From Sphaerochaeta pleomorpha str. Grapes (GTDB lineage: Bacteria > Spirochaetota > Spirochaetia > Sphaerochaetales > Sphaerochaetaceae): 64,000 nt of DNA. The stretch lies in the NCBI RefSeq assembly GCF_000236685.1, contig NC_016633.1, positions 186,001 through 250,000 of the forward strand, written 5' to 3'. Both the position numbers and the translations under genes were made by a program. The notes below the pieces were generated by a model that worked only from the letters and a program-made list of their open reading frames with translations, searched no databases and was not told the origin of the DNA. Position 1 is the first letter of the stretch; the number at the start of each line of letters is the position of its first letter. Positions 1-64,000 of the stretch are shown here, in pieces.

Positions 1-590
1 CCATAGATGCCTTCGGTATTGATGAAAATATGATTGACCAGTTTTCCCCAGGAGTACCCGCGATGGGTGAAGATACTAGGCATATAACGGCCTATAAGCC
101 CGTAAAGTAAGAAAAGGCAACTTAGAATGACCAGTGGCCACCCGGAGATCCGTCTGGAAGCCTCAAGGACCAAAAGGATGAGAAGCGTTCCCATGATAAT
201 ATCGACTGTATTGGGAGAACCCATACGGTTGATAAAGTTTATATAATCGCCCCATACGTAGACTGCCACTCCAACAGAGGTAAAAGCCAGGACAATATCG
301 TACCAGGGAATGGTTTTTCTGCTCGCCTTCTTGTTGGCCGGATACAAAAAGAATGTCATGAAAGACATCATGGCTACATGAAGCGACCGATGCAGATGGG
401 TTGGGGGATAGCCTAAAAACGATGTGACGAAATGGTACAAGGCAATGCCAATGGCTATCCAATAGATGGCTTGTGCTAAATGGGGATTCTGGAATTTCCG
501 AGTCTTGGATTCCCTATCGAATTTTTCAAGCAATTCGTTTTGTTGTTCCTGCATTTCTGCATTCATTGTTTCGAGTGAAATCTTGGACAT
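1..590 (-). CDS. TRAP transporter fused permease (4TM/12TM), N-terminal part, cut by window edge
   Basis: Reading leftward from an ATG at 590 the frame stays open to the window edge, so only about 196 N-terminal residues are visible. After a polar start (MSKISLETMNAEMQEQQ) come several hydrophobic helices of the kind seen in the small-subunit half of fused TAXI-type TRAP permeases. In this family the permease is the inner-membrane channel that imports organic acids using an ion gradient, fed by the binding protein at 1082-2083. The start lies 28 bases inside the DUF1850 gene, indicating translational coupling; an AAAGGAAG ribosome site precedes it. The product is inferred largely from the unmistakable neighbours, since the conserved 12TM half lies outside the window. 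Confidence 0.8.
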   Translation of the reverse strand, partial: MSKISLETMNAEMQEQQNELLEKFDRESKTRKFQNPHLAQAIYWIAIGIALYHFVTSFLGYPPTHLHRSLHVAMMSFMTFFLYPANKKASRKTIPWYDIVLAFTSVGVAVYVWGDYINFINRMGSPNTVDIIMGTLLILLVLEASRRISGWPLVILSCLFLLYGLIGRYMPSIFTHRGYSWGKLVNHIFINTEGIY

Positions 591-1078
591 AGTGAAATAC
601 TTCCTTTCATTTTCAAAATAAGGGGTTCTCTGTGGGGAAGGTCAGTACCTCTGGCTATCACAGTTCCCTTGAGCATGATTGCAATGAGTGCAGTCTGTGA
701 ATGAATCCAGTGGATATCGTTAAACACTGTATTGAGATCGCTCATTACTACCATTCCGTTCTCAACTGAAACAGTCCCCTCGTTTTCAGGAATCCCAGCC
801 CCAAAGCCCGCAACTTCGAATTTCTGCAAAACCAATCGATTATCTTTTCCCAGTACATAATATTCGTTCCAGGGAATATGTTCAAACGAATGCATCCAGT
901 AGAACGTTAGGCTATCGCCTTCCTGCACTTTGATCTCAAGATAGGTTGTTTTGGTATCCTGATGCTGGATGGTCAACGTTTTTTCGGTTTTGAAAGAGAA
1001 AAAGAGAAAAAACAGAAGGATGAAACCTATCACAAGGAAGGCAATATACTGCCTTCCTGTGATCCTTATGCGCTTCAT
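563..1078 (-). CDS. DUF1850 protein of TAXI TRAP operon
   Basis: 171 residues with one N-terminal membrane anchor (about residues 11-28) followed by a soluble extracytoplasmic domain. The W-x-HSFEHIPW-x-E block (about residues 61-71) and the GFGAGIP block match the DUF1850 family, which is found almost only between TAXI binding proteins and fused TRAP permeases. Its exact role is unknown; the context suggests an accessory part of the transporter. It begins 3 bases after the binding-protein stop and its 3' end overlaps the permease start by 28 bases, so the three genes form one transcript. The assignment rests on motif plus synteny. Confidence 0.85.
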   Translation of the reverse strand: MKRIRITGRQYIAFLVIGFILLFFLFFSFKTEKTLTIQHQDTKTTYLEIKVQEGDSLTFYWMHSFEHIPWNEYYVLGKDNRLVLQKFEVAGFGAGIPENEGTVSVENGMVVMSDLNTVFNDIHWIHSQTALIAIMLKGTVIARGTDLPHREPLILKMKGSISLCPRFHSKQ

Positions 1079-1081
1079 TGT

Positions 1082-2083
1082 TTATTCGATACCCTGTTCT
1101 TTATAATACTTGATCGCCCCGTCATGGAAAGGAATGCCCACACCGACATGTGAATTTTCCAAGGATATAAATTTTTTAGCCGTAGCATGGGAAGCCTGGA
1201 TATCCTCAATGTTGTCAAAGATTCCCTTGGTTAGGTCGTACACTACATCATCAGGCATGTTTTTATTTACAATCATGATGTTTCTGACCGTAGCTGTTTT
1301 CACATCGGAAGAGGTGCTGTAGGTGGAAGCTGGGATGGTAGCCTCTACGAAGAACGGATATTTGGCTGTAAGATTTTTCAACCCTTCCCCTTCGATAGGC
1401 ACCAAAACTATTTTTGCAGAAGTCCCGAGTTCCATGACTGTCGCATTGGGAATGCCACTTGTTACGAACACAGCGTCTACCAGATTGTTTTTCAATTGCG
1501 CGATGGCTTCACCATAGTTGAGATAATCTACTTTACTGTCAGCATAGGACATGTTATGGGCTTCATACATCATTCTGGCGTTGAGTTCGACCCCGGAATT
1601 CGGGGCACCGACTCCCACCCGTTTTCCCTTGAGGTCTTCGAACTTCTTGATTCCCGTTTTATCGGTGGTGACCAGCTGGACGTAATTGGGATATAGGGCA
1701 GTGAGGCAACGAAGGTCTTCTGCTTTCTCTTTTCCTTCAAAGGCTCCAAAGCCTCCGTAGGCCTGGGCAACGGAATCAGACATGACAATGGCCATTTCGG
1801 CATCGCCTGAAAGGATGAGTTTTATATTTTCGACCGAGGCCCCCGTAGCCTGAGCCGAGGATTTATATCCAAGTTTGTTTTGGAAAACACTGGAAAAGGC
1901 TCCCCCGATGGGGTAGTACAGCCCACTGGTGGGACCGGTGGCCACTGTAATGAAATACTTGCTTCTGTCCAGACCCTGGGGAGTGTCATCTGCTTTTTGG
2001 GTTGTTTTGCCTCCACAGGCGATGAACAGGGACAACGTAGCCATACAGGCAACAATACTAATAAGTACTCGCTTTCTTTTCAT
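1082..2083 (-). CDS. TAXI-family TRAP transporter substrate-binding lipoprotein
   Basis: 333 residues. The N-terminus has a lipoprotein signal ending in FIACGG (Cys at about residue 23), so the protein should be anchored outside the inner membrane. The body carries the TAXI hallmarks: VATGPTSGLYYPIGGAFS near residue 47, a GASVENI segment, and KGKRVGVGAPNSGVELNAR in the second lobe. TAXI proteins bind substrates such as glutamate or other carboxylates and hand them to the fused permease downstream; the substrate here cannot be read from sequence. A GGAG ribosome site lies before the ATG at 2083. It is the first gene of the operon with DUF1850 and the permease. Confidence 0.93.
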   Translation of the reverse strand: MKRKRVLISIVACMATLSLFIACGGKTTQKADDTPQGLDRSKYFITVATGPTSGLYYPIGGAFSSVFQNKLGYKSSAQATGASVENIKLILSGDAEMAIVMSDSVAQAYGGFGAFEGKEKAEDLRCLTALYPNYVQLVTTDKTGIKKFEDLKGKRVGVGAPNSGVELNARMMYEAHNMSYADSKVDYLNYGEAIAQLKNNLVDAVFVTSGIPNATVMELGTSAKIVLVPIEGEGLKNLTAKYPFFVEATIPASTYSTSSDVKTATVRNIMIVNKNMPDDVVYDLTKGIFDNIEDIQASHATAKKFISLENSHVGVGIPFHDGAIKYYKEQGIE

Positions 2084-2292
2084 AAAAATATCTCCTTTTT
2101 GCTATTTGGTTCCACTGCAAGCCAAAGCTTGTATTCCTCTGCATGACTTACCTATTCTATGAACTTATAAAGAGAAGGCTTGCTGTCGTAACTGTTTTAT
2201 AAGTATATATATAGGGGGATGAAACGAAAAAAATCAATCGTTTATCCTTGGTTTCCCTAGAAAATCGAATGTCGAAACGTATAATGTGTATT

Positions 2293-3195
2293 ATGAATAC
2301 GAAACAATTCTGTAATATTGTAGAAATCCGAACAAAATCCATAAGTATGGTTACCTTTTTATGTGGAAGCATCTATGCCTACTTTGCAACCGGTTTATGG
2401 TCGTGGAAAATCGGTTTGCTTATGGCTCTGTCTGTTCTTTTTGTTGACATGGGAACTACCGGGTTCAATACCTATTTTGATTTTTTGAATGGCACCGACC
2501 GGGCAAAGACCAACAAGGAGAAGGACAAGGTCTTGGTCCATGAAGGGATCGAGCCGATTTCGGCATTGCTTGTTTCTTTGGGGCTCTTTATGCTTTCAGG
2601 TGTGTTGGGTCTATTTCTTGCCTATTATACTTCCTGGAAATTACTGGTGGTAGGGTTTGTCTGCATGGTTGTGGGATTTACGTATACCGGGGGGCCGTTC
2701 CCTATCTCGAGAACGCCTTTCGGAGAAGTCTTTGCCGGAGGGTTCCTTGGCTCCGTCCTGTTTATGCTCTCGTATTACGTACAAACAAAAAGCATCGATA
2801 GGCAGGTGTTTCTCGTATCGATGCCTTTTCTGTTTCTGGTAGCGCTTATCCTTACAATCAATAACACGTGCGACTTTGCAAGCGACAAGAACTCCGGAAG
2901 AAAGACCTTATCCATTGTTTTGGGTAAAAAGAAGTCTTTATGGTTGCCCTACTTGGAATTTGGCATTGCGTTCCTGCTTGCAACGATTTTATTAGTAAAA
3001 GGGATATACCCGCTATGGGTGTTACCATTCCTTTTCATTGCATTTATGCTTAGCTTGCGGGAAATGAAAATGCTGTATGCCCGAGGATTTTCCCCTGAAA
3101 CTAAAAGTGTCTCAATGGCAAGCATAGCAAAACTCTATGTACTATTCGGCTTGGCTTTCTTTTTCGGGCATCTGGTCTCACTGGTTACAGGGTAA
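2293..3195 (+). CDS. UbiA-family prenyltransferase (MenA-like)
   Basis: 300 residues from the ATG at 2293; upstream in-frame starts exist (2248, 2269), but the conserved part begins around MNTKQF. No strong ribosome site is visible, so the start is uncertain. It has about eight membrane helices and both Asp-rich signatures of the UbiA superfamily: N-x3-D-x4-D (NTYFDFLNGTD, about residue 63) and a second one, NNTCDFASD (about residue 197), followed by GRKTL. These bind the Mg-diphosphate of a prenyl donor. The closest type is the 1,4-dihydroxy-2-naphthoate prenyltransferase group, but no quinone genes flank it and the acceptor is unknown. It stands alone between a divergent TRAP operon and a convergent HD-GYP gene. 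Confidence 0.8.
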   Translation: MNTKQFCNIVEIRTKSISMVTFLCGSIYAYFATGLWSWKIGLLMALSVLFVDMGTTGFNTYFDFLNGTDRAKTNKEKDKVLVHEGIEPISALLVSLGLFMLSGVLGLFLAYYTSWKLLVVGFVCMVVGFTYTGGPFPISRTPFGEVFAGGFLGSVLFMLSYYVQTKSIDRQVFLVSMPFLFLVALILTINNTCDFASDKNSGRKTLSIVLGKKKSLWLPYLEFGIAFLLATILLVKGIYPLWVLPFLFIAFMLSLREMKMLYARGFSPETKSVSMASIAKLYVLFGLAFFFGHLVSLVTG

Positions 3196-3261
3196 ATGCC
3201 ATAAAGATAAGAAAAGGAGAGAGCACACCCCTAGGGGAGAAAGACATGACTTAGGAGGATG

Positions 3262-5529
3262 CTATTTCCAGTTTTCCCCCTGTTCTTTGATTGTCTTTAA
3301 AAAAAGGTCGACTGCATCTGGATCGAAATGCGTCCCTGACAAACTTTGAATGTAGTCATACACTTTTTCTTGTGGCCAACCCTTGCGATAAGGTCGGTCG
3401 GATAGGAGGGCATCCCAGACATCCACTACTGCAAACAACCGCGCAGCAAGCGGGATTTCCTCTCCTTTCAATCCCCTTGGGTAGCCGGTTCCGTCCCATT
3501 TTTCATGATGGCAGTAGGGAATGTCCAAGGCAGGGCGAAGGTATTCGATAGGGTAAAGCAAAGCATAAGCATAATCTGGGTGTTTTTTAATGATAGCCCA
3601 ATCACTCTCTGACAATGAATCAGTTTTTAACAGAATGCTGTCAGGTATTCCCATTTTCCCGATATCGTGTAACAAGGCACCCCTCCGTATATGGACCAAG
3701 CTTCTCGAAGACATTCCCGAAATACGACAGAGTGCTACCGTCATTTCAGTCACGCGAAGGGAATGGTCTTGTGTTTCCTTGTCTCGTAAATCAAGGGCCT
3801 GGGACCAGCCTTCTATAGTCGAGTCATAGGCCTGGAACAATTCTGCATGGGATTTCTGCAATTTGTTGAAAAGCGTAAAACTGTCTATTGCGATTGCAGT
3901 CTGTTGGGCGAGGGCCCTGAAAAAGTCTGCCTTTGATGCATCAAATTCACTTTTTGTAGTCCAGAATGCTTCAAAAACCCCGTTCACTTTTCCCTTTACC
4001 AAAAGTGGTACTACCCAATATTTTTGAAAACCTTCCTTCTCGATAATGGATGTATGGATAAAATCAATTTGTTTTGTTTGGAGTGTATTCTGCAACCAGG
4101 CTTTTTTTTCAAGCGCAGCCATTCCAGCAAGCCCTGTACCAAGGGGGAGGCATACTTGTTCAATGTCCTTTGACTTAAATCCTATTCCCGCCTTGTATTC
4201 CAGGCACTGATTATTGGTATTAAAGAGAAGTATGGCTCCTGCATCAAAGCCTATTTGTTTGATCGATTGATCCAGTACCAAAGAAAGCGTTTCGTCGAGT
4301 TCCTTTCTCGCAGTGATGGACTGGTCAACGACAAATAAAGCCTTATTGAATTCAAATTGTTTTTGTAACGTGTTTTCATTTGATTTTCGCACGGTAATAT
4401 CTTCAGCAAGTCCTGCAACTCCGATAATTTTACCTTTTGTGTTTTTCAGCATGGTTATATTGAGTTGGATCCATCGAATTTCTTTGTGTTTGGTAAGGAG
4501 AGGAAACTCCCCATAGGGAAAAGAAATACCCTTTGTTATCAATGAATAGATTTTCTTCTTCAGATCTTGTTCTTCAAGGGGAAGGAATTTGTTAAAGTAA
4601 TTCGTTCCTATTACTTCTTCCTTGTTCCATCCTGTTTTTGCCAGGAAGAAATCATTGCAATACGTTATGTTGCCCTTCATGTCAAGGATTACAGCCAGAA
4701 GGCTTACGTCATCGAGAAGCGTATGGAAACGCAATTCATTTAGCTTGAAATATTTATAAAACCGCTGGGCGAAGAATACAGTTACGCAGGCCATAAAACT
4801 CAACAGGAAGCTTACTAATTGGATTTCGAAATATCGATACAGGAGGGTTCTCTGGCTCTGTGGGGAAGGTGCGCAGACGAGGGTGAGATTCTGTACATCC
4901 TGTATCGAAAGGGATTGCTCAATGCGGATTCCGTTTTGGATATCCACCCAGTTTGGGGAGGAATAGACTACATTGTCGCCTTTTAACAGTTGGAACAAGA
5001 ATTGCCCTGAGTTTTCAATTTCAAAAGGTTTGCATAGGGCTTCCAGATTAATAATTGCTTGGATATTTCCCTGCAATGTAAACCTATCGAAAATTGGAAA
5101 GTTTTCTTCGGTCATGGGGGTATTTTTTAGATTTATCCTATCGAGTGTTGCCTGTTGCTGCTTGTCTGTATACGCGTATTGTATGTTTGAGGCTTTGTCA
5201 GTTCGAATGATTGAAACGATTGCATCCGTGGTATTTCCCAGATATTGTGCATTCTGTTTCCAATTATCTTGATTTGCTTTGTAGTCCTGCAAGGACAACT
5301 GAGAGAGTGCTGTATATATTCGGCGATAATTGGTCTCAACTTCCCGGATCAAAGCAAGGCTGGTTGCCTGGGTTAGGGTATGCAGTTGTTTTAGTTCCTC
5401 TTTCTTTTGTGAGGTTGAAACAGAGATTGAAAAGGATAGGAGCGAAATCGATAGAAATAGCAAAAAACCTTTGGACAGCAAAATAGAAATATTGGAATGA
5501 GAAATTGGATTAATGCTCTTTTTCCCCAT
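3262..5529 (-). CDS. Membrane sensor with PAS, GAF and HD-GYP domains (c-di-GMP phosphodiesterase)
   Basis: 755 residues from the ATG at 5529, chosen because AGGAG sits seven bases upstream; the frame stays open further upstream without a good site. Order: helix near residues 16-38, an extracytoplasmic sensor, a second helix near 235-255, a PAS domain (about 265-380), a GAF domain (about 395-545) and a C-terminal HD-GYP domain (about 570-745). The HD motif (LLHDIGKMGIPDSIL) and the HHEKWDGTGYP block are intact, so the enzyme should hydrolyse c-di-GMP. The N-terminal half would sense an external signal and the PAS/GAF part a ligand or redox state. A single-gene unit; a GGDEF cyclase lies at 44281-45381. 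Confidence 0.93.
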   Translation of the reverse strand: MGKKSINPISHSNISILLSKGFLLFLSISLLSFSISVSTSQKKEELKQLHTLTQATSLALIREVETNYRRIYTALSQLSLQDYKANQDNWKQNAQYLGNTTDAIVSIIRTDKASNIQYAYTDKQQQATLDRINLKNTPMTEENFPIFDRFTLQGNIQAIINLEALCKPFEIENSGQFLFQLLKGDNVVYSSPNWVDIQNGIRIEQSLSIQDVQNLTLVCAPSPQSQRTLLYRYFEIQLVSFLLSFMACVTVFFAQRFYKYFKLNELRFHTLLDDVSLLAVILDMKGNITYCNDFFLAKTGWNKEEVIGTNYFNKFLPLEEQDLKKKIYSLITKGISFPYGEFPLLTKHKEIRWIQLNITMLKNTKGKIIGVAGLAEDITVRKSNENTLQKQFEFNKALFVVDQSITARKELDETLSLVLDQSIKQIGFDAGAILLFNTNNQCLEYKAGIGFKSKDIEQVCLPLGTGLAGMAALEKKAWLQNTLQTKQIDFIHTSIIEKEGFQKYWVVPLLVKGKVNGVFEAFWTTKSEFDASKADFFRALAQQTAIAIDSFTLFNKLQKSHAELFQAYDSTIEGWSQALDLRDKETQDHSLRVTEMTVALCRISGMSSRSLVHIRRGALLHDIGKMGIPDSILLKTDSLSESDWAIIKKHPDYAYALLYPIEYLRPALDIPYCHHEKWDGTGYPRGLKGEEIPLAARLFAVVDVWDALLSDRPYRKGWPQEKVYDYIQSLSGTHFDPDAVDLFLKTIKEQGENWK

Positions 5530-6147
5530 AGAGGCTCCTGAATAAAAATGCATGATGCATGTAATTGGATATAACCTATCACAAACTTCTGACATTAGCA
5601 AAAGAAATATCAATTACTTTGTACTTGGTGCAAAGTAAGGGCATATATGTCGTCAAAATCACGAATGGAGACCTTAAAAGACAGGAAAATACCTTTGTGC
5701 ATATCGTAAAGTCGTCTATGGTCAGCGGGATTTTCTTATCTTTTTTGTACTCACAATACCGTGGATTCCTCAAGCAACTCCCATTTTTCCAATATCTTGG
5801 AAATGAGACCTCAGCTGACTTTTGCCAAAACCTTGGCAGACAGGACAGACCTATGACTAGACACAAATTTGTTAAGGTGCTTGCCTGGGCGTAATAAAAA
5901 AAATTCCGAGGTGTTACTAAATGGGCTCATGCGTACCTACGCTGTACATGAGGATTTTTTATGCAAAAAAAGCATCAATTTTGTCAAAATCTCTCAGAAA
6001 ACCAATGCAACTATCATTTGAGATAGTAATCTATAAGCGATTAATAAAAGCTAAAAGTCGAATTACATTATCTTTCAGCCTAGGATTAACCAATGAAGCA
6101 GAATAATAGGTTCTGTACCTATTCATTTTATCATATTGGGAGGGTTT
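5530..6147. other. Long intergenic region before the P13 gene
   Basis: Roughly 620 bases between the divergent HD-GYP and P13 genes. Open frames exist on both strands (for example 5565-5894 plus, 5579-5866 minus), but they lack ribosome sites and look like chance. The one clear structure is the terminator-like hairpin at 5926-5960. The remainder is AT-rich and probably carries promoters for both flanking genes. Confidence 0.5.
5926..5960 (+). terminator. Hairpin followed by six T
   Basis: CTCAT plus GTAC on the left pairs with GTAC plus ATGAG on the right, with a two-base bulge, followed by GATTTTTT. It is oriented for plus-strand transcripts although no convincing plus-strand gene lies immediately upstream. 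It could end a small untranslated transcript or act in the P13 leader. Confidence 0.4.
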
Positions 6148-6726
6148 ATGAAAAAACCAATCGTACTGTTCTGTGTAGTCCTGTTTTCACTTTCACTTGT
6201 TTTTGCCTCAGATTCTCCGGTTGCATCGATTTCCTTGATGATCGATGCAAATTTATCTGGCAATTACGACAAGATCAGTGAAGAATCGGAAAGTCTGTCT
6301 GCTTATGAGAAGATGTCTATTTTCTCCATGCATGAAAGCTCACCGACGCTTCCTTTTGTGGTGAATCTTCTTGTCGGTGCAGGTATAGGCTCTTTTATCC
6401 AGGGAGATTCTAAAGGTGGCTTCACTGCCTTGATCACAGAAGTCGTAGGGGTAGGGCTGTATGCGGCAGGTTATGCAAGTGTCTATTCCACTGCATCTCT
6501 TGACGGGGAGTTGTCTGCAGGCGGTTCTGCTCTGATGCTTCTTGGAGTGGGTGCCTTGCTTGGTGGCAGAATCTATGAATGGATACGGCCTTTTTCCTAT
6601 TCCAAGCAATATAACAACCAACTGCACTCAGCTTTGCTGGGAAAGACGGAAGTCTTGATAACCCCTGTGGTCACCGCTGTCAATAACCAGATGGCATTGG
6701 GTATGGTTGGAAAAGTTTCCTTCTAG
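6148..6726 (+). CDS. P13-family outer-membrane porin-like protein
   Basis: 192 residues from the ATG at 6148, with GGAGG five bases upstream. A signal peptide (MKKPIVLFCVVLFSLSLVFA) precedes a mature chain with glycine-rich hydrophobic segments: VNLLVGAGIGSFIQGDSKGG, then a VGVGLYAAGY stretch, then ALMLLGVGALLGGRIYEW. This arrangement matches the Borrelia P13 channel-forming family, widespread in spirochaetes. It is presumably exported and membrane-inserted, possibly as a small pore. It is a single gene followed by a bidirectional terminator at 6770-6805. Family membership is likely; pore activity is inferred only from the family. Confidence 0.8.
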   Translation: MKKPIVLFCVVLFSLSLVFASDSPVASISLMIDANLSGNYDKISEESESLSAYEKMSIFSMHESSPTLPFVVNLLVGAGIGSFIQGDSKGGFTALITEVVGVGLYAAGYASVYSTASLDGELSAGGSALMLLGVGALLGGRIYEWIRPFSYSKQYNNQLHSALLGKTEVLITPVVTAVNNQMALGMVGKVSF

Positions 6727-6769
6727 CTGTCATCCTCTTTCGTCGTAAAAAACAACGATATCCTATAAA

Positions 6770-6805
6770 AAGGAATGGATCAGTGTAGTCTGAACCATTC
6801 CTTTT
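6770..6805. terminator. Bidirectional terminator between P13 and DhaL genes
   Basis: AAGGAATGG (6770-6778) pairs with CCATTCCTT (6795-6803); an inner TCAG/CTGA pair extends the stem. An A-run precedes it and a T-run follows, so it can stop transcripts from both convergent genes. Confidence 0.8.
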
Positions 6806-6826
6806 GCTATTTCAATTACTTGAACG

Positions 6827-7453
6827 TTATTGCAGTGCTACGGCAAAGGCCTTCATCAATAAGGCAGCAACGGCAGCTCCCGGGTCTAGCAATTGTCTGG
6901 AAGCTTCTCCACGGGTGGCAGCCCTTCCATGGATTGCAAGCATCCCTACTGTTGCCTCATAGCCTTTCTGGGCAGCGAGCGAAGCATCTTGGGAGGCTTC
7001 TTGTAATGTCTTTCCCTCACCAATCGAATCTTTCAAAGCTTCAATTGCCGGGTTTAGGCCATCGAGGAACGTTTTGTCTCCGATCTTTGCTTTCCCACGG
7101 TTGGCGACACCGTCGAAATAGGCCTGGAACAAATCAATGAAGTCTGTTGCAACCAGTGTGGTTTTGCCTTTCAATACTTTCCCTGCCTGCATCAAGCCAG
7201 ATGCCATAAGCGTTCCCATTGTAGAGGGGACAGCCGTAGACATGGCTTTCCCCGCAAAGTAAAGCATCTTGCCTGCATCGGCTTCTTCGCTGTCCTGAAT
7301 TGCCTGGAAAGCTGCAACAAACCCATCAGACATCGTAAGTCCTAAATCGCCATCCCCAACGACACTGTCAAGGTCGATGAGGCGGTCTCTGTTTTCCACC
7401 ATAATTGAGGCAGCCTGCTCAAGAAATGAACGGATTATGGAATTGTCCATCAA
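6827..7453 (-). CDS. dhaL: Dihydroxyacetone kinase-type subunit DhaL
   Basis: 208 residues, the usual DhaL length. The metal/nucleotide loop is visible as DLDSVVGDGDLG near residues 23-34, and the later STMGTLMASGL and G-x-AATRGEA blocks fit the DhaL ATP-binding fold. DhaL supplies the nucleotide-binding half of a two-subunit kinase that phosphorylates the ketose held by DhaK. No DhaM phosphotransferase gene is nearby, so the pair probably uses ATP directly. It is the last gene of the sugar-import operon, starting 12 bases after dhaK. The true substrate may not be dihydroxyacetone: related pairs next to ABC importers act on tetroses such as erythrulose. Confidence 0.92.
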   Translation of the reverse strand: MMDNSIIRSFLEQAASIMVENRDRLIDLDSVVGDGDLGLTMSDGFVAAFQAIQDSEEADAGKMLYFAGKAMSTAVPSTMGTLMASGLMQAGKVLKGKTTLVATDFIDLFQAYFDGVANRGKAKIGDKTFLDGLNPAIEALKDSIGEGKTLQEASQDASLAAQKGYEATVGMLAIHGRAATRGEASRQLLDPGAAVAALLMKAFAVALQ

Positions 7454-7465
7454 TAGTTCCTCCTT

Positions 7466-8476
7466 TTACAACTGAACAAAGAACGGTGTCTGTGCCGGTG
7501 CGTCAAGATACGTTTTCAATTCGTCATCGAGTTTCATAAGGGAAATTGAGAATCCAGCCATTTCAAGGGAGGTTGCATATTCACCGATATAGTATCGATG
7601 TACTTTGATCCCAACTCCTGCAAGGTGTTCGTCAATTTTGCGGGTTACAATGTACTGCTCATCGAGAGGGGTAGCTCCCAGTCCATTTACCAGGACAGCG
7701 ACCTCATCTCCACTGTAAAACGGTAAGTCGGCAAGAATTTGGTCCAGCATCTCAACGGTAATCTCATCAGCAGTTTCGAGTTTGCCCCTGCGGATTCCTG
7801 TTTCCCCATGAATGCCCATCCCGATTTCCATCTCGTCGTCTCCGATGGAGAATCCCATCTTCCCGACGCGAGGAACGATACAAGGGGTTAGGGCTACACC
7901 CATAGTTCGGACATTTGCCGCAGCTTTTGTTGCGATTCTCTTTACCTCGTCCAAGCTGAGCATGGCATCAGCTGCGCCCCCAGCTACCTTGTATACAAAC
8001 ACAATGCCGGCAACGCCACGTCGGGTATTCTTTTCCCCGGGGGCAGAAGGACCTGCAGAAGCGACATCATCGCCGGCTACCAGGCTTTCTACACGTATAT
8101 CATCTTCAAAGTCAGCCATTTCGGCTGCCATATCGAAGTTGAAGATATCGCCATTGTAATTGCCATAGATGTACAAAACTCCAGCCCCACCATCGATGTA
8201 TTTAGTCACTGCATGCATCTGTTCAGCGCTTGGGGACTGGAAAACGTCACCAACGGAACATCCGTCGAGCATTCCTTTGCCTACATAGCCGAGAAATAGG
8301 GGGAGATGGCCTGAACCGCCACCGGTTGCAAGGCCAACCTTGCCTTCTTTCTTGTTGGCAGTAACAAGGCATCTGACATCATCGTTCGTATAGGTAATGA
8401 GATCAGGATGTGCTACATAGAGGCCTTTGAGCATCTCGTTAACGTAATTTTCCGGCTTGTTGATAATCTTCTTCAT
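7466..8476 (-). CDS. dhaK: Dihydroxyacetone kinase-type subunit DhaK
   Basis: 336 residues. The substrate pocket motifs are intact: LATGGGSGHLPLFLGYVG near residue 50, and the histidine that forms a hemiaminal with the ketose in GMGIHGETGIRR near residue 225. DhaK binds the open-chain ketose covalently and presents it to DhaL-ATP. The upstream gene is a small cupin and the operon begins with a sugar importer, so the phosphorylated compound is probably the imported sugar or a derivative. Whether it is dihydroxyacetone, a tetrulose or another short ketose cannot be decided here. Confidence 0.92.
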   Translation of the reverse strand: MKKIINKPENYVNEMLKGLYVAHPDLITYTNDDVRCLVTANKKEGKVGLATGGGSGHLPLFLGYVGKGMLDGCSVGDVFQSPSAEQMHAVTKYIDGGAGVLYIYGNYNGDIFNFDMAAEMADFEDDIRVESLVAGDDVASAGPSAPGEKNTRRGVAGIVFVYKVAGGAADAMLSLDEVKRIATKAAANVRTMGVALTPCIVPRVGKMGFSIGDDEMEIGMGIHGETGIRRGKLETADEITVEMLDQILADLPFYSGDEVAVLVNGLGATPLDEQYIVTRKIDEHLAGVGIKVHRYYIGEYATSLEMAGFSISLMKLDDELKTYLDAPAQTPFFVQL

Positions 8477-8499
8477 GTGGATTCCTCTTATTCTGATAC

Positions 8500-8982
8500 T
8501 TATAGAATGACTTCTATCTGGTCTTCCAGTGGATATTCGACAACGACACAGTCGTTCATATAGGTACGCTCAGGCAGGGCAATCATGAGATGGGTCACTT
8601 CGGTGTTTACAGCGAACGGGGCAAGATGCCAGACTCCTGCATTGAGTTTCACCAAGGTTCCAGCCGGGACATAGAATGCTTCGGTCAATTCTGGAACCGG
8701 CTTGGTGGAAGGCGGGGCTACATGTACGATTACATCCCCATCGAGTGAAAGGATCATCTCCCCTGTAGTATTGTGGTATTCAGCTGCACTGATGACCATC
8801 TTTTCCCCTTTGGCGCAGACAAGGGCGGAAAACCCCACTACCTTATTCCCTGCTACCGGGAACAGTACATGGTCATGATAGAATGTTCCCAAATTGTGCC
8901 CTCTGGGTTCCAGAAGGTTATAGAAACTCCCATACTCATTGAAGGCTTCTTTAGACAATTGCTTAGCTTTGATTGTTTTCAT
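8500..8982 (-). CDS. Ureidoglycolate-lyase-like cupin protein
   Basis: 160 residues from the ATG at 8982, preceded by AAAGGAG; an in-frame start at 9021 would overlap the permease. The segment FYVPAGTLVKLNAGVWHLAPF near residue 117 resembles the AllA (ureidoglycolate lyase) cupin fold, with a metal-type histidine in GVWHLAPF. No other allantoin gene is in the operon, so ureidoglycolate is unlikely as substrate. Placed between the importer and the DhaK/DhaL kinase, it more probably isomerises or epimerises the incoming sugar. Fold call moderate, function unknown. Confidence 0.65.
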   Translation of the reverse strand: MKTIKAKQLSKEAFNEYGSFYNLLEPRGHNLGTFYHDHVLFPVAGNKVVGFSALVCAKGEKMVISAAEYHNTTGEMILSLDGDVIVHVAPPSTKPVPELTEAFYVPAGTLVKLNAGVWHLAPFAVNTEVTHLMIALPERTYMNDCVVVEYPLEDQIEVIL

Positions 8983-8995
8983 CTTAATGACTCCT

Positions 8996-9976
8996 TTATC
9001 TATCCGACTTCTTAGATTCAACGATTTTCGAAACTACCATGGTGCCGATCAGGATAAGGCCCCAAACGAAGGTTTTTACAAACGAGTTAACCCTCAGTAT
9101 ATTGAAAGCACTCGAAACCATTTGCAGTACCACGACTGCCAGAGCGACTCCAAGCACATTTCCCTTGCCTCCATTGGGGTCGGTTCCCCCCAGTACGACA
9201 ATAAGCAGGGTAAGCAAAGTGTAGGACTTCCCGTAATCTGACTTTGCAGAATTGTAATGCGAGGAAATCAAAATTCCCCCGATTGACCCCAGAATACCAC
9301 TAGCCATGTAGGTGTAGATGGTAACCTTCAAATTGTTGATCCCAGAATACCGGGAAGCAATCTCATTGGTGCCCATAAAAGAGAGCTGATGACCATATAC
9401 AGTAGATCTAAGCAGATAGGCAATGACTACTGAAACGATGATAAAGAGGATGACCGTATTGGGAATTCCCCCGATCAAGCTGCCATTTGCAATTTTACCA
9501 AAGCTTTCCGGCAAGCCAGTCATGGCGGGTCCACGCGTTATGGCAAGGCCCAAGCCAGTAAAGAGCTGGAGACCGCACAAGGTTACAAGCATTGCAGGAA
9601 TCTTCAGATATCCGATTAAAAACCCGTTGAAAACCCCGCAGCAGGCCCCGACAAGCAAGGCTCCCAGGATTCCCAGAAGCACCGAATAGACTGAACCTCC
9701 GAAATGAATCATGATCGTTGCTGCCACAATGCTTGAAAGATTGGCAATCCCTACCAAAGAGAGGTCGATGCCGCCGCTAATCATAGCGAGCATCATTCCG
9801 AAACAAAGAATCCCGAATTCAGGAAACTGAACACTCATGCCCTGCAGGTTGGCTGGTTTTAAAAACGCCCTCGGGGATATGATTGCCATGATGACAAAAA
9901 TGGCAACTCCTAGCAAAGCGAGCATTAGATTATTTTTATTTGCCTTTTTGAAGAAGGCCGTGTTAGGTTTGGTCAT
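8996..9976 (-). CDS. Sugar ABC transporter permease (RbsC-like) 1
   Basis: 326 residues, about nine to ten hydrophobic helices. It has the RbsC-family features FGMMLAMISGGIDLSLVG and NGFLIGYLKIPAMLVTLCG in the first half and VVLGGTDPNGGKGNVLGVALAV near the C-terminus. It should form half of the inner-membrane channel of a carbohydrate importer (CUT2 class), pairing with the second permease at 9988-10986. The two genes are 11 bases apart. It starts with MTKPNTAFFKK. Confidence 0.93.
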   Translation of the reverse strand: MTKPNTAFFKKANKNNLMLALLGVAIFVIMAIISPRAFLKPANLQGMSVQFPEFGILCFGMMLAMISGGIDLSLVGIANLSSIVAATIMIHFGGSVYSVLLGILGALLVGACCGVFNGFLIGYLKIPAMLVTLCGLQLFTGLGLAITRGPAMTGLPESFGKIANGSLIGGIPNTVILFIIVSVVIAYLLRSTVYGHQLSFMGTNEIASRYSGINNLKVTIYTYMASGILGSIGGILISSHYNSAKSDYGKSYTLLTLLIVVLGGTDPNGGKGNVLGVALAVVVLQMVSSAFNILRVNSFVKTFVWGLILIGTMVVSKIVESKKSDR

Positions 9977-9987
9977 GCGTATTCTCC

Positions 9988-10986
9988 TTATACCTTGGAA
10001 CTGTTCGCTATATGTTTAGCCCGAATCGAGGTAATGCCTGTTCCAAGGACAATGATCAAGCCGACCACAAACGTCTGGAAATGAACGGGAACCCCAACCA
10101 TGATCAGATTGTTCTGTACCAAGGCGATGAGCAGAACTCCCAGCAATGTGCCGATAACCGTTCCATGACCTCCGGTGATACGCGTTCCCCCTACGACAAC
10201 TGCAGCGATTACCATCATCTCTGCACCCATCAGGTTCTGTGGGCTTCCCTGTCTCATGAGGATCGTGTAGGTGACGCCTCCTATTGCAGAGAGGAACCCT
10301 GCGGCCATATAAATAGTGTATTGGATTTTCTTTATATTGAATCCGGCAATTCGGGCAGCGTTTTTATCTCCCCCGATTGCATAGATCCCCCTTCCGAAGG
10401 TAGTGAACCTCAAGAAGATGAATACCACTAGCAGCAGCACAATTGGAATAAGGATCAAAGAGGTCATCTGGAAGGTGATACCCTTGCTGTTCTGATAGGA
10501 AAACAGGAATGATTTTGAAAGGCTGTCGATGTGCTCGGGGATGTTTGAATATTCATTCGTCCCTAAAAAGGCTAGGGTAGCACCATTTGCAACGCTGCTT
10601 ACCCCCAATGTGGCGATCAAGGCCGGTAAATCGAGCTTTGCTATCAGAAAAGCGTTCAGCAAACCGAAGAGAATCCCAATGACCCCTGCAACAATATAGA
10701 AGAAAAGGATACTGTCGATTTGGAAGTGCAGGATGAGTTTGAGCGTCGCATAGGAAGAAAAACAGGCGATAGCCGGGAATGAGACATCAATCCCTCCCGA
10801 AATGATAATCACCATCTCAAGGATGGCAAAAATCAAGGTAATGAGCATTGCCCTTGACAAGGTGATTACCGTGGAGAATTCAAGGAAGGCCGGATTGATG
10901 AATCCGATAAGCAAAGATAGGACAATGATAGTATAGGCGACGATTGCTTCATTGGTCAGAAGCCGTGTTTTGATTCTGTTATTCAT
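9988..10986 (-). CDS. Sugar ABC transporter permease (RbsC-like) 2
   Basis: 332 residues with about ten helices and the RbsC-family hallmarks: IISGGIDVSFPAIACFSSY near residue 63, NAFLIAKLDLPALIATLGV near 120 and AAVVVGGTRITGGHGTVIGTLLGV near 270. It probably forms a heterodimer with the permease at 8996-9976. Its start overlaps the ATPase stop by eight bases, so the two are translationally coupled. Two different permeases plus one fused ATPase is the layout of the Lsr/Rha-type subgroup of CUT2 importers. Confidence 0.93.
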   Translation of the reverse strand: MNNRIKTRLLTNEAIVAYTIIVLSLLIGFINPAFLEFSTVITLSRAMLITLIFAILEMVIIISGGIDVSFPAIACFSSYATLKLILHFQIDSILFFYIVAGVIGILFGLLNAFLIAKLDLPALIATLGVSSVANGATLAFLGTNEYSNIPEHIDSLSKSFLFSYQNSKGITFQMTSLILIPIVLLLVVFIFLRFTTFGRGIYAIGGDKNAARIAGFNIKKIQYTIYMAAGFLSAIGGVTYTILMRQGSPQNLMGAEMMVIAAVVVGGTRITGGHGTVIGTLLGVLLIALVQNNLIMVGVPVHFQTFVVGLIIVLGTGITSIRAKHIANSSKV

Positions 10987-12484
10987 TCTTCATCTCCGTG
11001 ATATCACCATGTAGCAATGTGCTGAGTTGTTCCTCAGAGAGTGTCTTCGTCTCGAAAAGCCCGGAAGATTTTCCCTGGTTCATAATCACCAGCTTGTTAC
11101 AGTTATAATACAGTTCGCTCAAATCATCGGAGATGATGATTATCCCGACCCCTGAAGCAGCCAATTCATGCAAGATCGTATGGATATCGAATTTTGATCC
11201 GATATCGACTCCTACTGTCGGGCCGTTGAGGATAAGCAAATCAGGTTCTGTATTCATCCATTTTGCAATGACCATCTTCTGGGCATTGCCGCCTGAAAGT
11301 GTCTTTATCGGTGCCTCTGTACAGGATGCGACACAACCGATTTTCTTGATCCAATGTTTTGCAACCTCATCGAGCTCTGCGGTGTCTATCCTTCCTTTTT
11401 TAAGATATTTGGATATGGAGGCTGCTACTGTATTGTCCCTGATGGAGCGTGTAAGGAACAATCCCTGGGTCAAACGGTCTTCCGGTACATACCCGATGCG
11501 ATGTTTTGTCGCATCATGGATTGACTTGATCGTAATTTCTTTTCCATTCAATTTGATAGTGCCGCTATCGGCAGGGGATATGCCAAAGAGAGCATCCCCG
11601 ACTTCACTTCTCCCAGACCCGAGCAATCCTGTGATTCCCAGCACGTCCCCTTTGTTAAGGATAAAGGAAACATCCTCGAAAGCGCCATGGAGCGCAAGAT
11701 GCTCTACTTGGAGGATCTTTTCATCGCTTGGGGCCGGTTCATACAATGAGTCAACAATCTCACGACCTGTCATGCACTGTATGAAACGATTGCGGTCGAA
11801 TTCACCGATCTTGCCGGTTGCAACGTTCTCCCCGTTGCGCAAGATAGTCAATCTGTCTGCAATTTCATAAATTTCGTCTAGTTTGTGGTTTACGATCACC
11901 ACTGCCATTCCCTTCCGTTTCAGATTACGTAATACATCGTACAACATTTCGACTTCGCGGAACGTGAGGGCTGTTGTCGGCTCGTCAAGGATGAGGAGCT
12001 TTGCATCATTGATAATTGCCCTGCAGATGGCAACCATCTGCTTATTCGAGACGGACAACCGTTCGACAAGCATGTCAGGATCCATGTGAGCCCCAATTTT
12101 CTCCATTGCCTCCAAGGCAAGACTCCTGGCTTTTTTCCAGTTCATCGTCTTCTGGTCGGTCATGAGTGCTTTGTTCATGGCAATGTTCTCACTAACCGTC
12201 AAATTGGGAAATACAGCAAAATCCTGGTAGATAACCTGAATGCCTTTTTTGATAGATACAATGGGGGAGAGTTTATGTATCTCCGATCCTTCGATGAAAA
12301 TCTTTCCGCCTGAGGCCTCATGTGCCCCTGAGATAATCTTGATTAAGGTCGATTTCCCGCAACCGTTTTCACCGGCAAGGCAATGGATCTCTCCTGTTTG
12401 GATTTCAAAGTCGACATTTTTCAAAGCCTTTACCCCGGTAAAGTCCTTGTAAATGCCTTCCATTCTTAAAAAACTGCTAGGCAT
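10979..12484 (-). CDS. Sugar ABC transporter ATP-binding protein (RbsA/LsrA-like, two nucleotide domains)
   Basis: 501 residues with two ABC domains in tandem, as in CUT2 sugar importers. The first half has Walker A GENGCGKST near residue 40 and Walker B LLILDEPTTAL near 161. The second half has the degenerate Walker A GLLGSGRSE near 290, an intact signature (LSGGNAQK) and LLILNGPTVGVD in place of a standard Walker B; the Asn-Gly instead of Asp-Glu suggests the second site is weak, which is common in this family. It powers import through the two permeases downstream. It is separated from the binding-protein gene by a strong hairpin (12533-12582). Confidence 0.94.
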   Translation of the reverse strand: MPSSFLRMEGIYKDFTGVKALKNVDFEIQTGEIHCLAGENGCGKSTLIKIISGAHEASGGKIFIEGSEIHKLSPIVSIKKGIQVIYQDFAVFPNLTVSENIAMNKALMTDQKTMNWKKARSLALEAMEKIGAHMDPDMLVERLSVSNKQMVAICRAIINDAKLLILDEPTTALTFREVEMLYDVLRNLKRKGMAVVIVNHKLDEIYEIADRLTILRNGENVATGKIGEFDRNRFIQCMTGREIVDSLYEPAPSDEKILQVEHLALHGAFEDVSFILNKGDVLGITGLLGSGRSEVGDALFGISPADSGTIKLNGKEITIKSIHDATKHRIGYVPEDRLTQGLFLTRSIRDNTVAASISKYLKKGRIDTAELDEVAKHWIKKIGCVASCTEAPIKTLSGGNAQKMVIAKWMNTEPDLLILNGPTVGVDIGSKFDIHTILHELAASGVGIIIISDDLSELYYNCNKLVIMNQGKSSGLFETKTLSEEQLSTLLHGDITEMKNE

Positions 12485-12532
12485 AATTCCCCCAAGCGCT
12501 TAGTTAGCTGCAAAAACCACTGGTCGATAGTA

Positions 12533-12582
12533 TGGAGAAAATACTCTGGTAAATTATGCATTTAGGTCGAGTATTTTCTCCA
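12533..12582 (-). promoter_or_regulatory. Intercistronic hairpin between binding-protein and ATPase genes
   Basis: A perfect 14-bp inverted repeat (12533-12546 against 12569-12582) with a 22-base loop and no T-run. It is placed directly after the binding-protein gene. Such structures usually protect the upstream message from 3' exonucleases, so the binding protein is made in excess over the membrane parts. Partial termination is the alternative. Confidence 0.75.
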
Positions 12583-12621
12583 ATTTCAGATACTGATTAC
12601 AATCAAATAGTTTTGATTGAA

Positions 12622-13629
12622 TTAGAAAGCATAGGCAGGATCGTCAACGTTAGCCTTGGTTACGTCAATCCAAGCCTGTCCATTGAGAACCTTTCCGTTG
12701 AGGGTAAGGTTTTCATAACCGGTAACACCAAGATTGGCACCTGTGGTAATCTGTTCGCCATTAAGAACCTTGACAGCGAGCTGTACCATGGCTTTTCCTG
12801 CAAGGGCTGGATCCCAGAAGGAAATCATTTCAATTGTGCCGTCTTTTACATATTTACCGGCGACAGAAACAAGGGAAGTTCCTGCAATTTTGACTTTTCC
12901 GGCGAGTCCAAGCTCTTCTACGGCAAGGGCGGCACCAGCTACGTCAGGCATAGCAGAACCCTGGATACCAGCGATATTCGGATTGGCGGTCAAAACTTCT
13001 TTCACCTTGTTGTACGAGGTGGACTGGTTGTCTGCAGTCTCAATCTTATCACCATATTGGCTCATTCCAGGATATTTCTGCTTCTGCAAAGCAATGCCGG
13101 CGTCGACCCACTGATTGTGTGATTCACTGGTCAAAGAACCGACTGTTACAATGTACTGGCCTTTTCCGCCAGTGATTTGTCCGAGAAGGTCCATGAAATG
13201 CTTGCCATATTCTGCATTGTTGAATGCTTCGATATCATAATCGATGTTGGTCATGCTAGAAGCTTCATGGGAGATAACTACGATTCCTGCAGCCCTTGCT
13301 TTCTTGAGGACAGGCTCAAGAGCTTCGGTTGAGAAAGGAACAACACAGATTGCATCAACACCCTGTGAAATCAAGTCTTCGATTGCCTGGGCCTGGAGAG
13401 CACCATCGCCTTCGGAGGGGCCAGTGTAGAAAGCGTCTACGCCAGTAGCTTTTGCATACTCTTTTACCCCGACTTCCATTCTTTGGAACCAGGCAATACT
13501 GGTAAGTTTTGGAACTACTGCAATTCTGTAGCTTTTCTCGGTTGACCCGGTTTCTTTAGAACCGGCGGCAAATGTGGCGGTAGCAACAACCATCAGGAGT
13601 GCTAAAGCAAGTAACATCTTTTTTTTCAT
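12622..13629 (-). CDS. Sugar ABC transporter substrate-binding protein (LsrB/RhaS-like)
   Basis: 335 residues. A cleavable signal peptide ends at TFAAGSKE, the spirochaete-style mature start without a lipobox. The mature chain is a periplasmic-binding fold of the LsrB/RhaS subgroup: IAVVPKLTSIAWFQRMEVG at the start, GPSEGD, ESHNQWVDAGIALQK in the middle, and FWDPALAGKAMVQLA plus GYENLTLNG near the end. The ligand is a sugar or furanosyl compound but cannot be named. It is the first gene of the operon; a TTGACA-17-TATACT promoter lies upstream. Confidence 0.93.
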   Translation of the reverse strand: MKKKMLLALALLMVVATATFAAGSKETGSTEKSYRIAVVPKLTSIAWFQRMEVGVKEYAKATGVDAFYTGPSEGDGALQAQAIEDLISQGVDAICVVPFSTEALEPVLKKARAAGIVVISHEASSMTNIDYDIEAFNNAEYGKHFMDLLGQITGGKGQYIVTVGSLTSESHNQWVDAGIALQKQKYPGMSQYGDKIETADNQSTSYNKVKEVLTANPNIAGIQGSAMPDVAGAALAVEELGLAGKVKIAGTSLVSVAGKYVKDGTIEMISFWDPALAGKAMVQLAVKVLNGEQITTGANLGVTGYENLTLNGKVLNGQAWIDVTKANVDDPAYAF

Positions 13630-13646
13630 GTGAACCTCCGTAAAAT

Positions 13647-13691
13647 ACTAAACAAACAAATAATTTAAGTTAATTAAGTTCATTTGTTTAT
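13647..13691. promoter_or_regulatory. Putative LacI operator at the start of the sugar operon
   Basis: ACTAAACAA (13647-13655) and an inverted TTTGTTTA (13683-13690) flank an AT-rich centre between the operon's transcription start and its ribosome site. The left half is identical to a half of the operator in front of the regulator gene (13810-13835). Spacing between halves is wide, so binding as one site is uncertain. Confidence 0.45.
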
Positions 13692-13694
13692 GAA

Positions 13695-13723
13695 AGTATA
13701 AGAGGGTTATGTTTAGCTGTCAA
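13695..13723 (-). promoter_or_regulatory. Sigma-70 promoter of the sugar importer/DhaKL operon
   Basis: On the minus strand TTGACA (13723-13718) is followed after exactly 17 bases by TATACT (13700-13695), predicting a start near 13688. It reads into the binding-protein gene. Confidence 0.8.
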
Positions 13724-13780
13724 ACAATATTTTCCGAAAAAAACCTCATGATTATCTAGGTATCGCGCAATATTTTAGAT

Positions 13781-13809
13781 TTGACAAACAAACACATATG
13801 GCTTATTAT
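13781..13809 (+). promoter_or_regulatory. Sigma-70 promoter of the lacI-type regulator gene
   Basis: TTGACA (13781-13786), 17 bases, TATTAT (13804-13809), predicting a start near 13816. The start lies inside the palindromic operator at 13810-13835, which implies autorepression. A second possible -10 (TATAAT, 13881-13886) has no good -35. Confidence 0.8.
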
Positions 13810-13835
13810 ACTAAACAAAACAGGCATTGTTTAGT
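13810..13835. promoter_or_regulatory. Palindromic operator overlapping the regulator's transcription start
   Basis: ACTAAACAA, eight bases, TTGTTTAGT: a perfect nine-base inverted repeat beginning right after the -10 box. Position and symmetry fit an operator for the adjacent LacI-family protein. The eight-base spacer is longer than in the classical CG-centred LacI operators. Confidence 0.65.
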
Positions 13836-13901
13836 TCTTCTTAAGCTTTTGTTTTTGCTCCATAATGTTTGCCAATTTCATATAATATAGGGGAATCAAT
13901 T

Positions 13902-14906
13902 TTGACAATCAGAGAAATCGCACATATTGCCAATGTATCGCCAGCTACTATCTCTCTCGTGTTGAACAATAAACCCGGTGTCAGTGAAACTAAGCGACAA
14001 GAAATATTACAGTTACTAAACGAACTAAACTATTCAACTACCCAACGGAAGAAGCATCCCAAACAAGTGCGCAAGGATCTTCTGTTCCTTAAGTTTATTA
14101 AGACAGGGTTCCTTGTTGAGGAAAACGCAGGCTTTATATCCAGGATTATGGATTCCATTGAGTGCGAGTGCAGTTATTATAACTATTCATTACGCATCCA
14201 GGTAGAGAGCAAGAACCTTGAGGCGGCAATCAGGAATATAGATTATGCATCTGTCGATGGCATCTTTGTCATTGGGACTGAACTCGACACCTGTGACTAT
14301 CCTATCCTTGAAAAAATCCAAGTACCCTATGTAGTAATCGATAATTCGATGCCGAATTTCCCCTGTAATTCCATCACTATGGCCAATGAAGAGATGGTAA
14401 ACATCGCAGTGCAACATCTCTCGACACTGAATCCCCCGGAAATCGGATATATCCATAGCTTGTTCCAGGCGCAGAACTTTGAGGAAAGGGCAAGGGGGTT
14501 CAGATCAGCTGTGCAGCGTTTTGGCCTTCAATTCAATGCCGCGGGAATGTTTTTGCTTGAACCTACGCTCAGTGGTTCCTATTCCGGTATGAAAAAATAT
14601 CTGGAAAATGGGGCGCCTATCCCAAAATTTTTGTTTGCTGACAACGATACCCTTGCTATCGGGTGTATGAAAGCTTTGCAGGAGTTTGGATACAAAATAC
14701 CGGAGGATATCAAAATAGTCGGGTTTGATGACATCTATTTGAGCGCCACCTGTACGCCTCCCCTGACGACTGTGCATGTGCAGCGCACCATGATAGGCCG
14801 CTATGCGGTTTTGCTGCTTAATGATGAGATCACGACACACAACCCCGGTAATATCAAGATTCGCATTAGCAGCAGCGATCTGGTAATCCGCAAAAGTACC
14901 TGTTAG
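13902..14906 (+). CDS. LacI-family transcriptional regulator
   Basis: 334 residues, from a TTG at 13902 that has AGGGG eight bases upstream and places the helix-turn-helix at the very N-terminus (TIREIAHIANVSPATISLVLNN split around residues 2-23), as usual for LacI proteins. The rest is a periplasmic-binding-type effector domain, with the DNDTLAIGCMKALQEFGY and IKIVGFDD signatures in the C-terminal half. It is transcribed divergently from the sugar importer operon and probably represses both that operon and itself, with the imported sugar or its phosphate as inducer. Confidence 0.92.
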   Translation: MTIREIAHIANVSPATISLVLNNKPGVSETKRQEILQLLNELNYSTTQRKKHPKQVRKDLLFLKFIKTGFLVEENAGFISRIMDSIECECSYYNYSLRIQVESKNLEAAIRNIDYASVDGIFVIGTELDTCDYPILEKIQVPYVVIDNSMPNFPCNSITMANEEMVNIAVQHLSTLNPPEIGYIHSLFQAQNFEERARGFRSAVQRFGLQFNAAGMFLLEPTLSGSYSGMKKYLENGAPIPKFLFADNDTLAIGCMKALQEFGYKIPEDIKIVGFDDIYLSATCTPPLTTVHVQRTMIGRYAVLLLNDEITTHNPGNIKIRISSSDLVIRKSTC

Positions 14907-15097
14907 CGTCGCTTAGCCCTGATCGCTTTGCTAGCAGGCTATGAACATGGCATAGGTTCACACTATTGGTACCTACTGAGTGAGAAAGACAAAAAACAAG
15001 GATTATGTACGCAAGGATACTAGCTTTCAGTTGTTAAATATAGCAAAGGGACGTTTTTGTTTATAGCATGAAGGAAATCTCACGTTAGGAGTTTCCC

Positions 15098-15481
15098 ATG
15101 AAAAAACATTTCGTACTGTATTTGCTACTTGTTTCTGTCTGTATCCTCATGCTGTTTTCAAGCTGTACTACCATGACCAGTGAAAAACGCATCACTCCCT
15201 ATTCAGCCTCGGTCTCTTTCCCAGCCGAGGGTCCTTATACTGTCCTGGGAAGGGTATCATATGTTTCGAGTCAGGGCACAGCGGGATATAGGGAATTGCT
15301 CCAGCAGGCAAAAATCAAATATCCTTCAGCGGACGATGTGGTCAATATCCTTGTCGATTCAGAGGACACCTTCAATGTCATTACCGATTCGTTTACAGGA
15401 GCCAAACAGACTTCACTTGTTGGTTCTGTCTATTCAATGAGCGGTATTGCAATTTCCTATACTACTCCATTGCAAGACTGA
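15098..15481 (+). CDS. Small lipoprotein of unknown function
   Basis: 127 residues, ATG at 15098 with TAGGAG nine bases upstream. The signal peptide ends in LMLFSSCTT, a plausible lipobox with Cys near residue 28. The mature part is about 100 residues with no motif I recognise; the segment VLGRVSYVSSQGTAGYRELLQQAK followed by a hydrophobic ending resembles small TRL-like or YjfI-like lipoproteins of Gram-negative bacteria, but that is only an impression. A terminator follows at 15498-15533, so it is a single-gene unit. Confidence 0.75.
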   Translation: MKKHFVLYLLLVSVCILMLFSSCTTMTSEKRITPYSASVSFPAEGPYTVLGRVSYVSSQGTAGYRELLQQAKIKYPSADDVVNILVDSEDTFNVITDSFTGAKQTSLVGSVYSMSGIAISYTTPLQD

Positions 15482-15497
15482 AAAGAATTTCTACAGA

Positions 15498-15533
15498 ACA
15501 GGGGTTCGGCGAATTGCGTCGAACCCCTGTTTT
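15498..15533 (+). terminator. Terminator of the small lipoprotein gene
   Basis: ACAGGGGTTCG (15498-15508) pairs perfectly with CGAACCCCTGT (15520-15530), followed by TTT. Confidence 0.85.
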
Positions 15534-15576
15534 GGCATGTACCCACCTATAGACAGTAAAGAAACGGAAAAACAGG

Positions 15577-16641
15577 CTAAAGCTCCAGTTTTGTTTCTAT
15601 CCAACTCCAAGTTTTGTCTGCATAGTCATCCTCGATATCTACAAGTTCTGTTTTCTCATCATAATTTTGCGGTAGTTCGAGCAAGGCATAGATTTCGGCA
15701 AGGTCCATTTGCCTGTTTCCTGCTAGTTCCTCTAAGGTTGTCTGGGGTTTTACCGCAACGTTGGGAGAATTCACCTGCAGGTTTTCCCCCGATTGCACCG
15801 TGAACTGTGCCGTGGTGAAAAAAACAGCTACCAACAACAGTGCTGCTACAAAAAATATGGTAAAGGAATGCCTGCTTGTCTTTAGTTTGGGGGGACAGGC
15901 CGTTTCGCAAAGACCGCAGCGGATACATCTGGCACTTTTGACCACCAGATCCTTTGCAGGATCGAGGCCTACAGGACAAGCTCGTGAACAAGCGCCACAG
16001 GAAATACAGGTTGCTGAGGGTTTTTTTACCTTGAGAAAGCTAATTTTTCCCAAAGGTCCCAGCAGTGCGCCGAGCGGACAGAGATACCTGCACCAGGGCC
16101 GTTCGATGAAGAGGGAAGAGAGCAACACCAGCGCAAGCACAAGTAAGGCAACAGGTGCTACCTCGCCTGTATAGAAATGCAACAGGGCATAATAGGGGTC
16201 AATTTTTAGAAATACGAGGTTGAAGCTCAGGTAGGTTGCCCTGATGATCAAAAAGAGTAACAGGTAGCGGGAAAATGACAAAACAAAGTCTACTCGAGTT
16301 GGAACAGTTATTGGTTTTATCTTTAATTTCCTTGCCAAGGATCGCATCCAGTCCTGGATGCTACCCAGTGGGCAGAGCCAACCGCAAAATACTGGGCCGG
16401 CAATGACCGCAAAGAGAAGGACGGTCCCAAGCAATATGAGGTTCACCAAGCCTGTTTTCGGAACATACAGACCCTGGGGAATCAGGCGTGTAAGCGTCTC
16501 TATTCCCCCGAAAGGACAGATCATATGGAAAATTCCGACAGGCAGGAGTAGGGCAGAGAAAAAAACCACAACCTGCACTGTCGTACGGACTGCCTTGGGT
16601 TTTTTCAGCCTAGCCAACCAAGAAGGTGAATGACTCATCAT
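15577..16641 (-). CDS. Membrane polyferredoxin (NapH/YccM-like 4Fe-4S protein)
   Basis: 354 residues. About six membrane helices carry two paired CP motifs facing the membrane edge (FCGWLCPLGS near residue 85 and WCRYLCPLGA near 186), typical of NapH/NosR/CcoG-type proteins. A cytoplasmic loop then holds two 4Fe-4S clusters: C-x2-C-x2-C-x3-CP (CISCGACSRACP) and CIRCGLCETACP. A final helix and an extracytoplasmic tail of about 75 residues follow. It should move electrons across the inner membrane to an external acceptor. It overlaps the upstream secreted-protein gene by 32 bases, and both lie behind the response-regulator box at 17116-17133. The partner acceptor is unknown. Confidence 0.88.
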   Translation of the reverse strand: MMSHSPSWLARLKKPKAVRTTVQVVVFFSALLLPVGIFHMICPFGGIETLTRLIPQGLYVPKTGLVNLILLGTVLLFAVIAGPVFCGWLCPLGSIQDWMRSLARKLKIKPITVPTRVDFVLSFSRYLLLFLIIRATYLSFNLVFLKIDPYYALLHFYTGEVAPVALLVLALVLLSSLFIERPWCRYLCPLGALLGPLGKISFLKVKKPSATCISCGACSRACPVGLDPAKDLVVKSARCIRCGLCETACPPKLKTSRHSFTIFFVAALLLVAVFFTTAQFTVQSGENLQVNSPNVAVKPQTTLEELAGNRQMDLAEIYALLELPQNYDEKTELVDIEDDYADKTWSWIETKLEL

Positions 16642-17050
16642 ACCCTCCTTTTCTGCAATCCCTGATTATCTGCAACACTGACTGACCTTTTTTGTCTGCC
16701 GTGAATGAAAGAGTGCAGAAATTAAGGTAACGCGACATTTCTTCCCATCGGATATCCTGCAAAAGTACTAAATCCAGGTTTGTCTTGCTTGTTTTCCACT
16801 TGGAACCATCCAGCAAAAACAGGGTATCTTCAGGGGGGATCGTACAATTGCGATGATCTTCGGTGAATTCAACTTGCAAAGAGTACTCCGCCCCTTGTTG
16901 CAAAGCTATTGTTGAGCCAGGAAGCACCCTCACATTTGAAGAATCTGGTCCCGATAGATGAAAAACCATCTCACAGGCAAAAAGAGCTGAAACAGCAAAG
17001 CTTAATAAGAGAAGCACAAGGACTGTTTTCTTTGGTAGTGGTAGATGCAT
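16610..17050 (-). CDS. Exported protein of unknown function, partner of polyferredoxin
   Basis: 146 residues with a signal sequence ending SALFAC; the Cys at about residue 26 could be lipidated (LFAC is an acceptable but imperfect lipobox). The mature domain reads as a small beta-sandwich (LPGSTIALQQGAEYSLQVEF) with three further cysteines (in HRNCTIP, LNFCTLSF and RDCRKGG), two of which might form a disulfide. I recognise no family. Its ATG follows GGAGGAG. It overlaps the polyferredoxin gene and is the first gene behind the regulator box, so it is a candidate acceptor or folding partner in the same electron-transfer unit. Confidence 0.8.
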   Translation of the reverse strand: MHLPLPKKTVLVLLLLSFAVSALFACEMVFHLSGPDSSNVRVLPGSTIALQQGAEYSLQVEFTEDHRNCTIPPEDTLFLLDGSKWKTSKTNLDLVLLQDIRWEEMSRYLNFCTLSFTADKKGQSVLQIIRDCRKGGYDESFTFLVG

Positions 17051-17078
17051 ACGAATCTCCTCCTCTGTATATATTCCC

Positions 17079-17084
17079 AGTATA
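17079..17084 (-). promoter_or_regulatory. -10 box of the polyferredoxin operon
   Basis: TATACT on the minus strand, 31 bases downstream of the 18-bp response-regulator box. There is no matching -35 hexamer, as expected for an activator-dependent promoter in which the box replaces it. Confidence 0.55.
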
Positions 17085-17115
17085 GGACCGGTAATGTCAC
17101 AAAATGGGGAGAGTC

Positions 17116-17133
17116 GGTAAAGATTAGGTAAAG
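17116..17133 (-). promoter_or_regulatory. Response-regulator box 1 (direct repeat CTTTACC-N4-CTTTACC)
   Basis: On the minus strand CTTTACCTAATCTTTACC, two CTTTACC units with an 11-base period, as expected for an OmpR/PhoB-type dimer binding head to tail. The identical 18 bases occur at 19303-19320. Exactly 65 bases separate this box from the ATG at 17050, and the same 65 bases separate box 2 from the ATG at 19386, in the same orientation. Confidence 0.8.
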
Positions 17134-17204
17134 ATGGGTTTTGCCAATGCTCTTAGTATGGTTTTAAACTTGCCCTTGATAGGTACAGAGCGTACAATCG
17201 AACC

Positions 17205-17927
17205 ATGATATATGTAGTTGAAGACAATGACAGCATACGGGAAACCATACGGGCCTATCTGGAGATTTCCGGCTATACGGTAAAAGAATTTGCACAGGTC
17301 GCCGGGGTATTGGAGGCCTTCGATTTCATACCTCCTGAGCTCTGTATCCTTGATGTAATGCTTCCCGATGGAAACGGGTTTGAACTTGCAAAGAAAATTC
17401 GCACGGAAAGACCGGAAACTGCTTTTTTGTTTCTTACCGCAAGGGAATCGGAAAGCGATCGTATTATGGGTCTTGAACTCGGGGCAGAAGATTATATCGT
17501 AAAACCTTTTTCTCCCCGCGAACTGGTTTTGAGAGTTCAGCTTATTCTCAGAAGGGTGGAGAAGGATGGCCATGCAGTACAATCGGAAATACAAAAACAT
17601 GCTGTGCAATCCTGGAAAACCGATGGTCATCTTTTGGTTATCGATACTTCTTCCCATGTGGTCCTGCTTGATGGGCAGTCTATTCATCTGACAGCGGTAG
17701 AGTGGAAAATCCTTTATTGGCTTTCTACGAAGTCAGGGGTCTTGGTAAGCAGGGAACGAATTCTCGGGGAATGCCTCGACTATGCCCATGATGGTTCGGA
17801 GCGGACGGTGAATACCCATTTGAAAAACCTCAGGGCCAAGCTTGGGGGAATTGCCTGGATTGAGACTATCAGGGGGTTCGGGTATAAGTTTATGGGCGAA
17901 CCGGTGGAGGAATCGCAAAACCAATGA
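17205..17927 (+). CDS. OmpR-family response regulator
   Basis: 240 residues: a receiver domain with the acidic pair (EDND, residues 6-9), phosphoacceptor Asp in LCILDVMLPDG near residue 51, Thr in FLFLTARES and Lys in DYIVKPFSP near 103, then a winged-helix DNA-binding domain (about 145-232) ending in ERTVNTHLKNLRAKL and IRGFGYKF. It lies divergently from the polyferredoxin operon; its stop overlaps the kinase start by four bases. It is the obvious candidate to bind the two identical boxes at 17116-17133 and 19303-19320 and so control the flanking exported proteins. Confidence 0.95.
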   Translation: MIYVVEDNDSIRETIRAYLEISGYTVKEFAQVAGVLEAFDFIPPELCILDVMLPDGNGFELAKKIRTERPETAFLFLTARESESDRIMGLELGAEDYIVKPFSPRELVLRVQLILRRVEKDGHAVQSEIQKHAVQSWKTDGHLLVIDTSSHVVLLDGQSIHLTAVEWKILYWLSTKSGVLVSRERILGECLDYAHDGSERTVNTHLKNLRAKLGGIAWIETIRGFGYKFMGEPVEESQNQ

Positions 17928-19312
17928 AACAAAGAATAAGCTCTCGTCTTTTTACCTATATGAAGGGCCTGTCTGCCCGCATGCTGGTACTTGTGTTGCT
18001 TTCCCTTGTAATGTTTTCCCTGGTTCTTTCCCTGCTTCTCTATTTTGGCAGTGAACAGATACTCGAGTCCTGGCGGATTTCCGAGACCGCTTCCCTGCAT
18101 TCCTATATTGAAGAAAACCTCCTTGCAGTTGCGAACGAGGCTCGGCAGGAAGGTGCCCCTGTTACGACAGCAAGGTTGAGTGAGGCCTTTTCTTCGATGC
18201 CTTTCAGTCCTTCGTGGATAGTAGTAACTGGTCCTGATGGCCAGATTGCCTATTACTACCGCAAAGGGGAAGGCTCTGGAATGGCAAGGAATTTTTTGCA
18301 GAATGTCATGATGGAAGGGAACGAATGGTATGATGTACTGCTTTCAGATGGTTCTTTGGCTTTCCGCTATAGCACGGTGATGCCGGCTTTCAATGAATTG
18401 GATTCCAACAGGATGATGCTTAGTGCTGCCCGTCAATTACTCCTTTGGGGAGCCTTTTTGGCAGCTGTGCTCTCTTTCGTATTTGCCTTTTTTTTCTCGC
18501 GTCCACTTAAAAAACAAGCAGCTTCCCTTGTTGTAAGCCTTAATCGGATGGCAAGTGGTAATCGTGATGTAGCAATCCCTGATTGTCCTGTACTGGAATT
18601 CAACCAGATTTCCAAGGCTTCCATCGTGCTTCAGGAAAATTTGAAAAACGAAGAGGCTTTGAGACGGCAATGGGCTGCAGATGTTGCCCATGACCTACGA
18701 ACCCCCATTACGGTAGTCCGTGGACAATTGGAAGCCATGCTTGATGGGATTTTTGCTCCCGATACCAACCGCCTCAATCGGCTTTTGTCGGAAAATGTAA
18801 AACTGGAGGCACTTGTTCAAAGTCTGGCACTTCTTACCAGAATCGAGACCCCAGGTTTTTCCCCGACTTTGCAATCCTTTTCCCTTCCCCCGTTTTTTTC
18901 ACGGATAGCGGAGAAATTGGGCCCGGAAATTGAAAGGGCAGGGTTTTCCCTTGTCCTCGATATTCCCCCTTCATCATTGACTGCCGACCAGGTGTTGTTT
19001 GAACGGATTATTGACAACCTGATTTCCAATGCAATCCGCTACGGGAAGCAGGGGGAAGTAAAGGTGTCTGTGACCTGCAGTGAGAATGGCAAACCCCTGA
19101 CCTGTTCGATCGAAAACATTGGCTCTGTAAAGGATGATGTGCTTTCCAGGATGTTTGACAGGCTCTACCGTGCTGACAGTGCCAGGGAAACCAGCGGCAG
19201 TGGGTTGGGGCTTTCCATAGTAAAGGCTATTGCAGAAGCCCACGGCTGGACTGTTTTCGCAGAATCGGACGAGAAAAGCGAAAGAACCCGGTTTGTCTTA
19301 TCCTTTACCTAA
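17924..19312 (+). CDS. Sensor histidine kinase, partner of the OmpR-type regulator
   Basis: 462 residues. A helix near residues 22-42, an extracytoplasmic sensor of about 115 residues, a second helix near 168-188, a HAMP-like linker, then the kinase core: H-box DVAHDLRTPITVV near 255, N-box DNLISNAIRYG near 365 and G-box SGSGLGLSIVKAIAEAHG near 425. It should phosphorylate the regulator encoded just upstream. The signal is unknown; the regulated genes point to a redox or metal cue. The last codons of this gene (TTT ACC TAA) form half of response-regulator box 2, so coding and regulatory sequence overlap. Confidence 0.94.
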   Translation: MKQRISSRLFTYMKGLSARMLVLVLLSLVMFSLVLSLLLYFGSEQILESWRISETASLHSYIEENLLAVANEARQEGAPVTTARLSEAFSSMPFSPSWIVVTGPDGQIAYYYRKGEGSGMARNFLQNVMMEGNEWYDVLLSDGSLAFRYSTVMPAFNELDSNRMMLSAARQLLLWGAFLAAVLSFVFAFFFSRPLKKQAASLVVSLNRMASGNRDVAIPDCPVLEFNQISKASIVLQENLKNEEALRRQWAADVAHDLRTPITVVRGQLEAMLDGIFAPDTNRLNRLLSENVKLEALVQSLALLTRIETPGFSPTLQSFSLPPFFSRIAEKLGPEIERAGFSLVLDIPPSSLTADQVLFERIIDNLISNAIRYGKQGEVKVSVTCSENGKPLTCSIENIGSVKDDVLSRMFDRLYRADSARETSGSGLGLSIVKAIAEAHGWTVFAESDEKSERTRFVLSFT

Positions 19313-19320
19313 TCTTTACC
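19303..19320 (+). promoter_or_regulatory. Response-regulator box 2, overlapping the kinase stop codon
   Basis: CTTTACCTAATCTTTACC, identical over 18 bases to box 1 and in the same direction relative to its gene. It lies 65 bases before the ATG at 19386 and contains the TAA stop of the kinase. Confidence 0.8.
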
Positions 19321-19385
19321 TGCCCACTCTAGCAACTCCATGCCAGGATGCGAAATTACAAGTATCAAAAGTCTGGAGGACGAGT

Positions 19386-19889
19386 ATGGTAAAAAAAACC
19401 TTTGTAATTGGATTGTGCATGCTTTCGATAGCCGGTAGTCTGTTTGCTTCTTCTGCCTTGAGAGGAAGCGATTATGTTCGGTTGGGAAACCAGGGCTCTG
19501 TAACGGGAAATCTGGAAGAAACCGATGGTGAATGGTTCCTGACAACCGATGATGCCGAAAAATATGCCTTGCACCTTGGCAACTATGAGGTCATATATCC
19601 TGAAGGGATTTCCCTGAGAGAAGGGGAGCTGGCTTTGGTGAGAGGCTTTGTCTACGGTCAGGATATTTCGGCGATTAGCGTAGATTCCGAAGGAAAAACC
19701 TGGGAATTCAGAAGCAACGACGGGCGGCCTCTCTGGTCTGGGGACGGAAACAGGCAGAACGCCAATGCCTACACGAATGAAGGGCGGATGCAACAACAGG
19801 TAAAAGCCACGCCACAACGAATGCAACCAAGCGGATATGGTAGGTTTGAGTCTGTACAGACTGGTAGAATGAATAAGAACCGATACTAA
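19386..19889 (+). CDS. Exported protein with small beta-rich (OB-like) domain
   Basis: 167 residues from the ATG at 19386 (GGAGGA six bases before). A signal peptide (MVKKTFVIGLCMLSIAGSLFASS) leads into about 90 residues that read as a beta-barrel: GSVTGNLEETDGEWFLTTDD, YALHLGNYEV, LREGELALVRGFVYGQDI and WEFRSNDGRPLW. The Gln/Asn-rich C-terminal 45 residues look disordered. The alternation suggests an OB-like fold related to exported BOF/YgiW-type proteins, but no catalytic motif is visible. It has its own response-regulator box and terminator, so it is a separate unit of the same regulon as the polyferredoxin operon. Confidence 0.8.
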   Translation: MVKKTFVIGLCMLSIAGSLFASSALRGSDYVRLGNQGSVTGNLEETDGEWFLTTDDAEKYALHLGNYEVIYPEGISLREGELALVRGFVYGQDISAISVDSEGKTWEFRSNDGRPLWSGDGNRQNANAYTNEGRMQQQVKATPQRMQPSGYGRFESVQTGRMNKNRY

Positions 19890-19909
19890 AAAATTGCTGG
19901 ATTATTTGA

Positions 19910-19945
19910 AGGGTTTAAGAGTTTAAAAGCTCTTGGACCCTTTTT
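19910..19945 (+). terminator. Terminator after the exported beta-rich protein
   Basis: GGGTTTAAGAG (19911-19921) pairs with CTCTTGGACCC (19930-19940), including two G-T wobbles, followed by TTTTT. Confidence 0.85.
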
Positions 19946-20169
19946 CCTTGCAAATAAGAAATCATTGCATAGCTGTATCAAAATATCCATTAAATGCATC
20001 ATTATGCAAAAATAATTACAAGAAAGTTAACTTATAGCATATAAATATCATTTAAAAACGTGTTAATTACAGTATGTGTATAAAATAAGAAGCAAACCGA
20101 AATAAATTGCGTCCAGCCATACAATCTTGTACTATTTGTCTAAATATACGAATCTAAGGGGGCAACATT

Positions 20170-20853
20170 TTGGAACTTCTAAGACTCATTGGTGTGGTGA
20201 TAGTCATTATTGGCTTCATTTGGAAGAAAGACACGATCGCAACGGTAGTAATCGCCGGCATCGTGACCGGCTTGGTGGCAGGTATGTCTTTTATGGATAT
20301 CCTGACTATCCTGGGAAAATCCTTCGTAACGCAAAGGACAGCAACACTTTTTGTCCTTACCTTGCCGGTCATCGGCATTTGTGAGCGGTATGGATTGAAG
20401 GACAAGGCAGTAGACCTTATCAGTAAAGCCAAAAACGCTACATCTGGTATGATTATTTCCATTTACCAGATAGTAAGGGCAACGGCAGCGGCTTTCTCCC
20501 TACGTCTTGGGGGACACCCACAGTTTGTCCGCCCCTTGATCAACCCAATGGCACAGGCTGCCGCAGTTGCCAAATATGGTGAACTAGACGAAAAAACCGA
20601 AGATACAGTGAAAGGCTATTCTGCTGCGGGTGAAAATTTCGGAAATTTCTTTGCCCAAAACTGTTTCATGGGTGCTTCCGGTACTCTCTTGATTGTCTCG
20701 ACACTTTCTGCCCAGGGTATTCAAGTCGATGCCTTGCAGATTGCAATGATGTCAATTCCAATAGCTATCGTTTCAGTTATTGTAGGCATTGTGCATAACT
20801 ATCTGTTTGACAGAAAACTGAATGCAAAATTCAAGACCAAGGCGGAGGTATAG
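20170..20853 (+). CDS. DUF969 membrane protein, subunit of 5-oxoproline transporter
   Basis: 227 residues from a TTG at 20170 with AAGGGGG nine bases upstream. About six helices; the conserved stretches VLTLPVIGICERYGLKDKA, RLGGHPQFVRPLINPMA and NFFAQNCFMGASGTLLI mark the DUF969 family. DUF969 and DUF979 proteins always occur as a pair and in many bacteria sit with pyroglutamyl peptidase, which is why they are regarded as the two halves of a 5-oxoproline permease. Here the order DUF969-DUF979-pcp is complete. The stop is one base before the next start. Confidence 0.9.
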   Translation: MELLRLIGVVIVIIGFIWKKDTIATVVIAGIVTGLVAGMSFMDILTILGKSFVTQRTATLFVLTLPVIGICERYGLKDKAVDLISKAKNATSGMIISIYQIVRATAAAFSLRLGGHPQFVRPLINPMAQAAAVAKYGELDEKTEDTVKGYSAAGENFGNFFAQNCFMGASGTLLIVSTLSAQGIQVDALQIAMMSIPIAIVSVIVGIVHNYLFDRKLNAKFKTKAEV

Positions 20854-20854
20854 A

Positions 20855-21775
20855 ATGTCAACAAATCAAATCATTGCTGAAGTATTCTACAGCATAATCG
20901 GCATTATTTTCATTTTGGTAGGGGTCAAGGCCCTCAGGGATGGTTCTTTGAAGAAGCGCATCCCAACCTCACTGTTTTGGTTTATCCTTGCCTTTACCTT
21001 CATTGCAGGACCCCACCTCCCGTACTGGATCAGCGGAATCTGTGTACTTGCAATTGCAACCATTACTGCTTTCAACGGTGTAAGCCAGAGCAAGAGTGAT
21101 GTGCCTACCGTCAAAGAGACCAGGGAAAACGCAGACAAGCTTGGATACAAGGTATTCATTCCAGCTTTGACCTTGGCTTTTGCTGCTGTATTCGCAGCTA
21201 CGTTCTTGCCTTTTGGAGCAAGCAATGCAATCGGAATCTCAGCAGTCGTTGCCTTGCTCATTACCTATCTGTTTACAAGAGCCCCTGCAAAGTCGGCTGT
21301 AACAGATGGTTCCCGTCTGATGGACAATGTTGGCCCTGTAGGAATTTTGCCACAGCTGTTGGCTGCCTTGGGGGCTTTGTTTACCGCTGCCGGAGTCGGG
21401 ACTGTAATAGCTAAGGGTGTTTCCTCTATCATTCCTGATGGAAGTCACCTCATTGCAGTAATTGTCTATTGTTTTGGTATGGCGCTCTTTACCATCATCA
21501 TGGGCAATGGATTTGCCGCATTCTCCGTTATCACCGTTGGTATCGGTATTCCCTTTTTGATCATGCAGGGCGCAAATCCCGTGGTTGTCGGTGCCCTTGG
21601 TTTGACTGCAGGTTACTGTGGTACCTTGCTCACCCCGATGGCTGCAAACTTCAACATCATGCCGGCAGCGTTGCTCGAGACCAAAGATAAGTACGTTATT
21701 ATCAAGGCCCAGGCTCCGGTTGCCTTTACGATGTTGATTGCACACTGCATCCTTATGTATATTCTCGCATTCTAA
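20855..21775 (+). CDS. DUF979 membrane protein, subunit of 5-oxoproline transporter
   Basis: 306 residues from the ATG at 20855 (GGAGG eight bases before), one base after the DUF969 stop. About nine helices with the family blocks [31 protein letters not shown], and [19 protein letters not shown] near the C-terminus. It is the larger partner of the DUF969 protein. The pair is expected in the inner membrane, importing 5-oxoproline or a related cyclic amino acid. Confidence 0.9.
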
Positions 21776-21794
21776 AATTAAGGGGGCTTGTTCG

Positions 21795-22436
21795 ATGAAA
21801 CTTCTTTTGACTGCCTTTGACCCCTTTGGGGGAGATTTGGTAAACCCAGCTCTTGAGGCTGTAAAACTGGTTAGCGACCGTATCGATTCTGTCGATGTGG
21901 TAAAACTCGAGGTACCTACCGTTTTTGGCAAGTCCATCCAGACCGTTGCCGATGCCATGGCCAGGGAAAAACCCGATGCCGTGCTTTGCATCGGACAAGC
22001 CGGTGGAAGGTTTGACATAACCGTCGAGCGGGTCGGTATCAACGTAGACGATGCCCGTATCAAAGACAACGAGGGCAACCAGCCAATCGATGCACCGGTG
22101 TTTGCCGATGGGGAGAATGCCTATTTCTCCTCATTGCCGATCAAGGCCATCGTAGAGGAAATAAGAAAGAACGGGATTCCAGCAAGCATCTCCAACAGTG
22201 CCGGCACTTTCGTTTGCAATCATTTGCTCTATGGGGTTTTATATCATATTGCAAAAAGCTATCCGAACATACGTGGGGGGTTCATCCATGTTCCCTTTAT
22301 TCCCAATCAGGTAGTGAAGCGTCCAGCAACCCCTTCGATGTCCACTGGGGATATCGTAAAGGGCCTGGAAGCGGCGATCAGGGCAATTGGAATGTATAGC
22401 GAGGATGTCAAGGTAACCGGTGGCAAAGAACTGTGA
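21795..22436 (+). CDS. pcp: Pyroglutamyl-peptidase I
   Basis: 213 residues, the standard length, from the ATG at 21795 with AAGGGGG upstream. All three catalytic regions of the C15 family are present: Glu in [12 protein letters not shown] near residue 81, Cys in [15 protein letters not shown] near 141, and His in [10 protein letters not shown] near 165. The start [13 protein letters not shown] is diagnostic. The enzyme removes N-terminal pyroglutamate from peptides in the cytoplasm, giving free 5-oxoproline, the presumed cargo of the transporter encoded just upstream. Confidence 0.97.
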
Positions 22437-22858
22437 TGCAATGTACAAACCTTTTTGTGTATGGCAGTTTGCTCGAGGGTTTTTTCAATTATGAAAAGAC
22501 CCTCGTAGGCAAAGTAATAACATGCGTTCCTGCAAAGGTACGGGGAAATCTCTTTCATCAGAGTAAAAAAGGATACCCGGCCCTGGTTGCAGGTGAAGAT
22601 TGGGTATATGGCGAATTGCTTGCATTGTCCCATATAGAGGAAAACCTTCCATTGCTTGACCAGGTGGAGAACTATTATGGGGAAGGGCAGGCGAATGAGT
22701 ATGACCGTATCCTGAAAAAAGTATTTGTGCCTTCGCAGAATTGTTACATCGAGGCATATGTCTACTGGTATGGCCTGGATGACCTGGGAAAGGAAAACAA
22801 TCCGGTCATATATCTAGCCGATGGAAATTGGCGTTCATTTATGCTTACAAGGCAGTAA
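22436..22858 (+). CDS. Gamma-glutamylcyclotransferase-like (AIG2/BtrG fold) protein
   Basis: 140 residues from the ATG at 22436, which shares its A with the pcp stop; a GTG one codon earlier is possible. The start FVYGSLLEG is the substrate-binding YGSL motif, and the acidic residue expected for catalysis lies in LDQVENYYGEG. Enzymes of this fold turn gamma-glutamyl amines or peptides into 5-oxoproline. With Pcp and the DUF969/DUF979 pair it completes a small 5-oxoproline module: two ways to make the compound and one to move it. No oxoprolinase is in the window, so its fate is open. Confidence 0.82.
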   Translation: MQCTNLFVYGSLLEGFFNYEKTLVGKVITCVPAKVRGNLFHQSKKGYPALVAGEDWVYGELLALSHIEENLPLLDQVENYYGEGQANEYDRILKKVFVPSQNCYIEAYVYWYGLDDLGKENNPVIYLADGNWRSFMLTRQ

Positions 22859-23642
22859 TCAATACTGGAGATGGGGTTCTATCTGACGATAGGGCCCTAT
22901 CCTTTAACGCTTCCCGCTGACAATCCTGTCACCTACTTTTCTTGGGATACATATGAATACAAGCTGAATAGCAATCAAACAGGGAGTGGACTCTACAAAT
23001 ACATATCCCCATTGGGTGAACTGATGTTGCTTGGTTAAAGCTGCGGTTGCAATGGGGAGTAATCTGAGGTTGTTAGCATTTGTTACTGTATTTGCCCAGG
23101 GATATTCCTCCCGGAAAGAATGAAAATTGAAAATCGAAACCGATCCGGCTTTGCTTTTGGCATCAGAGCAGTGCCATAGGAAACGTTCTGATAGGAACTG
23201 TTCAGCTCGGCAGTTCCCCAGTGGCTTGAAAGCATCAGGGCGTAGCGGTAGGTCCTTATTTTAGCTGTATAAAAAAGAACAATTTTCTGTCAGCATGCTT
23301 TTAGGAATGAAAGCATACTAACTATAGGCATATCCTATGACATAAGTAAAAACAGGCCATTCCAAAAAAGTGATGCTTTCTTTCAATTTGGAAACTGGAT
23401 TCGATTATTACGTGAAAGCCTGTACTAAAAAAATAAGAAACAGAAAGCAATTACATTCGGCAGATTTTAGGAAAAGAACTATATCCTTAATATAGATAAA
23501 AATAGAATTGCGTAAATTCTGATATGGATGTAGAATGCAAGTACACCATTTGAGGAGATGGTGTGAAAATGTGTCGTTTTGCATTGTTTTTAATATTTTC
23601 CGTAATGTACGTATCGCGGGTATCATTTTAGGGAGGTATTGT
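22859..23642. other. 784-base gap with possible gene remnants
   Basis: No intact gene. On the plus strand a 55-codon frame (22871-23038) starts after CTGGAG and reads MGFYLTIGPYPLTLPADN and so on. On the minus strand 118 codons stay open (22904-23260) with a protein-like composition but no ATG, GTG or TTG near the left end, then a stop. These may be decayed remnants of exported or membrane proteins. A ten-base inverted repeat with one mismatch (AGCATGCTTT / AAAGCATACT) lies at 23292-23319. The hydrogenase promoter must be in the right part, but I cannot identify it confidently. Confidence 0.35.
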
Positions 23643-24164
23643 ATGCATGAAACAAATACTTCACCCCTGGACACCAATAGGTATGACACAATTATCGAGA
23701 AGTATAAGAACAGACCTGGAGCGCTTCTTTCTGTGCTTGAAGAAGTACAGAGGATATCTCCACACACCTATCTCAACGAATATTCCTTGTCTTATATTGC
23801 AATCCATATGCATATTCCTTTGTCACAGGTCTATTCGGTAGTAACCTTCTATTCCTTTTTCAACCTTAAACCCCAAGGCAGGCATACCATCACGGTTTGT
23901 CGTGGGACGGCTTGTCATACCAGGGGGTCAAAGCCTCTTTTGGAAGACGTTTTGCGCTCACTTGGTTTGCATGAGCAAAATGATAGTGACGGCACATCCT
24001 ACTACACGACAGAAGATATGCAATTCAGTGTTCGCACCGTAGCCTGTTTCGGACAGTGTGCCCTTGCCCCGGTTATTGCCATAGATGGTGTCATCTATAG
24101 CAAGATGACATCAAAGAAAATCGTGGATCTTTTAAAAGGTTATAAGAAAAAGGCAGGTGCATGA
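23643..24164 (+). CDS. [FeFe]-hydrogenase NuoE-like subunit (HydC type)
   Basis: 173 residues from the ATG at 23643, with GGAGG seven bases upstream. It is a thioredoxin-fold [2Fe-2S] protein of the NuoE/24-kDa family: a helical N-terminal part (GALLSVLEEVQ, VYSVVTFYSFF) and the cluster cysteines in VCRGTACHTRGS near residue 87 and in ACFGQCALAP near 138. It would relay electrons between the flavin subunit and the hydrogenase subunit. It is the first gene of the operon, overlapping the next by four bases. Confidence 0.93.
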   Translation: MHETNTSPLDTNRYDTIIEKYKNRPGALLSVLEEVQRISPHTYLNEYSLSYIAIHMHIPLSQVYSVVTFYSFFNLKPQGRHTITVCRGTACHTRGSKPLLEDVLRSLGLHEQNDSDGTSYYTTEDMQFSVRTVACFGQCALAPVIAIDGVIYSKMTSKKIVDLLKGYKKKAGA

Positions 24165-27100
24165 TGCTCAACCTTACTCCTTTACGTCAAAAGGGCGTCT
24201 CCGCCCTTGATTCTTCGTCTGTTTCGATTGCCATCGGAATGGGGACCTGTGGGATCGGAAACGGTGCAGATTTGCTGTACCAGGCCTTTGAGGCGCAGAT
24301 ACAGGAAAGAAAGCTTGCAATACATCTGGGAAAAGTCGGCTGTTTCGGGTTCTGTGCAGAGGAACCGCTGGTCAATATCCACCTTGAGGGCCTGCCGCTC
24401 CTTATATTGAACAGGGTCAAGGTGTCAGATATACCCAAAATATTCACTTGGATAGAGAAAAAAAGCTTTCCTGCAAATAGAGTCCTCTGCAAGGTATCCT
24501 CTTGGGATCATTTGACAGGGACAACCTCCTATGGGACAGGTTTTCCTTCGATCAGGGAGTGGGATGAGTTGCCTTTTTTCCATAGGCAGAAGAAAATCGT
24601 TCTTCGGGATGCAGGTTTGATCAATCCGGAATCCATAGAAGAATTTAGAAATGTCGGTGGCTACGATGCATTTCTGAAAGTGTTGCACTCCTACTCCCCG
24701 CAGCAGGTAATAGCAGAGATCAAGGACTCAAAATTGAGAGGAAGGGGAGGAGCAGGTTTTCCTACCGGTCTCAAATGGGAATTGATGGCAAAACAGGCTG
24801 CCCCAAGGAAATTCCTTATCTGTAATGTCGACGAAGGCGACCCCGGGGCCTACATGAATCGCAATGAGATGGAAAGCGACCCGCATATGCTGATAGAGGG
24901 TATGTTGATCGGTGCCTATGCAATGGGGGCAGCAGAAGGGATTGTCTATGTGCGGGCTGAATATCCCCTTGCCGTCCAGCGGCTGAACATTGCAGTGGCC
25001 CAGGCCCAAGCTGCCAGCATGTTGGGCAATGGTATTGACGGAACAGATTTTAACTTTGACTTGAAAGTCGTGGAAGGGGCCGGCGCCTTTGTCTGTGGGG
25101 AGGAGACGGCCCTTATTGCGTCCATTGAGGGTAAAGGGGGTAGGCCAAGGATCAAACCCCCGTTTCCTGCCCAGAGCGGGTATCTCGGGTTTCCCACCGA
25201 TATCAACAATATGGAAACTTGGTGCAACATTGCCGCTATTATTGCCAAAGGCAGTTCCTGGTTCAAAGAAACAGGGACAGAGAAAAGCCCAGGTACCAAA
25301 GTGTTTTCACTGGTCGGAAAAATCAAGAATACCGGTTTGGTTGAACTCCCTTTGGGGGAGAAACTCACTACCCTCATCTATGAGATTGGCGGGGGGGCCG
25401 CAGATCCTGACAAGAAGATCAAGGCGGTACAATCAGGAGGCCCCAGCGGAGGTTGTATCCCTGTGGGTAAATTCGACACCCCCATAGATTATGAATCGCT
25501 GGTAAGTCTTGGCTCTATCATGGGTTCCGGCGGTATGGTGGTCATGGATCAGGACAATTGCATGGTCGATGTTGCCAGGTATTTCATTGAGTTCACCCAT
25601 AATGAATCCTGCGGGAAATGTGTGCCCTGCCGTGAAGGACTTGCACAGGAACTGGCCCTTCTGGACAAGATTGCCACAGGGAAGGGGACCTTGAATGATA
25701 TGCTGCTTTTGGAAGAACTGGCACACTCGATTTGTGATTCAGCCCTCTGTGGCCTGGGACAGTCTGCACCGAACCCCGTTTTGACAACCCTGCGCTACTT
25801 CAAGAATGAATACGAGCAACATATCAATCTGCAGTATTGTGAGGCAGGGACCTGTGAGGAACTTGTCACAGCCCTGTGTTCCAATTCCTGCCCATTGCAT
25901 ATGCACATTCCCTCCTATCTTCAGCTTCTCAAGGAAAACCGGCTCCAGGAGGCCTTTGAGATTACCCTGCGGGATAATCCCCTTCCAGGGACAATCGGGA
26001 GGATATGTCATTTCCATTGCCAGATGCGCTGCAGGAGGGACACGATCGATGAACCCGTGCACCAAGGGGAAATCCATCGATACCTTGCCGACACCATCTA
26101 TAAAATGGGGGGCGAGAGTCAGGTATATGCTAAGTTGGTGCGGGAAAAACTTCCCCCCACCGATCAGCATGTGGCCATCGTAGGGTCTGGGCCAGCAGGA
26201 CTGTGTGCAGCTTTCTATCTGTCTCGCCTTGGTCATACGGTAACCATCTATGAGCGTGAGGCAAAGGCAGGGGGCATTCTCCGCTATGGTATTCCCTCGT
26301 ACAGGCTTCCCAAGGAAATACTCGACAAGGAACTTCAGGTTTTCAAAAAGCTTGGCATTCACTTTGTGTTCAAAAAAAGACTCGGTGTCGATTTTTCCCT
26401 TTCGGACCTCAAGGAACAGAACCAAGCGGTTTTATTGGCCCTTGGCTCTTACCGGTCCCAGAAGCTTGATATACCTGGCATGTCTTTGAAAGGGGTAGTG
26501 CAGGGCACCACCCTACTTGAAGACCTGGCGAAACAGAAAAAAATCCCAGTGGGCAAAAAAGTAGTGATTATTGGGGGAGGTAATGTGGCCATCGATGCAG
26601 CACGCTCGCTTTGGCGGTTGGGACGCGAGGTAACGGTAGTGTACCGGCGAAGCGTGGATGATATGCCTGCAAACAGGATGGAACTTGCCGAGGCTTTCCA
26701 GGAAAAAATCAATTTCGTCTGTATGGCTGGACCCTCGAGGATATTGGGACAAGCGGGCAAACGGGTTGCTGGCCTTGAAATCAAAGAAATGCAGGGGGGT
26801 GACTATGACCTTTCCGGGAGAAAGAGACCACTGGAAAGCGACATTGTCTCGGCCATTGCCTGCGATATGGTGGTGATAGCCATCGGCGAAAGTGTAGAGC
26901 AGGAACTTTTGCAGCAACAAGGACTGGAAACGACAGAACGGGGATCTTTGGCGGTAGCCCCTTACTCCTACCGGACAAACCTGTCCAACGTATATGCAGT
27001 CGGGGATGTGACAACAGGACCTTCGACAGCGGCCCAGGCTATGGGTTATGCGAAAAAGGCAGCCATGGCAATTGACTTTGCCCTTACTTCCAAGCATCGG

Positions 27101-27313
27101 TTCTCAAGCCTTGACCAAGACTTTGCCATCAATGATGTAATCCCAGAGCATGCGGAGTCTGTAAAACCCGTGGTCCCGAGACATCTTACCGTACGGGAAC
27201 GAAAGGGAAACTTTGAAGAAATCAACAAAGGCTATATGGGTGAGCAAGCCCATTTGGAAGCCTCGCGTTGCTTGCGGTGCGACATCAGGCAAGAGTGGGA
27301 GAGTAGTAAATGA
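24161..27313 (+). CDS. Fused NuoF-like (HydB) and GltD-like NAD(P)H oxidoreductase subunit
   Basis: 1050 residues. Residues 1-125 form a thioredoxin-like domain with three visible cysteines (GTCGIG, GCFGFC). About 150-540 is a NuoF core with FMN loop GRGGAGFPTGLKWE, NADH loop GEETALIASIEGKGGRPR, and 4Fe-4S site SCGKCVPCREG plus SICDSALC. From about 556 a GltD-like module follows: cysteine-rich helical segment (CSNSCPLHMHIP, ICHFHCQMRC), FAD fold IVGSGPAGLCAAFYLSRLG near 675 and a second Rossmann fold VVIIGGGNVAIDAAR near 803 followed by VYRRS, which favours NADPH. A single chain with two nicotinamide sites suggests a bifurcating or NADPH-linked hydrogenase. A fusion artefact is unlikely: the frame is clean and its ends overlap both neighbours. 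Confidence 0.93.
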   Translation: MMLNLTPLRQKGVSALDSSSVSIAIGMGTCGIGNGADLLYQAFEAQIQERKLAIHLGKVGCFGFCAEEPLVNIHLEGLPLLILNRVKVSDIPKIFTWIEKKSFPANRVLCKVSSWDHLTGTTSYGTGFPSIREWDELPFFHRQKKIVLRDAGLINPESIEEFRNVGGYDAFLKVLHSYSPQQVIAEIKDSKLRGRGGAGFPTGLKWELMAKQAAPRKFLICNVDEGDPGAYMNRNEMESDPHMLIEGMLIGAYAMGAAEGIVYVRAEYPLAVQRLNIAVAQAQAASMLGNGIDGTDFNFDLKVVEGAGAFVCGEETALIASIEGKGGRPRIKPPFPAQSGYLGFPTDINNMETWCNIAAIIAKGSSWFKETGTEKSPGTKVFSLVGKIKNTGLVELPLGEKLTTLIYEIGGGAADPDKKIKAVQSGGPSGGCIPVGKFDTPIDYESLVSLGSIMGSGGMVVMDQDNCMVDVARYFIEFTHNESCGKCVPCREGLAQELALLDKIATGKGTLNDMLLLEELAHSICDSALCGLGQSAPNPVLTTLRYFKNEYEQHINLQYCEAGTCEELVTALCSNSCPLHMHIPSYLQLLKENRLQEAFEITLRDNPLPGTIGRICHFHCQMRCRRDTIDEPVHQGEIHRYLADTIYKMGGESQVYAKLVREKLPPTDQHVAIVGSGPAGLCAAFYLSRLGHTVTIYEREAKAGGILRYGIPSYRLPKEILDKELQVFKKLGIHFVFKKRLGVDFSLSDLKEQNQAVLLALGSYRSQKLDIPGMSLKGVVQGTTLLEDLAKQKKIPVGKKVVIIGGGNVAIDAARSLWRLGREVTVVYRRSVDDMPANRMELAEAFQEKINFVCMAGPSRILGQAGKRVAGLEIKEMQGGDYDLSGRKRPLESDIVSAIACDMVVIAIGESVEQELLQQQGLETTERGSLAVAPYSYRTNLSNVYAVGDVTTGPSTAAQAMGYAKKAAMAIDFALTSKHRFSSLDQDFAINDVIPEHAESVKPVVPRHLTVRERKGNFEEINKGYMGEQAHLEASRCLRCDIRQEWESSK

Positions 27314-29085
27314 GTGAAGAATTTCTTTCTGTAACAATTGATGATAAGCGATATTCCTTCCCGCAAGGATCGAAAATCCTTGATGCCTGCCTGTCTGTCG
27401 GTATAAAGATCCCTACGCTGTGTTATCTAAAGGATGTATCGACAAATGCCTCGTGTGGAATTTGCCTGGTCGAGGTCAAAGGAGCGAAACACCTGGTACG
27501 CTCCTGCATCACCTCCCTCATCCCGGACATGGAAATCAAGACAAATACCGAACGCATACGCAAGAATCGCAGGATAAACCTTGAACTCCTGATGGCAAAC
27601 CATCCCCTTTCCTGCCTTACCTGTGACCGGAACCTGAACTGTGAACTGCAGAACCTCGCCCATGATCTGGGAATACAGGAAAGCAGGTTCCCCGCGACAA
27701 GGAAAAAAAGGCTTCCCCTTGATGAAACTTCCCCTGCAATCGTGCGGGACCCGAACAAATGCATTCTCTGCAACCGCTGTATCGAGGTCTGCGCCTCGGT
27801 GCAGGGAGTCAGTGCGATCGACATTACCCATAGGGGGACGGAAAGCAGGGTCTCTACGTTCATGGACAAAGGCTTGGGCAACATAGCCTGTACCAATTGC
27901 GGCCAGTGCCTCCTGGTTTGCCCCACCGGATCTATTACCCAGAAAACCCAGACCCAGGAAGTCTGGTCAATGCTGTCCGACCCGAACCTGGTTACCCTTG
28001 TACAGACAGCTCCCGCTGTACGTGTCGCCCTTGGGGAGGAGCTGGGAATGGAGGAAGGTTCTCTGGTAACAGGTAAAATGGTATCAGCATTACGCCACCT
28101 TGGTTTTTCAAAGGTTTTCGACACCCAGTTTGCCGCTGATCTGACAATCATGGAAGAAGGCTATGAATTGCTGAAACGAATGAAAGAACAAGGCGTTCTC
28201 CCCATGATAACCTCCTGTTCCCCGGGCTGGATCAAGTATATCGAGCATTTTTATCCCGAGTTGCTCGCGCATCTCTCAACCTGCAAGTCCCCCCAGCAGA
28301 TGTTTGGGTCCATTGCAAAAACCTATTATGCGAAAAAGGCAGGCATAGACCCTAAAATCATACGGGTTGTTTCAATCATGCCTTGTACTGCGAAAAAATT
28401 CGAGGCAAAGCGGGAAGAAGTGGATGGTGCCTACCGGTATTGGAAAGAAGAAAACAAAGAATATGCAGAACCGTTCTTCCCCGATGTCGATATTGCTCTG
28501 ACAACCCGGGAACTTGGTGCAATGTGCAGGGAAGGGGGAATCGACTTTTCCAGTCTTCCCGTTGAAATGTTCGACAGTCCCCTGGGGGAATCCACCGGTG
28601 CCGCTACGCTGTTCGGATCGACAGGCGGGGTGATGGAGGCTGCATTACGCACGCTCAGCGAGGTTGTATCGAAAAAACCCCTGGTTGATGTGAATTTTAC
28701 CGAAATACGGGGAATGGAAGGATTGCGTGAGGCAAAGGTAGCACTCGGGGAAACAGAAATACAGGTTGCCGTAGCCCATACTTTGAAAAATGCCAGGGTC
28801 CTTCTGGAACAGATCAAGCAAGGCACATCTCCCTACACCTTTATCGAGATAATGACCTGTCCAGGTGGGTGTATCGGTGGCGGGGGACAAAGCATTCCTT
28901 CAGATGCCGCGGCCAGGGAAAAACGCTCAAAGTCCCTCTATAGGGAAGATGTCAGGCTGGAAATCCGCAAGTCGCATGAAAATCCTGAGATACAGCAATT
29001 GTACAAAGAATTCCTTCTCGAGCCCCTTGGCCCGCTGTCCCATAGGTTGCTCCACACAGGCTATGTCGTGAGAGGGGTAGTGTAA
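27310..29085 (+). CDS. hydA: [FeFe]-hydrogenase catalytic subunit
   Basis: 591 residues. In order: a [2Fe-2S] ferredoxin domain (residues 1-80), a His-Cys 4Fe-4S site (HPLSCLTCDRNLNC near 97), two 4Fe-4S sites (CILCNRCIEVC near 152, CTNCGQCLLVCP near 195), then the H-cluster domain with L1 TSCSPGW near 300, L2 MPCTAKKFEAKR near 357 and L3 EIMTCPGGCIGGGGQ near 514. This is the M3-like layout of soluble group A hydrogenases. It reduces protons or oxidises hydrogen in the cytoplasm, together with the two upstream subunits. L1 has Ser where TSCCPGW normally has the second Cys. The maturases HydE, HydF and HydG are not in the window. Confidence 0.96.
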   Translation: MSEEFLSVTIDDKRYSFPQGSKILDACLSVGIKIPTLCYLKDVSTNASCGICLVEVKGAKHLVRSCITSLIPDMEIKTNTERIRKNRRINLELLMANHPLSCLTCDRNLNCELQNLAHDLGIQESRFPATRKKRLPLDETSPAIVRDPNKCILCNRCIEVCASVQGVSAIDITHRGTESRVSTFMDKGLGNIACTNCGQCLLVCPTGSITQKTQTQEVWSMLSDPNLVTLVQTAPAVRVALGEELGMEEGSLVTGKMVSALRHLGFSKVFDTQFAADLTIMEEGYELLKRMKEQGVLPMITSCSPGWIKYIEHFYPELLAHLSTCKSPQQMFGSIAKTYYAKKAGIDPKIIRVVSIMPCTAKKFEAKREEVDGAYRYWKEENKEYAEPFFPDVDIALTTRELGAMCREGGIDFSSLPVEMFDSPLGESTGAATLFGSTGGVMEAALRTLSEVVSKKPLVDVNFTEIRGMEGLREAKVALGETEIQVAVAHTLKNARVLLEQIKQGTSPYTFIEIMTCPGGCIGGGGQSIPSDAAAREKRSKSLYREDVRLEIRKSHENPEIQQLYKEFLLEPLGPLSHRLLHTGYVVRGVV

Positions 29086-29281
29086 ACCTCCCCTCTCGAA
29101 AACTCTTCAGTAAATCGGTAAACACCTTTGCATAGTATTTTATATGGAAAGGATGTTTAAGTGTGTTGTTATCGTCGAAAACGAAAGAGCCGGTTTTCTA
29201 AATACCATGATTCCCATAGTAATTATTTGTAATAAAAAACTAAAAAAAACAAGTTTAAAAATTTGCAAGTAAAAGTTTTAG

Positions 29282-29309
29282 TTGACTTGTATACATAATC
29301 GTATATAAA
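29282..29309 (+). promoter_or_regulatory. Promoter of the FdrA/molybdenum hydroxylase operon with internal palindrome
   Basis: TTGACT (29282-29287), 16 bases, TATAAA (29304-29309). The spacer contains the palindrome TGTATACA (29288-29295), a typical core for FCD-type GntR repressors, and the operon encodes one (35714-36382). The rest of 29086-29350 is AT-rich with no gene. Confidence 0.6.
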
Positions 29310-29350
29310 ATAGAATATCAGAATGAAGACTAAAACCGAGGAGAAGGAGC

Positions 29351-32300
29351 ATGAAGAGGGTACTCATTCATAATGAACTATATGCTGATTCAGTATTTTT
29401 AATGCTTCTTAGCAGGGACTTGAAAAAAAATATTGGAGTAGTCTCCGCCTCAGTTATTATGGGAACCCCAAGCAATCTTGCTTTGCTCAAGGAACAGGGC
29501 TTTTTGGAATCTGAACTGGTAGCAGCAAAATCCGATGACTTGGTGATCGCAGTAGACTGTAAGGATGAAAAAACCCTGGAAACAGTCATTGCGGATGCCG
29601 AGGATTTTCTCATGGGTAAAATTGCGGAAGGTGAGGGGGCGATACCCTATGAGCACCCCGCAACCCTGGCCGAAGCCCTATCTGTACAGAAAACCACGAA
29701 CCTAGCAATCATATCCGTTCCCGGACAGTATGCTGCCTATGAAGCCAGAATGGCACTTAAAAAAGGGTTGCATGTCATGCTGTTCTCAAACAATGTGTCA
29801 ATCGAGGACGAGATTGAGCTCAAACGCCTTGGACAGAAAAAGGGTCTTTTGGTTATGGGGCCTGACTGTGGTACGGCAATCATTGGGGGGGCGGGCCTTT
29901 GTTTTGCAAACAGGGTGGCAAAAGGTCCGATCGGAATTGTCGCGGCATCAGGTACCGGAGTGCAGGAAGTCTCCTGTCTCCTGGATCGGTTCGGCACTGG
30001 CGTAAGTCAAGCCATAGGTACAGGGGGAAGGGATCTGCAATCGCAGATTGGTGGCATGTCCATGCTCATGGGAATAGCTGCGCTTGAAAGAGATCCCCAG
30101 ACAAAAGTTATCGTAATCATCTCGAAACCGCCGAATAATGCCATAGCCTGCAAGGTTGTCTCTGCCTTGGAGAAAGGTGGAAAACCTTCGGTTGTCCATT
30201 TTCTCGGTGCAGACCTGAGAGGGTTCGACCATAGTCCGTCAATCAGTTGGGCGGATAATCTTGAAGATACTGCAAGGTTGGCTGCAAACTTGGTACATGT
30301 CCCGATTAGCACGGCAGAACGAGCAGAGAACTGGCCATTTGATATGGATTGGGAATCGATCGATGTCCTGGTGAAACGGGAGATTGCCCATATGGATACC
30401 AACCAGAGAAACCTCAGGGGATATTATACCGGGGGGACTTTGGCAGATGAGGCCTTGATGGCCCTAAGTGACTTAAACGGCGGCGTTTGGTCCAACAACC
30501 AGACAGACCCTGCCTTTGTCCTTAACAATCCCTACCACTCGGTTGCCCACTCGATCATCGACCTTGGCGATGAGATCTTCACGGTAGGGAAACCCCATCC
30601 CATGATAGATCCGATCTCCCGCACCGACCGCATTGAGTCAGAGATGAACGACCCTACGATTGCGGTCATGCTTTTCGATTGCATCCTTGGTGACGGTTCC
30701 CATGCTGACCCTGCAACTGTCCTATCTGGGGCTATAGCCAAAGCGAAGCAGGCGGCAAAGGACAGGGGAGGATATCTTTCCGCAATCGTATCGGTGACAG
30801 GGACAGACAAGGATTTTCAAAATCGTACAGAACAGATTGCCATACTGGAAAAACAGAAGGCAATCGTAATGCCATCAAATTATCAGGCCGTGAGGTTAGC
30901 CAAAAGGATTCTGCTGAGAGAATTTGGACCCAAGACGTTACATGTGCAAACTTGCTCGCATCGGCTTTCCTCACGGTCTTTTCCATCAGAAATCGAGTCG
31001 CCAGAACTGGATACCTATGCGATTCTCTCCTTGTTTACGCAAGGATTACATGTCGTGAACCTAGGTTTGGAAGCTTTTTCAAAGAATCTCAATGCTTGCC
31101 AGGTGCCAAGCATCCAGGTTTCCTGGAATCCCCCGGGAAGAGGGAATATGCGTTCCTTTGAGGCCCTCACCCGGATTGAAAAGCAAGAAAGCCTCGATAG
31201 GGATGCTGCAAATGCAGAGGCAGTGGGCCGTATTATCGATTCGTTGCCGATGCTCCAGGGGATAGGGCGTGCCGGGGACGTTGTCCCTGGAATGCGAAAA
31301 AACCTTGTGCTTCATGCCGGGCCTCCTCTGACTTGGGATTGTATGTGCGGGCCGATGAGAGGGGCTGTGATAGGGGCTTTGCTGTATGAAAAACTTGCAA
31401 ACACGCCTGAGGAGGCTGCGAAGTTAGCCGCTTCAGGGAAAATTGACTTTGAACCTTGCCATGAGCATAAAGCGGTAGGTCCCATGGCTGGGGTGATGAC
31501 TGAAAGTATGCCAGTCTGGATGATCCAGAACAAAACCTATGGGAACCTCGCGTATGCAACATTGAACGAAGGGCTTGGCAAGGTGCTTCGCTATGGAGCC
31601 TATAGCCAGGAGGTACTTGAAAACCTGCGATGGATGGAAACAACACTGGCTCCCGTTTTACACAAAGCCCTCAAACGACACGGACCGATCGATGTGCGGA
31701 ATCTTGTTGCAAATGCCTTGATGATGGGCGATGAGTGCCATAACAGGAATAAGGCGGCAACCTCACTTTTTATCCGTGAGCTTGCCCCTGCTCTGGTTCT
31801 TCTCGGGGAGGATCCGCAACTGCTGGCAAAGGTGTTTGAGAAGATAGATTCCAATGATCACTTTTTCTTGAATATTTCGATGGCTGCTGCCAAATGCGCA
31901 ATGGATGCAGCTTCTAGTGTCGAGGCAAGTACGCTGGTGACAGCGATGGCCCGAAACGGTACGGAATTCAGCATACAGATCTCTTCTTTGGGAGAACGTT
32001 GGTTCACAGGTCCCTCCTCAGCGGTAGAGGGGTTGTACCTTCCGGGATTCGCAGCCTCCGATGCCGCGCTCGATATCGGTGATTCGGCAATCATGGAGAC
32101 CTTGGGGCTGGGAGCATTTGCCATGGCCTGTGCACCTGCAATAGTCAAGTTTGTAGGGGGCCGCTCGCTTGATGCCTTGGCGTATACCAAGCAAATGTAT
32201 CGAATCACGATATCTGAGAATGCTGCCTTCAGGATTCCTTCTTTGGATTTCAGGGGAAATCCAACAGGAATCGATGCGATGAAAGTTGTAGAGACAGGGA

Positions 32301-32437
32301 TCCTGCCGGTCATTGACACGGGAATTGCCCATAAGGAACCTGGTATTGGGATGGTTGGGGCTGGGATGGTAAAACCTCCCATGAATTGCTTTGTGAAGGC
32401 TGTCTTGGCATATGCAGACAGATATTGCACGAATTGA
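29351..32437 (+). CDS. FdrA-DUF1116 fusion (AllF-AllG-like carbamoyltransferase)
   Basis: 1028 residues. Residues 1 to about 555 are FdrA-like, related to succinyl-CoA synthetase, with ISVPGQYAAYEARMAL, VMGPDCGTAIIGGAGLCFAN and IGTGGRDLQSQIGGMSM. From about 565 to the end is a DUF1116 (YlbE) domain with HAGPPLTWDCMCGPMRGAV and GPMAGVMTESMPVW. In E. coli these are separate genes, now linked with the DUF2877 protein to oxamate carbamoyltransferase. The DUF2877 partner is present in this operon at 36363-37355. The expected reaction is carbamoyl transfer to phosphate giving carbamoyl phosphate, but no carbamate kinase is in the window. GGAGAAGGAG precedes the ATG. The fusion keeps both domains complete. 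Confidence 0.9.
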   Translation: MKRVLIHNELYADSVFLMLLSRDLKKNIGVVSASVIMGTPSNLALLKEQGFLESELVAAKSDDLVIAVDCKDEKTLETVIADAEDFLMGKIAEGEGAIPYEHPATLAEALSVQKTTNLAIISVPGQYAAYEARMALKKGLHVMLFSNNVSIEDEIELKRLGQKKGLLVMGPDCGTAIIGGAGLCFANRVAKGPIGIVAASGTGVQEVSCLLDRFGTGVSQAIGTGGRDLQSQIGGMSMLMGIAALERDPQTKVIVIISKPPNNAIACKVVSALEKGGKPSVVHFLGADLRGFDHSPSISWADNLEDTARLAANLVHVPISTAERAENWPFDMDWESIDVLVKREIAHMDTNQRNLRGYYTGGTLADEALMALSDLNGGVWSNNQTDPAFVLNNPYHSVAHSIIDLGDEIFTVGKPHPMIDPISRTDRIESEMNDPTIAVMLFDCILGDGSHADPATVLSGAIAKAKQAAKDRGGYLSAIVSVTGTDKDFQNRTEQIAILEKQKAIVMPSNYQAVRLAKRILLREFGPKTLHVQTCSHRLSSRSFPSEIESPELDTYAILSLFTQGLHVVNLGLEAFSKNLNACQVPSIQVSWNPPGRGNMRSFEALTRIEKQESLDRDAANAEAVGRIIDSLPMLQGIGRAGDVVPGMRKNLVLHAGPPLTWDCMCGPMRGAVIGALLYEKLANTPEEAAKLAASGKIDFEPCHEHKAVGPMAGVMTESMPVWMIQNKTYGNLAYATLNEGLGKVLRYGAYSQEVLENLRWMETTLAPVLHKALKRHGPIDVRNLVANALMMGDECHNRNKAATSLFIRELAPALVLLGEDPQLLAKVFEKIDSNDHFFLNISMAAAKCAMDAASSVEASTLVTAMARNGTEFSIQISSLGERWFTGPSSAVEGLYLPGFAASDAALDIGDSAIMETLGLGAFAMACAPAIVKFVGGRSLDALAYTKQMYRITISENAAFRIPSLDFRGNPTGIDAMKVVETGILPVIDTGIAHKEPGIGMVGAGMVKPPMNCFVKAVLAYADRYCTN

Positions 32438-32493
32438 CGGGTTCCAGATAATCCGTTGGGAAACGGTAGGGGGCCACTGAGGAGGTACAAACT

Positions 32494-33414
32494 ATGAAAC
32501 AAATCGATCTGACGATTCCATTGGGAATAGGGACTCCGCCTTGGCCTACCTATATTCCTCTTCAGGTACAATATTTCAAGAGATTGGCACCGAATGGGGC
32601 AAATGCCCAGATTTTGACGCACTCCAACCATGTGGGTACCCATCTTGATGGGGAGATTCATTTTTATACACCGGGAAAGGATATTGCAAGCCTTGATCTG
32701 GATTTTCTAGTACATGAGGGGGTAATCGTAGATATCTCTGATATTTGCTCTGACTATGATATCTACACCTCACAGATGGTAGAGGAACGGGTTGAAGTAC
32801 GTGATGGAGATATCTTGATCATCCACACTGGCTTTCACCATTATGGCTGGGACCAGCCGACCGGTGACGAGTTGCGCTATATGATAAAACACCCCGGCCC
32901 TGACCGGGAATTCGCAGAGTGGGCAAAAAGAAAAAAACTCCGTTGGATCGGGGTCGATTGCGGTAGTGCCGACCATCCCATGAACACAAAGATCAGGGAG
33001 TGGATGCCAAAAGAAGCGAAAGAATGTGATGCACATTTTCTACAGAAATATGGGAAATCACTCGAGGAAATCTATACCGCCGATAAATACCAGTTGATGC
33101 ATACCGACTTGTTCAGCCAGGGAATAATCCATGCCGAGTGCCTAGGTGGCGATATCGATCTCTTGTTGAACCAACATGCCGTGATAGGTTGTTATCCCTG
33201 GCGCTTTGTGGACGGTGAAGCATGCATTTCCCGTATCGTCGCCCATATTGACGATGATAGGTATGCCCTGCTCATGGAGAAAAAGAAAAAAGCTATTCTC
33301 ACCAGGTTTGGCGATGTCGCAGGCGCCAAGAATTTCTGGCTGAGTGAAGAGGCGAAGAACCAGTTCATCGCTACTAAGAAGAAGGCTTCTAAAGGAGCTA
33401 AAAATGGCCATTGA
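32494..33414 (+). CDS. Cyclase-family metal-dependent hydrolase
   Basis: 306 residues with GAGGAGG before the ATG. The metal-binding motif of the cyclase/kynurenine-formamidase family is clear: HVGTHLDGEIHF near residue 49 (H-x-G-T-H-x-D-x3-H). IGVDCGSADHP and a C-terminal HAECLGGDIDLL follow. Characterised members hydrolyse amide or lactam bonds (N-formylkynurenine, isatin). Beside a molybdenum hydroxylase and a carbamoyltransferase-like system, ring opening of a hydroxylated N-heterocycle or cleavage of an amide is the natural guess. It is longer than the usual 210-260 residues because of an extended middle part. Confidence 0.88.
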   Translation: MKQIDLTIPLGIGTPPWPTYIPLQVQYFKRLAPNGANAQILTHSNHVGTHLDGEIHFYTPGKDIASLDLDFLVHEGVIVDISDICSDYDIYTSQMVEERVEVRDGDILIIHTGFHHYGWDQPTGDELRYMIKHPGPDREFAEWAKRKKLRWIGVDCGSADHPMNTKIREWMPKEAKECDAHFLQKYGKSLEEIYTADKYQLMHTDLFSQGIIHAECLGGDIDLLLNQHAVIGCYPWRFVDGEACISRIVAHIDDDRYALLMEKKKKAILTRFGDVAGAKNFWLSEEAKNQFIATKKKASKGAKNGH

Positions 33415-34090
33415 CGAGATGGAGAAAAAGCTGAGGCCCCCTTATATCCCTCTCAAACCTTATCCTGCCAAAGTAGTTACCCTGGCCTCAGGTGAACGGA
33501 TGGTTATCCGTGAGGCAAAGCGTGAGGAGGTAGGGCCCCTGTTGGGTACCCTCTACCCCTTGCTCGGGGTCAGTGCCGATTTCTATGATATTGTCGCTGC
33601 CCGGATGTATGCGGAAATCCTGGGTTGGTATCATTACAGGGTAGCCAATGAGTTCGTGCTTGTCGGCACCATTGATGGCGTGATTGCAGGAATCGTGACG
33701 AGCCGGCATGTAACGCCGAAGCTTGGCATGAGTCTACATACCTTGGCGATTAAAAGGGGCCTGCGCATCGGGGCCCTGCTTTTTGCTGCAAAGATGGAAC
33801 ACCATATTGAAATCCTCGGTGAAACGGAAGTCTATATCGTTGCTGAAAGTCCTATCGGCTTCAAACGGTGGATGATCGAGTACCAGCTCGAGGACAGGAC
33901 AGGTCTGTATCCAGAGGTACGGCATGAACTGGGAGGTGTGCCGACCTATGTATTGACTAAAAACCTATGGAAATCTGTCCGTGATGCAAAATGTGCAGGT
34001 ACCAGACCAATTCCAGAAGCAGAGCTGGAACGGGCAAAAACGCTTAGGATGCCTTCTGCGTATCCACAAATACCGGGATTCAAGAGGTGA
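33404..34090 (+). CDS. GNAT-like acyltransferase, function unknown
   Basis: 228 residues from the ATG at 33404 (AAAGGAG upstream), overlapping the preceding gene by 11 bases. After an N-terminal extension rich in Pro (LRPPYIPLKPYPAK), the body looks like an acetyltransferase fold: MVIREAKREEVGPLLGTLYPLLG, a central EFVLVGTIDGVIAGIVTSR strand pair, and a later VYIVAESPIGFKRWMIEYQ. The canonical acetyl-CoA loop (Q-x2-G-x-G/A) is not obvious, so catalysis is uncertain. It might modify a pathway intermediate or act as a structural partner. Its position inside the operon, tightly coupled on both sides, argues for a pathway role. Confidence 0.6.
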   Translation: MAIDEMEKKLRPPYIPLKPYPAKVVTLASGERMVIREAKREEVGPLLGTLYPLLGVSADFYDIVAARMYAEILGWYHYRVANEFVLVGTIDGVIAGIVTSRHVTPKLGMSLHTLAIKRGLRIGALLFAAKMEHHIEILGETEVYIVAESPIGFKRWMIEYQLEDRTGLYPEVRHELGGVPTYVLTKNLWKSVRDAKCAGTRPIPEAELERAKTLRMPSAYPQIPGFKR

Positions 34091-34093
34091 TAC

Positions 34094-35290
34094 ATGGCAA
34101 ATATAGGGATTGTAGGTATCGGTCATACAAAGTTCGGTAACCTATCGGGGTGCAGCATCACAGAATTGCTGTCACAGGCTGCGATCGACGCCCTATCTGA
34201 TGCCAGTTTTATCGAGCGACGAAGAGAAGTGGACCAAGTGTTCGTTGCCAATATGGCATCAGTCCTTTTTTGCCATCAGACCTCCCTTGCCTCCGCCTTG
34301 GTGAGCCAGCTCGATATGATACCTGTCAGTGCGGAAACTGTGGAAAATGGCCCTGCCTCAGGGGCAAGTGCCATAAAATTGGCTTATATGGCCATTGCCT
34401 CCAAAATGGCAGATTTTGTCCTGGTAGTAGGCGGGGAATCTATGCATACCCTGACTCCCTGGAAAACAACCGATGTAGTTTCAACCATGCTTGAAAGCGA
34501 GACAGAATACAATGTAGGGCTAACCCTTCCTGCCTTCGGGGGGATGTTTACCCGCCTCTATAGCGAAAAATATGGGTTAACCGAGAAAGACCTTGCCCTT
34601 CTGGCAGTAAAGGCACATGCAAACGCAGCAAAAAACATCTATGCCCATCTGCAAATACCCTGTTTTCTTGAAGCCTTGACGGAAGGGCCAGACAGAACAG
34701 TCATAAATCCGCCTGTTGCCGAGCCGTTACGCCTCTATGCAACCTGCCCCGTTAGTGACGGGGCAGCTGCTGTATTGCTTGCAAATCTCGATTCCCCGAA
34801 AGCGACGGGTTTTCCAAAGATTCCCATACGGATAGCAGGTATTGCCAGTGCCACCGATACCCATTGCGTCCATAACCGGAAAGATCCCCTAGTTCTTGAT
34901 GCAGTACGGATAGCCACTGAAAAAGCCTATGCAATGGCAAATATAGGGCCAAAGGATATCTCCTTTGCTGAGTTGCATGATGCCTTCTCCATTTTGGAGC
35001 TTGCTATCAGCGAGGAGGCTGGTTTATTTGAAAGAGGGAAAAGTTTTCTCGCTGTACGGCAAGGGGTGACTGAAATCGGGGGGAGACTTCCGGTCAACAC
35101 CTCCGGTGGCTTGAAAGCAAAGGGGCATCCCCTTGGGGCCTCTGGGGTGTCCCAGGCCGTGGAATTGGTTCGCCAGTTACGTAATGAAGCGGAAGAGGGG
35201 AGGCAGGTAGCAAATCCATCGTATGGTCTTGCAGTGAATTTTGGTGGATTTGGAAACAATGTTGTTGCACTTATCTGTGCGAAAGGATAG
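34094..35290 (+). CDS. Thiolase-fold protein (lipid-transfer/SCP2 type) lacking the nucleophilic Cys
   Basis: 398 residues, start 3 bases after the previous stop. It aligns by eye with SCP2-type thiolases: MANIGIVGIGHTKFG, SDGAAAVLLAN, FAELHDAFSILELAISEE and NTSGGLKAKGHPLGASG, with the active His in GHPLG. Where thiolases read VE-x2-CASG, this protein reads VENGPASG: residue 87 is Pro (CCT), not Cys. So Claisen chemistry through a covalent Cys-acyl is not possible there. Cys-less members paired with a DUF35 protein, such as Ltp2-ChsH2 of steroid degraders, are retro-aldolases on acyl-CoA. The DUF35 gene here follows directly, so a C-C cleaving aldolase is the best inference. Confidence 0.85.
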   Translation: MANIGIVGIGHTKFGNLSGCSITELLSQAAIDALSDASFIERRREVDQVFVANMASVLFCHQTSLASALVSQLDMIPVSAETVENGPASGASAIKLAYMAIASKMADFVLVVGGESMHTLTPWKTTDVVSTMLESETEYNVGLTLPAFGGMFTRLYSEKYGLTEKDLALLAVKAHANAAKNIYAHLQIPCFLEALTEGPDRTVINPPVAEPLRLYATCPVSDGAAAVLLANLDSPKATGFPKIPIRIAGIASATDTHCVHNRKDPLVLDAVRIATEKAYAMANIGPKDISFAELHDAFSILELAISEEAGLFERGKSFLAVRQGVTEIGGRLPVNTSGGLKAKGHPLGASGVSQAVELVRQLRNEAEEGRQVANPSYGLAVNFGGFGNNVVALICAKG

Positions 35291-35300
35291 GGTTTATACT

Positions 35301-35717
35301 ATGATTGACTTTGGTATGTATGATAAGAAGGAACCAAAGATTTTAGCGTACAAGTGTCAGAAATGTGGTACTGTATATTATCCGGCTCCAATGATTTGTA
35401 GAAAATGCGATACCAGAAGAAATCCTGTAACCAATACAGGATGGGAAAAAGTCAATCTAGGCGGGGTGTGCAGGTTGCTTTCCTGGACAAGGGTATGGAA
35501 CCTGGGCGAAGGGTATTCCCAGAAAAGCCTGTCGTTTGGTATTGTTGAGTTTGAGAACGGTTTGCGGGCTTCAGGCCAGTTGGCTGTAGAAAACCCGGAA
35601 ACTGGCATGCAGCTGGATGCGAAGGTCGTTGAGTCAGATAATCGGCCAGGAAAGCCGGTACATATATTTGAATTTTGCCTGAAACAAATACTTGGCAGGT
35701 ATGGAGGGAAAACATGA
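35301..35717 (+). CDS. DUF35 OB-fold zinc-ribbon protein, partner of thiolase-like protein
   Basis: 138 residues from the ATG at 35301, ten bases after the thiolase stop. A rubredoxin-like zinc ribbon (CQKCGTVYYPAPMICRKCD, four Cys, residues 17-35) is followed by an OB-fold (GGVCRLLSWTRVWNLGEG, LSFGIVEFENGLRASGQL). This two-part DUF35 layout is the obligate partner of many thiolase-fold enzymes, where it lines the acyl-CoA channel or stabilises the complex. The four Cys appear intact for zinc. The last base pairs form an ATGA overlap with the GntR gene. Confidence 0.9.
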   Translation: MIDFGMYDKKEPKILAYKCQKCGTVYYPAPMICRKCDTRRNPVTNTGWEKVNLGGVCRLLSWTRVWNLGEGYSQKSLSFGIVEFENGLRASGQLAVENPETGMQLDAKVVESDNRPGKPVHIFEFCLKQILGRYGGKT

Positions 35718-36382
35718 GCGGACGTTCACGAAGCGTAGATATTTACAACACGCTCTACAATCGCATTATCACCTGGAAATATCCGCCTGGACAACGATTG
35801 ACCGAGGAAGAAGTCTGTGCTGAATTTGGTGTGATCAGGTCTCCTGTCAGGGAGGCCTTGAACAGTTTAGTATCCTCGCATCTTGTTCTCAAGGAAGAGC
35901 ACAAAGGCTATACGGTGAGAAGGATTGACCTTAGGGAAGTGAATGAGCTCTATGATACCCGTCTCGTTTTGGAAGAAGGTGTTGTTCGCCTGATTTGTGA
36001 GCATGGGATGGATCCTGAGATCCTTCAACCGATGAGAGAACACTGGAAGTCTTTTTTGGAAAACCTCCCCTCTTTGGGGGCGCAGTCGGCTGTTGAGGAT
36101 GAATTGTTTCATAAGACACTTGCCGATGTTGCAGGAAATCTTGTAATGGCCGAGATGCTGTCAGAGATTTCCCAGCAGATACACTTTGTCCGTTTATCCG
36201 ATATCACCGACCAGTCAAGGTTTCGCAGGACCTGCGAGGACCATCTGGAATTACTCGATGCCTTGGAAAAAAGAGATTGTGACAAGGCTATAGCATTAGT
36301 GAAGAGAAATATCCTCTGGGGCAAAGAAAAGGTCGATGACGCGATCAAGGAGGCATTGTTTCATGCCCATCACATGGACTGA
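35714..36382 (+). CDS. GntR-family regulator (FCD subfamily)
   Basis: 222 residues from the ATG at 35714 (GGAGG upstream), overlapping the DUF35 stop. N-terminal winged helix with YNRIITWKYPPGQRLTEEEVCAEFGVIRSPVREALNSL broken into its usual helices (residues 9-46), then an all-helical FCD effector domain with the metal/ligand-type DTRLVLEEGVVRLI and the DELFHKTLADVAGN and H-x3-LLDALEKRD segments. FCD members often respond to carboxylic acids. Being inside the operon, it probably controls it, with TGTATACA at 29288-29295 as a candidate operator. Confidence 0.92.
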   Translation: MSGRSRSVDIYNTLYNRIITWKYPPGQRLTEEEVCAEFGVIRSPVREALNSLVSSHLVLKEEHKGYTVRRIDLREVNELYDTRLVLEEGVVRLICEHGMDPEILQPMREHWKSFLENLPSLGAQSAVEDELFHKTLADVAGNLVMAEMLSEISQQIHFVRLSDITDQSRFRRTCEDHLELLDALEKRDCDKAIALVKRNILWGKEKVDDAIKEALFHAHHMD

Positions 36383-37355
36383 AACGCTTGTTGGTACTGC
36401 TTCTCTTCTTGGCTCCCGGTTTCCAATCGAGGAGGTTGGGTGCCAAGTGTATTCAATTTCTCGATCCTCGATTAATATAATTGATAGAAATGGGTCTTTA
36501 CTTACCCTTGTAGCATATCCGAAACAGCTGCACCCCCTTTCTGCTGTAGTAGAACAGAGTCTTGCTGGGAATTCTTTCCTTGCCTGGCATATCAATGAGA
36601 ATCAGACTGTCCATATCACCAAGGATAAAATAGAATTCGAAGGCGGAAAATGGGTTTCGCTTTTAAAGGCAAAGCGGGTGCCCCCGGAATCGGAAGCACC
36701 CCATAAAGATGGCAAGGTCGACTGGCCTAAAATCTATGATTACATACAGATACTGAATACCCTCCAGCAAAAAAAACGTACACAGTTGCAAATTTCTTGC
36801 TTTTTTAACCAGACGGAGAACCGCAGTTTTTTTTCCTTGGTTTTCCAATGCCTTGCAACAAAGCTTTTCGAGGGGTACGTACATCAAGACCTGCAATCGG
36901 TTTTGCAGGCAACCGAGAAGTTGCTTGGGCTCGGGCCTGGGTCAACTCCCGCCGGGGATGATTTTATCTGTGGCTTTTTGTTATTGCTGAACATAGTATC
37001 TGGCAAAGAAACACCAGAGGGGGTCGCAATCGACCCTACATTTTCTACCTTATACAGGGAAAAACTCCAACAATTACTCCATACTACTAACCTGACTACA
37101 GTTATTTCCAGGCAATTTCTCTTGCTTGGCTGTGAAGGCCTTTTTGCACAGGGCCTTGTGCGGCTTGGTAACGCATGTATATATCCCCAGAGTGATAACA
37201 CTTTGTTTATCGAATCCCTTCTCTCACTCGATACAATGGGTAACAGCTCTGGGTTTGATGTTGCGACCGGTTTACTCCTTGGTCTGCTTGTATCCATGCC
37301 GGTTTCTGCACAAAGGAGGGATTATGAATTGCCGGTTTTCCTACATTGCGGCTGA
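36363..37355 (+). CDS. DUF2877 protein (AllH-like)
   Basis: 330 residues from the ATG at 36363, with AAGGAGG ten bases upstream and a 20-base overlap with the GntR gene. The C-terminal half carries the DUF2877 signature LGLGPGSTPAGDDFICGFL near residue 190 and TTNLTTVISRQFLLLGCEGLF split near 240. In E. coli the equivalent gene (ylbF/allH) is needed with fdrA and ylbE for oxamate carbamoyltransferase. Its presence here, though not adjacent to the FdrA-DUF1116 gene, says the full three-part system is encoded by this operon. The N-terminal third is poorly conserved in appearance. Confidence 0.85.
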   Translation: MPITWTETLVGTASLLGSRFPIEEVGCQVYSISRSSINIIDRNGSLLTLVAYPKQLHPLSAVVEQSLAGNSFLAWHINENQTVHITKDKIEFEGGKWVSLLKAKRVPPESEAPHKDGKVDWPKIYDYIQILNTLQQKKRTQLQISCFFNQTENRSFFSLVFQCLATKLFEGYVHQDLQSVLQATEKLLGLGPGSTPAGDDFICGFLLLLNIVSGKETPEGVAIDPTFSTLYREKLQQLLHTTNLTTVISRQFLLLGCEGLFAQGLVRLGNACIYPQSDNTLFIESLLSLDTMGNSSGFDVATGLLLGLLVSMPVSAQRRDYELPVFLHCG

Positions 37356-38142
37356 AACGCTGGATGAAGTTTTACAATTGCTGGCGGAAAACGGTCCTGA
37401 AGCAAAACTGCTTGCAGGAGGTACGGATTTGCTTGTTCGTATCAGAAATGGTTACTGCCATCCCAAAATCGTTGTCGACATAAAACAGGTACCGGGTTTC
37501 AATACCATAACATGGACCGAAACGAATGGGTTGCTCCTAGGGCCTGTGGTAACACTCACCGATATTATTGCAAGCGGTATTGTACAGGATAAATTTCCCT
37601 TGATCATTGCGTGCGCGCGGAATATGGGTTCGAATCAGATACGCAACAGGGCAACGGTAGTGGGAAATATTGCCAGTGCATCACCATGTTCGGATATGGC
37701 ACCTGCCTTGCTTTGTCTTGAGGCTAATATCCTTGCTGTATCTCTGAGAGGTTCGAGGAGTATACCGCTCTGCGATTTCTTTACAGGGGTAAAGAAGACT
37801 GTCCTGCTCAATGACGAAATCATATTTGGCCTGACAGTTCCCCCTTCCACATCCCTTTCACGAGGGGCCTATCTCAAACTTAAGAGAATCAAGGGGCAGG
37901 ACCTGGGCTTAGTTTGCCTTGCTTTGCTTTTGAAAAATGAAGAAATCAGGATTGCTGTCGGTTCTTGTGCCCAAACCCCAGTTGTCACTCCACCTATTCC
38001 TGTTTCTACCTCCACCAAGGACATAGTAGCTAGTATTTTGGATCTTATCCATCCGATCAGTGACATCCGGTGCACCGCTGAATATCGTCGTTTTATGGTA
38101 GAGGAATATGTAAAACGGTTGTTGAAGGAGGTTCAGTCATGA
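37324..38142 (+). CDS. Molybdenum hydroxylase FAD-binding subunit
   Basis: 272 residues from the ATG at 37324 (AAGGAGG six bases before), overlapping the DUF2877 gene by 32 bases. FAD-binding loops of the CoxM/XdhB family are visible: AKLLAGGTDLLVRIRNG near residue 33 and ARNMGSNQIRNRATVVGNIASASPCSD split near 100-125; the C-terminal CO-dehydrogenase-flavoprotein domain follows (RGAYLKLKRIKGQDLGLV). It passes electrons from the iron-sulfur subunit to a soluble acceptor. It is slightly shorter than typical family members (about 280-300). Confidence 0.92.
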   Translation: MNCRFSYIAAETLDEVLQLLAENGPEAKLLAGGTDLLVRIRNGYCHPKIVVDIKQVPGFNTITWTETNGLLLGPVVTLTDIIASGIVQDKFPLIIACARNMGSNQIRNRATVVGNIASASPCSDMAPALLCLEANILAVSLRGSRSIPLCDFFTGVKKTVLLNDEIIFGLTVPPSTSLSRGAYLKLKRIKGQDLGLVCLALLLKNEEIRIAVGSCAQTPVVTPPIPVSTSTKDIVASILDLIHPISDIRCTAEYRRFMVEEYVKRLLKEVQS

Positions 38143-38624
38143 GAATTCTGGTAACAGTTAACGGACTGCCCTATGAGCGTGACGTCCCTGAAAACAAGAC
38201 ACTATTGCATTTTTTGAGAGAAGATTTGGGACTTACCGGCACAAAAGAAGGCTGTGGGGCCGGTGAATGCGGTTCTTGTACCGTACTGCTCAATGGGAAG
38301 GCGGTAAATTCATGCCTGGTCCTTGCTGCAGAGGCAAACAAGGCATATGTAGAAACGATCGAGGGTGAGGCCTCGGATGGGGAAGCATCAAAGCTACAGA
38401 AAGCATTTTTAAAACACCATGCAGTACAATGTGGCTTTTGTACGGCAGGTATGCTTATGGCCGCAAGGGAAATAATCCATACGTATCCCAAGCCTTCAGT
38501 AGAACAGATACAAGAAGGACTCAGCGGAAATCTGTGCAGGTGCACAGGATACCAACAGATCATCGAAGCAATCCTTGATGTAACCGGCCAAGGCGAGGAT
38601 GAAAAGGAGATACCCCATGACTGA
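38139..38624 (+). CDS. Molybdenum hydroxylase [2Fe-2S] subunit
   Basis: 161 residues, the standard size, overlapping the FAD subunit by four bases. The plant-type [2Fe-2S] site CGAGECGSCTVLL is near residue 41 and the second, helical [2Fe-2S] site is CGFCTAGMLMAAR near 100 with CRCTGYQQI near 135. All eight ligands are present. It links the molybdenum site to the FAD subunit. The last 8 bases overlap the large-subunit start. Confidence 0.96.
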   Translation: MRILVTVNGLPYERDVPENKTLLHFLREDLGLTGTKEGCGAGECGSCTVLLNGKAVNSCLVLAAEANKAYVETIEGEASDGEASKLQKAFLKHHAVQCGFCTAGMLMAAREIIHTYPKPSVEQIQEGLSGNLCRCTGYQQIIEAILDVTGQGEDEKEIPHD

Positions 38625-41043
38625 AAGCGATAGAGAGTATTCCTATTCTTCGATCGGGAAGGATATACACCGGTTGGATGCCTTGAAAAAACTTTCGGGA
38701 CAGGCTGTATATGTAAACGATATGATCCTTCCTGGGATGCTGTATGCCCGTGTAAAAAGAAGTCCCCATGCGCATGCAAAGATAGTGAGTATAGAAACCT
38801 CAAAGGCCCGATCTTTACCAGGGGTAAGGGCAGTTCTGACAGGAAAAGAACTCCCCTATAAAGTCGGGCTCTATCTGGTAGACAAAGATATCCTGGCTAA
38901 AGAGGAAGTAAGGCATTACGGGGAAGCGGTTGCAGCTGTTGCTGCAGAGACAGCGGAAATTGCCAAACAGGCAATTGATCTTATTGAAGTCGAATATGAA
39001 GTCTTGAAGCCGGTACTCGATATAAAAGAGGCCTTGCTCCCCACCTCAGCCCTGGTACATCCTAATCTTGGTTCCTACTCATACCTGTCTGCAGCCTTTA
39101 CCCCGATACCAAAAACAAATGTGGCCAATTGGACCAAGATTCGAAAAGGCAATGTAGAAAAGGCCTTTGGTGAGTCGGCCTATATCGTTGAGGGTACTTA
39201 TGAGAATCCGAGTGTTCAGCATGTTCCCCTTGAGTGCCATGTGGCAATTGCCCAATGGGGGATAGCCGATAAGGTAACGATATGGACAAGTGCGCAGTCG
39301 CCCTTTACGGTACGCAACCTGTTCTGCAAAACATTTTCCCTTCCCCTGCAAAATGTACGGGTTATCGTACCGAATGTCGGAGGGGGATTCGGGGGAAAAG
39401 CTGGGATCCATCTGGAACCGCTTGTTGCCTGTCTTTCACGTAAAGCAGGCGGTTTCCCTGTAAAGTTCCAGGCAAGCCGTGAGGAGGAGTTTTCCCTGCT
39501 GCCTTGCCGCTGTGCCTTGACCTACAAGATAAAAACCGGTGTATCGTCAAAAGGAAAGATACTGGCACAGAAAATGGAGCTCTTTTGGGATAGCGGGGCA
39601 TATGCTGATTATGCAGTAAATATTACCCGCTCTGCAGGGTATAGTGCTGCAGGTCCCTATGAGATACCCAATGCCTGGGTCGATTCCTATACAATCTATA
39701 CAAACAAACCCTATGGAACCGCCTTTAGGGGGTTCGGTCACGTCGAATTCCATTGGGGAATAGAGCGACACATGAATCAGGTTGCAAAGGCCGTTGGTAT
39801 GGATGCACTCTCTTTCAGACATCTCAACGCAGTCAGACCGGGATCTGTTACCTTGACAGGGGAAACCCTTTCTCCCTTCTCTGGTAATGTCCTTGCCTGT
39901 ATGGATGCCGTTGCCAGTTCCATTGGTTATGGGAAACTGAGTGCTGAGGAAAAACTACTGGAGGAAAAAGGGATTTTCAGAATTGGGAAAGGCCTAGCCC
40001 TCCTGCATAAAGCCCCGGCCATGCCAACAAATACCTCAACTGCAGCAATAGTGAAAATGCAGGGTGATGGTACCGTAAGCGTGAACGTTGGTTTGACTGA
40101 GATAGGGCAGGGTTCTACGACTGCCCTAGCCCAGATAGTAAGCGAAACGTTATCGTTTCCCCTCGATAGGATTGATGTCAAAATAGAGAAAGATACCGAT
40201 AGCGACCCGTATGACTGGCAGACAGTAGCATCAAAGGGCCTGGTTATGAGTGGGAATGCCTGTATTATGGCCTGCAAGGATTTGCTTGCCAAAGGATATG
40301 CGGTGGCAGCACAGGTGTTAAAAACTAGGCCAGAGGAACTTTCCCACACAAGGGACCGGGTTTTTGTGAAGGCCCATCCACAGCTTCAGGTAAGCTGGTC
40401 GAATCTTGCACTCGGGTATAGCTATCCCCATGGCGAAAGTATCGGAGGACCGCTTATTGGAATAGGCACCTATATTGCACAGGGACTCTCTAACCTTGAC
40501 AAAGAGACAGGCCAGGGCAATCCTGCGATGAACTGGACCTTTGGTGCCCATGCAATCGTCTGCAAGGTGAATACACAAACAGGTGAATTTTCAGTTCTCA
40601 AAGTCGTTTCTGCCTTCGACGTAGGGAAGGTAATCAATCCAGGGTTGTTGCGCGGACAGATGCTTGGAGGGATAGTGCAGGGACTGGGAACAGCTCTTTG
40701 CGAAGGATATGTATTTGATACGTCCGGACATCTTTTAAATCAAAACCTTACCGATAATAAAATACCGACGGCCATGGATCTGCCTGTCATCGAGACAATA
40801 GCGATAGAAAGCGAGCAGGTCGAAGGACCTTTTGGTGCGAGAGGTGTTGGCGAACATTCTATGATTTCTGTAGCCCCTGCCTTGGGAAATGCAATCGAGG
40901 ATGCCGTAAAAGTCAATATTACCAGACTTCCGATACGGTTTGAGGATGTTTGGCGTGCATTGCATAGCAAAAAGGGAGAAAATCATTGGCTTGCAGGAAT
41001 CCTCTCAGGATTCTGTACGGAACAACATGTCCAGGAAAAATAA
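38617..41043 (+). CDS. Molybdenum hydroxylase large (Moco-binding) subunit
   Basis: 808 residues from the ATG at 38617, preceded by AAGGAG. Xanthine-dehydrogenase-family features: N-terminal a/b-hammerhead domain (RLDALKKLSGQAVYVNDM), the Moco loop GGGFGGKAG near residue 255, AFRGFG with the substrate-orienting Arg near 370, QGSTTALAQIV near 500 and GVGEHSMISVAP near 748 containing the catalytic Glu. It hydroxylates a carbon next to nitrogen in N-heterocycles or an aldehyde. The substrate-pocket residues around FGHVEFHWGIE differ from the FGGPQ of xanthine dehydrogenases, so the substrate is probably not xanthine. It is the last gene of the operon; a hairpin follows at 41051-41070. Confidence 0.93.
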   Translation: MTESDREYSYSSIGKDIHRLDALKKLSGQAVYVNDMILPGMLYARVKRSPHAHAKIVSIETSKARSLPGVRAVLTGKELPYKVGLYLVDKDILAKEEVRHYGEAVAAVAAETAEIAKQAIDLIEVEYEVLKPVLDIKEALLPTSALVHPNLGSYSYLSAAFTPIPKTNVANWTKIRKGNVEKAFGESAYIVEGTYENPSVQHVPLECHVAIAQWGIADKVTIWTSAQSPFTVRNLFCKTFSLPLQNVRVIVPNVGGGFGGKAGIHLEPLVACLSRKAGGFPVKFQASREEEFSLLPCRCALTYKIKTGVSSKGKILAQKMELFWDSGAYADYAVNITRSAGYSAAGPYEIPNAWVDSYTIYTNKPYGTAFRGFGHVEFHWGIERHMNQVAKAVGMDALSFRHLNAVRPGSVTLTGETLSPFSGNVLACMDAVASSIGYGKLSAEEKLLEEKGIFRIGKGLALLHKAPAMPTNTSTAAIVKMQGDGTVSVNVGLTEIGQGSTTALAQIVSETLSFPLDRIDVKIEKDTDSDPYDWQTVASKGLVMSGNACIMACKDLLAKGYAVAAQVLKTRPEELSHTRDRVFVKAHPQLQVSWSNLALGYSYPHGESIGGPLIGIGTYIAQGLSNLDKETGQGNPAMNWTFGAHAIVCKVNTQTGEFSVLKVVSAFDVGKVINPGLLRGQMLGGIVQGLGTALCEGYVFDTSGHLLNQNLTDNKIPTAMDLPVIETIAIESEQVEGPFGARGVGEHSMISVAPALGNAIEDAVKVNITRLPIRFEDVWRALHSKKGENHWLAGILSGFCTEQHVQEK

Positions 41044-41050
41044 AAATGAA

Positions 41051-41070
41051 CGGAGCCATTTCTGGCTCCG
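41051..41070. terminator. Hairpin between molybdenum hydroxylase and RRM genes
   Basis: CGGAGCCA, TTTC, TGGCTCCG: a perfect eight-base stem between two convergent genes. The T-run is poor on the plus side, so efficiency is uncertain. Confidence 0.6.
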
Positions 41071-41116
41071 CTGCGTTTCTGAATCATAGGGGAAATGTTC
41101 TCAAAAAAACCGGTTT

Positions 41117-41395
41117 TTAGTACCTGTTATTGGAATATTCGTTACGGGGTTTTGCAATTGCTTCGTTAACACGGAGATTGCGTCCATCAATTTCTTTTCC
41201 GTCAAGCTGGGAGATAGCTGCATCTGCTGCAGAATTCTCTTCCATCTCTACGAAACCGAAACCCTTGGGGCGACGAGTCTCACGGTCCATGATGATAGTT
41301 GCACTGAGTACGTTACCGTACTGTGAAAAAAGTTCGCGAAGATCATCTTCAGTAGTGTTGTAACTCATGTTACCAACGTAAATTTTCTTTGCCAT
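41117..41395 (-). CDS. Single-RRM RNA-binding protein
   Basis: 92 residues: one RNA recognition motif with RNP2 KIYVGNM (residues 4-10) and RNP1 RPKGFGFVEM (residues 42-51), followed by a short polar tail (KPRNEYSNNRY). Such proteins in cyanobacteria and spirochaetes are cold- or stress-induced RNA chaperones. An AGGATG site precedes the start. The 5' region holds hairpins at 41411-41428 and 41476-41500, which may control translation in the way cold-shock leaders do. Confidence 0.95.
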   Translation of the reverse strand: MAKKIYVGNMSYNTTEDDLRELFSQYGNVLSATIIMDRETRRPKGFGFVEMEENSAADAAISQLDGKEIDGRNLRVNEAIAKPRNEYSNNRY

Positions 41396-41861
41396 AAAAG
41401 CATCCTTTTACAGACATTCGTCTGTAGATTGTATTTTTTGCTTTGTTTGGGCTGTTTTTGGTTTTTTACCGGTCTGCGAAAGCGATTCAGAAACGCTCGC
41501 GTACATATGTACTTAAAAAGGTAATGAACGAAATTGCAACACAATTAACTAAGCAACTGAATAATACTGTCTTTTGCAGATAATGTACACTAGTTGGCAA
41601 ATAAAATTACGAAAGGTTGGAAAAAAATGAAAAAAATAAAAAATAAATCCTGCTATTACAAGAAAAGAGCGAAAAATAGTACATAAAAAAAAGTGAAAAA
41701 ATTACAATAGGAATATAATGAGAAGCATAAAAAATGATTTCTGCTTCTTTCGGTACTCTAAAATCACCAATCATGTATAAAAACGTTTTTGCTAGAATGT
41801 AAAAAGTTTTGACCATTCACCCGAACAAAATGCCTAGACTCACTTTGTGGAATAATGACTG
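41396..41861. other. Intergenic region with structured 5' leader of the RRM gene
   Basis: About 465 bases. Near the RRM gene, TACAGAC-ATTC-GTCTGTA forms a perfect hairpin (41411-41428), and GCG...AGCG pairs with CGCT...CGC at 41476-41500. Between these lies a T-rich stretch. From 41520 to 41850 the DNA is very AT-rich; a 69-codon minus-strand frame there (41607-41816) has no sign of being a gene. Confidence 0.5.
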
Positions 41862-41890
41862 TTGACACACAGAATGGCAATTTGTAAAGT
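41862..41890 (+). promoter_or_regulatory. Promoter of the amino-acid ABC importer
   Basis: TTGACA (41862-41867), 17 bases, TAAAGT (41885-41890), predicting a start near 41897, about 80 bases before the binding-protein ATG. Confidence 0.7.
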
Positions 41891-41902
41891 GTGCCAATCA
41901 AA

Positions 41903-41935
41903 ATGGTATGTTGCAAAGGCGCAATTCCGGATTAA
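41903..41935 (+). CDS. Possible ten-codon leader peptide with tandem Cys codons
   Basis: ATG GTA TGT TGC AAA and so on, reading MVCCKGAIPD, ending with TAA inside the loop of the terminator-like hairpin. Two consecutive Cys codons in front of an amino-acid importer resemble attenuation leaders. However, there is no ribosome site and the predicted transcript starts only about six bases upstream, so translation would have to be leaderless. Treat as a hypothesis. Confidence 0.25.
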   Translation: MVCCKGAIPD

Positions 41936-41954
41936 CCGGGGTTTCGCCTTTTTT
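41915..41954 (+). terminator. Terminator-like hairpin in the leader of the amino-acid importer
   Basis: AAAGGCG (41915-41921) pairs with CGCCTTT (41945-41951); inside, AATT-CCGG pairs with CCGG-GGTT through two G-T wobbles, with one C-T mismatch and the loop ATTAA. Six T follow (41949-41954). It lies between the promoter and the binding-protein ATG, and no plus-strand gene precedes it, so it probably attenuates this operon. Confidence 0.75.
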
Positions 41955-41976
41955 ACTGCCAACAGGAGAAGGACCT

Positions 41977-42768
41977 ATGAAAAAGAGACTGCTGTGTGTT
42001 ACTGCTATTATCTTGATTGGCGTCACAGGTTTGTTTGCCAGTGGAGTAAAAGAAGAAGCCCCGTCAACTGCAATAGAACGGATTAAGGCGAAAGGAGTCC
42101 TTTCCGTTGCGACCGGGACGTATGTCCCCTTTGAGTACCGTGATCCCGATACGGATGAAATCGTCGGATTCGATATCGATTTCATCAAACTGCTCGCGGA
42201 TAGACTCGGGGTCGAACTCAAGGTAACCGACATGACTTTTACTTCCCTAATCCCAACGATTGAAAATGGAGAATATGACCTTGCAATCGCTGCGATGTAT
42301 AACACCCCTGCAAGAAGGGAGGTCGTCCTGATGAGTGATTCCTACATGGAAACGGGGATGGTTCTGGTTACTCAAAAGGGGAATTTGAAAAACATCACTT
42401 CACTTGCTGATTGTGCAGGCTTGAAAGTAGGGGTAAAAGCAGGCGCTACAAGCCAGGTGGTTGCAGAAAAGGGCATGCAAGAGGCTGGGATAAAATTTAC
42501 CATCGTAGGCTATGAGGAAACCATAGGTTGTATCTCTGATTTAGTTGCAGGACGTATCGACGTCGTGGTAAACGACCTTTTGAATCAGTTGGAATTGAAC
42601 AAAGTGACCCCAGAGGTTGAAATCGTTACCAAACCTTTTACCAGTGCAAACCTTGCTATCGCGATAAAGAAAGGAAATGAAGATTTGCTTTCCCTGGTAA
42701 ATCAGTTGATCGTCGACTATAAGGCTGATGGGACGTATGCGGCGTTGTACAAGAAATGGCTTAACTAG
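41977..42768 (+). CDS. Amino-acid ABC transporter substrate-binding protein (family 3)
   Basis: 263 residues from the ATG at 41977 (AGGAGAAGG upstream). The signal peptide ends at GLFASGVKEE, matching the sugar-binding protein of this genome in style. Family-3 motifs: LSVATGTYVPFEYRDPDTDEI followed by GFDIDFIKLLADRLG, and DLAIAAMYNTPARRE in lobe two. It captures a polar or other amino acid; the ligand is not evident. It is the first gene of a three-gene importer, separated from the permease by a processing hairpin (42784-42807), which would favour its higher expression. Confidence 0.94.
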   Translation: MKKRLLCVTAIILIGVTGLFASGVKEEAPSTAIERIKAKGVLSVATGTYVPFEYRDPDTDEIVGFDIDFIKLLADRLGVELKVTDMTFTSLIPTIENGEYDLAIAAMYNTPARREVVLMSDSYMETGMVLVTQKGNLKNITSLADCAGLKVGVKAGATSQVVAEKGMQEAGIKFTIVGYEETIGCISDLVAGRIDVVVNDLLNQLELNKVTPEVEIVTKPFTSANLAIAIKKGNEDLLSLVNQLIVDYKADGTYAALYKKWLN

Positions 42769-42783
42769 GACTGCCGGTTCATA

Positions 42784-42807
42784 AGGGGCGGTTATACTAC
42801 CGCCCCT
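42784..42807 (+). promoter_or_regulatory. Intercistronic hairpin after the amino-acid binding-protein gene
   Basis: AGGGGCGG (42784-42791) pairs perfectly with CCGCCCCT (42800-42807), with a further T-A pair inside, and no T-run follows. As in the sugar operon, it sits directly behind the binding-protein gene and probably stabilises that message. Confidence 0.7.
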
Positions 42808-42893
42808 AGCGCCAATCAATGCAATCAGAATTGATTCCTTGATCTAAACCTGTTTCTTTTTATGGCCCCCAGATATTGAAAATTGGAGTCGTT

Positions 42894-43544
42894 ATGCATG
42901 CATTGGATTTCTCCATTATTATTAAAAAGCTGCCATCGTTGCTCAATGGTTGTGCTGTAACCCTACTGCTTTGCAGCATTTCCCTTGCTTTGGCCCTCAT
43001 CCTTGGAATAGTCCTTGCCTTGCAGCGGGATGCGAAACATCCTCTGGTTTCTTCCCCGGCAAGGTTCTTTATCTGGATTTTCAGGGGAACCCCTTTGATG
43101 GTCCAGTTATATCTTATCTATTATGGATTGCCTTCCTTTGGTATCAAGCTGACTGCAATATCTGCCGGTATCCTGGGAATGTCTTTGAATACCTCAGCGT
43201 ATATTGCAGAAATAATTCGTAGCGGTATCCATGCCATTGACTCAGGTCAAAGAGAAGCGGCGAAAGCCCTGGGCATGAGTCCGGTTATGGAAATGCGAAG
43301 GATTGTGGCTCCCCAGGCTACAAAGGTCTGCCTTCTTCCCTTGGTCAACCAGTTTGTAGCAACCATAAAGAATTCCTCGATTCTCAGTGTCATTACAATA
43401 ACCGAACTAACAAGGGTAGGGACTCTGATCAGTTATTCAACCTTCAGGCATTTTGAATCCTACATTGCCATCGCTGTCCTGTATCTGGTTTTGACTACTT
43501 TGTTTACCAGTCTTGCAGGGTTTCTCGAAAGGAGATTGAAATGA
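42894..43544 (+). CDS. Amino-acid ABC transporter permease
   Basis: 216 residues from the ATG at 42894 (GGAG seven bases upstream); a TTG at 42876 is less likely. About five helices with the HisM/GlnP signatures FIWIFRGTPLMVQLYLIYYG near residue 60, and the ATPase-contact loop SGQREAAKALGMSPVMEMRRIVAPQ (EAA loop, near 118-142). It forms the inner-membrane channel, probably as a homodimer since only one permease gene is present. It overlaps the ATPase gene by four bases. Confidence 0.94.
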   Translation: MHALDFSIIIKKLPSLLNGCAVTLLLCSISLALALILGIVLALQRDAKHPLVSSPARFFIWIFRGTPLMVQLYLIYYGLPSFGIKLTAISAGILGMSLNTSAYIAEIIRSGIHAIDSGQREAAKALGMSPVMEMRRIVAPQATKVCLLPLVNQFVATIKNSSILSVITITELTRVGTLISYSTFRHFESYIAIAVLYLVLTTLFTSLAGFLERRLK

Positions 43545-44275
43545 CAGAAGAAATCGTTCGCCTGGAGAATATCCATAAACAGTTCGGTCCCCTGGAGGTG
43601 CTCAAAGGTATCGATTTTGGGATGGAAACCGGACAGAAAGTTGTTATTTTAGGACCTTCAGGTAGTGGGAAAAGTACTATCTTAAGATGTATCAACCAAT
43701 TGGAAACCTTTGAAAAAGGTGCCATCTATTTTCGGGGTCTGGATATTGCAGGTATGAAGGCAAAAGATCTGCGAAGGCAAGTTGGAATGGTATTTCAGAG
43801 GTTTAATATTTTTTCCCATCTGAATGTGCTGGAAAATCTGATAGAAGCGCCGATCCAGGTGAAGAAAACCCCCAGAAAAGAGGCAGTGGAACATGCCTTG
43901 GCCTTGCTTGATACCGTTGGGCTTGCCGATAAACGACAGGCAATGCCATCACAGCTTTCCGGAGGGCAATTGCAACGGGTGGGAATCGCAAGAGCCCTTG
44001 CAATGGATCCGGCCTTGCTCTTGTTTGATGAACCTACGAGTGCACTGGATCCTGAATTGGTAGGGGAGGTCCTGCAAGTGATGCGTAAAGTCGCAAAGAG
44101 CGGAACTTCAATGATAGTGGTAACCCATGAAATGGGTTTTGCCCAGGATGTTGCAGATAGGATTTTGTTTATGGATGGTGGAAAAATTCTCCAGGATGCA
44201 CCACCAAAGGAATTTTTCAAGAATCCGAATTGTGAAAGGGTAAGGAATTTCGTTAAAACAATAGGAAATGTCTGA
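43541..44275 (+). CDS. Amino-acid ABC transporter ATP-binding protein (GlnQ-like)
   Basis: 244 residues with Walker A GPSGSGKST near residue 39, Q-loop GMVFQRFNIFSHL near 85, signature LSGGQLQRVGIARAL near 139 and Walker B LLLFDEPTSALDPE near 161, followed by the H-loop VVTHEMGFA. Standard length for polar amino-acid importer ATPases. It ends the operon; the convergent GGDEF gene begins five bases beyond its stop. Confidence 0.95.
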   Translation: MTEEIVRLENIHKQFGPLEVLKGIDFGMETGQKVVILGPSGSGKSTILRCINQLETFEKGAIYFRGLDIAGMKAKDLRRQVGMVFQRFNIFSHLNVLENLIEAPIQVKKTPRKEAVEHALALLDTVGLADKRQAMPSQLSGGQLQRVGIARALAMDPALLLFDEPTSALDPELVGEVLQVMRKVAKSGTSMIVVTHEMGFAQDVADRILFMDGGKILQDAPPKEFFKNPNCERVRNFVKTIGNV

Positions 44276-44280
44276 CGTTG

Positions 44281-45381
44281 TCAAACCTTGGGGTCGTTCA
44301 TTTTTTGTTTTGCCTTCTGCTCATACATTGCATTGTCAGCCTGGGAGAAAGCAGCAAAAATGGAATTGTTTTTTTTGGGTATGTAGATAGTAAATCCATA
44401 GGCTAAATCAATTGGGATTATCCTGGATTCATTGATATACTTGATCTGGTCCAGAAGGTTATCCAATAGTTGGTATGCCGTTGCCTTTGAGACTTCGTTG
44501 CAGAGGACACAAAATTCATCCCCCCCGATACGGAAGGTATTGCCGTAACTATAGAACACTCTTTCGATTGCCTTTGCAGTATCGAACAGCAAGGCGTCCC
44601 CGGCTTTATGTCCGTGAAGGTCATTGGTTTTCTTCAGGTTGTTCAAATCGAAGACAAAGAGAGTAGTCTCCTTGTTGGATGTAATTTGCATTTCCCGTTC
44701 GAATCCTTCCCTGTTCCTGACTTCCGTCTGGTTGTCGAATTCAAAATTAAGCTCAAGGGAAAAAATGTAAAACAGGAGAAGGGACATCGAAACACCACCC
44801 CAGAGGGTATGGATTTCCGGACGTACCAGCTGTATTGCGATTGATGCAAGGGGAAGGGATATTATCATAAGGAGAAAAAATTTATCAGACTTTCCGTAGG
44901 TATACCGTGCCTTGAGCGTGCAATAGATTGCCAAAAGGAAATAGAAGAAACTGGCAAAGAGGTAAATGAAAAACAAGGGCCCTTTTGCATATATGTTTTG
45001 TTCGTTGATTGAAAATATCCATCCTGTTCGGATTGAAGCAATCGTGCATAGGATATTGATTATTAATGGGACTTCCAGAAATTTTTTCCATGTACCCATC
45101 AATAGAGGATTTCCAATAAAATATACGACGAAATAGGGAACCAAAGGACCAATGATAAATACTATCATGGTGAAAAAAATATGGAAACTGGTCAAATAAA
45201 CTCTGTATTCACTTGAAACGTAGATAGAATGTATTTCAGTCAGAAGCAACATGATAGTTATCAGGGAAGCAAAGATAAAATACTTATTCCGGGGATTTTG
45301 GAGACGATGCCGGTTTGCAAGGCTTATCGTGAAGAAAAGGGGTATTATGGAAAACAAGTCAAGAATTATAATAGAATTCAT
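44281..45381 (-). CDS. Membrane diguanylate cyclase (GGDEF)
   Basis: 366 residues: about six to seven membrane helices (residues 1-210), then a GGDEF domain with active-site RIGGDEFCVLC near residue 295 and the upstream DLNNLKKTNDLHGHKAGDALL loop. The catalytic signature is intact, so it should make c-di-GMP. The product-inhibition I-site (RxxD five residues before GGDEF) is absent (YGNT instead), so feedback control through that site is not expected. The start is an ATG at 45381. It is a single-gene unit and counterpart to the HD-GYP enzyme at 3262-5529. Confidence 0.92.
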   Translation of the reverse strand: MNSIIILDLFSIIPLFFTISLANRHRLQNPRNKYFIFASLITIMLLLTEIHSIYVSSEYRVYLTSFHIFFTMIVFIIGPLVPYFVVYFIGNPLLMGTWKKFLEVPLIINILCTIASIRTGWIFSINEQNIYAKGPLFFIYLFASFFYFLLAIYCTLKARYTYGKSDKFFLLMIISLPLASIAIQLVRPEIHTLWGGVSMSLLLFYIFSLELNFEFDNQTEVRNREGFEREMQITSNKETTLFVFDLNNLKKTNDLHGHKAGDALLFDTAKAIERVFYSYGNTFRIGGDEFCVLCNEVSKATAYQLLDNLLDQIKYINESRIIPIDLAYGFTIYIPKKNNSIFAAFSQADNAMYEQKAKQKMNDPKV

Positions 45382-45561
45382 ACAGTCCCCCCCTTTCTTA
45401 AATCTTTATATCCGACTTCTATTACCATAGAGCAGGGGAACAGAAAAGTAAACTATCTGCACTGTTGGAAAAGGTTTGTATTTATGATTTTCCAGTGTTC
45501 CCTAGTATTCCATAGAATTTCGGTTTATTATATACAAAGTAAGGAAAAGAGGAGGCATTCC

Positions 45562-45768
45562 ATGGATAATTATTGCGTTGATAGAACAGCTAGGGAAAAC
45601 GGGATGCACATCGTACATATTTGTTCTTGCCGGGAGCGGCCAGACCTGGAAGAACAGGATCATCTGGGTCCCTTTGCAACCTGTCAGGAAGCATTGGCAA
45701 AGGCGAGGACACTCTATCCAAAGGTGAATGGGTGTATCCATTGCTGCAAACCCTGCCATCGAAATTGA
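45562..45768 (+). CDS. Small Cys-rich protein, paralogue 1 (68 residues)
   Basis: 68 residues, ATG at 45562 with GGAGG six bases upstream. It has seven Cys and several His, with HIVHICSC in the middle and GCIHCCKPCH at the C-terminus (G-C-x2-C-C-x2-C-H). The gene at 51302-51508 encodes a protein of identical length that shares MD-x-Y-x-V, NG-x-H-x-VH, TCQEA and the C-terminal Cys/His motif. I recognise this as a widespread small uncharacterised family; the motif suggests a zinc or other metal site. It lies between a GGDEF gene and the diaminobutyrate genes, with no operon partner. Confidence 0.85.
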   Translation: MDNYCVDRTARENGMHIVHICSCRERPDLEEQDHLGPFATCQEALAKARTLYPKVNGCIHCCKPCHRN

Positions 45769-45881
45769 GTGGTAGCTCTGAAAGACCGACATTCGATACC
45801 TCAAAACCACAGAGCAAGGTACAGGGTACAGAAGGGACACTCTAGCCAGTTCCCTTGCAGGGAACGCTTGCTTGCATATAT

Positions 45882-45914
45882 AAAAATACCCCACTGCCTG
45901 AAGGCAAAGGGGTA
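45882..45914 (-). terminator. Terminator of the diaminobutyrate operon
   Basis: TACCCC...GCC pairs with GGC...GGGGTA around a TGAA loop (45887-45914); on the minus strand five T follow (45886-45882). It ends the decarboxylase transcript. Confidence 0.8.
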
Positions 45915-45937
45915 CGGAAAAAGGCTGTCATTGAAGA

Positions 45938-47401
45938 CTAAGCCTGTTTTGATTCCTCAATTCCAAGTTCTTCAATGAGAGAAAGCAGGGAGTCGAGTTT
46001 CTCGTGGGTTACTGTAGGATTGAGTAGTGTGAACTTTAAGTAGGTCTTTTCCTGATAGACAGTCTGCCCGATGACCACTCCCTGAAAATGAATCAGTCTC
46101 CGCCTTACCCGCTTATTCACTTCGCAACTGCCTTTCAACCTGAAAACAACCGAGCTTATCTCAGGTTGTATGGCAACTTCAAAGGCATTATTCAAACACA
46201 GCCTCTCATACACATAGGTTGCATTCTCTATGCAAGTATCGATAATTGCGGCATATCCAGCCTTACCCCGAACCTGGAAGGCCATCCACACTTTGAGGGC
46301 ATCGAACCGACGGGTTGTCTGCAGTGATTTCCCTACCAGGTTGGTATAACCGTCTTCTTCGTCCTCTTCCCTGTTGAGGTAATCGGCATGTAAGGTAAAG
46401 GCTTCAAGGTTTTTTCCCTCTTTGACAAGAAAGGCACCGCAACTGATTGGAAGCAAAAACATTTTATGGAAATCGACAGTAAGGGAATCACAACAATCGA
46501 TCGAAGCAATCCTGTGGGCATATTTACCTGAAAGGATAACCCCACTACCATAGGCTGCATCCCCATGAAGCCAAAGCCCTTCTTTTTTGCAGATGGCGCT
46601 GATTTCCCCGATCGGATCGATACTGCCATAGTCGGTGGTACCGATGGTTGCTATGACAGCAATTGGTAAAAAGCCTTGTTCCTTGTCTTGTTCGATATGT
46701 TTTTCAAGGGCTTTGCAGTCCATTTTGCACTGTGCGTCAACTTTGACTTTGACCACTGCATTATAGCCAAGGCCAAGCAGGTGCGCGCTTTTCTCCATCG
46801 AGAAATGGGAAACCTCGGAAGTGTAGATCCTGAATTTGGAATAACAGGAGGGCAGTCCTTCCTTTTTAACATCATGGTGCAGTTTTGTATTGCAGTACCA
46901 ATCCCTTGCCAAGGTAATCCCTGACAAATTCGATTGACTTCCCCCTGAGGTAAAGACTCCATCACTATGTTCTTTAATGCCATACATGATGCAGAGTTGT
47001 TTTATTACCGCTATCTCCACTTCGGTAGCAATGGGTGATTGGTCCCAGGAATCCATGGACTGGTTGAAGGTAGACAGGATAAGCTCAGAGGCAATGCTCT
47101 CGAGCAAAGCCGGGCTATGGAGATGAGCCATGTAGTCAGTTGAAGAAGTCTTGAGAAAATTGGGGATGATTGATTTTGAAACCGAATCGAGGACGGACGG
47201 AAATCCCAGACCTTGCTCCGGAAGCAAAGTCTGGCTGCTGATTTCCTGTTGCAACTGCCTTGGATTCATACCCCGATAGGCTTTTTCATCCTGCATAGAA
47301 TCAAGAATTGCAGTAACGGTGCTTTCAATTATTGCACGGTAGGCTTCTTTTGACTCTTTGCTAGAGGAAAGGAATAAAGGTTCGATGTTATCGTTTTGCA
47401 T
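45938..47401 (-). CDS. ddc: PLP-dependent L-2,4-diaminobutyrate decarboxylase
   Basis: 487 residues from the ATG at 47401, which has GAAAGG nine bases upstream; ATG 47407 is too close to it. A group II decarboxylase: FTSGGSQSNLSGITLARDW near residue 130, HGDAAYGSGVILS near 270 and the PLP lysine in VDFHKMFLLPISCGAFL near 305. The upstream gene, overlapping by 14 bases, is a diaminobutyrate aminotransferase, which fixes the substrate as L-2,4-diaminobutyrate rather than glutamate or tyrosine. The product is 1,3-diaminopropane, a polyamine or precursor of norspermidine. Confidence 0.88.
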   Translation of the reverse strand: MQNDNIEPLFLSSSKESKEAYRAIIESTVTAILDSMQDEKAYRGMNPRQLQQEISSQTLLPEQGLGFPSVLDSVSKSIIPNFLKTSSTDYMAHLHSPALLESIASELILSTFNQSMDSWDQSPIATEVEIAVIKQLCIMYGIKEHSDGVFTSGGSQSNLSGITLARDWYCNTKLHHDVKKEGLPSCYSKFRIYTSEVSHFSMEKSAHLLGLGYNAVVKVKVDAQCKMDCKALEKHIEQDKEQGFLPIAVIATIGTTDYGSIDPIGEISAICKKEGLWLHGDAAYGSGVILSGKYAHRIASIDCCDSLTVDFHKMFLLPISCGAFLVKEGKNLEAFTLHADYLNREEDEEDGYTNLVGKSLQTTRRFDALKVWMAFQVRGKAGYAAIIDTCIENATYVYERLCLNNAFEVAIQPEISSVVFRLKGSCEVNKRVRRRLIHFQGVVIGQTVYQEKTYLKFTLLNPTVTHEKLDSLLSLIEELGIEESKQA

Positions 47402-48749
47402 CGGCATCAACCTTTCGAATTACTTTTTCGCAGATGTCCAGCATTATCCCGATGTCTTCACGGCTTACATTCAAAGCACAGAGACAGCGCATAACCGAAC
47501 CGAAACGTCCGCCTTTTTCCATAATAAGGTGATTGTTGAAACATTCCTTCTGTACTTGGGCGGCTATTTCGCCGGAAGCGGGAAGGGAGCCCAGTTGGTC
47601 TGGTTTTCCTTTTGGGTCTACAAACTCGAATCCAAGCATAAGACCCTTACTGCGGATATCCCCGAGAATGGAGACTTCTTTCATGAGGCCTTTGAGACGA
47701 TCCTCAATGATTTTTCCTTTCTCGATGACGTCCTGAAGGAACTCAGGTTTTGAGACACGTTCCATCACGACAGTTCCTGCTGCCATGGCGAGCTGGTTCC
47801 CTCTGAATGTTCCTGCATGGGCTCCGGGCTGCCAGAGATCGAGATCTTTATTGTAGATTACCACGGCCATCGGCTGAGTGCCTCCGATTGCCTTTGAAGC
47901 AAGGATTACATCAGGAACAATATCTGCATATTCAAATGCGAAGAACTTACCTGAGCGCCCGATCCCGCATTGTATTTCATCAATGATCATGGGAATACCG
48001 AGTTCTTTTGTAACCCTGCGGACTGTCTGGAGAAATTTTACCGGTGCAGGAATTACACCACCTTCACCCTGGATGGTTTCCAGAATTACTGCTGCGGGTT
48101 TAGTAATGCCACTCTCGGGGTCTTTGAGTACCCGTTCGAAATAAGCACAGATTGCATCAACCCCAGCTTCCCCGCCAATGCCGAAGGGACAGCGATAGGA
48201 ATAGGGGTAGGGCATAAAGTGGACATCGGGCATCAATGCATTGACTTTTTGTTTTGCGCTGAGGTTACCGGTCAACGAAAGAGCCCCATGACCCATGCCA
48301 TGGTAGGCGCCGGTGAAAGCTATCACGGAAGAACGGCCTGTAGCGGTTTTACAAAGTTTCAGACTGGCGTCGACGGCATCGGTTCCGGAAGGACTGCAAA
48401 ACTGAACCTTTGCATTGTTTTTCAATTCTCCGGGTAATAGATTAAGGAGGGTATGAACGAATTTGTCTTTTACAGGGGTAGTCAAATCCAACGTATGGAG
48501 TGGTGCGTCGGTGCTAAGCAGATCGATCATTGCTTGATTGACTTGACTGTCATTGTGACCTAACGCCAGAGTACCTGCACCGCAGAGGAAATCAAGGTAT
48601 TTATTTCCTTCAACGTCTTCTATCCAGGAGCCTTTGGCTTTTTTTAATGCAAATGGGAATTTTCTGGGATAACTTCTCGAATTTGATTCTGTGTTGTTTT
48701 GGCGTTCGAGATAATATTGGTTTGACTTTTCTTGTAAGATTTCGTTCAT
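47388..48749 (-). CDS. dat: Diaminobutyrate-2-oxoglutarate aminotransferase
   Basis: 453 residues, a class III aminotransferase. Visible: FLCGAGTLALGHND near residue 49, GAYHGMGHGALSLTG near 146, IIDEIQCGIGRSGKFFAFE near 255 and the PLP lysine in ILASKAIGGTQPMAVVIY near 284. Two groups fit, EctB of ectoine synthesis and Dat of 1,3-diaminopropane synthesis; the partner gene is a decarboxylase, not EctA or EctC, so Dat is preferred. It would convert aspartate semialdehyde to L-2,4-diaminobutyrate with glutamate as amino donor. It is the first gene of the operon. Confidence 0.92.
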   Translation of the reverse strand: MNEILQEKSNQYYLERQNNTESNSRSYPRKFPFALKKAKGSWIEDVEGNKYLDFLCGAGTLALGHNDSQVNQAMIDLLSTDAPLHTLDLTTPVKDKFVHTLLNLLPGELKNNAKVQFCSPSGTDAVDASLKLCKTATGRSSVIAFTGAYHGMGHGALSLTGNLSAKQKVNALMPDVHFMPYPYSYRCPFGIGGEAGVDAICAYFERVLKDPESGITKPAAVILETIQGEGGVIPAPVKFLQTVRRVTKELGIPMIIDEIQCGIGRSGKFFAFEYADIVPDVILASKAIGGTQPMAVVIYNKDLDLWQPGAHAGTFRGNQLAMAAGTVVMERVSKPEFLQDVIEKGKIIEDRLKGLMKEVSILGDIRSKGLMLGFEFVDPKGKPDQLGSLPASGEIAAQVQKECFNNHLIMEKGGRFGSVMRCLCALNVSREDIGIMLDICEKVIRKVDADAKR

Positions 48750-49115
48750 TCCCTGTTCCTTTCTATTTCATACCGAATTTTTGTACTAGCTGTTTCCGAC
48801 TAGCCCTTTAATATTAAGTCTTTCCTATCTATTTCCATATCTATCCGAAAGATAAGATTTTGGAATATACATAGAATTATTGCAAAATTGAAAAAACTTT
48901 TCAACGCACGAAAAAAAATAATAACGACAAACGGGGGGTTGTGCTAGTGATTAGCCCAAAATAATTCGGAATATCGTGGTTTTGGGAATAATTCTGGTAG
49001 CAGTATATTCTGTTCGTAATATTGTTGTACCCTAAGAAATGAATTTGGGTAAACCATCCAGCAGAATCTGTTTCGTTTGAGCTGTGCACAAAGGCTATCC
49101 ACCCTTACCAATACT
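48750..49115. other. Intergenic region upstream of the diaminobutyrate operon
   Basis: 366 bases between two minus-strand genes. It is AT-rich and holds TTGAAAA...TTTTTCAA-type symmetry around 48883-48902 but no convincing gene. Promoter elements for the aminotransferase are expected here; I could not single out a good pair. Confidence 0.4.
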
Positions 49116-50333
49116 TCATAATGGGGGAAGCAGAGCAGAGATCCTGGCTGTATGGGCAACAAGCAGCTCATGGCATTTCAAACAGGCTTCATCGAGGAGC
49201 TCTTTTTCCCCATGTTCATAGGGTGGACGAACCAAGGATTCGAATTCCTGCTCCAAATGCCTGGAAAGTGCAGCTATTTGCTCCAGAATTTGCACTGTTG
49301 CCAGTTCGATCCTTTTGGTCAATGCTACACGCTCTTGAGCGAATGCATAGCAATAGGCAGGGTTTGAAAATGGATGCGTTGAAAAGGAAGAAGATGAGAG
49401 TGTACAGGGAAGATAGGGAAAATAGATAGGCAAAGGACTTCCCGTAAGCCAGATGAGACAACACGATGGTGCATATTCCACAATCATGGAGGCCGTAGTC
49501 TGGGTTTTAACCAAAGGTTTTGCATCAAGGCAGATAGATTTCATGGAATGGTCCATGTTCCCTATAGTACCCCTGTTTGCAATGAGAATATCGCGCATTG
49601 CAGTCCAAGAAGTACCTGCATGAACCAGTTTTGAGCTTGAAAAATGCTGGCGTTGGTTTGCTTTGGTAACAAGGAGATGCAAGGCACTTGCATGGCGACG
49701 AGTAAAATTTGTATGCCGTTGCAGGGTTTTTTCATCTGCGTCCTGGTACTCTTTTTTGATAGTATACCCATTTGAGATAGATGCAAAAGAAGCAACTTCT
49801 TTCAATGCCCAGCGTTTTTTTGCGGTTTCCAGGATGAAAGCTTTTTTCCCATCATGTATCAAAAAAGAGTTGTGATAACAAAGATGCCCGCTATAGCTTG
49901 CATTGCCGCCTTGCCCATAAGTAGTGATTAGATGTTTGATGAGCGAAACTGCTTCTTGCGCATTTGCACTGTTATGGAGAGCAAGGCGAAGGATATCCAT
50001 GCCCAGCAGACCCTTTTTGTCTACTCCTGAAGTGGAGAAAACCGCTTCGTTCCCGATGGAAACCCCTTGGTCATTCACCCCCATTTCGGCACCCCACATC
50101 CAAGAAGGCCTGCTTATCAGTGCATTGTAAGGGGAAGGGAGTGTATTCGCAGCATCTTGGAGATAGCAATATTGCTTTGTATCATAGTAATTCCTATGTT
50201 CAGGATGGGACATGCTAGAAATTCCCTCCGAGCCAGTGCAATAAAAAATCATCTGAGGTTCACCGGGATCCCGGTCAGAATTCTTTGCAAAGACACTGTG
50301 ACCCTTGTCTATTTTCACCATTGTGTCGCACAT
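49116..50333 (-). CDS. C69-family (secernin-like) Ntn hydrolase
   Basis: 405 residues. The N-terminus MCDTMVKIDKGHSVFAKNSDRDPGEPQ (seen in parts: Cys2 as nucleophile after Met removal, then AKNSDRDPGEPQ) is diagnostic of peptidase family C69/U34. WGAEMGVNDQGVSIGNEAVF near residue 80 and ETAKKRWALKEV near 165 follow the family pattern. Members are dipeptidases or amide hydrolases; the exact bond is unknown. No signal peptide, so it acts in the cytoplasm. It is a single-gene unit; the C-terminal 80 residues are helical and less typical. Confidence 0.88.
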   Translation of the reverse strand: MCDTMVKIDKGHSVFAKNSDRDPGEPQMIFYCTGSEGISSMSHPEHRNYYDTKQYCYLQDAANTLPSPYNALISRPSWMWGAEMGVNDQGVSIGNEAVFSTSGVDKKGLLGMDILRLALHNSANAQEAVSLIKHLITTYGQGGNASYSGHLCYHNSFLIHDGKKAFILETAKKRWALKEVASFASISNGYTIKKEYQDADEKTLQRHTNFTRRHASALHLLVTKANQRQHFSSSKLVHAGTSWTAMRDILIANRGTIGNMDHSMKSICLDAKPLVKTQTTASMIVEYAPSCCLIWLTGSPLPIYFPYLPCTLSSSSFSTHPFSNPAYCYAFAQERVALTKRIELATVQILEQIAALSRHLEQEFESLVRPPYEHGEKELLDEACLKCHELLVAHTARISALLPPL

Positions 50334-50517
50334 AAAAGCCTCCCTCAGTCATTATTTACACATAGTCCCATACTAATGGGGGCAATGACAGTCTGCAAGG
50401 AAAAAACAATCGATAAAGGGTAGGGTAACCATAACACCAGTACTTGGATTTAAGTAAATAAGAGCTTATTGTGATGGAAAGCAAGAAAAGTCTCCCCCTT
50501 GTAAGGATGTAGAGTAT

Positions 50518-51168
50518 ATGCGCAGATATAGCGAACGATTGGCACGGTTGTTCTTCGGGTTGTTTCTCTATGGACTGGGAATTGTCATTACTATGAAAGC
50601 TAATATTGGCTATGCGCCATGGGAGGTTTTTCATGCCGGGGTCGGGTTGGCACTTGGCCAGAAAATTGGGATTATTTCCATATTCGTTGGCTTCTTTTTC
50701 TGTGGTATAGCGCTCCTTCTAGGTGAAAAACTAGGCATCGGGACGGTTTTTAATATGATTTTCGTAGGTATTGTCATCGATTTTCTGCTTTCCTTTGAGA
50801 ATTTTTATTCGGCACAGAATTTTTTAGTTGGCATCGTGCAACTGATAATCGGGTTGTTTGTCATTTCTATTGCTTCATTTTTCTATATTTCTTCAGCTTT
50901 TGGCGCAGGCCCACGCGATAGTCTGATGGTTGCCTTGGCACGGAAAACCAAACTGCCTGTGGGGGTGTGCAGGGGAGCTATCGAGTTGCTGGCCGTTTTT
51001 TGTGGCTGGCTTCTTGGTGGCAAGGTAGGGCTAGGTACTGTTATCTCAGCACTGATGATCGGTTTCTGCATACAAGTAACCTTCAAAGTTTTCAGGTTTG
51101 ACCCTACGAAACTGACGCATGAGGATTTTCACTCTACAATAGGAAAGGCTGTTTCCTTTCTAAGATAG
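50518..51168 (+). CDS. YczE/YitT-type membrane protein
   Basis: 216 residues, ATG at 50518 after AAGGATG. Five hydrophobic helices with the family features RLFFGLFLYGLGIVITMKANIG (broken across the first helix), YAPWEVFHAGV near residue 38, GTVFNMIFVGIVIDF and FGAGPRDSLMVALA near 128. Related proteins in Bacillus (YczE, YyaS, YitT) are integral membrane proteins of unknown transport role. It stands alone between the C69 gene and the second small Cys-rich gene. Confidence 0.82.
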   Translation: MRRYSERLARLFFGLFLYGLGIVITMKANIGYAPWEVFHAGVGLALGQKIGIISIFVGFFFCGIALLLGEKLGIGTVFNMIFVGIVIDFLLSFENFYSAQNFLVGIVQLIIGLFVISIASFFYISSAFGAGPRDSLMVALARKTKLPVGVCRGAIELLAVFCGWLLGGKVGLGTVISALMIGFCIQVTFKVFRFDPTKLTHEDFHSTIGKAVSFLR

Positions 51169-51238
51169 TATTGCCAACGGTACGTTGAGTTTACCATGAA
51201 GAGGAAGGAACACAACAACCTGAATCGGGATTCCTATA

Positions 51239-51266
51239 TTGAATATTTCCCTATATGATTTACAAT
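51239..51266 (+). promoter_or_regulatory. Promoter of small Cys-rich protein 2
   Basis: TTGAAT (51239-51244), 16 bases, TACAAT (51261-51266), predicting a start near 51273, about 29 bases before the ATG at 51302. Confidence 0.55.
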
Positions 51267-51301
51267 AACAGTGTAATCTGAATGTATTGGGGGCTATCTG
51301 T

Positions 51302-51508
51302 ATGGATACGTATTATGTTAATAAAAACTCACTGCCAAACGGGGACCATGAGGTGCACAGGCATTCCTGTGAGATTCTTCCCGATGAAAAAGCCCTGGAA
51401 TATCTCGGAGAGTATTCCACCTGTCAGGAAGCAATCAAGAAAGCAAAGAAACTGTATCTTTCTGTAGATGGCTGTGCTTTCTGCTGCAGAACATGCCATA
51501 AAGGCTGA
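51302..51508 (+). CDS. Small Cys-rich protein, paralogue 2 (68 residues)
   Basis: 68 residues, ATG at 51302; the ribosome site is weak (GGGGGC). It carries NGDHEVHRHSC in the first half and GCAFCCRTCHKG at the end. Length and motif spacing equal those of the protein at 45562-45768, so the two are paralogues, diverged to roughly 40 percent identity by eye. Shared positions are mainly Cys, His and Gly plus TCQEA-x2-KA, which argues for a metal-binding core. Function unknown. Confidence 0.85.
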   Translation: MDTYYVNKNSLPNGDHEVHRHSCEILPDEKALEYLGEYSTCQEAIKKAKKLYLSVDGCAFCCRTCHKG

Positions 51509-52033
51509 CCGGGAATTCCTTTATGCGCACAAAAAGCAACATATTTCCCTTTTTTTGACCGTTGCTGGCAGCGGTTTCCGATGTATATGATACAAGTATC
51601 AATGAGTAAATCCTTCTGCAAAATACATTCAGTAAACATAAATCCTCGATTTTAGCAGATTGTCCTTAAAGGTATGTTGTCTATGGTGATTAACAGGGGA
51701 CAATACTGAAAAAAGTATTCAATAGCTTTTACACACTGGGGTAGTTCTCCTGGCTTCGGCAAGTAGCAAAATGCCTTCCCTCTCTACTTGGTAAAACCTA
51801 TATCTATAAAAATGAAAAATGAAAGAAAAAAGAATAACCCAAAGCCTTCCTACCGGCATTTTTTCGACAGTGGGATATAGTAGTTTCAAAAAGGTGAACA
51901 TGCTACTATAGGTTCCAGTATGAGACAGGTTCGTTCTTTGTAGTACGGAGGGGACCTTGCAGGGATTGCTTTCTTTCCCTTTGGAATCTGCATAAATTAT
52001 ATGGTTCATTTGATGCCAGAAAGAAGTGAGTTG
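51509..52033. other. Intergenic region before the ankyrin gene
   Basis: About 525 bases without a supported gene. A 96-codon minus-strand frame (51719-52009) has no ribosome site and no recognisable domain. I see no strong hairpin or repeat. Confidence 0.5.
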
Positions 52034-52639
52034 ATGAGTAAAAAGAGTGCGAGAAGAATTACGTTTTCCCCGGATACGGAAATTGAGCAGGTTGAAAATG
52101 CACTTGAGGCAGGGTTGGATGTAAAAATGCTCGGGGCAAACGAGGAAACCGTTCTCATGGGAGCGGTCAAAGCGAATGTCAAAAGCGAAATTGTCTTAGC
52201 CCTTATCGAAGCCGGGGCCGATTGTTTTGCCATTGATGAAGAGGGGAAAACCCTTCTGATGTTTTCTGCCCAGTATAATGTACATCTGGAGGTAACCGCT
52301 ACGTTCCTGCAAAAGGGGATCAGTGTCCAGCAAAAGGATGACTGGGGAGCCAATGCTTTGATGTACGGTGCCCAATCGAATGGAAATATAGAGGTGTTGT
52401 CTCTCTTGTTGGAAGCCGGCGCAGATGTAAATGACACTGACGAAGGGGAAAAGACTGCCTTGATGTATGGGGCAGAGTCCAATGCAAATCCAGGAGTATT
52501 GTCTTTCTTGCTTGCCCATGGTGCGATTGCCTCCTTGCGTGATTGTGAGGGGAAAACAGCTTACGACTATGCAAAGAAGAACCTTATTCTGTCAGGAACG
52601 AACGAACTCAGGTTGTTACAGGAAGCTGCAGGTCTTTAG
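52034..52639 (+). CDS. Ankyrin-repeat protein
   Basis: 201 residues from the ATG at 52034; an ATG at 52013 in the same frame is possible, as the ribosome site is weak. Four to five ankyrin repeats cover about residues 30-185, each with the pattern T-x-LM-x-(A/G)A and (V/I)LSLLLEAGAD: ETVLMGAVKANV, KTLLMFSAQYNV, ANALMYGAQSNGNIEVLSLL and KTALMYGAESNANPGVLSFL. There is no signal peptide, so it acts in the cytoplasm, presumably by protein binding. It is a single-gene unit. Confidence 0.9.
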   Translation: MSKKSARRITFSPDTEIEQVENALEAGLDVKMLGANEETVLMGAVKANVKSEIVLALIEAGADCFAIDEEGKTLLMFSAQYNVHLEVTATFLQKGISVQQKDDWGANALMYGAQSNGNIEVLSLLLEAGADVNDTDEGEKTALMYGAESNANPGVLSFLLAHGAIASLRDCEGKTAYDYAKKNLILSGTNELRLLQEAAGL

Positions 52640-52882
52640 CAGTTCTGCTTTGGCTCACACTCCTTCTATTTGTTTCCAATGGCTGCTATCGCGGTTTGCA
52701 GTGTTCCCTGATATATAGACAATTTCCCATGGACTACTCTTTTCGTCGCAGAAAGGGTAAACCCCAGTATAGAAACGGGGTTTACTTACCTGACTGATCT
52801 GCTGAGAACCAAGATTAGAGTACAGATTCTCCTTGCTTCCTCTTCGGTTTTCAACCATGCTGTTTCAAAGGTTGGAAGTTAT

Positions 52883-53617
52883 ATGGACTGGTTGCTAGTC
52901 ATTGCGGTGTTTTGTGCTTTTTTTGTAAAAGGGTTGGTAGGTTTTGCAAATACGTTGGTCTTCACGAGCATCCTGAGTTTCGGTACCAGTAATTTGAACA
53001 TTTCACCTTTGGAATTGCTTCTGAATTATCCGGCTAATTTTTATATTTCCTGGAAGGAACGCGCTTTCATTTCCTGGAAGTACTGTTTACCTATTTCCTT
53101 ACTGGTCCTCTTGGGGATCCTCCCTGGGGTCTTTCTGTTGAAAATGGGCAAGGTCGAGGTTATCAAGATTGTGTTCGGGTTTGTTGTTGTTTTTTTGGGT
53201 CTTGATATGTTTCTTCAGGGGAGAAGGGAAACCGATACAAAACCGAATAGAATATTTTTGGCTATCGTAGGACTCCTTTCCGGCTTGCTCTGCGGTCTTT
53301 TTGGCATAGGGGCCCTGCTCTCTGCATATATTGGCCGAACTACTGATTCTACAAAATCTTTCAAAGGAAATCTCTGTGTGGTATTTTTCATTGAGAACAC
53401 CTTCCGTATCATTATGTACTCTGTAACTGGAATCCTGACATTTTCAACATTGAAACTCGCAATCTTACTCTATCCTGTTATGTTTCTCTCTTTGTTCGCA
53501 GGGATGAAGGCAAGCGACCTGTTCAATGAGCAAACCGTGAAGAAAACAATATATGTGATGCTCATTCTCTCAGGATTGTCGTTGGTGCTTACCAATGTGG
53601 TAACGCTGTTTCGATAA
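52883..53617 (+). CDS. TauE/SafE-family membrane exporter
   Basis: 244 residues, ATG at 52883. About seven to eight helices with the TauE/SafE hallmarks: AFFVKGLVGFANTLVFTSIL in the first helix pair, LLNYPANFYISWKER near residue 50, and the repeat-half motif GLLSGLLCGLFGIGALLSAYIGR broken near 133-155. Members export sulfite, sulfoacetate or other organic anions; the substrate here is unknown. No sulfur-metabolism genes flank it. Confidence 0.88.
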   Translation: MDWLLVIAVFCAFFVKGLVGFANTLVFTSILSFGTSNLNISPLELLLNYPANFYISWKERAFISWKYCLPISLLVLLGILPGVFLLKMGKVEVIKIVFGFVVVFLGLDMFLQGRRETDTKPNRIFLAIVGLLSGLLCGLFGIGALLSAYIGRTTDSTKSFKGNLCVVFFIENTFRIIMYSVTGILTFSTLKLAILLYPVMFLSLFAGMKASDLFNEQTVKKTIYVMLILSGLSLVLTNVVTLFR

Positions 53618-54103
53618 AACAATTGTTTTTGGAAATATCTGCCAATCCGTAACGATTGAGTCTTGAAGGTTTCAAGCTAACGCATTACAACACAACAGAG
53701 TTGGTTGCTTGCACTGGGCCAAGACCTGCAAACCTATCGGGACGATTGCCAGAGAAGCAAGAACGAATTTTTTTTGAGATTAAAAAATATGATGGTCACG
53801 TATGACAAGATCTGACCATATTTACTATCGATAAGGCTGAAGAATGAGATCTTCTTATGTGTTTTTACAGTAAGGGCAAGGGGATACATGCTGGAAATTT
53901 TGTGCATACGATTGAAAAGTATTATCGAAGCACATAGGATTCGAAAATCATGTATCCTTGTCTGTCTGCAATGAAAAACGTATCAACTTGGTTGCCCATA
54001 GGATGGCATCGCGTTGGCTATATGGTCCTGGTCCTGTTTTTTCTGAGTAAAACAGCGTTATACTAACGATATAGTGTTTTTTGAAGGTATAGCAGGAGGG
54101 GAA
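53618..54103. other. Intergenic region before the radical SAM gene
   Basis: About 485 bases. No open frame with a ribosome site, no strong hairpin and no recognisable repeat; it presumably carries the radical SAM promoter near its right end. Confidence 0.5.
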
Positions 54104-55189
54104 ATGAATCTGCCAGAATATCTCAATAATTCAATTAATTTGATTATTCGTGAAGCCCTGCATGCTTCGTTGTCCAATGCAAAGGAAACCCGGTTTCTTG
54201 TACGTTCTGCATTAGCGCAGAAGCGAGCTGCAAAGAAACGGATCCAAGCAGACCTTGGGGGAAAACCAATCCCCCCGTTCTTGATCGCGAGCATAGCAAC
54301 AAGCTGCAATCTCCATTGTAAAGGTTGTTATGCCCGCGTTAATCAAGTCTGTTCAGACAGTGGAAAGCTCATGGAATTAAGTGCCGAACGATGGGGAGAG
54401 CTCTTCAAAGAAGCTGAGGAGCTCGGGGTATCCTTTATCTTGCTAGCCGGTGGAGAACCCCTTACGAGGTCCGAGGTACTGACGCAGGCCGCAAAGGTAA
54501 AAAATATAGTTTTCCCGGTGTTTACCAACGGTACGATGCTTTCTGGCAAGATGCTCGATTTGTTTGATCTCCATCGGAATCTTGTTCCGGTGGTCAGCCT
54601 TGAAGGGGAGCGTGGATTGACTGATGAAAGAAGAGGTGAGGGCATCTACACTATATTGTCCCAGGCTATGAAGGAAATGGAAAAGCGAGGTGTCTTTTTT
54701 GGTGTCTCGATAACGGTTACAAAGCGAAACCTCGATTTAGTAGCTTCGGATAGTTTTATCGGCGATCTTTGGGAAAAGGGCTGCCGGCTGGTATTTTTTA
54801 TAGAATATGTTCCTGTCGATGGAGTCACTGACCTTGCCCCAGAAGAGGCGGAACGTCAGATTCTTACCCTTCGGCAGAAGATTCTGAGAACGTGTTATCC
54901 TGGAATGATTCTCCTCTCGTTTCCCGGGGATGAGAAACATATGGGAGGTTGTCTGGCCTCTGGCCGGGGTTTTTTCCATATCAACCCGTACGGAGGGGCG
55001 GAGCCTTGTCCGTTTTCTCCTTATTCCGATACCAGTCTCAAGGTTGGAAGCATACAACAGGCCCTGAATTCACCGTTTTTCAAAAGTATCCGGGAACGTG
55101 GTTTGGAGTCACTGGACCATGAGGGTGGCTGTGTGTTGTTTGAAAAGAGATCCGAGATAGAAAGTATCTTGAAAGCAATACAAGGGTAG
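54104..55189 (+). CDS. Radical SAM protein with C-terminal Cys region
   Basis: 361 residues from the ATG at 54104 (AGGAGGGG upstream). An N-terminal helical part of about 60 residues is followed by the radical SAM cluster motif SCNLHCKGCYAR (C-x3-C-x2-C, near residues 67-76) and the SAM-binding LAGGEPLTR near 115. The C-terminal part has GGCLASGRGFFHINPYGGAEPCPFSP, split around two Cys near 285-308, as in SPASM or twitch-type extensions, and a last Cys in GGCVLF. It would use SAM to start a radical reaction; the substrate is unknown. Downstream is an FMN-binding lipoprotein unit, a neighbour often seen with such proteins in anaerobes. Confidence 0.9.
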   Translation: MNLPEYLNNSINLIIREALHASLSNAKETRFLVRSALAQKRAAKKRIQADLGGKPIPPFLIASIATSCNLHCKGCYARVNQVCSDSGKLMELSAERWGELFKEAEELGVSFILLAGGEPLTRSEVLTQAAKVKNIVFPVFTNGTMLSGKMLDLFDLHRNLVPVVSLEGERGLTDERRGEGIYTILSQAMKEMEKRGVFFGVSITVTKRNLDLVASDSFIGDLWEKGCRLVFFIEYVPVDGVTDLAPEEAERQILTLRQKILRTCYPGMILLSFPGDEKHMGGCLASGRGFFHINPYGGAEPCPFSPYSDTSLKVGSIQQALNSPFFKSIRERGLESLDHEGGCVLFEKRSEIESILKAIQG

Positions 55190-55454
55190 GTACTGGATGT
55201 GAATCAAATTTTGGGGAAAAAAAGAAGAAAAAAGGGGTAGGTCAACAGGTTCAAAGGCATGATATTTTTCTGAGAACTCGAACGCAAGCTAGGTGCGAGA
55301 GCTGAGTAGGGCCGCTATTTCCATTGAATCTCAGCTAACAGTACTATTTCCCCCAATTGAGGTAGTCATGCCTGTGCTACTTTTGTGATGCTTGTGTCAA
55401 AAGCTGATCAACTCGAAGAAAGGACACAATTCAGGGAAAGGAAGAAGGCTACCC

Positions 55455-55516
55455 TTGACAAAAGGTAATATATTACATATAAAGGTAATGTATTACCTAA
55501 TAAGGTAAGAGAAAGT
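55455..55516 (+). promoter_or_regulatory. Promoter with tandem 20-bp palindromic operators
   Basis: TTGACA (55455-55460), 17 bases, TATAAA (55478-55483). GGTAA starts at 55464, 55484 and 55504, exactly 20 bases apart. The first copy contains the perfect palindrome GTAATATATTAC (55465-55476) inside the promoter spacer; the second is GGTAAT-GT-ATTACC (55484-55497) over the transcription start; the third is only a half-site. Two-helical-turn spacing suits cooperative binding of a TetR- or MarR-type repressor. No such regulator gene is adjacent. The bases 55190-55454 carry nothing else I can support. Confidence 0.75.
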
Positions 55517-55536
55517 TCTGCCAAGGAGATTAGCAT

Positions 55537-55791
55537 ATGGAAATTTCTAGATTTGAATATGGCTATTACCGGGAAAGTAGGATGCAGAATTATCACCTGG
55601 AAGGATTCTGCAAGCGTGAAGGCGTAGATAAAGACTATCTTAGCTGTCAGGTCGAAAGGTACCATCGTAAAAATGGCTTATGCCGAATTATAAACCTGTT
55701 GGTCAGCAAATTCTCCGTATCAAACAAGACAGTCAAAACAGATTCTCTGCAGCCTGACACTGATGGAACCTATCTGAAGAAGATAGTGTAG
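55537..55791 (+). CDS. Small protein of unknown function (84 residues)
   Basis: 84 residues, ATG at 55537 with AAGGAG nine bases upstream, directly behind the tandem-operator promoter. It is rich in Tyr, Arg and Lys and has three Cys (in GFCKREG, YLSCQVE and GLCRII); no signal peptide or helix-turn-helix is evident. The good ribosome site and promoter favour a real gene, but composition is odd and it could be the remnant of a regulator. It is followed after 36 bases by the FMN-binding lipoprotein gene, likely in one transcript. Confidence 0.5.
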   Translation: MEISRFEYGYYRESRMQNYHLEGFCKREGVDKDYLSCQVERYHRKNGLCRIINLLVSKFSVSNKTVKTDSLQPDTDGTYLKKIV

Positions 55792-55827
55792 TGGATTTTG
55801 CAAAAGAAAAATGAAGGGGAAAAATAC

Positions 55828-56214
55828 ATGATAAAAAAATTACAGGTATTGGTTGGTATCCTGCTCTTGCTTTCCTTGGGGAGCTCCTGTGCGCTTTTTA
55901 CCCTGACAAGGGGACTTGAGGAGGCTCTTGCAGTAGAGGTCAATGATGTAGATCTTTCTGTAGTGGAAGATAATGTGTACAAGGGGAGCTATGATTTCGA
56001 ACGCTGGGCGAATACCTTGTCGGTTACCGTGGCAGATCATAGGATTACAACCATTGCCATTATCAAGGATGTCAAATATGCAAAGCAAGAAGTCTCTGAT
56101 GCTATATTTTCAAAGGTTATCGAAGCACAAAGCCTCCAAGTCGATGCTATTAGTGGTTCTACGGTAACGTCCAAAGCGTATTTGAAATCGATAGAGAATG
56201 CATTGAGCGATTAG
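55828..56214 (+). CDS. FMN-binding-domain lipoprotein
   Basis: 128 residues from the ATG at 55828 (GAAGGGGA upstream). The lipoprotein signal ends at LSLGSSCALF (Cys near residue 22). The rest is a single FMN-binding domain: GSYDFERWANTLSVTVADHRI, then EVSDAIFSKVIEAQSLQVD broken near 90-108, and the flavinylation-type motif DAISGSTVTSKAY near 109-121. The usual motif is SGATxTS; here Ala is replaced by Ser, but the Thr that would carry FMN by ApbE remains. It would act as an extracytoplasmic flavin carrier. A terminator follows at 56265-56309. Confidence 0.88.
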   Translation: MIKKLQVLVGILLLLSLGSSCALFTLTRGLEEALAVEVNDVDLSVVEDNVYKGSYDFERWANTLSVTVADHRITTIAIIKDVKYAKQEVSDAIFSKVIEAQSLQVDAISGSTVTSKAYLKSIENALSD

Positions 56215-56264
56215 TAGGTTTCAATACCGCGTATATTCTTGTTTTCCCAAGCAATGCATAAACA

Positions 56265-56309
56265 CCCCTGTTCCTTCTGTGTCTGTTAGAAAGGAGCAGG
56301 GGCTTTTTT
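56265..56309 (+). terminator. Terminator of the FMN-binding lipoprotein unit
   Basis: CCCCTG (56265-56270) pairs with CAGGGG (56297-56302), and the stem continues with TTCCTTCT against AGAAAGGAG; six T follow (56304-56309). Confidence 0.85.
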
Positions 56310-56478
56310 GCCTGATTTAAAAAAAAGTTACAAATAGAGCATATGTAGATATTTACAAGTTTATACTCTAATGGTAATGTTAATGTATACAAAAAAGTGT
56401 ACTAAAAGAGTATGGGAGGGCGATACGGATGTCAGGGCATTATCCCTGAAAAAAACGAAACCTTATCGGAGGTGTAGA

Positions 56479-57237
56479 ATGAAACGGATTATTCGTATTC
56501 TGGTTTGCACTCTTTTATTGGCATCCTTGCTTGCTTCCTGTGAAATGGCCGTGAATCTTCAAGAATCAAATGGTAGGGTGACCGGGATTGTCCAAGATTC
56601 TACCAATACCACAGGGGTAGAAGGGGTCTTGGTCTCGGTTTCAGGTTTGGATATAACTACGACTACAGACGCTACTGGGTATTTTACCATTTCATTGCCT
56701 TCTGGAACGCATATACTGCATTTTACAAAAATCGGTTTTACGTTTACTGAGGTTTCCGTCACGATAGCGTCCGGAAATACAGTTGATATCGGCTCTGATG
56801 GCGAGGATGTGGTTGCCTATACACCCCTTTCAGCTGGACAAATCAGAATTGTTCTGACCTGGGGCGAAAACCCTGCAGACCTTGATTCCCATCTGTATAT
56901 CCCTGGAATTGATCAAGAAATATATTATGCGGACAAAGTTGCCACCGATGATTCTGCTAACCTGGATTGGGATGACACCACAAGCTATGGCCCGGAAACA
57001 ATAACCATTACTACCCAGTTGTCAGGTACCTATTATTATTCCATATATCATTTCTCAGGATATGGAAATCTGGGGACTTCCTCAGCAGTGGTGAAGGTAT
57101 ATGATGATACTGGTCTGATAAGAACCTTTACTGCAGCAACGGCAACTGGCGATGGGACAAAGATTTGGTGGAGGGTTTTTTCCTTGGATGGTTCAGTGAT
57201 GACAGCACAAAACAGCTTCAGTGATACCGGTTGGTAG
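56479..57237 (+). CDS. Lipoprotein with carboxypeptidase-regulatory-like and YfaP-like domains
   Basis: 252 residues from the ATG at 56479 (GGAGG seven bases upstream). Lipoprotein signal ending LLASCEMA (Cys near residue 22). Residues about 33-110 form a carboxypeptidase-regulatory-like beta domain (VTGIVQDSTNT, GVLVSVSGLDITTTTDATGYF), and about 125-250 a YfaP/DUF2135-like domain: RIVLTWGENPADLDSHLYIPG near residue 125, YYYSIYHFSGYGN, and the DDTGLIRTF ending. Such proteins are surface or periplasmic and may bind carbohydrate or protein; no enzyme motif is seen. It has its own terminator at 57276-57306. Confidence 0.85.
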   Translation: MKRIIRILVCTLLLASLLASCEMAVNLQESNGRVTGIVQDSTNTTGVEGVLVSVSGLDITTTTDATGYFTISLPSGTHILHFTKIGFTFTEVSVTIASGNTVDIGSDGEDVVAYTPLSAGQIRIVLTWGENPADLDSHLYIPGIDQEIYYADKVATDDSANLDWDDTTSYGPETITITTQLSGTYYYSIYHFSGYGNLGTSSAVVKVYDDTGLIRTFTAATATGDGTKIWWRVFSLDGSVMTAQNSFSDTGW

Positions 57238-57275
57238 CACTGGGTGAATATAGATTGCTCTGTTCTCTAGGTGGG

Positions 57276-57306
57276 AGGCTGCAGGAAACCAACCCTGCAG
57301 CCTTTT
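57276..57306 (+). terminator. Terminator of the YfaP-like lipoprotein gene
   Basis: AGGCTGCAGG (57276-57285) pairs over nine bases with CCTGCAGCC (57294-57302), loop AAACCAAC, followed by TTTT. Confidence 0.85.
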
Positions 57307-57491
57307 CTCTGGTAAACTGGGCTTTGGATTTCCAATTAACCTGTGACAAGGATATCCTCACATACAAAAATACGTGCCATTGTTGATTGCCCTGGATGGA
57401 TAATTCCGGGTTTCACTCTGTCCGATGCAATTATTTCCCCTGGTTAAGCAACGTATTTTGTGCTACCCTGGAGCAGAGAAGGATGAGTGGT

Positions 57492-58307
57492 ATGGGTAGG
57501 AATCCTGACTGGACGGAAGAAGAGACGATACTTGCACTGTATCTGTATTATAAACTACCTTCTGCAAAACATGATTCCTCAAATAGTGAAGTTATTGAAT
57601 TGGCACACCAGTTACATCGGAGTCCTAATGCGGTTTCTTTGAAACTGGGTAACCTGAAGGCAAATGATTCTTCTTCAAGCGGGAAAGGTCTGAAAAACTG
57701 CAGTCACTGGGACAGGGAGTTGCCTCCTTTGTATCTTGGAGATCCCTATGCATTATTTGCCCGACGTGATGCCATCCTTGTAAGCAAGTACGGTCAAAAG
57801 GCAGAACAAAGCGAAACCTCCTATTTTTTACCTGCTGTTGAAGAAGAACAGATATTCGAAGATGTCGATTTCAGCGAAGAAAACAAAACGGCTATAAAAC
57901 ATATTCGTCTGAAGCAATATGCCTTTCGGCAGGCCTTGCTTCTTGGCTATAGGGGGCGTTGCTGTCTTTCCGGGATAGGGACATCGGATTTGTTGATTGC
58001 AAGCCATATCATTCCATGGAGTGAGGATACAATGCATCGTGGAGATCCTCGAAACGGTCTGTTACTGAATGCGTTGTTGGATAAAGCGTTTGACAATGGG
58101 TATTTTACGATCATCCCGGACTCCTATGAAGTACGTATCTCCAATAGGATTGAAGATGAAGCTTCAAGGCAATACCTGCAGAAATATGCCGGTAAGGCAA
58201 TTCTGTTGCCTGGTAATCGGGAGCGATGGCCAAAGAAGGATTTTCTCGCATTTCATAACGAGGTTGTTTTTGAGAGATTCAAAGGGCAAGGGCCAACATA
58301 TACCTGA
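57492..58307 (+). CDS. HNH endonuclease
   Basis: 271 residues from the ATG at 57492, with AAGGATG eight bases before; ATG 57483 is too close to that site. The N-terminal 70 residues (NPDWTEEETILALYLYY, then SPNAVSLKLGNLKA) form a helical DNA-reading-type domain. The C-terminal part is an HNH_2-type nuclease: GRCCLSGIGTSDLLIASHIIPW with the first His near residue 185, and GDPRNGLLLNALLDKAFDNGYFT supplying Asn and the final metal-site residues. Proteins of this layout are solitary restriction-like endonucleases. It precedes the XRE-MazG and DUF2075 genes, forming a probable defence cluster. Confidence 0.87.
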   Translation: MGRNPDWTEEETILALYLYYKLPSAKHDSSNSEVIELAHQLHRSPNAVSLKLGNLKANDSSSSGKGLKNCSHWDRELPPLYLGDPYALFARRDAILVSKYGQKAEQSETSYFLPAVEEEQIFEDVDFSEENKTAIKHIRLKQYAFRQALLLGYRGRCCLSGIGTSDLLIASHIIPWSEDTMHRGDPRNGLLLNALLDKAFDNGYFTIIPDSYEVRISNRIEDEASRQYLQKYAGKAILLPGNRERWPKKDFLAFHNEVVFERFKGQGPTYT

Positions 58308-58387
58308 GGTTTCCCCTGAGAATTCCATTTCGCATCCAGTGTCTTGTAAAAACCTGGTTCAGAAAGCCTGTTTTGAGGTTTTTTTCT

Positions 58388-58424
58388 GTTACAGAGCTAA
58401 TAAAATGGGTATACTGATACCCAT
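58388..58424 (+). promoter_or_regulatory. Promoter embedded in a perfect 20-bp palindrome (probable XRE operator)
   Basis: ATGGGTAT (58405-58412), ACTG, ATACCCAT (58417-58424) is a perfect inverted repeat. The -10 box TATACT (58410-58415) lies inside it, with GTTACA (58388-58393) as -35 at 16 bases. A protein bound to the palindrome would block the promoter. The downstream gene encodes an XRE domain and is 24 bases away, so autorepression is likely. Confidence 0.75.
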
Positions 58425-58448
58425 AGTTATGAATCATAAGGCTGAGAT

Positions 58449-59015
58449 ATGGAATCGATACAACAGAGAATAAAGAATGTACGAGAAGAAAATCATCTTT
58501 CGCTTGCAGCATTTGCCAAAAGTCTAGAACTGCCGGAATCAGTATACAGTCAGATAGAAATGGGTTTGCTCATACCTTCCTATTCCTTGATGATGACTAT
58601 AAGCAGTATCTATGCTGTTTCTGTGCAATGGTTGTATGATGGTATCAACAAAGAACTGCCCGATGGTAATACTGGTCTTAGCCCCGCTTTGATTGGTAAA
58701 ATACTGAAATTCCGTGACGATAGGGATTGGAAACAGTTCCATAATCCCAAGGACCTTGCAATCTCCATCAGCCTTGAGGCTGCAGAGTTGCTTGAATGCT
58801 TTCAATGGTCTTCCTCTGATACTCAGGTAGTTGAAAAAAAGCAGGCAATGCGGGAAGAATTGGCAGATGTCCTTATCTATTGTGTCATGATGGCCGATGC
58901 CCTGCATGCTGATATCACATCCTTGGTACTGGAAAAATTGCATAAGAATGGTACTAAATACAAGGTTGAGCAAGCGTACGGAAATTCCAAGAAATATTCG
59001 GAATTGGAGCAGTAA
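58449..59015 (+). CDS. XRE-MazG fusion: HTH regulator with nucleotide pyrophosphohydrolase domain
   Basis: 188 residues. Residues 1-65 are an XRE helix-turn-helix (IKNVREENHLSLAAFAKSLE, followed by PESVYSQIEMG and PSYSLMMTISSIY). Residues about 80-180 are a MazG/RS21-C6-type pyrophosphohydrolase: FRDDRDWKQFHNPKDLAISI, then E-x2-ELLECFQW and EELADVLIYCVMMAD with the metal-binding Glu/Asp set. These enzymes hydrolyse (d)NTPs such as dCTP to monophosphates. The fusion could sense nucleotides and repress its own operon through the palindrome at 58405-58424. The TAATG overlap couples it to the DUF2075 helicase gene. Confidence 0.88.
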   Translation: MESIQQRIKNVREENHLSLAAFAKSLELPESVYSQIEMGLLIPSYSLMMTISSIYAVSVQWLYDGINKELPDGNTGLSPALIGKILKFRDDRDWKQFHNPKDLAISISLEAAELLECFQWSSSDTQVVEKKQAMREELADVLIYCVMMADALHADITSLVLEKLHKNGTKYKVEQAYGNSKKYSELEQ

Positions 59016-60891
59016 TGATTCTGTATCAAAACGATGCAATCGGGTTTCGCAAAGCAGTTGACCGTAATACCCTCGTTGGGGAGATAGAACATGCCTATGT
59101 AACGCAGATGGGTCGTGCCGTCGGCCAAAGCGAGAAGCATTCCTGGAATAATTCCCTTCGGTTTATGGAGACAGCGGTCAGAAATGCATCGGTTCCTGAT
59201 GACTGTGGCGTTTTGATCGAGTATAACATCCCTTCTTCGTTGAAGCGAATTGACTTTATCATATCTGGCCATGATGAGCGTGGTGAAGAGAATTTTGTCA
59301 TAGTCGAGCTCAAACAATGGGAAAAGGCATGCCTCACCGGTAAAGAAGACTTGGTTGCAACGCACCTGAACGGGGCAATGCGTGAAACCACCCATCCTTC
59401 CTACCAGGCGTATTCATACAAACGGTATCTTTCAGATATGAATGAAGCAATCTATAGTAAGGATTTACATCCTTTTTCCTGTGCCTATCTCCACAATTAT
59501 ATTCCAAGTTCCCCAGAGCCTTTATTGGACCGGCAATTTGAAACAACTATTCAAAAATCACCGATTTTCTTTTCCCCTGATGTCGAGAAATTAGAAGCTT
59601 TCATAAAACGGTATGTGGGAAAAGGGAAGGGGATGGATATCCTCTATGAAATAGAACATGGGAAAATTCGTCCTTCGAGAAAGTTCGTTGATTCAATCAG
59701 TGAGATGTTTGAGGGCAATGAGGTTTTTACTTTGCTTGATGAACAGCGGGTTGCCTATTCGAATATTATAAAATATGCGGGTGAAGCTAAAAAGAAGACC
59801 ACTCTCATTGTCAATGGGGGGCCGGGTACAGGAAAATCAGTGGTTGCCATGCATGCGTTTGTGGCATTGCTCAAACAGGGAAATAATATCAGGTTTGTAG
59901 CCCCGAATGCCTCATTCAAGGAAGCTATGGTGGCCATGCTTTCCTCCAATCATAAACATGCGAAAAAAAGACTGAACGCCTTGTTCTCAGGATCAATGGT
60001 ATATGTTGATGCTTCTTTGGACCAATTTGATGTGTTGCTTGTCGATGAAGCCCATAGGTTGAAAGGAAAGGGCACCTATATGTATAGGGGAATAAGCCAG
60101 ATCGAAGATATCATCAAAGCCTCAAAGGTGAATGTTTTCTTCATTGATGACTTGCAACGGATCAGACCCGATGATGAAGGGTCGAGGCAGAAAATCAAGA
60201 CAATTGCAAAGCAGTTTGGTTCGGAAATTGTCGAGGTGCAATTGTTAGCCCAATTCCGTTGTTCCGGGGCTGAAGGGTTTTTACGATGGATTGACCATAA
60301 TCTGCAGATTGAAGAGACTGCGAACTTTCTCGATTGGGATAACGATTCTTTCCAGTTCAGGATTTTCGATGACCCCCTGCAATTGGCAGAAAAGATAACA
60401 CAACTGCAGGACAAGGGTCTGAAGGCCAGGCTATTGGCCGGCTATGCCTGGCCATGGACTTCTGCAAACAATACCAATGACGATGCCCAGGTTTGTGACG
60501 TCTCCATGAGTGAATGGAATTTTGCCCTGCCCTGGAATAGCCGCAAAGACCCGTATAACTGGGCAGTCGAGGATTCCAAAAAAAACCAGATAGGGTGTGC
60601 CATACGTGCCAGGGGTTGGAGTTTGATTACGTAGGTGTCATCATTGGCAATGATTTGCAATACAATGTGCAAACGGGGAAAATCGAGGCAAGCTATCAAA
60701 ACTATTATGACACTACAGGTAAAAAAGGGTTGAAACAGAATACTGAGGAACTGACAGCCTTGATTAAAAACATCTACCGGGTTTTACTCTCCAGGGGTAT
60801 GAAAGGCTGTTTCGTTTTCTGTAGGGATCAAAATTTGAAAGAATATCTTCAAAACAGGCTGTCACTCAGATGTGAAGGTACTAAAGAGTAG
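59015..60891 (+). pseudogene. DUF2075 (Schlafen-type) helicase with nuclease-like N-terminus, frameshifted
   Basis: The first frame (59015-60634) gives 539 residues; the C-terminus continues in another frame (about 60595-60891). N-terminal residues 55-100 resemble a PD-(D/E)xK nuclease (RIDFIISG, then VIVELKQW). The helicase core has Walker A NGGPGTGKSVVAMH near residue 266 and Walker B LLVDEAHRLKG near 345. Frame one ends QIGC then AIRARGW, while the conserved sequence HTCQGLEFDYVGVIIG is in the other frame. Restoring one base near 60598-60601 would give QIGC-x-HTCQGLEFDY. So a single-base deletion, a programmed shift or a sequence error has split the gene. It is coupled to the XRE-MazG gene. 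Confidence 0.88.
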
Positions 60892-60964
60892 CCAGCTGTT
60901 CCCGTATATAATCCTTCTGTAACCAAAAGCTCTTTTTTGGTTATCCTATTTGATAATCCTGTAT

Positions 60965-62113
60965 TCAATGTCTCTTGATAAACGCTGCAGGTATGGTTGC
61001 AAGAATGGCAAAGAAAGCACAGGCAATAAACACAAAAGAAATACCATAGAATGAAGAGATGGTGCCCAGCAATAAGGGGGCAATCGTAGCAGCAATACTG
61101 ACTACAAAGGAATGTATCCCAAAGGCCTTTTCATATCCTTCACTCTCGCAAACTGAATTGGCAAGCATAGTGCTCGTGATGGGGGCAGTACCTTTGGTCA
61201 ATCCACCGAGAATAAAGGCAAACAAGAGAACAAAAGGAATGGATTTTGCCAACGTCAAGGCAATCAAGAACAAAGCCATGGCCAATTCACAGATTATGAA
61301 GGTCCTTTTCTGTCCAAATGAATCAACAACACGCCCCAAAAGTGATTTACCTAGGAGGTTACCGATAAAAAATACACTGGTAAACAATCCAATGAAAGAA
61401 GCCGGAATACCATTTCCAGCAAAAAGGAACGGAAGGAATAAAAACAAAGAAGAACTGGCCAGAGCATCGATTACACTACAACTGCAAGCTTTCAAGAATT
61501 CTTTATTCTTGAAGTATTGTAGGGAATACGGAGTCTTACTGTCCTTTTTTACAGCAACTGCTTCCTTGTTTCTGTGATTGATACTGGTATAAAAGACTGC
61601 AAACAGGAGAAAGGGGATACAACCAAAGATAACTGCTGTCTTTTTCCAACCGATGAATACGATGATAAACGTAACAGCAGAAGAGATACCTACCCGGCCA
61701 AGGTCACCGATAGCCATGAAAGATCCCATTTTTCTTCCTAATCCGGTGGTTTTGGAATGTTCTTTGACAATGGATGAGAAAGCAACAGGATGAAAAACCC
61801 CAAAACCAATACCTGCAAAAATGAAAGCCAGGAGTAAAAGCATAAGGCCATTGGAACTTGCAACGATAAAGAAACTGCCCCCGTAGAATAACAAACAGGC
61901 CAACAATACCTTCATCATTCCAAATCGTTTTGCTACATAAACAGAAGGAAGTGCCAGAACAATACCTGAAGCGTTGAGTATAGAGCCCAATAAACCGACA
62001 GCATACATCGAGAGCCCTATATCTTTCTGGATAAAGGGTAAAAACAACGGCAATGTTGCAAGGTACCCATCATTGAGAAAATGGAATAAAGAGAGTAACA
62101 AACCATTGTTCAT
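60965..62113 (-). CDS. MFS transporter (Fsr-like exporter)
   Basis: 382 residues with about 12 hydrophobic helices. The start MNNGLLLSLFHFLNDGYLATLPLFLPF and the loop VAKRFGMMKVLL after helix 2 (the R-x-G MFS loop), plus GVFHPVAFSSIVKE near residue 105, resemble the fosmidomycin-resistance (Fsr) group. The second half has GRVVDSFGQKRTF, the mirror loop. It probably exports a toxic compound using the proton gradient; the substrate is unknown. The inverted repeat AACCAAAA/TTTTGGTT at 60921-60942 between it and the DUF2075 gene may act as a weak terminator. Confidence 0.9.
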   Translation of the reverse strand: MNNGLLLSLFHFLNDGYLATLPLFLPFIQKDIGLSMYAVGLLGSILNASGIVLALPSVYVAKRFGMMKVLLACLLFYGGSFFIVASSNGLMLLLLAFIFAGIGFGVFHPVAFSSIVKEHSKTTGLGRKMGSFMAIGDLGRVGISSAVTFIIVFIGWKKTAVIFGCIPFLLFAVFYTSINHRNKEAVAVKKDSKTPYSLQYFKNKEFLKACSCSVIDALASSSLFLFLPFLFAGNGIPASFIGLFTSVFFIGNLLGKSLLGRVVDSFGQKRTFIICELAMALFLIALTLAKSIPFVLLFAFILGGLTKGTAPITSTMLANSVCESEGYEKAFGIHSFVVSIAATIAPLLLGTISSFYGISFVFIACAFFAILATIPAAFIKRH

Positions 62114-62443
62114 AGTAGGTAATTACCCGATGGTATAGAGACCGGTTGAGGGAAGGCAACCGGTTCACGCTTCATAGCATGCCCGAAACAAGTATCTGAG
62201 GGTGCTTGTTCTGTGTCGCACGGTTTTATGATAGAAATTGAAAGAGAATTTCTTTTTTTGGGCAGACTAGGCATAAAATTAATCCTACTTTTAGCTTCAT
62301 AGTAGCATTTACCTAAGAGGAAGCGAACGGGAAAATTTTCCTATTATTGCAATGGTATTGATTGAAGCCTAAGAAAATGCCAAAAAATAAAGACATACAG
62401 GTATGTATGCCAATTACTAATTCCTTGCTATGGAATATCCCTG
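62114..62443. other. Intergenic region upstream of the MFS gene
   Basis: 330 bases without a gene. It holds the upstream region of the minus-strand MFS gene and the 3' end of the HD-domain gene. AT-rich; no clear repeat or hairpin. Confidence 0.45.
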
Positions 62444-63187
62444 TCAGGCCTTGCGTCCCCTATTATGGGAAAGGTATTCATGGATCGCTGCAATCTTGTC
62501 ACTGATGGACACCACAAAGCTCTCCTTGTACCGGGGGATAGGCCTCGTCTTGGGGAACATATGCTTCACGATGATGTCAGCCTCCAGATCACTTACCTCG
62601 AAGTATTTTTGGGCATTTTCCAAGGCAATATAAGGGTGTTCTTTGCCGTGCAGGGATTTACTGATGTCGTTTGCTTTCCGTTCTCTCCAGTCATATAAAA
62701 AGAAATCATGCAGAAGACCACCTCTGGCAGCAGCTTTATAATCCAAGCCGAGAACCCTTGCAATAGAGTAGGAGATATAGGCGACGCGAACTACATGGTC
62801 GTAGATATGGTTGGAATGATGGAAATACCCCTTGAGTTTGTTAAATTCCGTATGGGAGAGAATATCGCCGGTGAGATTGAAAAACTCTCTGCGGTGCGGC
62901 CGCGCAATAGAAGAAAAAGGGCCAAGCAGAAATATGCCAATATGAAGGCAAGATAGCGAAGCCAGCAAGAACAAGAAAAGGGTTGTTTCAGAATAAAGTG
63001 GATAATTCTTCACAAAGACCTGTGAGATCATAGAGAAGGCAAACAAGAGGGAAGGTATAGTAACCAGCAACCGTAGCAGCCAAAGATTACCGAAATAAGA
63101 ATTTTTGCTACTATTTGTTGTTGTCAGAATCTTGTCTCCCCTTGAAATAATTAGGTCAACAGTAGCCTCTAGGGAAAAGTGGGTCAA
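62444..63187 (-). CDS. Membrane-anchored HD-domain phosphohydrolase-like protein
   Basis: 247 residues if the TTG at 63187 is used; there is no ATG near the start, so the 5' end is uncertain. Two to three helices (residues 33-95) precede an HD domain: HVVRVAYISYSIARVLGLD near residue 129, GGLLHDFFLYDW with the HD pair near 155, HPYIALENA near 184 and IIVKHMFP near 205. The metal-binding pattern H...HD...H...H is complete. It probably hydrolyses a phosphate ester or nucleotide. The related soluble HD family is common in Firmicutes; function unknown. A perfect inverted repeat covers the start codon. Confidence 0.82.
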   Translation of the reverse strand: MTHFSLEATVDLIISRGDKILTTTNSSKNSYFGNLWLLRLLVTIPSLLFAFSMISQVFVKNYPLYSETTLFLFLLASLSCLHIGIFLLGPFSSIARPHRREFFNLTGDILSHTEFNKLKGYFHHSNHIYDHVVRVAYISYSIARVLGLDYKAAARGGLLHDFFLYDWRERKANDISKSLHGKEHPYIALENAQKYFEVSDLEADIIVKHMFPKTRPIPRYKESFVVSISDKIAAIHEYLSHNRGRKA

Positions 63188-63198
63188 GTGGTTGACCC
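63181..63198. promoter_or_regulatory. Perfect palindrome over the HD-domain gene start
   Basis: GGGTCAA-GTGG-TTGACCC, a seven-base inverted repeat with a four-base centre overlapping the predicted start codon. It could be an operator or a translation-blocking hairpin. Confidence 0.4.
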
Positions 63199-63515
63199 TG
63201 TTTTATAAAAAAATCTTATGGTTTTAAAACTAGCTAATTTTATATACCAATAGTATTAGACAGATGTCCAATGAGCTACATGCAGTGCTTCTTGGAGTAC
63301 TCAGATAGCCTTCGATCATAAAAAACAAGGTTTGTCATTTATGTTTCGATACATGCCGTTTGGATTGCCTTTCAAAACCCTCCCTACATTCCAGTCAGCT
63401 GATAGCAGTACCTATGTTTTCTGCCGCAGTCTGGTAGGGAGGTCATAAAGCAGGCCCCCCTTGAAGCCAATGGAGGTAATCATTGGCTTCAAGGGAGACC
63501 TTTCAAATCTGTCTT
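63188..63515. other. Intergenic region with 15-bp hairpin after the GH3 gene
   Basis: 328 bases between the GH3 stop and the HD gene start. CCCTTGAAGCCAATG (63458-63472) pairs perfectly with CATTGGCTTCAAGGG (63481-63495), loop of eight bases. It is a strong stem 20 bases beyond the GH3 stop and probably ends or protects that transcript, although the T-run on the minus strand is short. Confidence 0.7.
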
Positions 63516-64000
63516 TTATAACCGCTTGACCAAAATCGGGGTTTTAAACTTCCAATCCTTTTCCAACGTGCGAACTGTTCCTGTGACAAAAATCTCCTGT
63601 CTCCAGACAATTTCCTCACAAGATTTCCCGATCATGATTTCAAATGTTCCCGGTTCTACAATTCTCTGTATGCCATCGACAACAAAGGAAAGCATATCGG
63701 AAGGCAAAACAAAGGTAACCTCGCTCTTTTCTCCCGGTTGCAAGGAAATCCTGGCAAATCCTTTCAGTTCCTTTACTGGGCGGACGATTGAAGCAACGGC
63801 ATCGTGTATATATAGTTGCACGATTTCGTCTCCTGCAACCATACCGGTATTTGCAATGGTTGCAGAAATCCTCACTTCCCCCTGCGTGGTAATCTCCTGT
63901 CTGTCAACCATGCAATTCTCATAAGAGAACTGTGTATAGCTCAACCCGAACCCGAACGGAAAGAGGGCACCGTATTCCCGTTGCCGGGGAAACCCGCCAG
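63516..64000 (-). CDS. Glycoside hydrolase family 3 (beta-glucosidase-like), C-terminal part, cut by window edge
   Basis: The frame is open from the window edge leftward to the stop at 63516, about 161 residues. The conserved FPFGFGLSYTQF motif (coding bases about 63935-63970) is the hallmark just before the C-terminal fibronectin-III-like domain of GH3 enzymes. That domain follows: EVRISATIANTGMVAGDEIVQLYI, then RPVKELKGFARISLQPGE and a VEPGTFEIMIGKS segment. The catalytic domains lie outside the window, so specificity (glucoside, xyloside) cannot be judged. It probably degrades oligosaccharides taken up by the cell. Confidence 0.93.
   Translation of the reverse strand, partial: GGFPRQREYGALFPFGFGLSYTQFSYENCMVDRQEITTQGEVRISATIANTGMVAGDEIVQLYIHDAVASIVRPVKELKGFARISLQPGEKSEVTFVLPSDMLSFVVDGIQRIVEPGTFEIMIGKSCEEIVWRQEIFVTGTVRTLEKDWKFKTPILVKRL

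Follow-up and report, generated by a model that had tools for sequence, protein, structure and literature searches.

Activators of the PhoB, PmrA and KdpE type operate through a winged-helix output domain and bind as head-to-tail dimers to direct repeats of 10-11 bp, and the pho box stands in place of the -35 element. In the CreBC system, the CreB/BlrA tag, TTCAC-N6-TTCAC, is found upstream of creD, occupying about -80 to -65 relative to the creD start; in S. maltophilia, this tag lies between creC and creD (PMC4689548). Here we examine a 64-kb stretch of the Sphaerochaeta pleomorpha genome (hereinafter, the window) in which two copies of a direct repeat flank a two-component system; comparative sequence analysis indicates that this repeat is a real, conserved regulatory site, with a regulon of a known regulatory kind that is previously undescribed in the literature searched.

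A repeated 18-mer around a regulator-kinase pair

The 18-mer CTTTACCTAATCTTTACC consists of two CTTTACC half-sites separated by TAAT and, hence, forms a direct repeat with a period of 11 bp. As the first-pass annotation of this DNA had claimed, exact copies are located at 17116-17133 on the minus strand (box 1, through which the regulator is proposed to control the P2-P1 operon) and at 19303-19320 on the plus strand (box 2, proposed to serve P5 in the same way); 65 nt separate each copy from the ATG that it faces (17050 on the minus strand and 19386 on the plus strand, respectively). The kinase stop codon, which had been placed inside box 2, is indeed found there (TAA, 19310-19312). No other 18-mer is duplicated in the window, both strands considered, the baseline obtained in first-order Markov simulations being 0.3 duplicated 18-mers on average and 4 at the maximum; at up to 2 mismatches, the 18-mer has 5 matches in the window versus 0.49 expected. 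A scan of the complete genome (3,590,853 bp), of which many unrelated copies had been named as the damaging outcome, yielded these two exact copies only, with the next-best matches carrying 1 mismatch.

The genes between the boxes are those that had been reported there, and the expected domains were found in both. The first one (17205-17927, plus strand) encodes a response regulator with a receiver domain (Response_reg, PF00072) and a winged-helix output domain (Trans_reg_C, PF00486), and the adjoining one (17924-19312, plus strand) encodes a membrane sensor histidine kinase (HisKA, PF00512, and HATPase_c, PF02518; H-box VAHDLRTP). This domain composition and, as far as can be read from the DNA, the direct repeat of about 11-bp period before the target promoters are those of the OmpR/PhoB class. 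The closest NCBIfam model of the regulator is CreB (NF008296), with a score of 183.8 bits versus a cut-off of 273, and the kinase scores 105.6 bits against the CreC model (cut-off 356) and higher against the BaeS model; the solved relatives of the regulator are BaeR, RegX3 and MtrA. A putative promoter of the regulator gene, TTGCCC-17-TACAAT (17170-17198, plus strand), of a kind that is not more frequent than in shuffled sequence, leaves 6 nt between its end and the ATG; judged by this region (17170-17207), the mRNA of the regulator looks leaderless. A similar layout close before the ATG is seen in regulator orthologues of the genus.

Box 1 faces the gene of P2 (16610-17050, minus strand), an exported protein of 146 aa with a conserved EDH-N-C motif and a predicted Ig-like beta-sandwich structure (pLDDT 83.7), for which structure comparison returned generic Ig-like matches only. 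P2 was found at 17 loci, all of them spirochaetal in the scan performed; a P1 homologue is nearby at all 17, and a P5 homologue is also present at 12. P1 (15577-16641, minus strand) is an integral membrane polyferredoxin (Fer4_5, 2.9e-21, and Fer4 domains, with conserved cysteines) that shares with the NapH/MauN proteins the membrane location, the CxxxCP motifs and two 4Fe-4S motifs. It differs from NapH in its score, which is below the cut-off of the NapH model (TIGR02163; E-value 3.7e-30, 105.3 bits versus 213.05), and in its pairing with P2, which is exported and Ig-like; alongside P1, no napGC genes were seen. P5 (19386-19889, plus strand), which is faced by box 2, is an exported protein of 167 aa in which residues ~30-104 make up an OB-fold-like core and the tail is modelled with low confidence; the overall confidence of the model is low (63.7), and structure comparison recovered the common OB-like core only (Z up to 6.8), with no informative relative. 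The first-pass annotation took these proteins for an electron-transfer unit, a notion that the NapH-like polyferredoxin, and none of the other proteins, would suggest. Separately, in two loci (L140 and L141), an exported MsrA-like gene with a signal-peptide-like start adjoins P2 (PF01625 was tested in L141).

Conservation of the box and of its distance to the -10 hexamer

Orthologues of the regulator (58-71% identity) are present in 16 other Sphaerochaeta genomes, and the box is found 3' of the kinase gene at all 17 loci of the genus that have the regulator, with 15 strict matches and two cases (L043 and L054) in which one half-site is degraded. In one genome (G002), the downstream gene has been duplicated together with its box, and another one (G040) also has a second box, the two being 0.7 kb apart. 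Box 1 is conserved upstream of the regulator at four further loci (L041-L044). The P2-P1 genes were found in divergent orientation upstream of the regulator at three loci of the genus only, the window, L041 and L042, with a full box in between; L043 has a gap in this place, and in L044 the full upstream box is kept, with P2-P1 not detectable. Two further spirochaete MAGs (L161 and L162) share the layout P5-kinase-regulator-box-P2-P1 with the window, their equivalent of box 1 lying between the regulator and P2, so that this layout is probably ancestral.

The 65-nt distance to the two start codons, correct as such, does not carry the meaning that had been attached to it: the corresponding distance is 66-67 nt in L041 and about 85-91 nt at the site of the DUF2202 operon (see below), so that a register based on the ATG was discarded, and it is the 31 nt from the last base of the box to a -10-like hexamer that relatives keep instead. 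This spacing applies to box 1 (TATACT at 17079-17084, minus strand), to box 2 (the hexamer of an extended -10-like element, TGC-GAAATT, at 19349-19357, plus strand) and to the DUF2202 sites (box-N31-TATTGT or box-N31-TATACT). The GAAATT hexamer downstream of box 2 is a poor one and leans on the extended TGC; the equivalents in relatives are TGC-GACTAT, TGC-GAAACT or TATTGT. The box-1 promoters of L041, L042 and L044 have no good -10 hexamer at 31 nt. Since the genus-wide pattern scan required a -10 hexamer, the spacing was tested on sets of boxes picked without one. For regulator homologues from other genera and families of spirochaetes, 27 nearby boxes were considered, of which 13 have TANNNT at exactly 31 nt; no other spacing between 20 and 45 nt reaches more than 4. 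Similarly, in a partly overlapping set of 30 nonredundant boxes from outside the genus, TANNNT is found at 31 nt in 19 (2.3% elsewhere) and NANNNT in 26; all these counts are inflated by related genomes, the matches nonetheless coming from several families.

A box repeated in this manner could, in principle, be a product of chance, or the likeness could be imposed by the sequence coding for the C-terminus of the kinase (SFT-stop), given that box 2 overlaps the last kinase codons and that most relatives end with FT-stop or similarly. We consider this hardly credible: box 1 and the DUF2202 boxes lie outside the kinase coding sequence, the spacing of 31 nt is fixed, and the 18-mer is the sole duplicated one in the window. 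Furthermore, in L042 (8840-8990; genome G016), about 140 extra nt separate the kinase stop from the box, with the box and the -10 hexamer staying together; the box is intact though detached from the stop codon and, therefore, is not merely kinase coding sequence. This locus, along with the boxes away from the kinase, rules out a coding constraint as the cause of the box. The extra stretch is peculiar to G016 among the genomes compared.

A scan for sigma-70 promoters revealed no excess over shuffled sequences and no -35 element at the boxes. The location of the box at about -61 to -44, combined with a promoter that lacks a -35 element, fits activation by an activator of the OmpR/PhoB class. The opposite could be envisaged, namely, that P2-P1 and P5 are repressed, or that box 1 mainly serves the divergent promoter of the regulator. 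In favor of such a role, box 1 is only 71 nt away from the regulator ATG, in one locus (L157) a box with a -10 hexamer spaced by 31 nt faces the regulator itself, and the genus members without P2-P1 (L045-L056) retain a degenerate box, made up of one good half-site (GGTAAAG) and one decayed half-site, that invariably lies about 50 nt away from the regulator ATG. The difference between the ~50 nt and the 71 nt, about 21 nt, corresponds to two helical turns, which suggests autoregulation rather than a mere relic. Nevertheless, the boxes are located upstream of the would-be -35 and clear of the -10, in promoters without a -35, which is the layout of activation, and CTTTACC is oriented toward P2, P5 and DUF2202, so that we regard predominant repression or dual use of the sites as unlikely and activation as the preferred reading.

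A third predicted target and the extent of the regulon

The regulon is wider than the two promoters recognized in the first-pass annotation and includes at least one further site, outside the window. Scanning of 26 genomes of the genus with a generalised box showed that, in nearly all of those that have the regulator, a third box precedes an exported DUF2202 gene; in the genome under study, this box (C1:2168344-2168361) is located before the genes for a small exported protein and the DUF2202 protein. The DUF2202 targets belong to the ferritin-like family PF09968 (178.5 and 177.1 bits versus a cut-off of 22; E-value ~1e-52). No mention of DUF2202 was found in the literature searched, and searches for this regulon in Sphaerochaeta returned nothing relevant and no description. 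The small exported protein ahead of DUF2202 (L005, 1501-1942) contains two CLVTGE motifs and has no family match. In one genome (G006), an extra box precedes two small SHOCT-domain proteins (L082, 231-706).

The pattern box-N31-TAYNNT is found in 17 of the 17 genomes with the regulator and in 1 of the 7 without it (Fisher p = 5e-5, an overstated value because related genomes are not independent); the reversed control pattern yields a handful of matches only. In one genome that is 88% complete (G010), the regulator was not detected and the DUF2202 box is nonetheless present. These data bear on the proposal that the boxes belong to a different regulator, such as one of the paralogues at G000:C1:1123359 or 1124119, the adjacent pair being a bystander. 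The same genomes do encode OmpR-class paralogues of 46-50% identity, and the sites of this class often look alike. Several of the 7 regulator-less genomes, however, retain paralogous regulators, and four genomes (G004, G007, G022 and G023) keep the paralogues while having neither this regulator nor the box; moreover, across spirochaete families, the box stays beside this pair or, as in L157, before the regulator itself. Control by a paralogue thus appears quite improbable, and the adjacent regulator remains the favored candidate.

Across the class, the box turns into CTTCAC-N5-CTTCAC, which equals TTCAC-N6-TTCAC and coincides exactly with the CreB/BlrA tag, TTTAC being the Sphaerochaeta form. 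In four loci of another spirochaete family (L142, L143, L150 and L151), three CTTCAC-type repeats with an 11-bp period are located 3' of the kinase gene. In this family, an exported barrel-like protein without a Pfam match also follows the kinase.

Proposed mechanism, function and relation to known systems

Taken together, the conservation at orthologous loci, the co-occurrence with the regulator, the presence of the box before a further exported-protein gene and the 31-nt spacing support the original proposal, namely, that the box is a site of the OmpR type on which the adjacent regulator would bind head to tail. Quite probably, the boxes are the sites of this regulator, through which the kinase would activate the P2-P1, P5 and DUF2202 promoters. 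In this scenario, the kinase would sense an envelope signal and phosphorylate the regulator, two molecules of which would occupy the 11-bp direct repeat, head to tail, some -61 to -44 from the start site. Once bound, the regulator would bring RNA polymerase to promoters that lack a good -35 and carry their -10 hexamer 31 nt beyond the box, switching on P2-P1 and P5 at the locus and, elsewhere in the genome, the small exported protein and the exported ferritin-like DUF2202 protein. Binding by the regulator, activation as opposed to repression and dependence on phosphorylation are what we infer from the layout of sites and genes.

The predicted targets, namely, P1, P2, P5, DUF2202, the SHOCT proteins and, in another family, the barrel-like protein, are all exported or membrane proteins, which, together with the MsrA-like neighbor of P2, suggests a function in envelope redox or metal homeostasis, so that the regulon may respond to redox or metal stress in the envelope. 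As a tentative and rather speculative extension, a spirochaete-wide regulon could run a redox/metal module in which P1 would pass electrons across the membrane to P2, P5, DUF2202 and, in some relatives, the exported MsrA, a module that would shield the envelope of anaerobes or mend damage to it. Regardless of the exact function, the box with its 31-nt spacing is a precise rule that can be used for scanning any spirochaete genome, and it assigns a likely control to DUF2202, P2 and P5, families of unknown function.

How does this system relate to those mentioned at the outset? Unlike the pho box, the box described here leaves 31 nt between its end and the -10. The reverse complement of the core, GTAAA-N6-GTAAA, presumably resembles the CpxR box, and the targets of CpxRA are likewise envelope proteins. 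The two systems differ in that their spacings are one base apart; in addition, the score with the CpxR model is clearly lower than that with CreB, and the targets examined showed no domain of the CpxP/Spy kind. Membership in CreBC was rejected as well: the regulator and the kinase are below the CreB and CreC cut-offs, and creD (PF06123) is absent from the four genomes searched (G000, G002, G005 and G019), with a positive E. coli control. The targets are different, and Sphaerochaeta has TTTAC instead of TTCAC. The likeness to CreBC/CreD of E. coli and Stenotrophomonas, and to BlrAB of Aeromonas, lies in the combination of an OmpR-class pair with a direct-repeat tag before a neighboring envelope-protein gene; as with the CreBC tag of S. 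maltophilia, the repeat follows the kinase gene and precedes its neighbor, in the exact TTCAC form outside Sphaerochaeta and in the TTTAC form within it. Given the missed cut-offs and the absence of CreD, we describe this system as one that works like CreBC without being filed as CreBC, a case in which the logic of the CreB-type tag extends to a distant phylum and a different set of genes.
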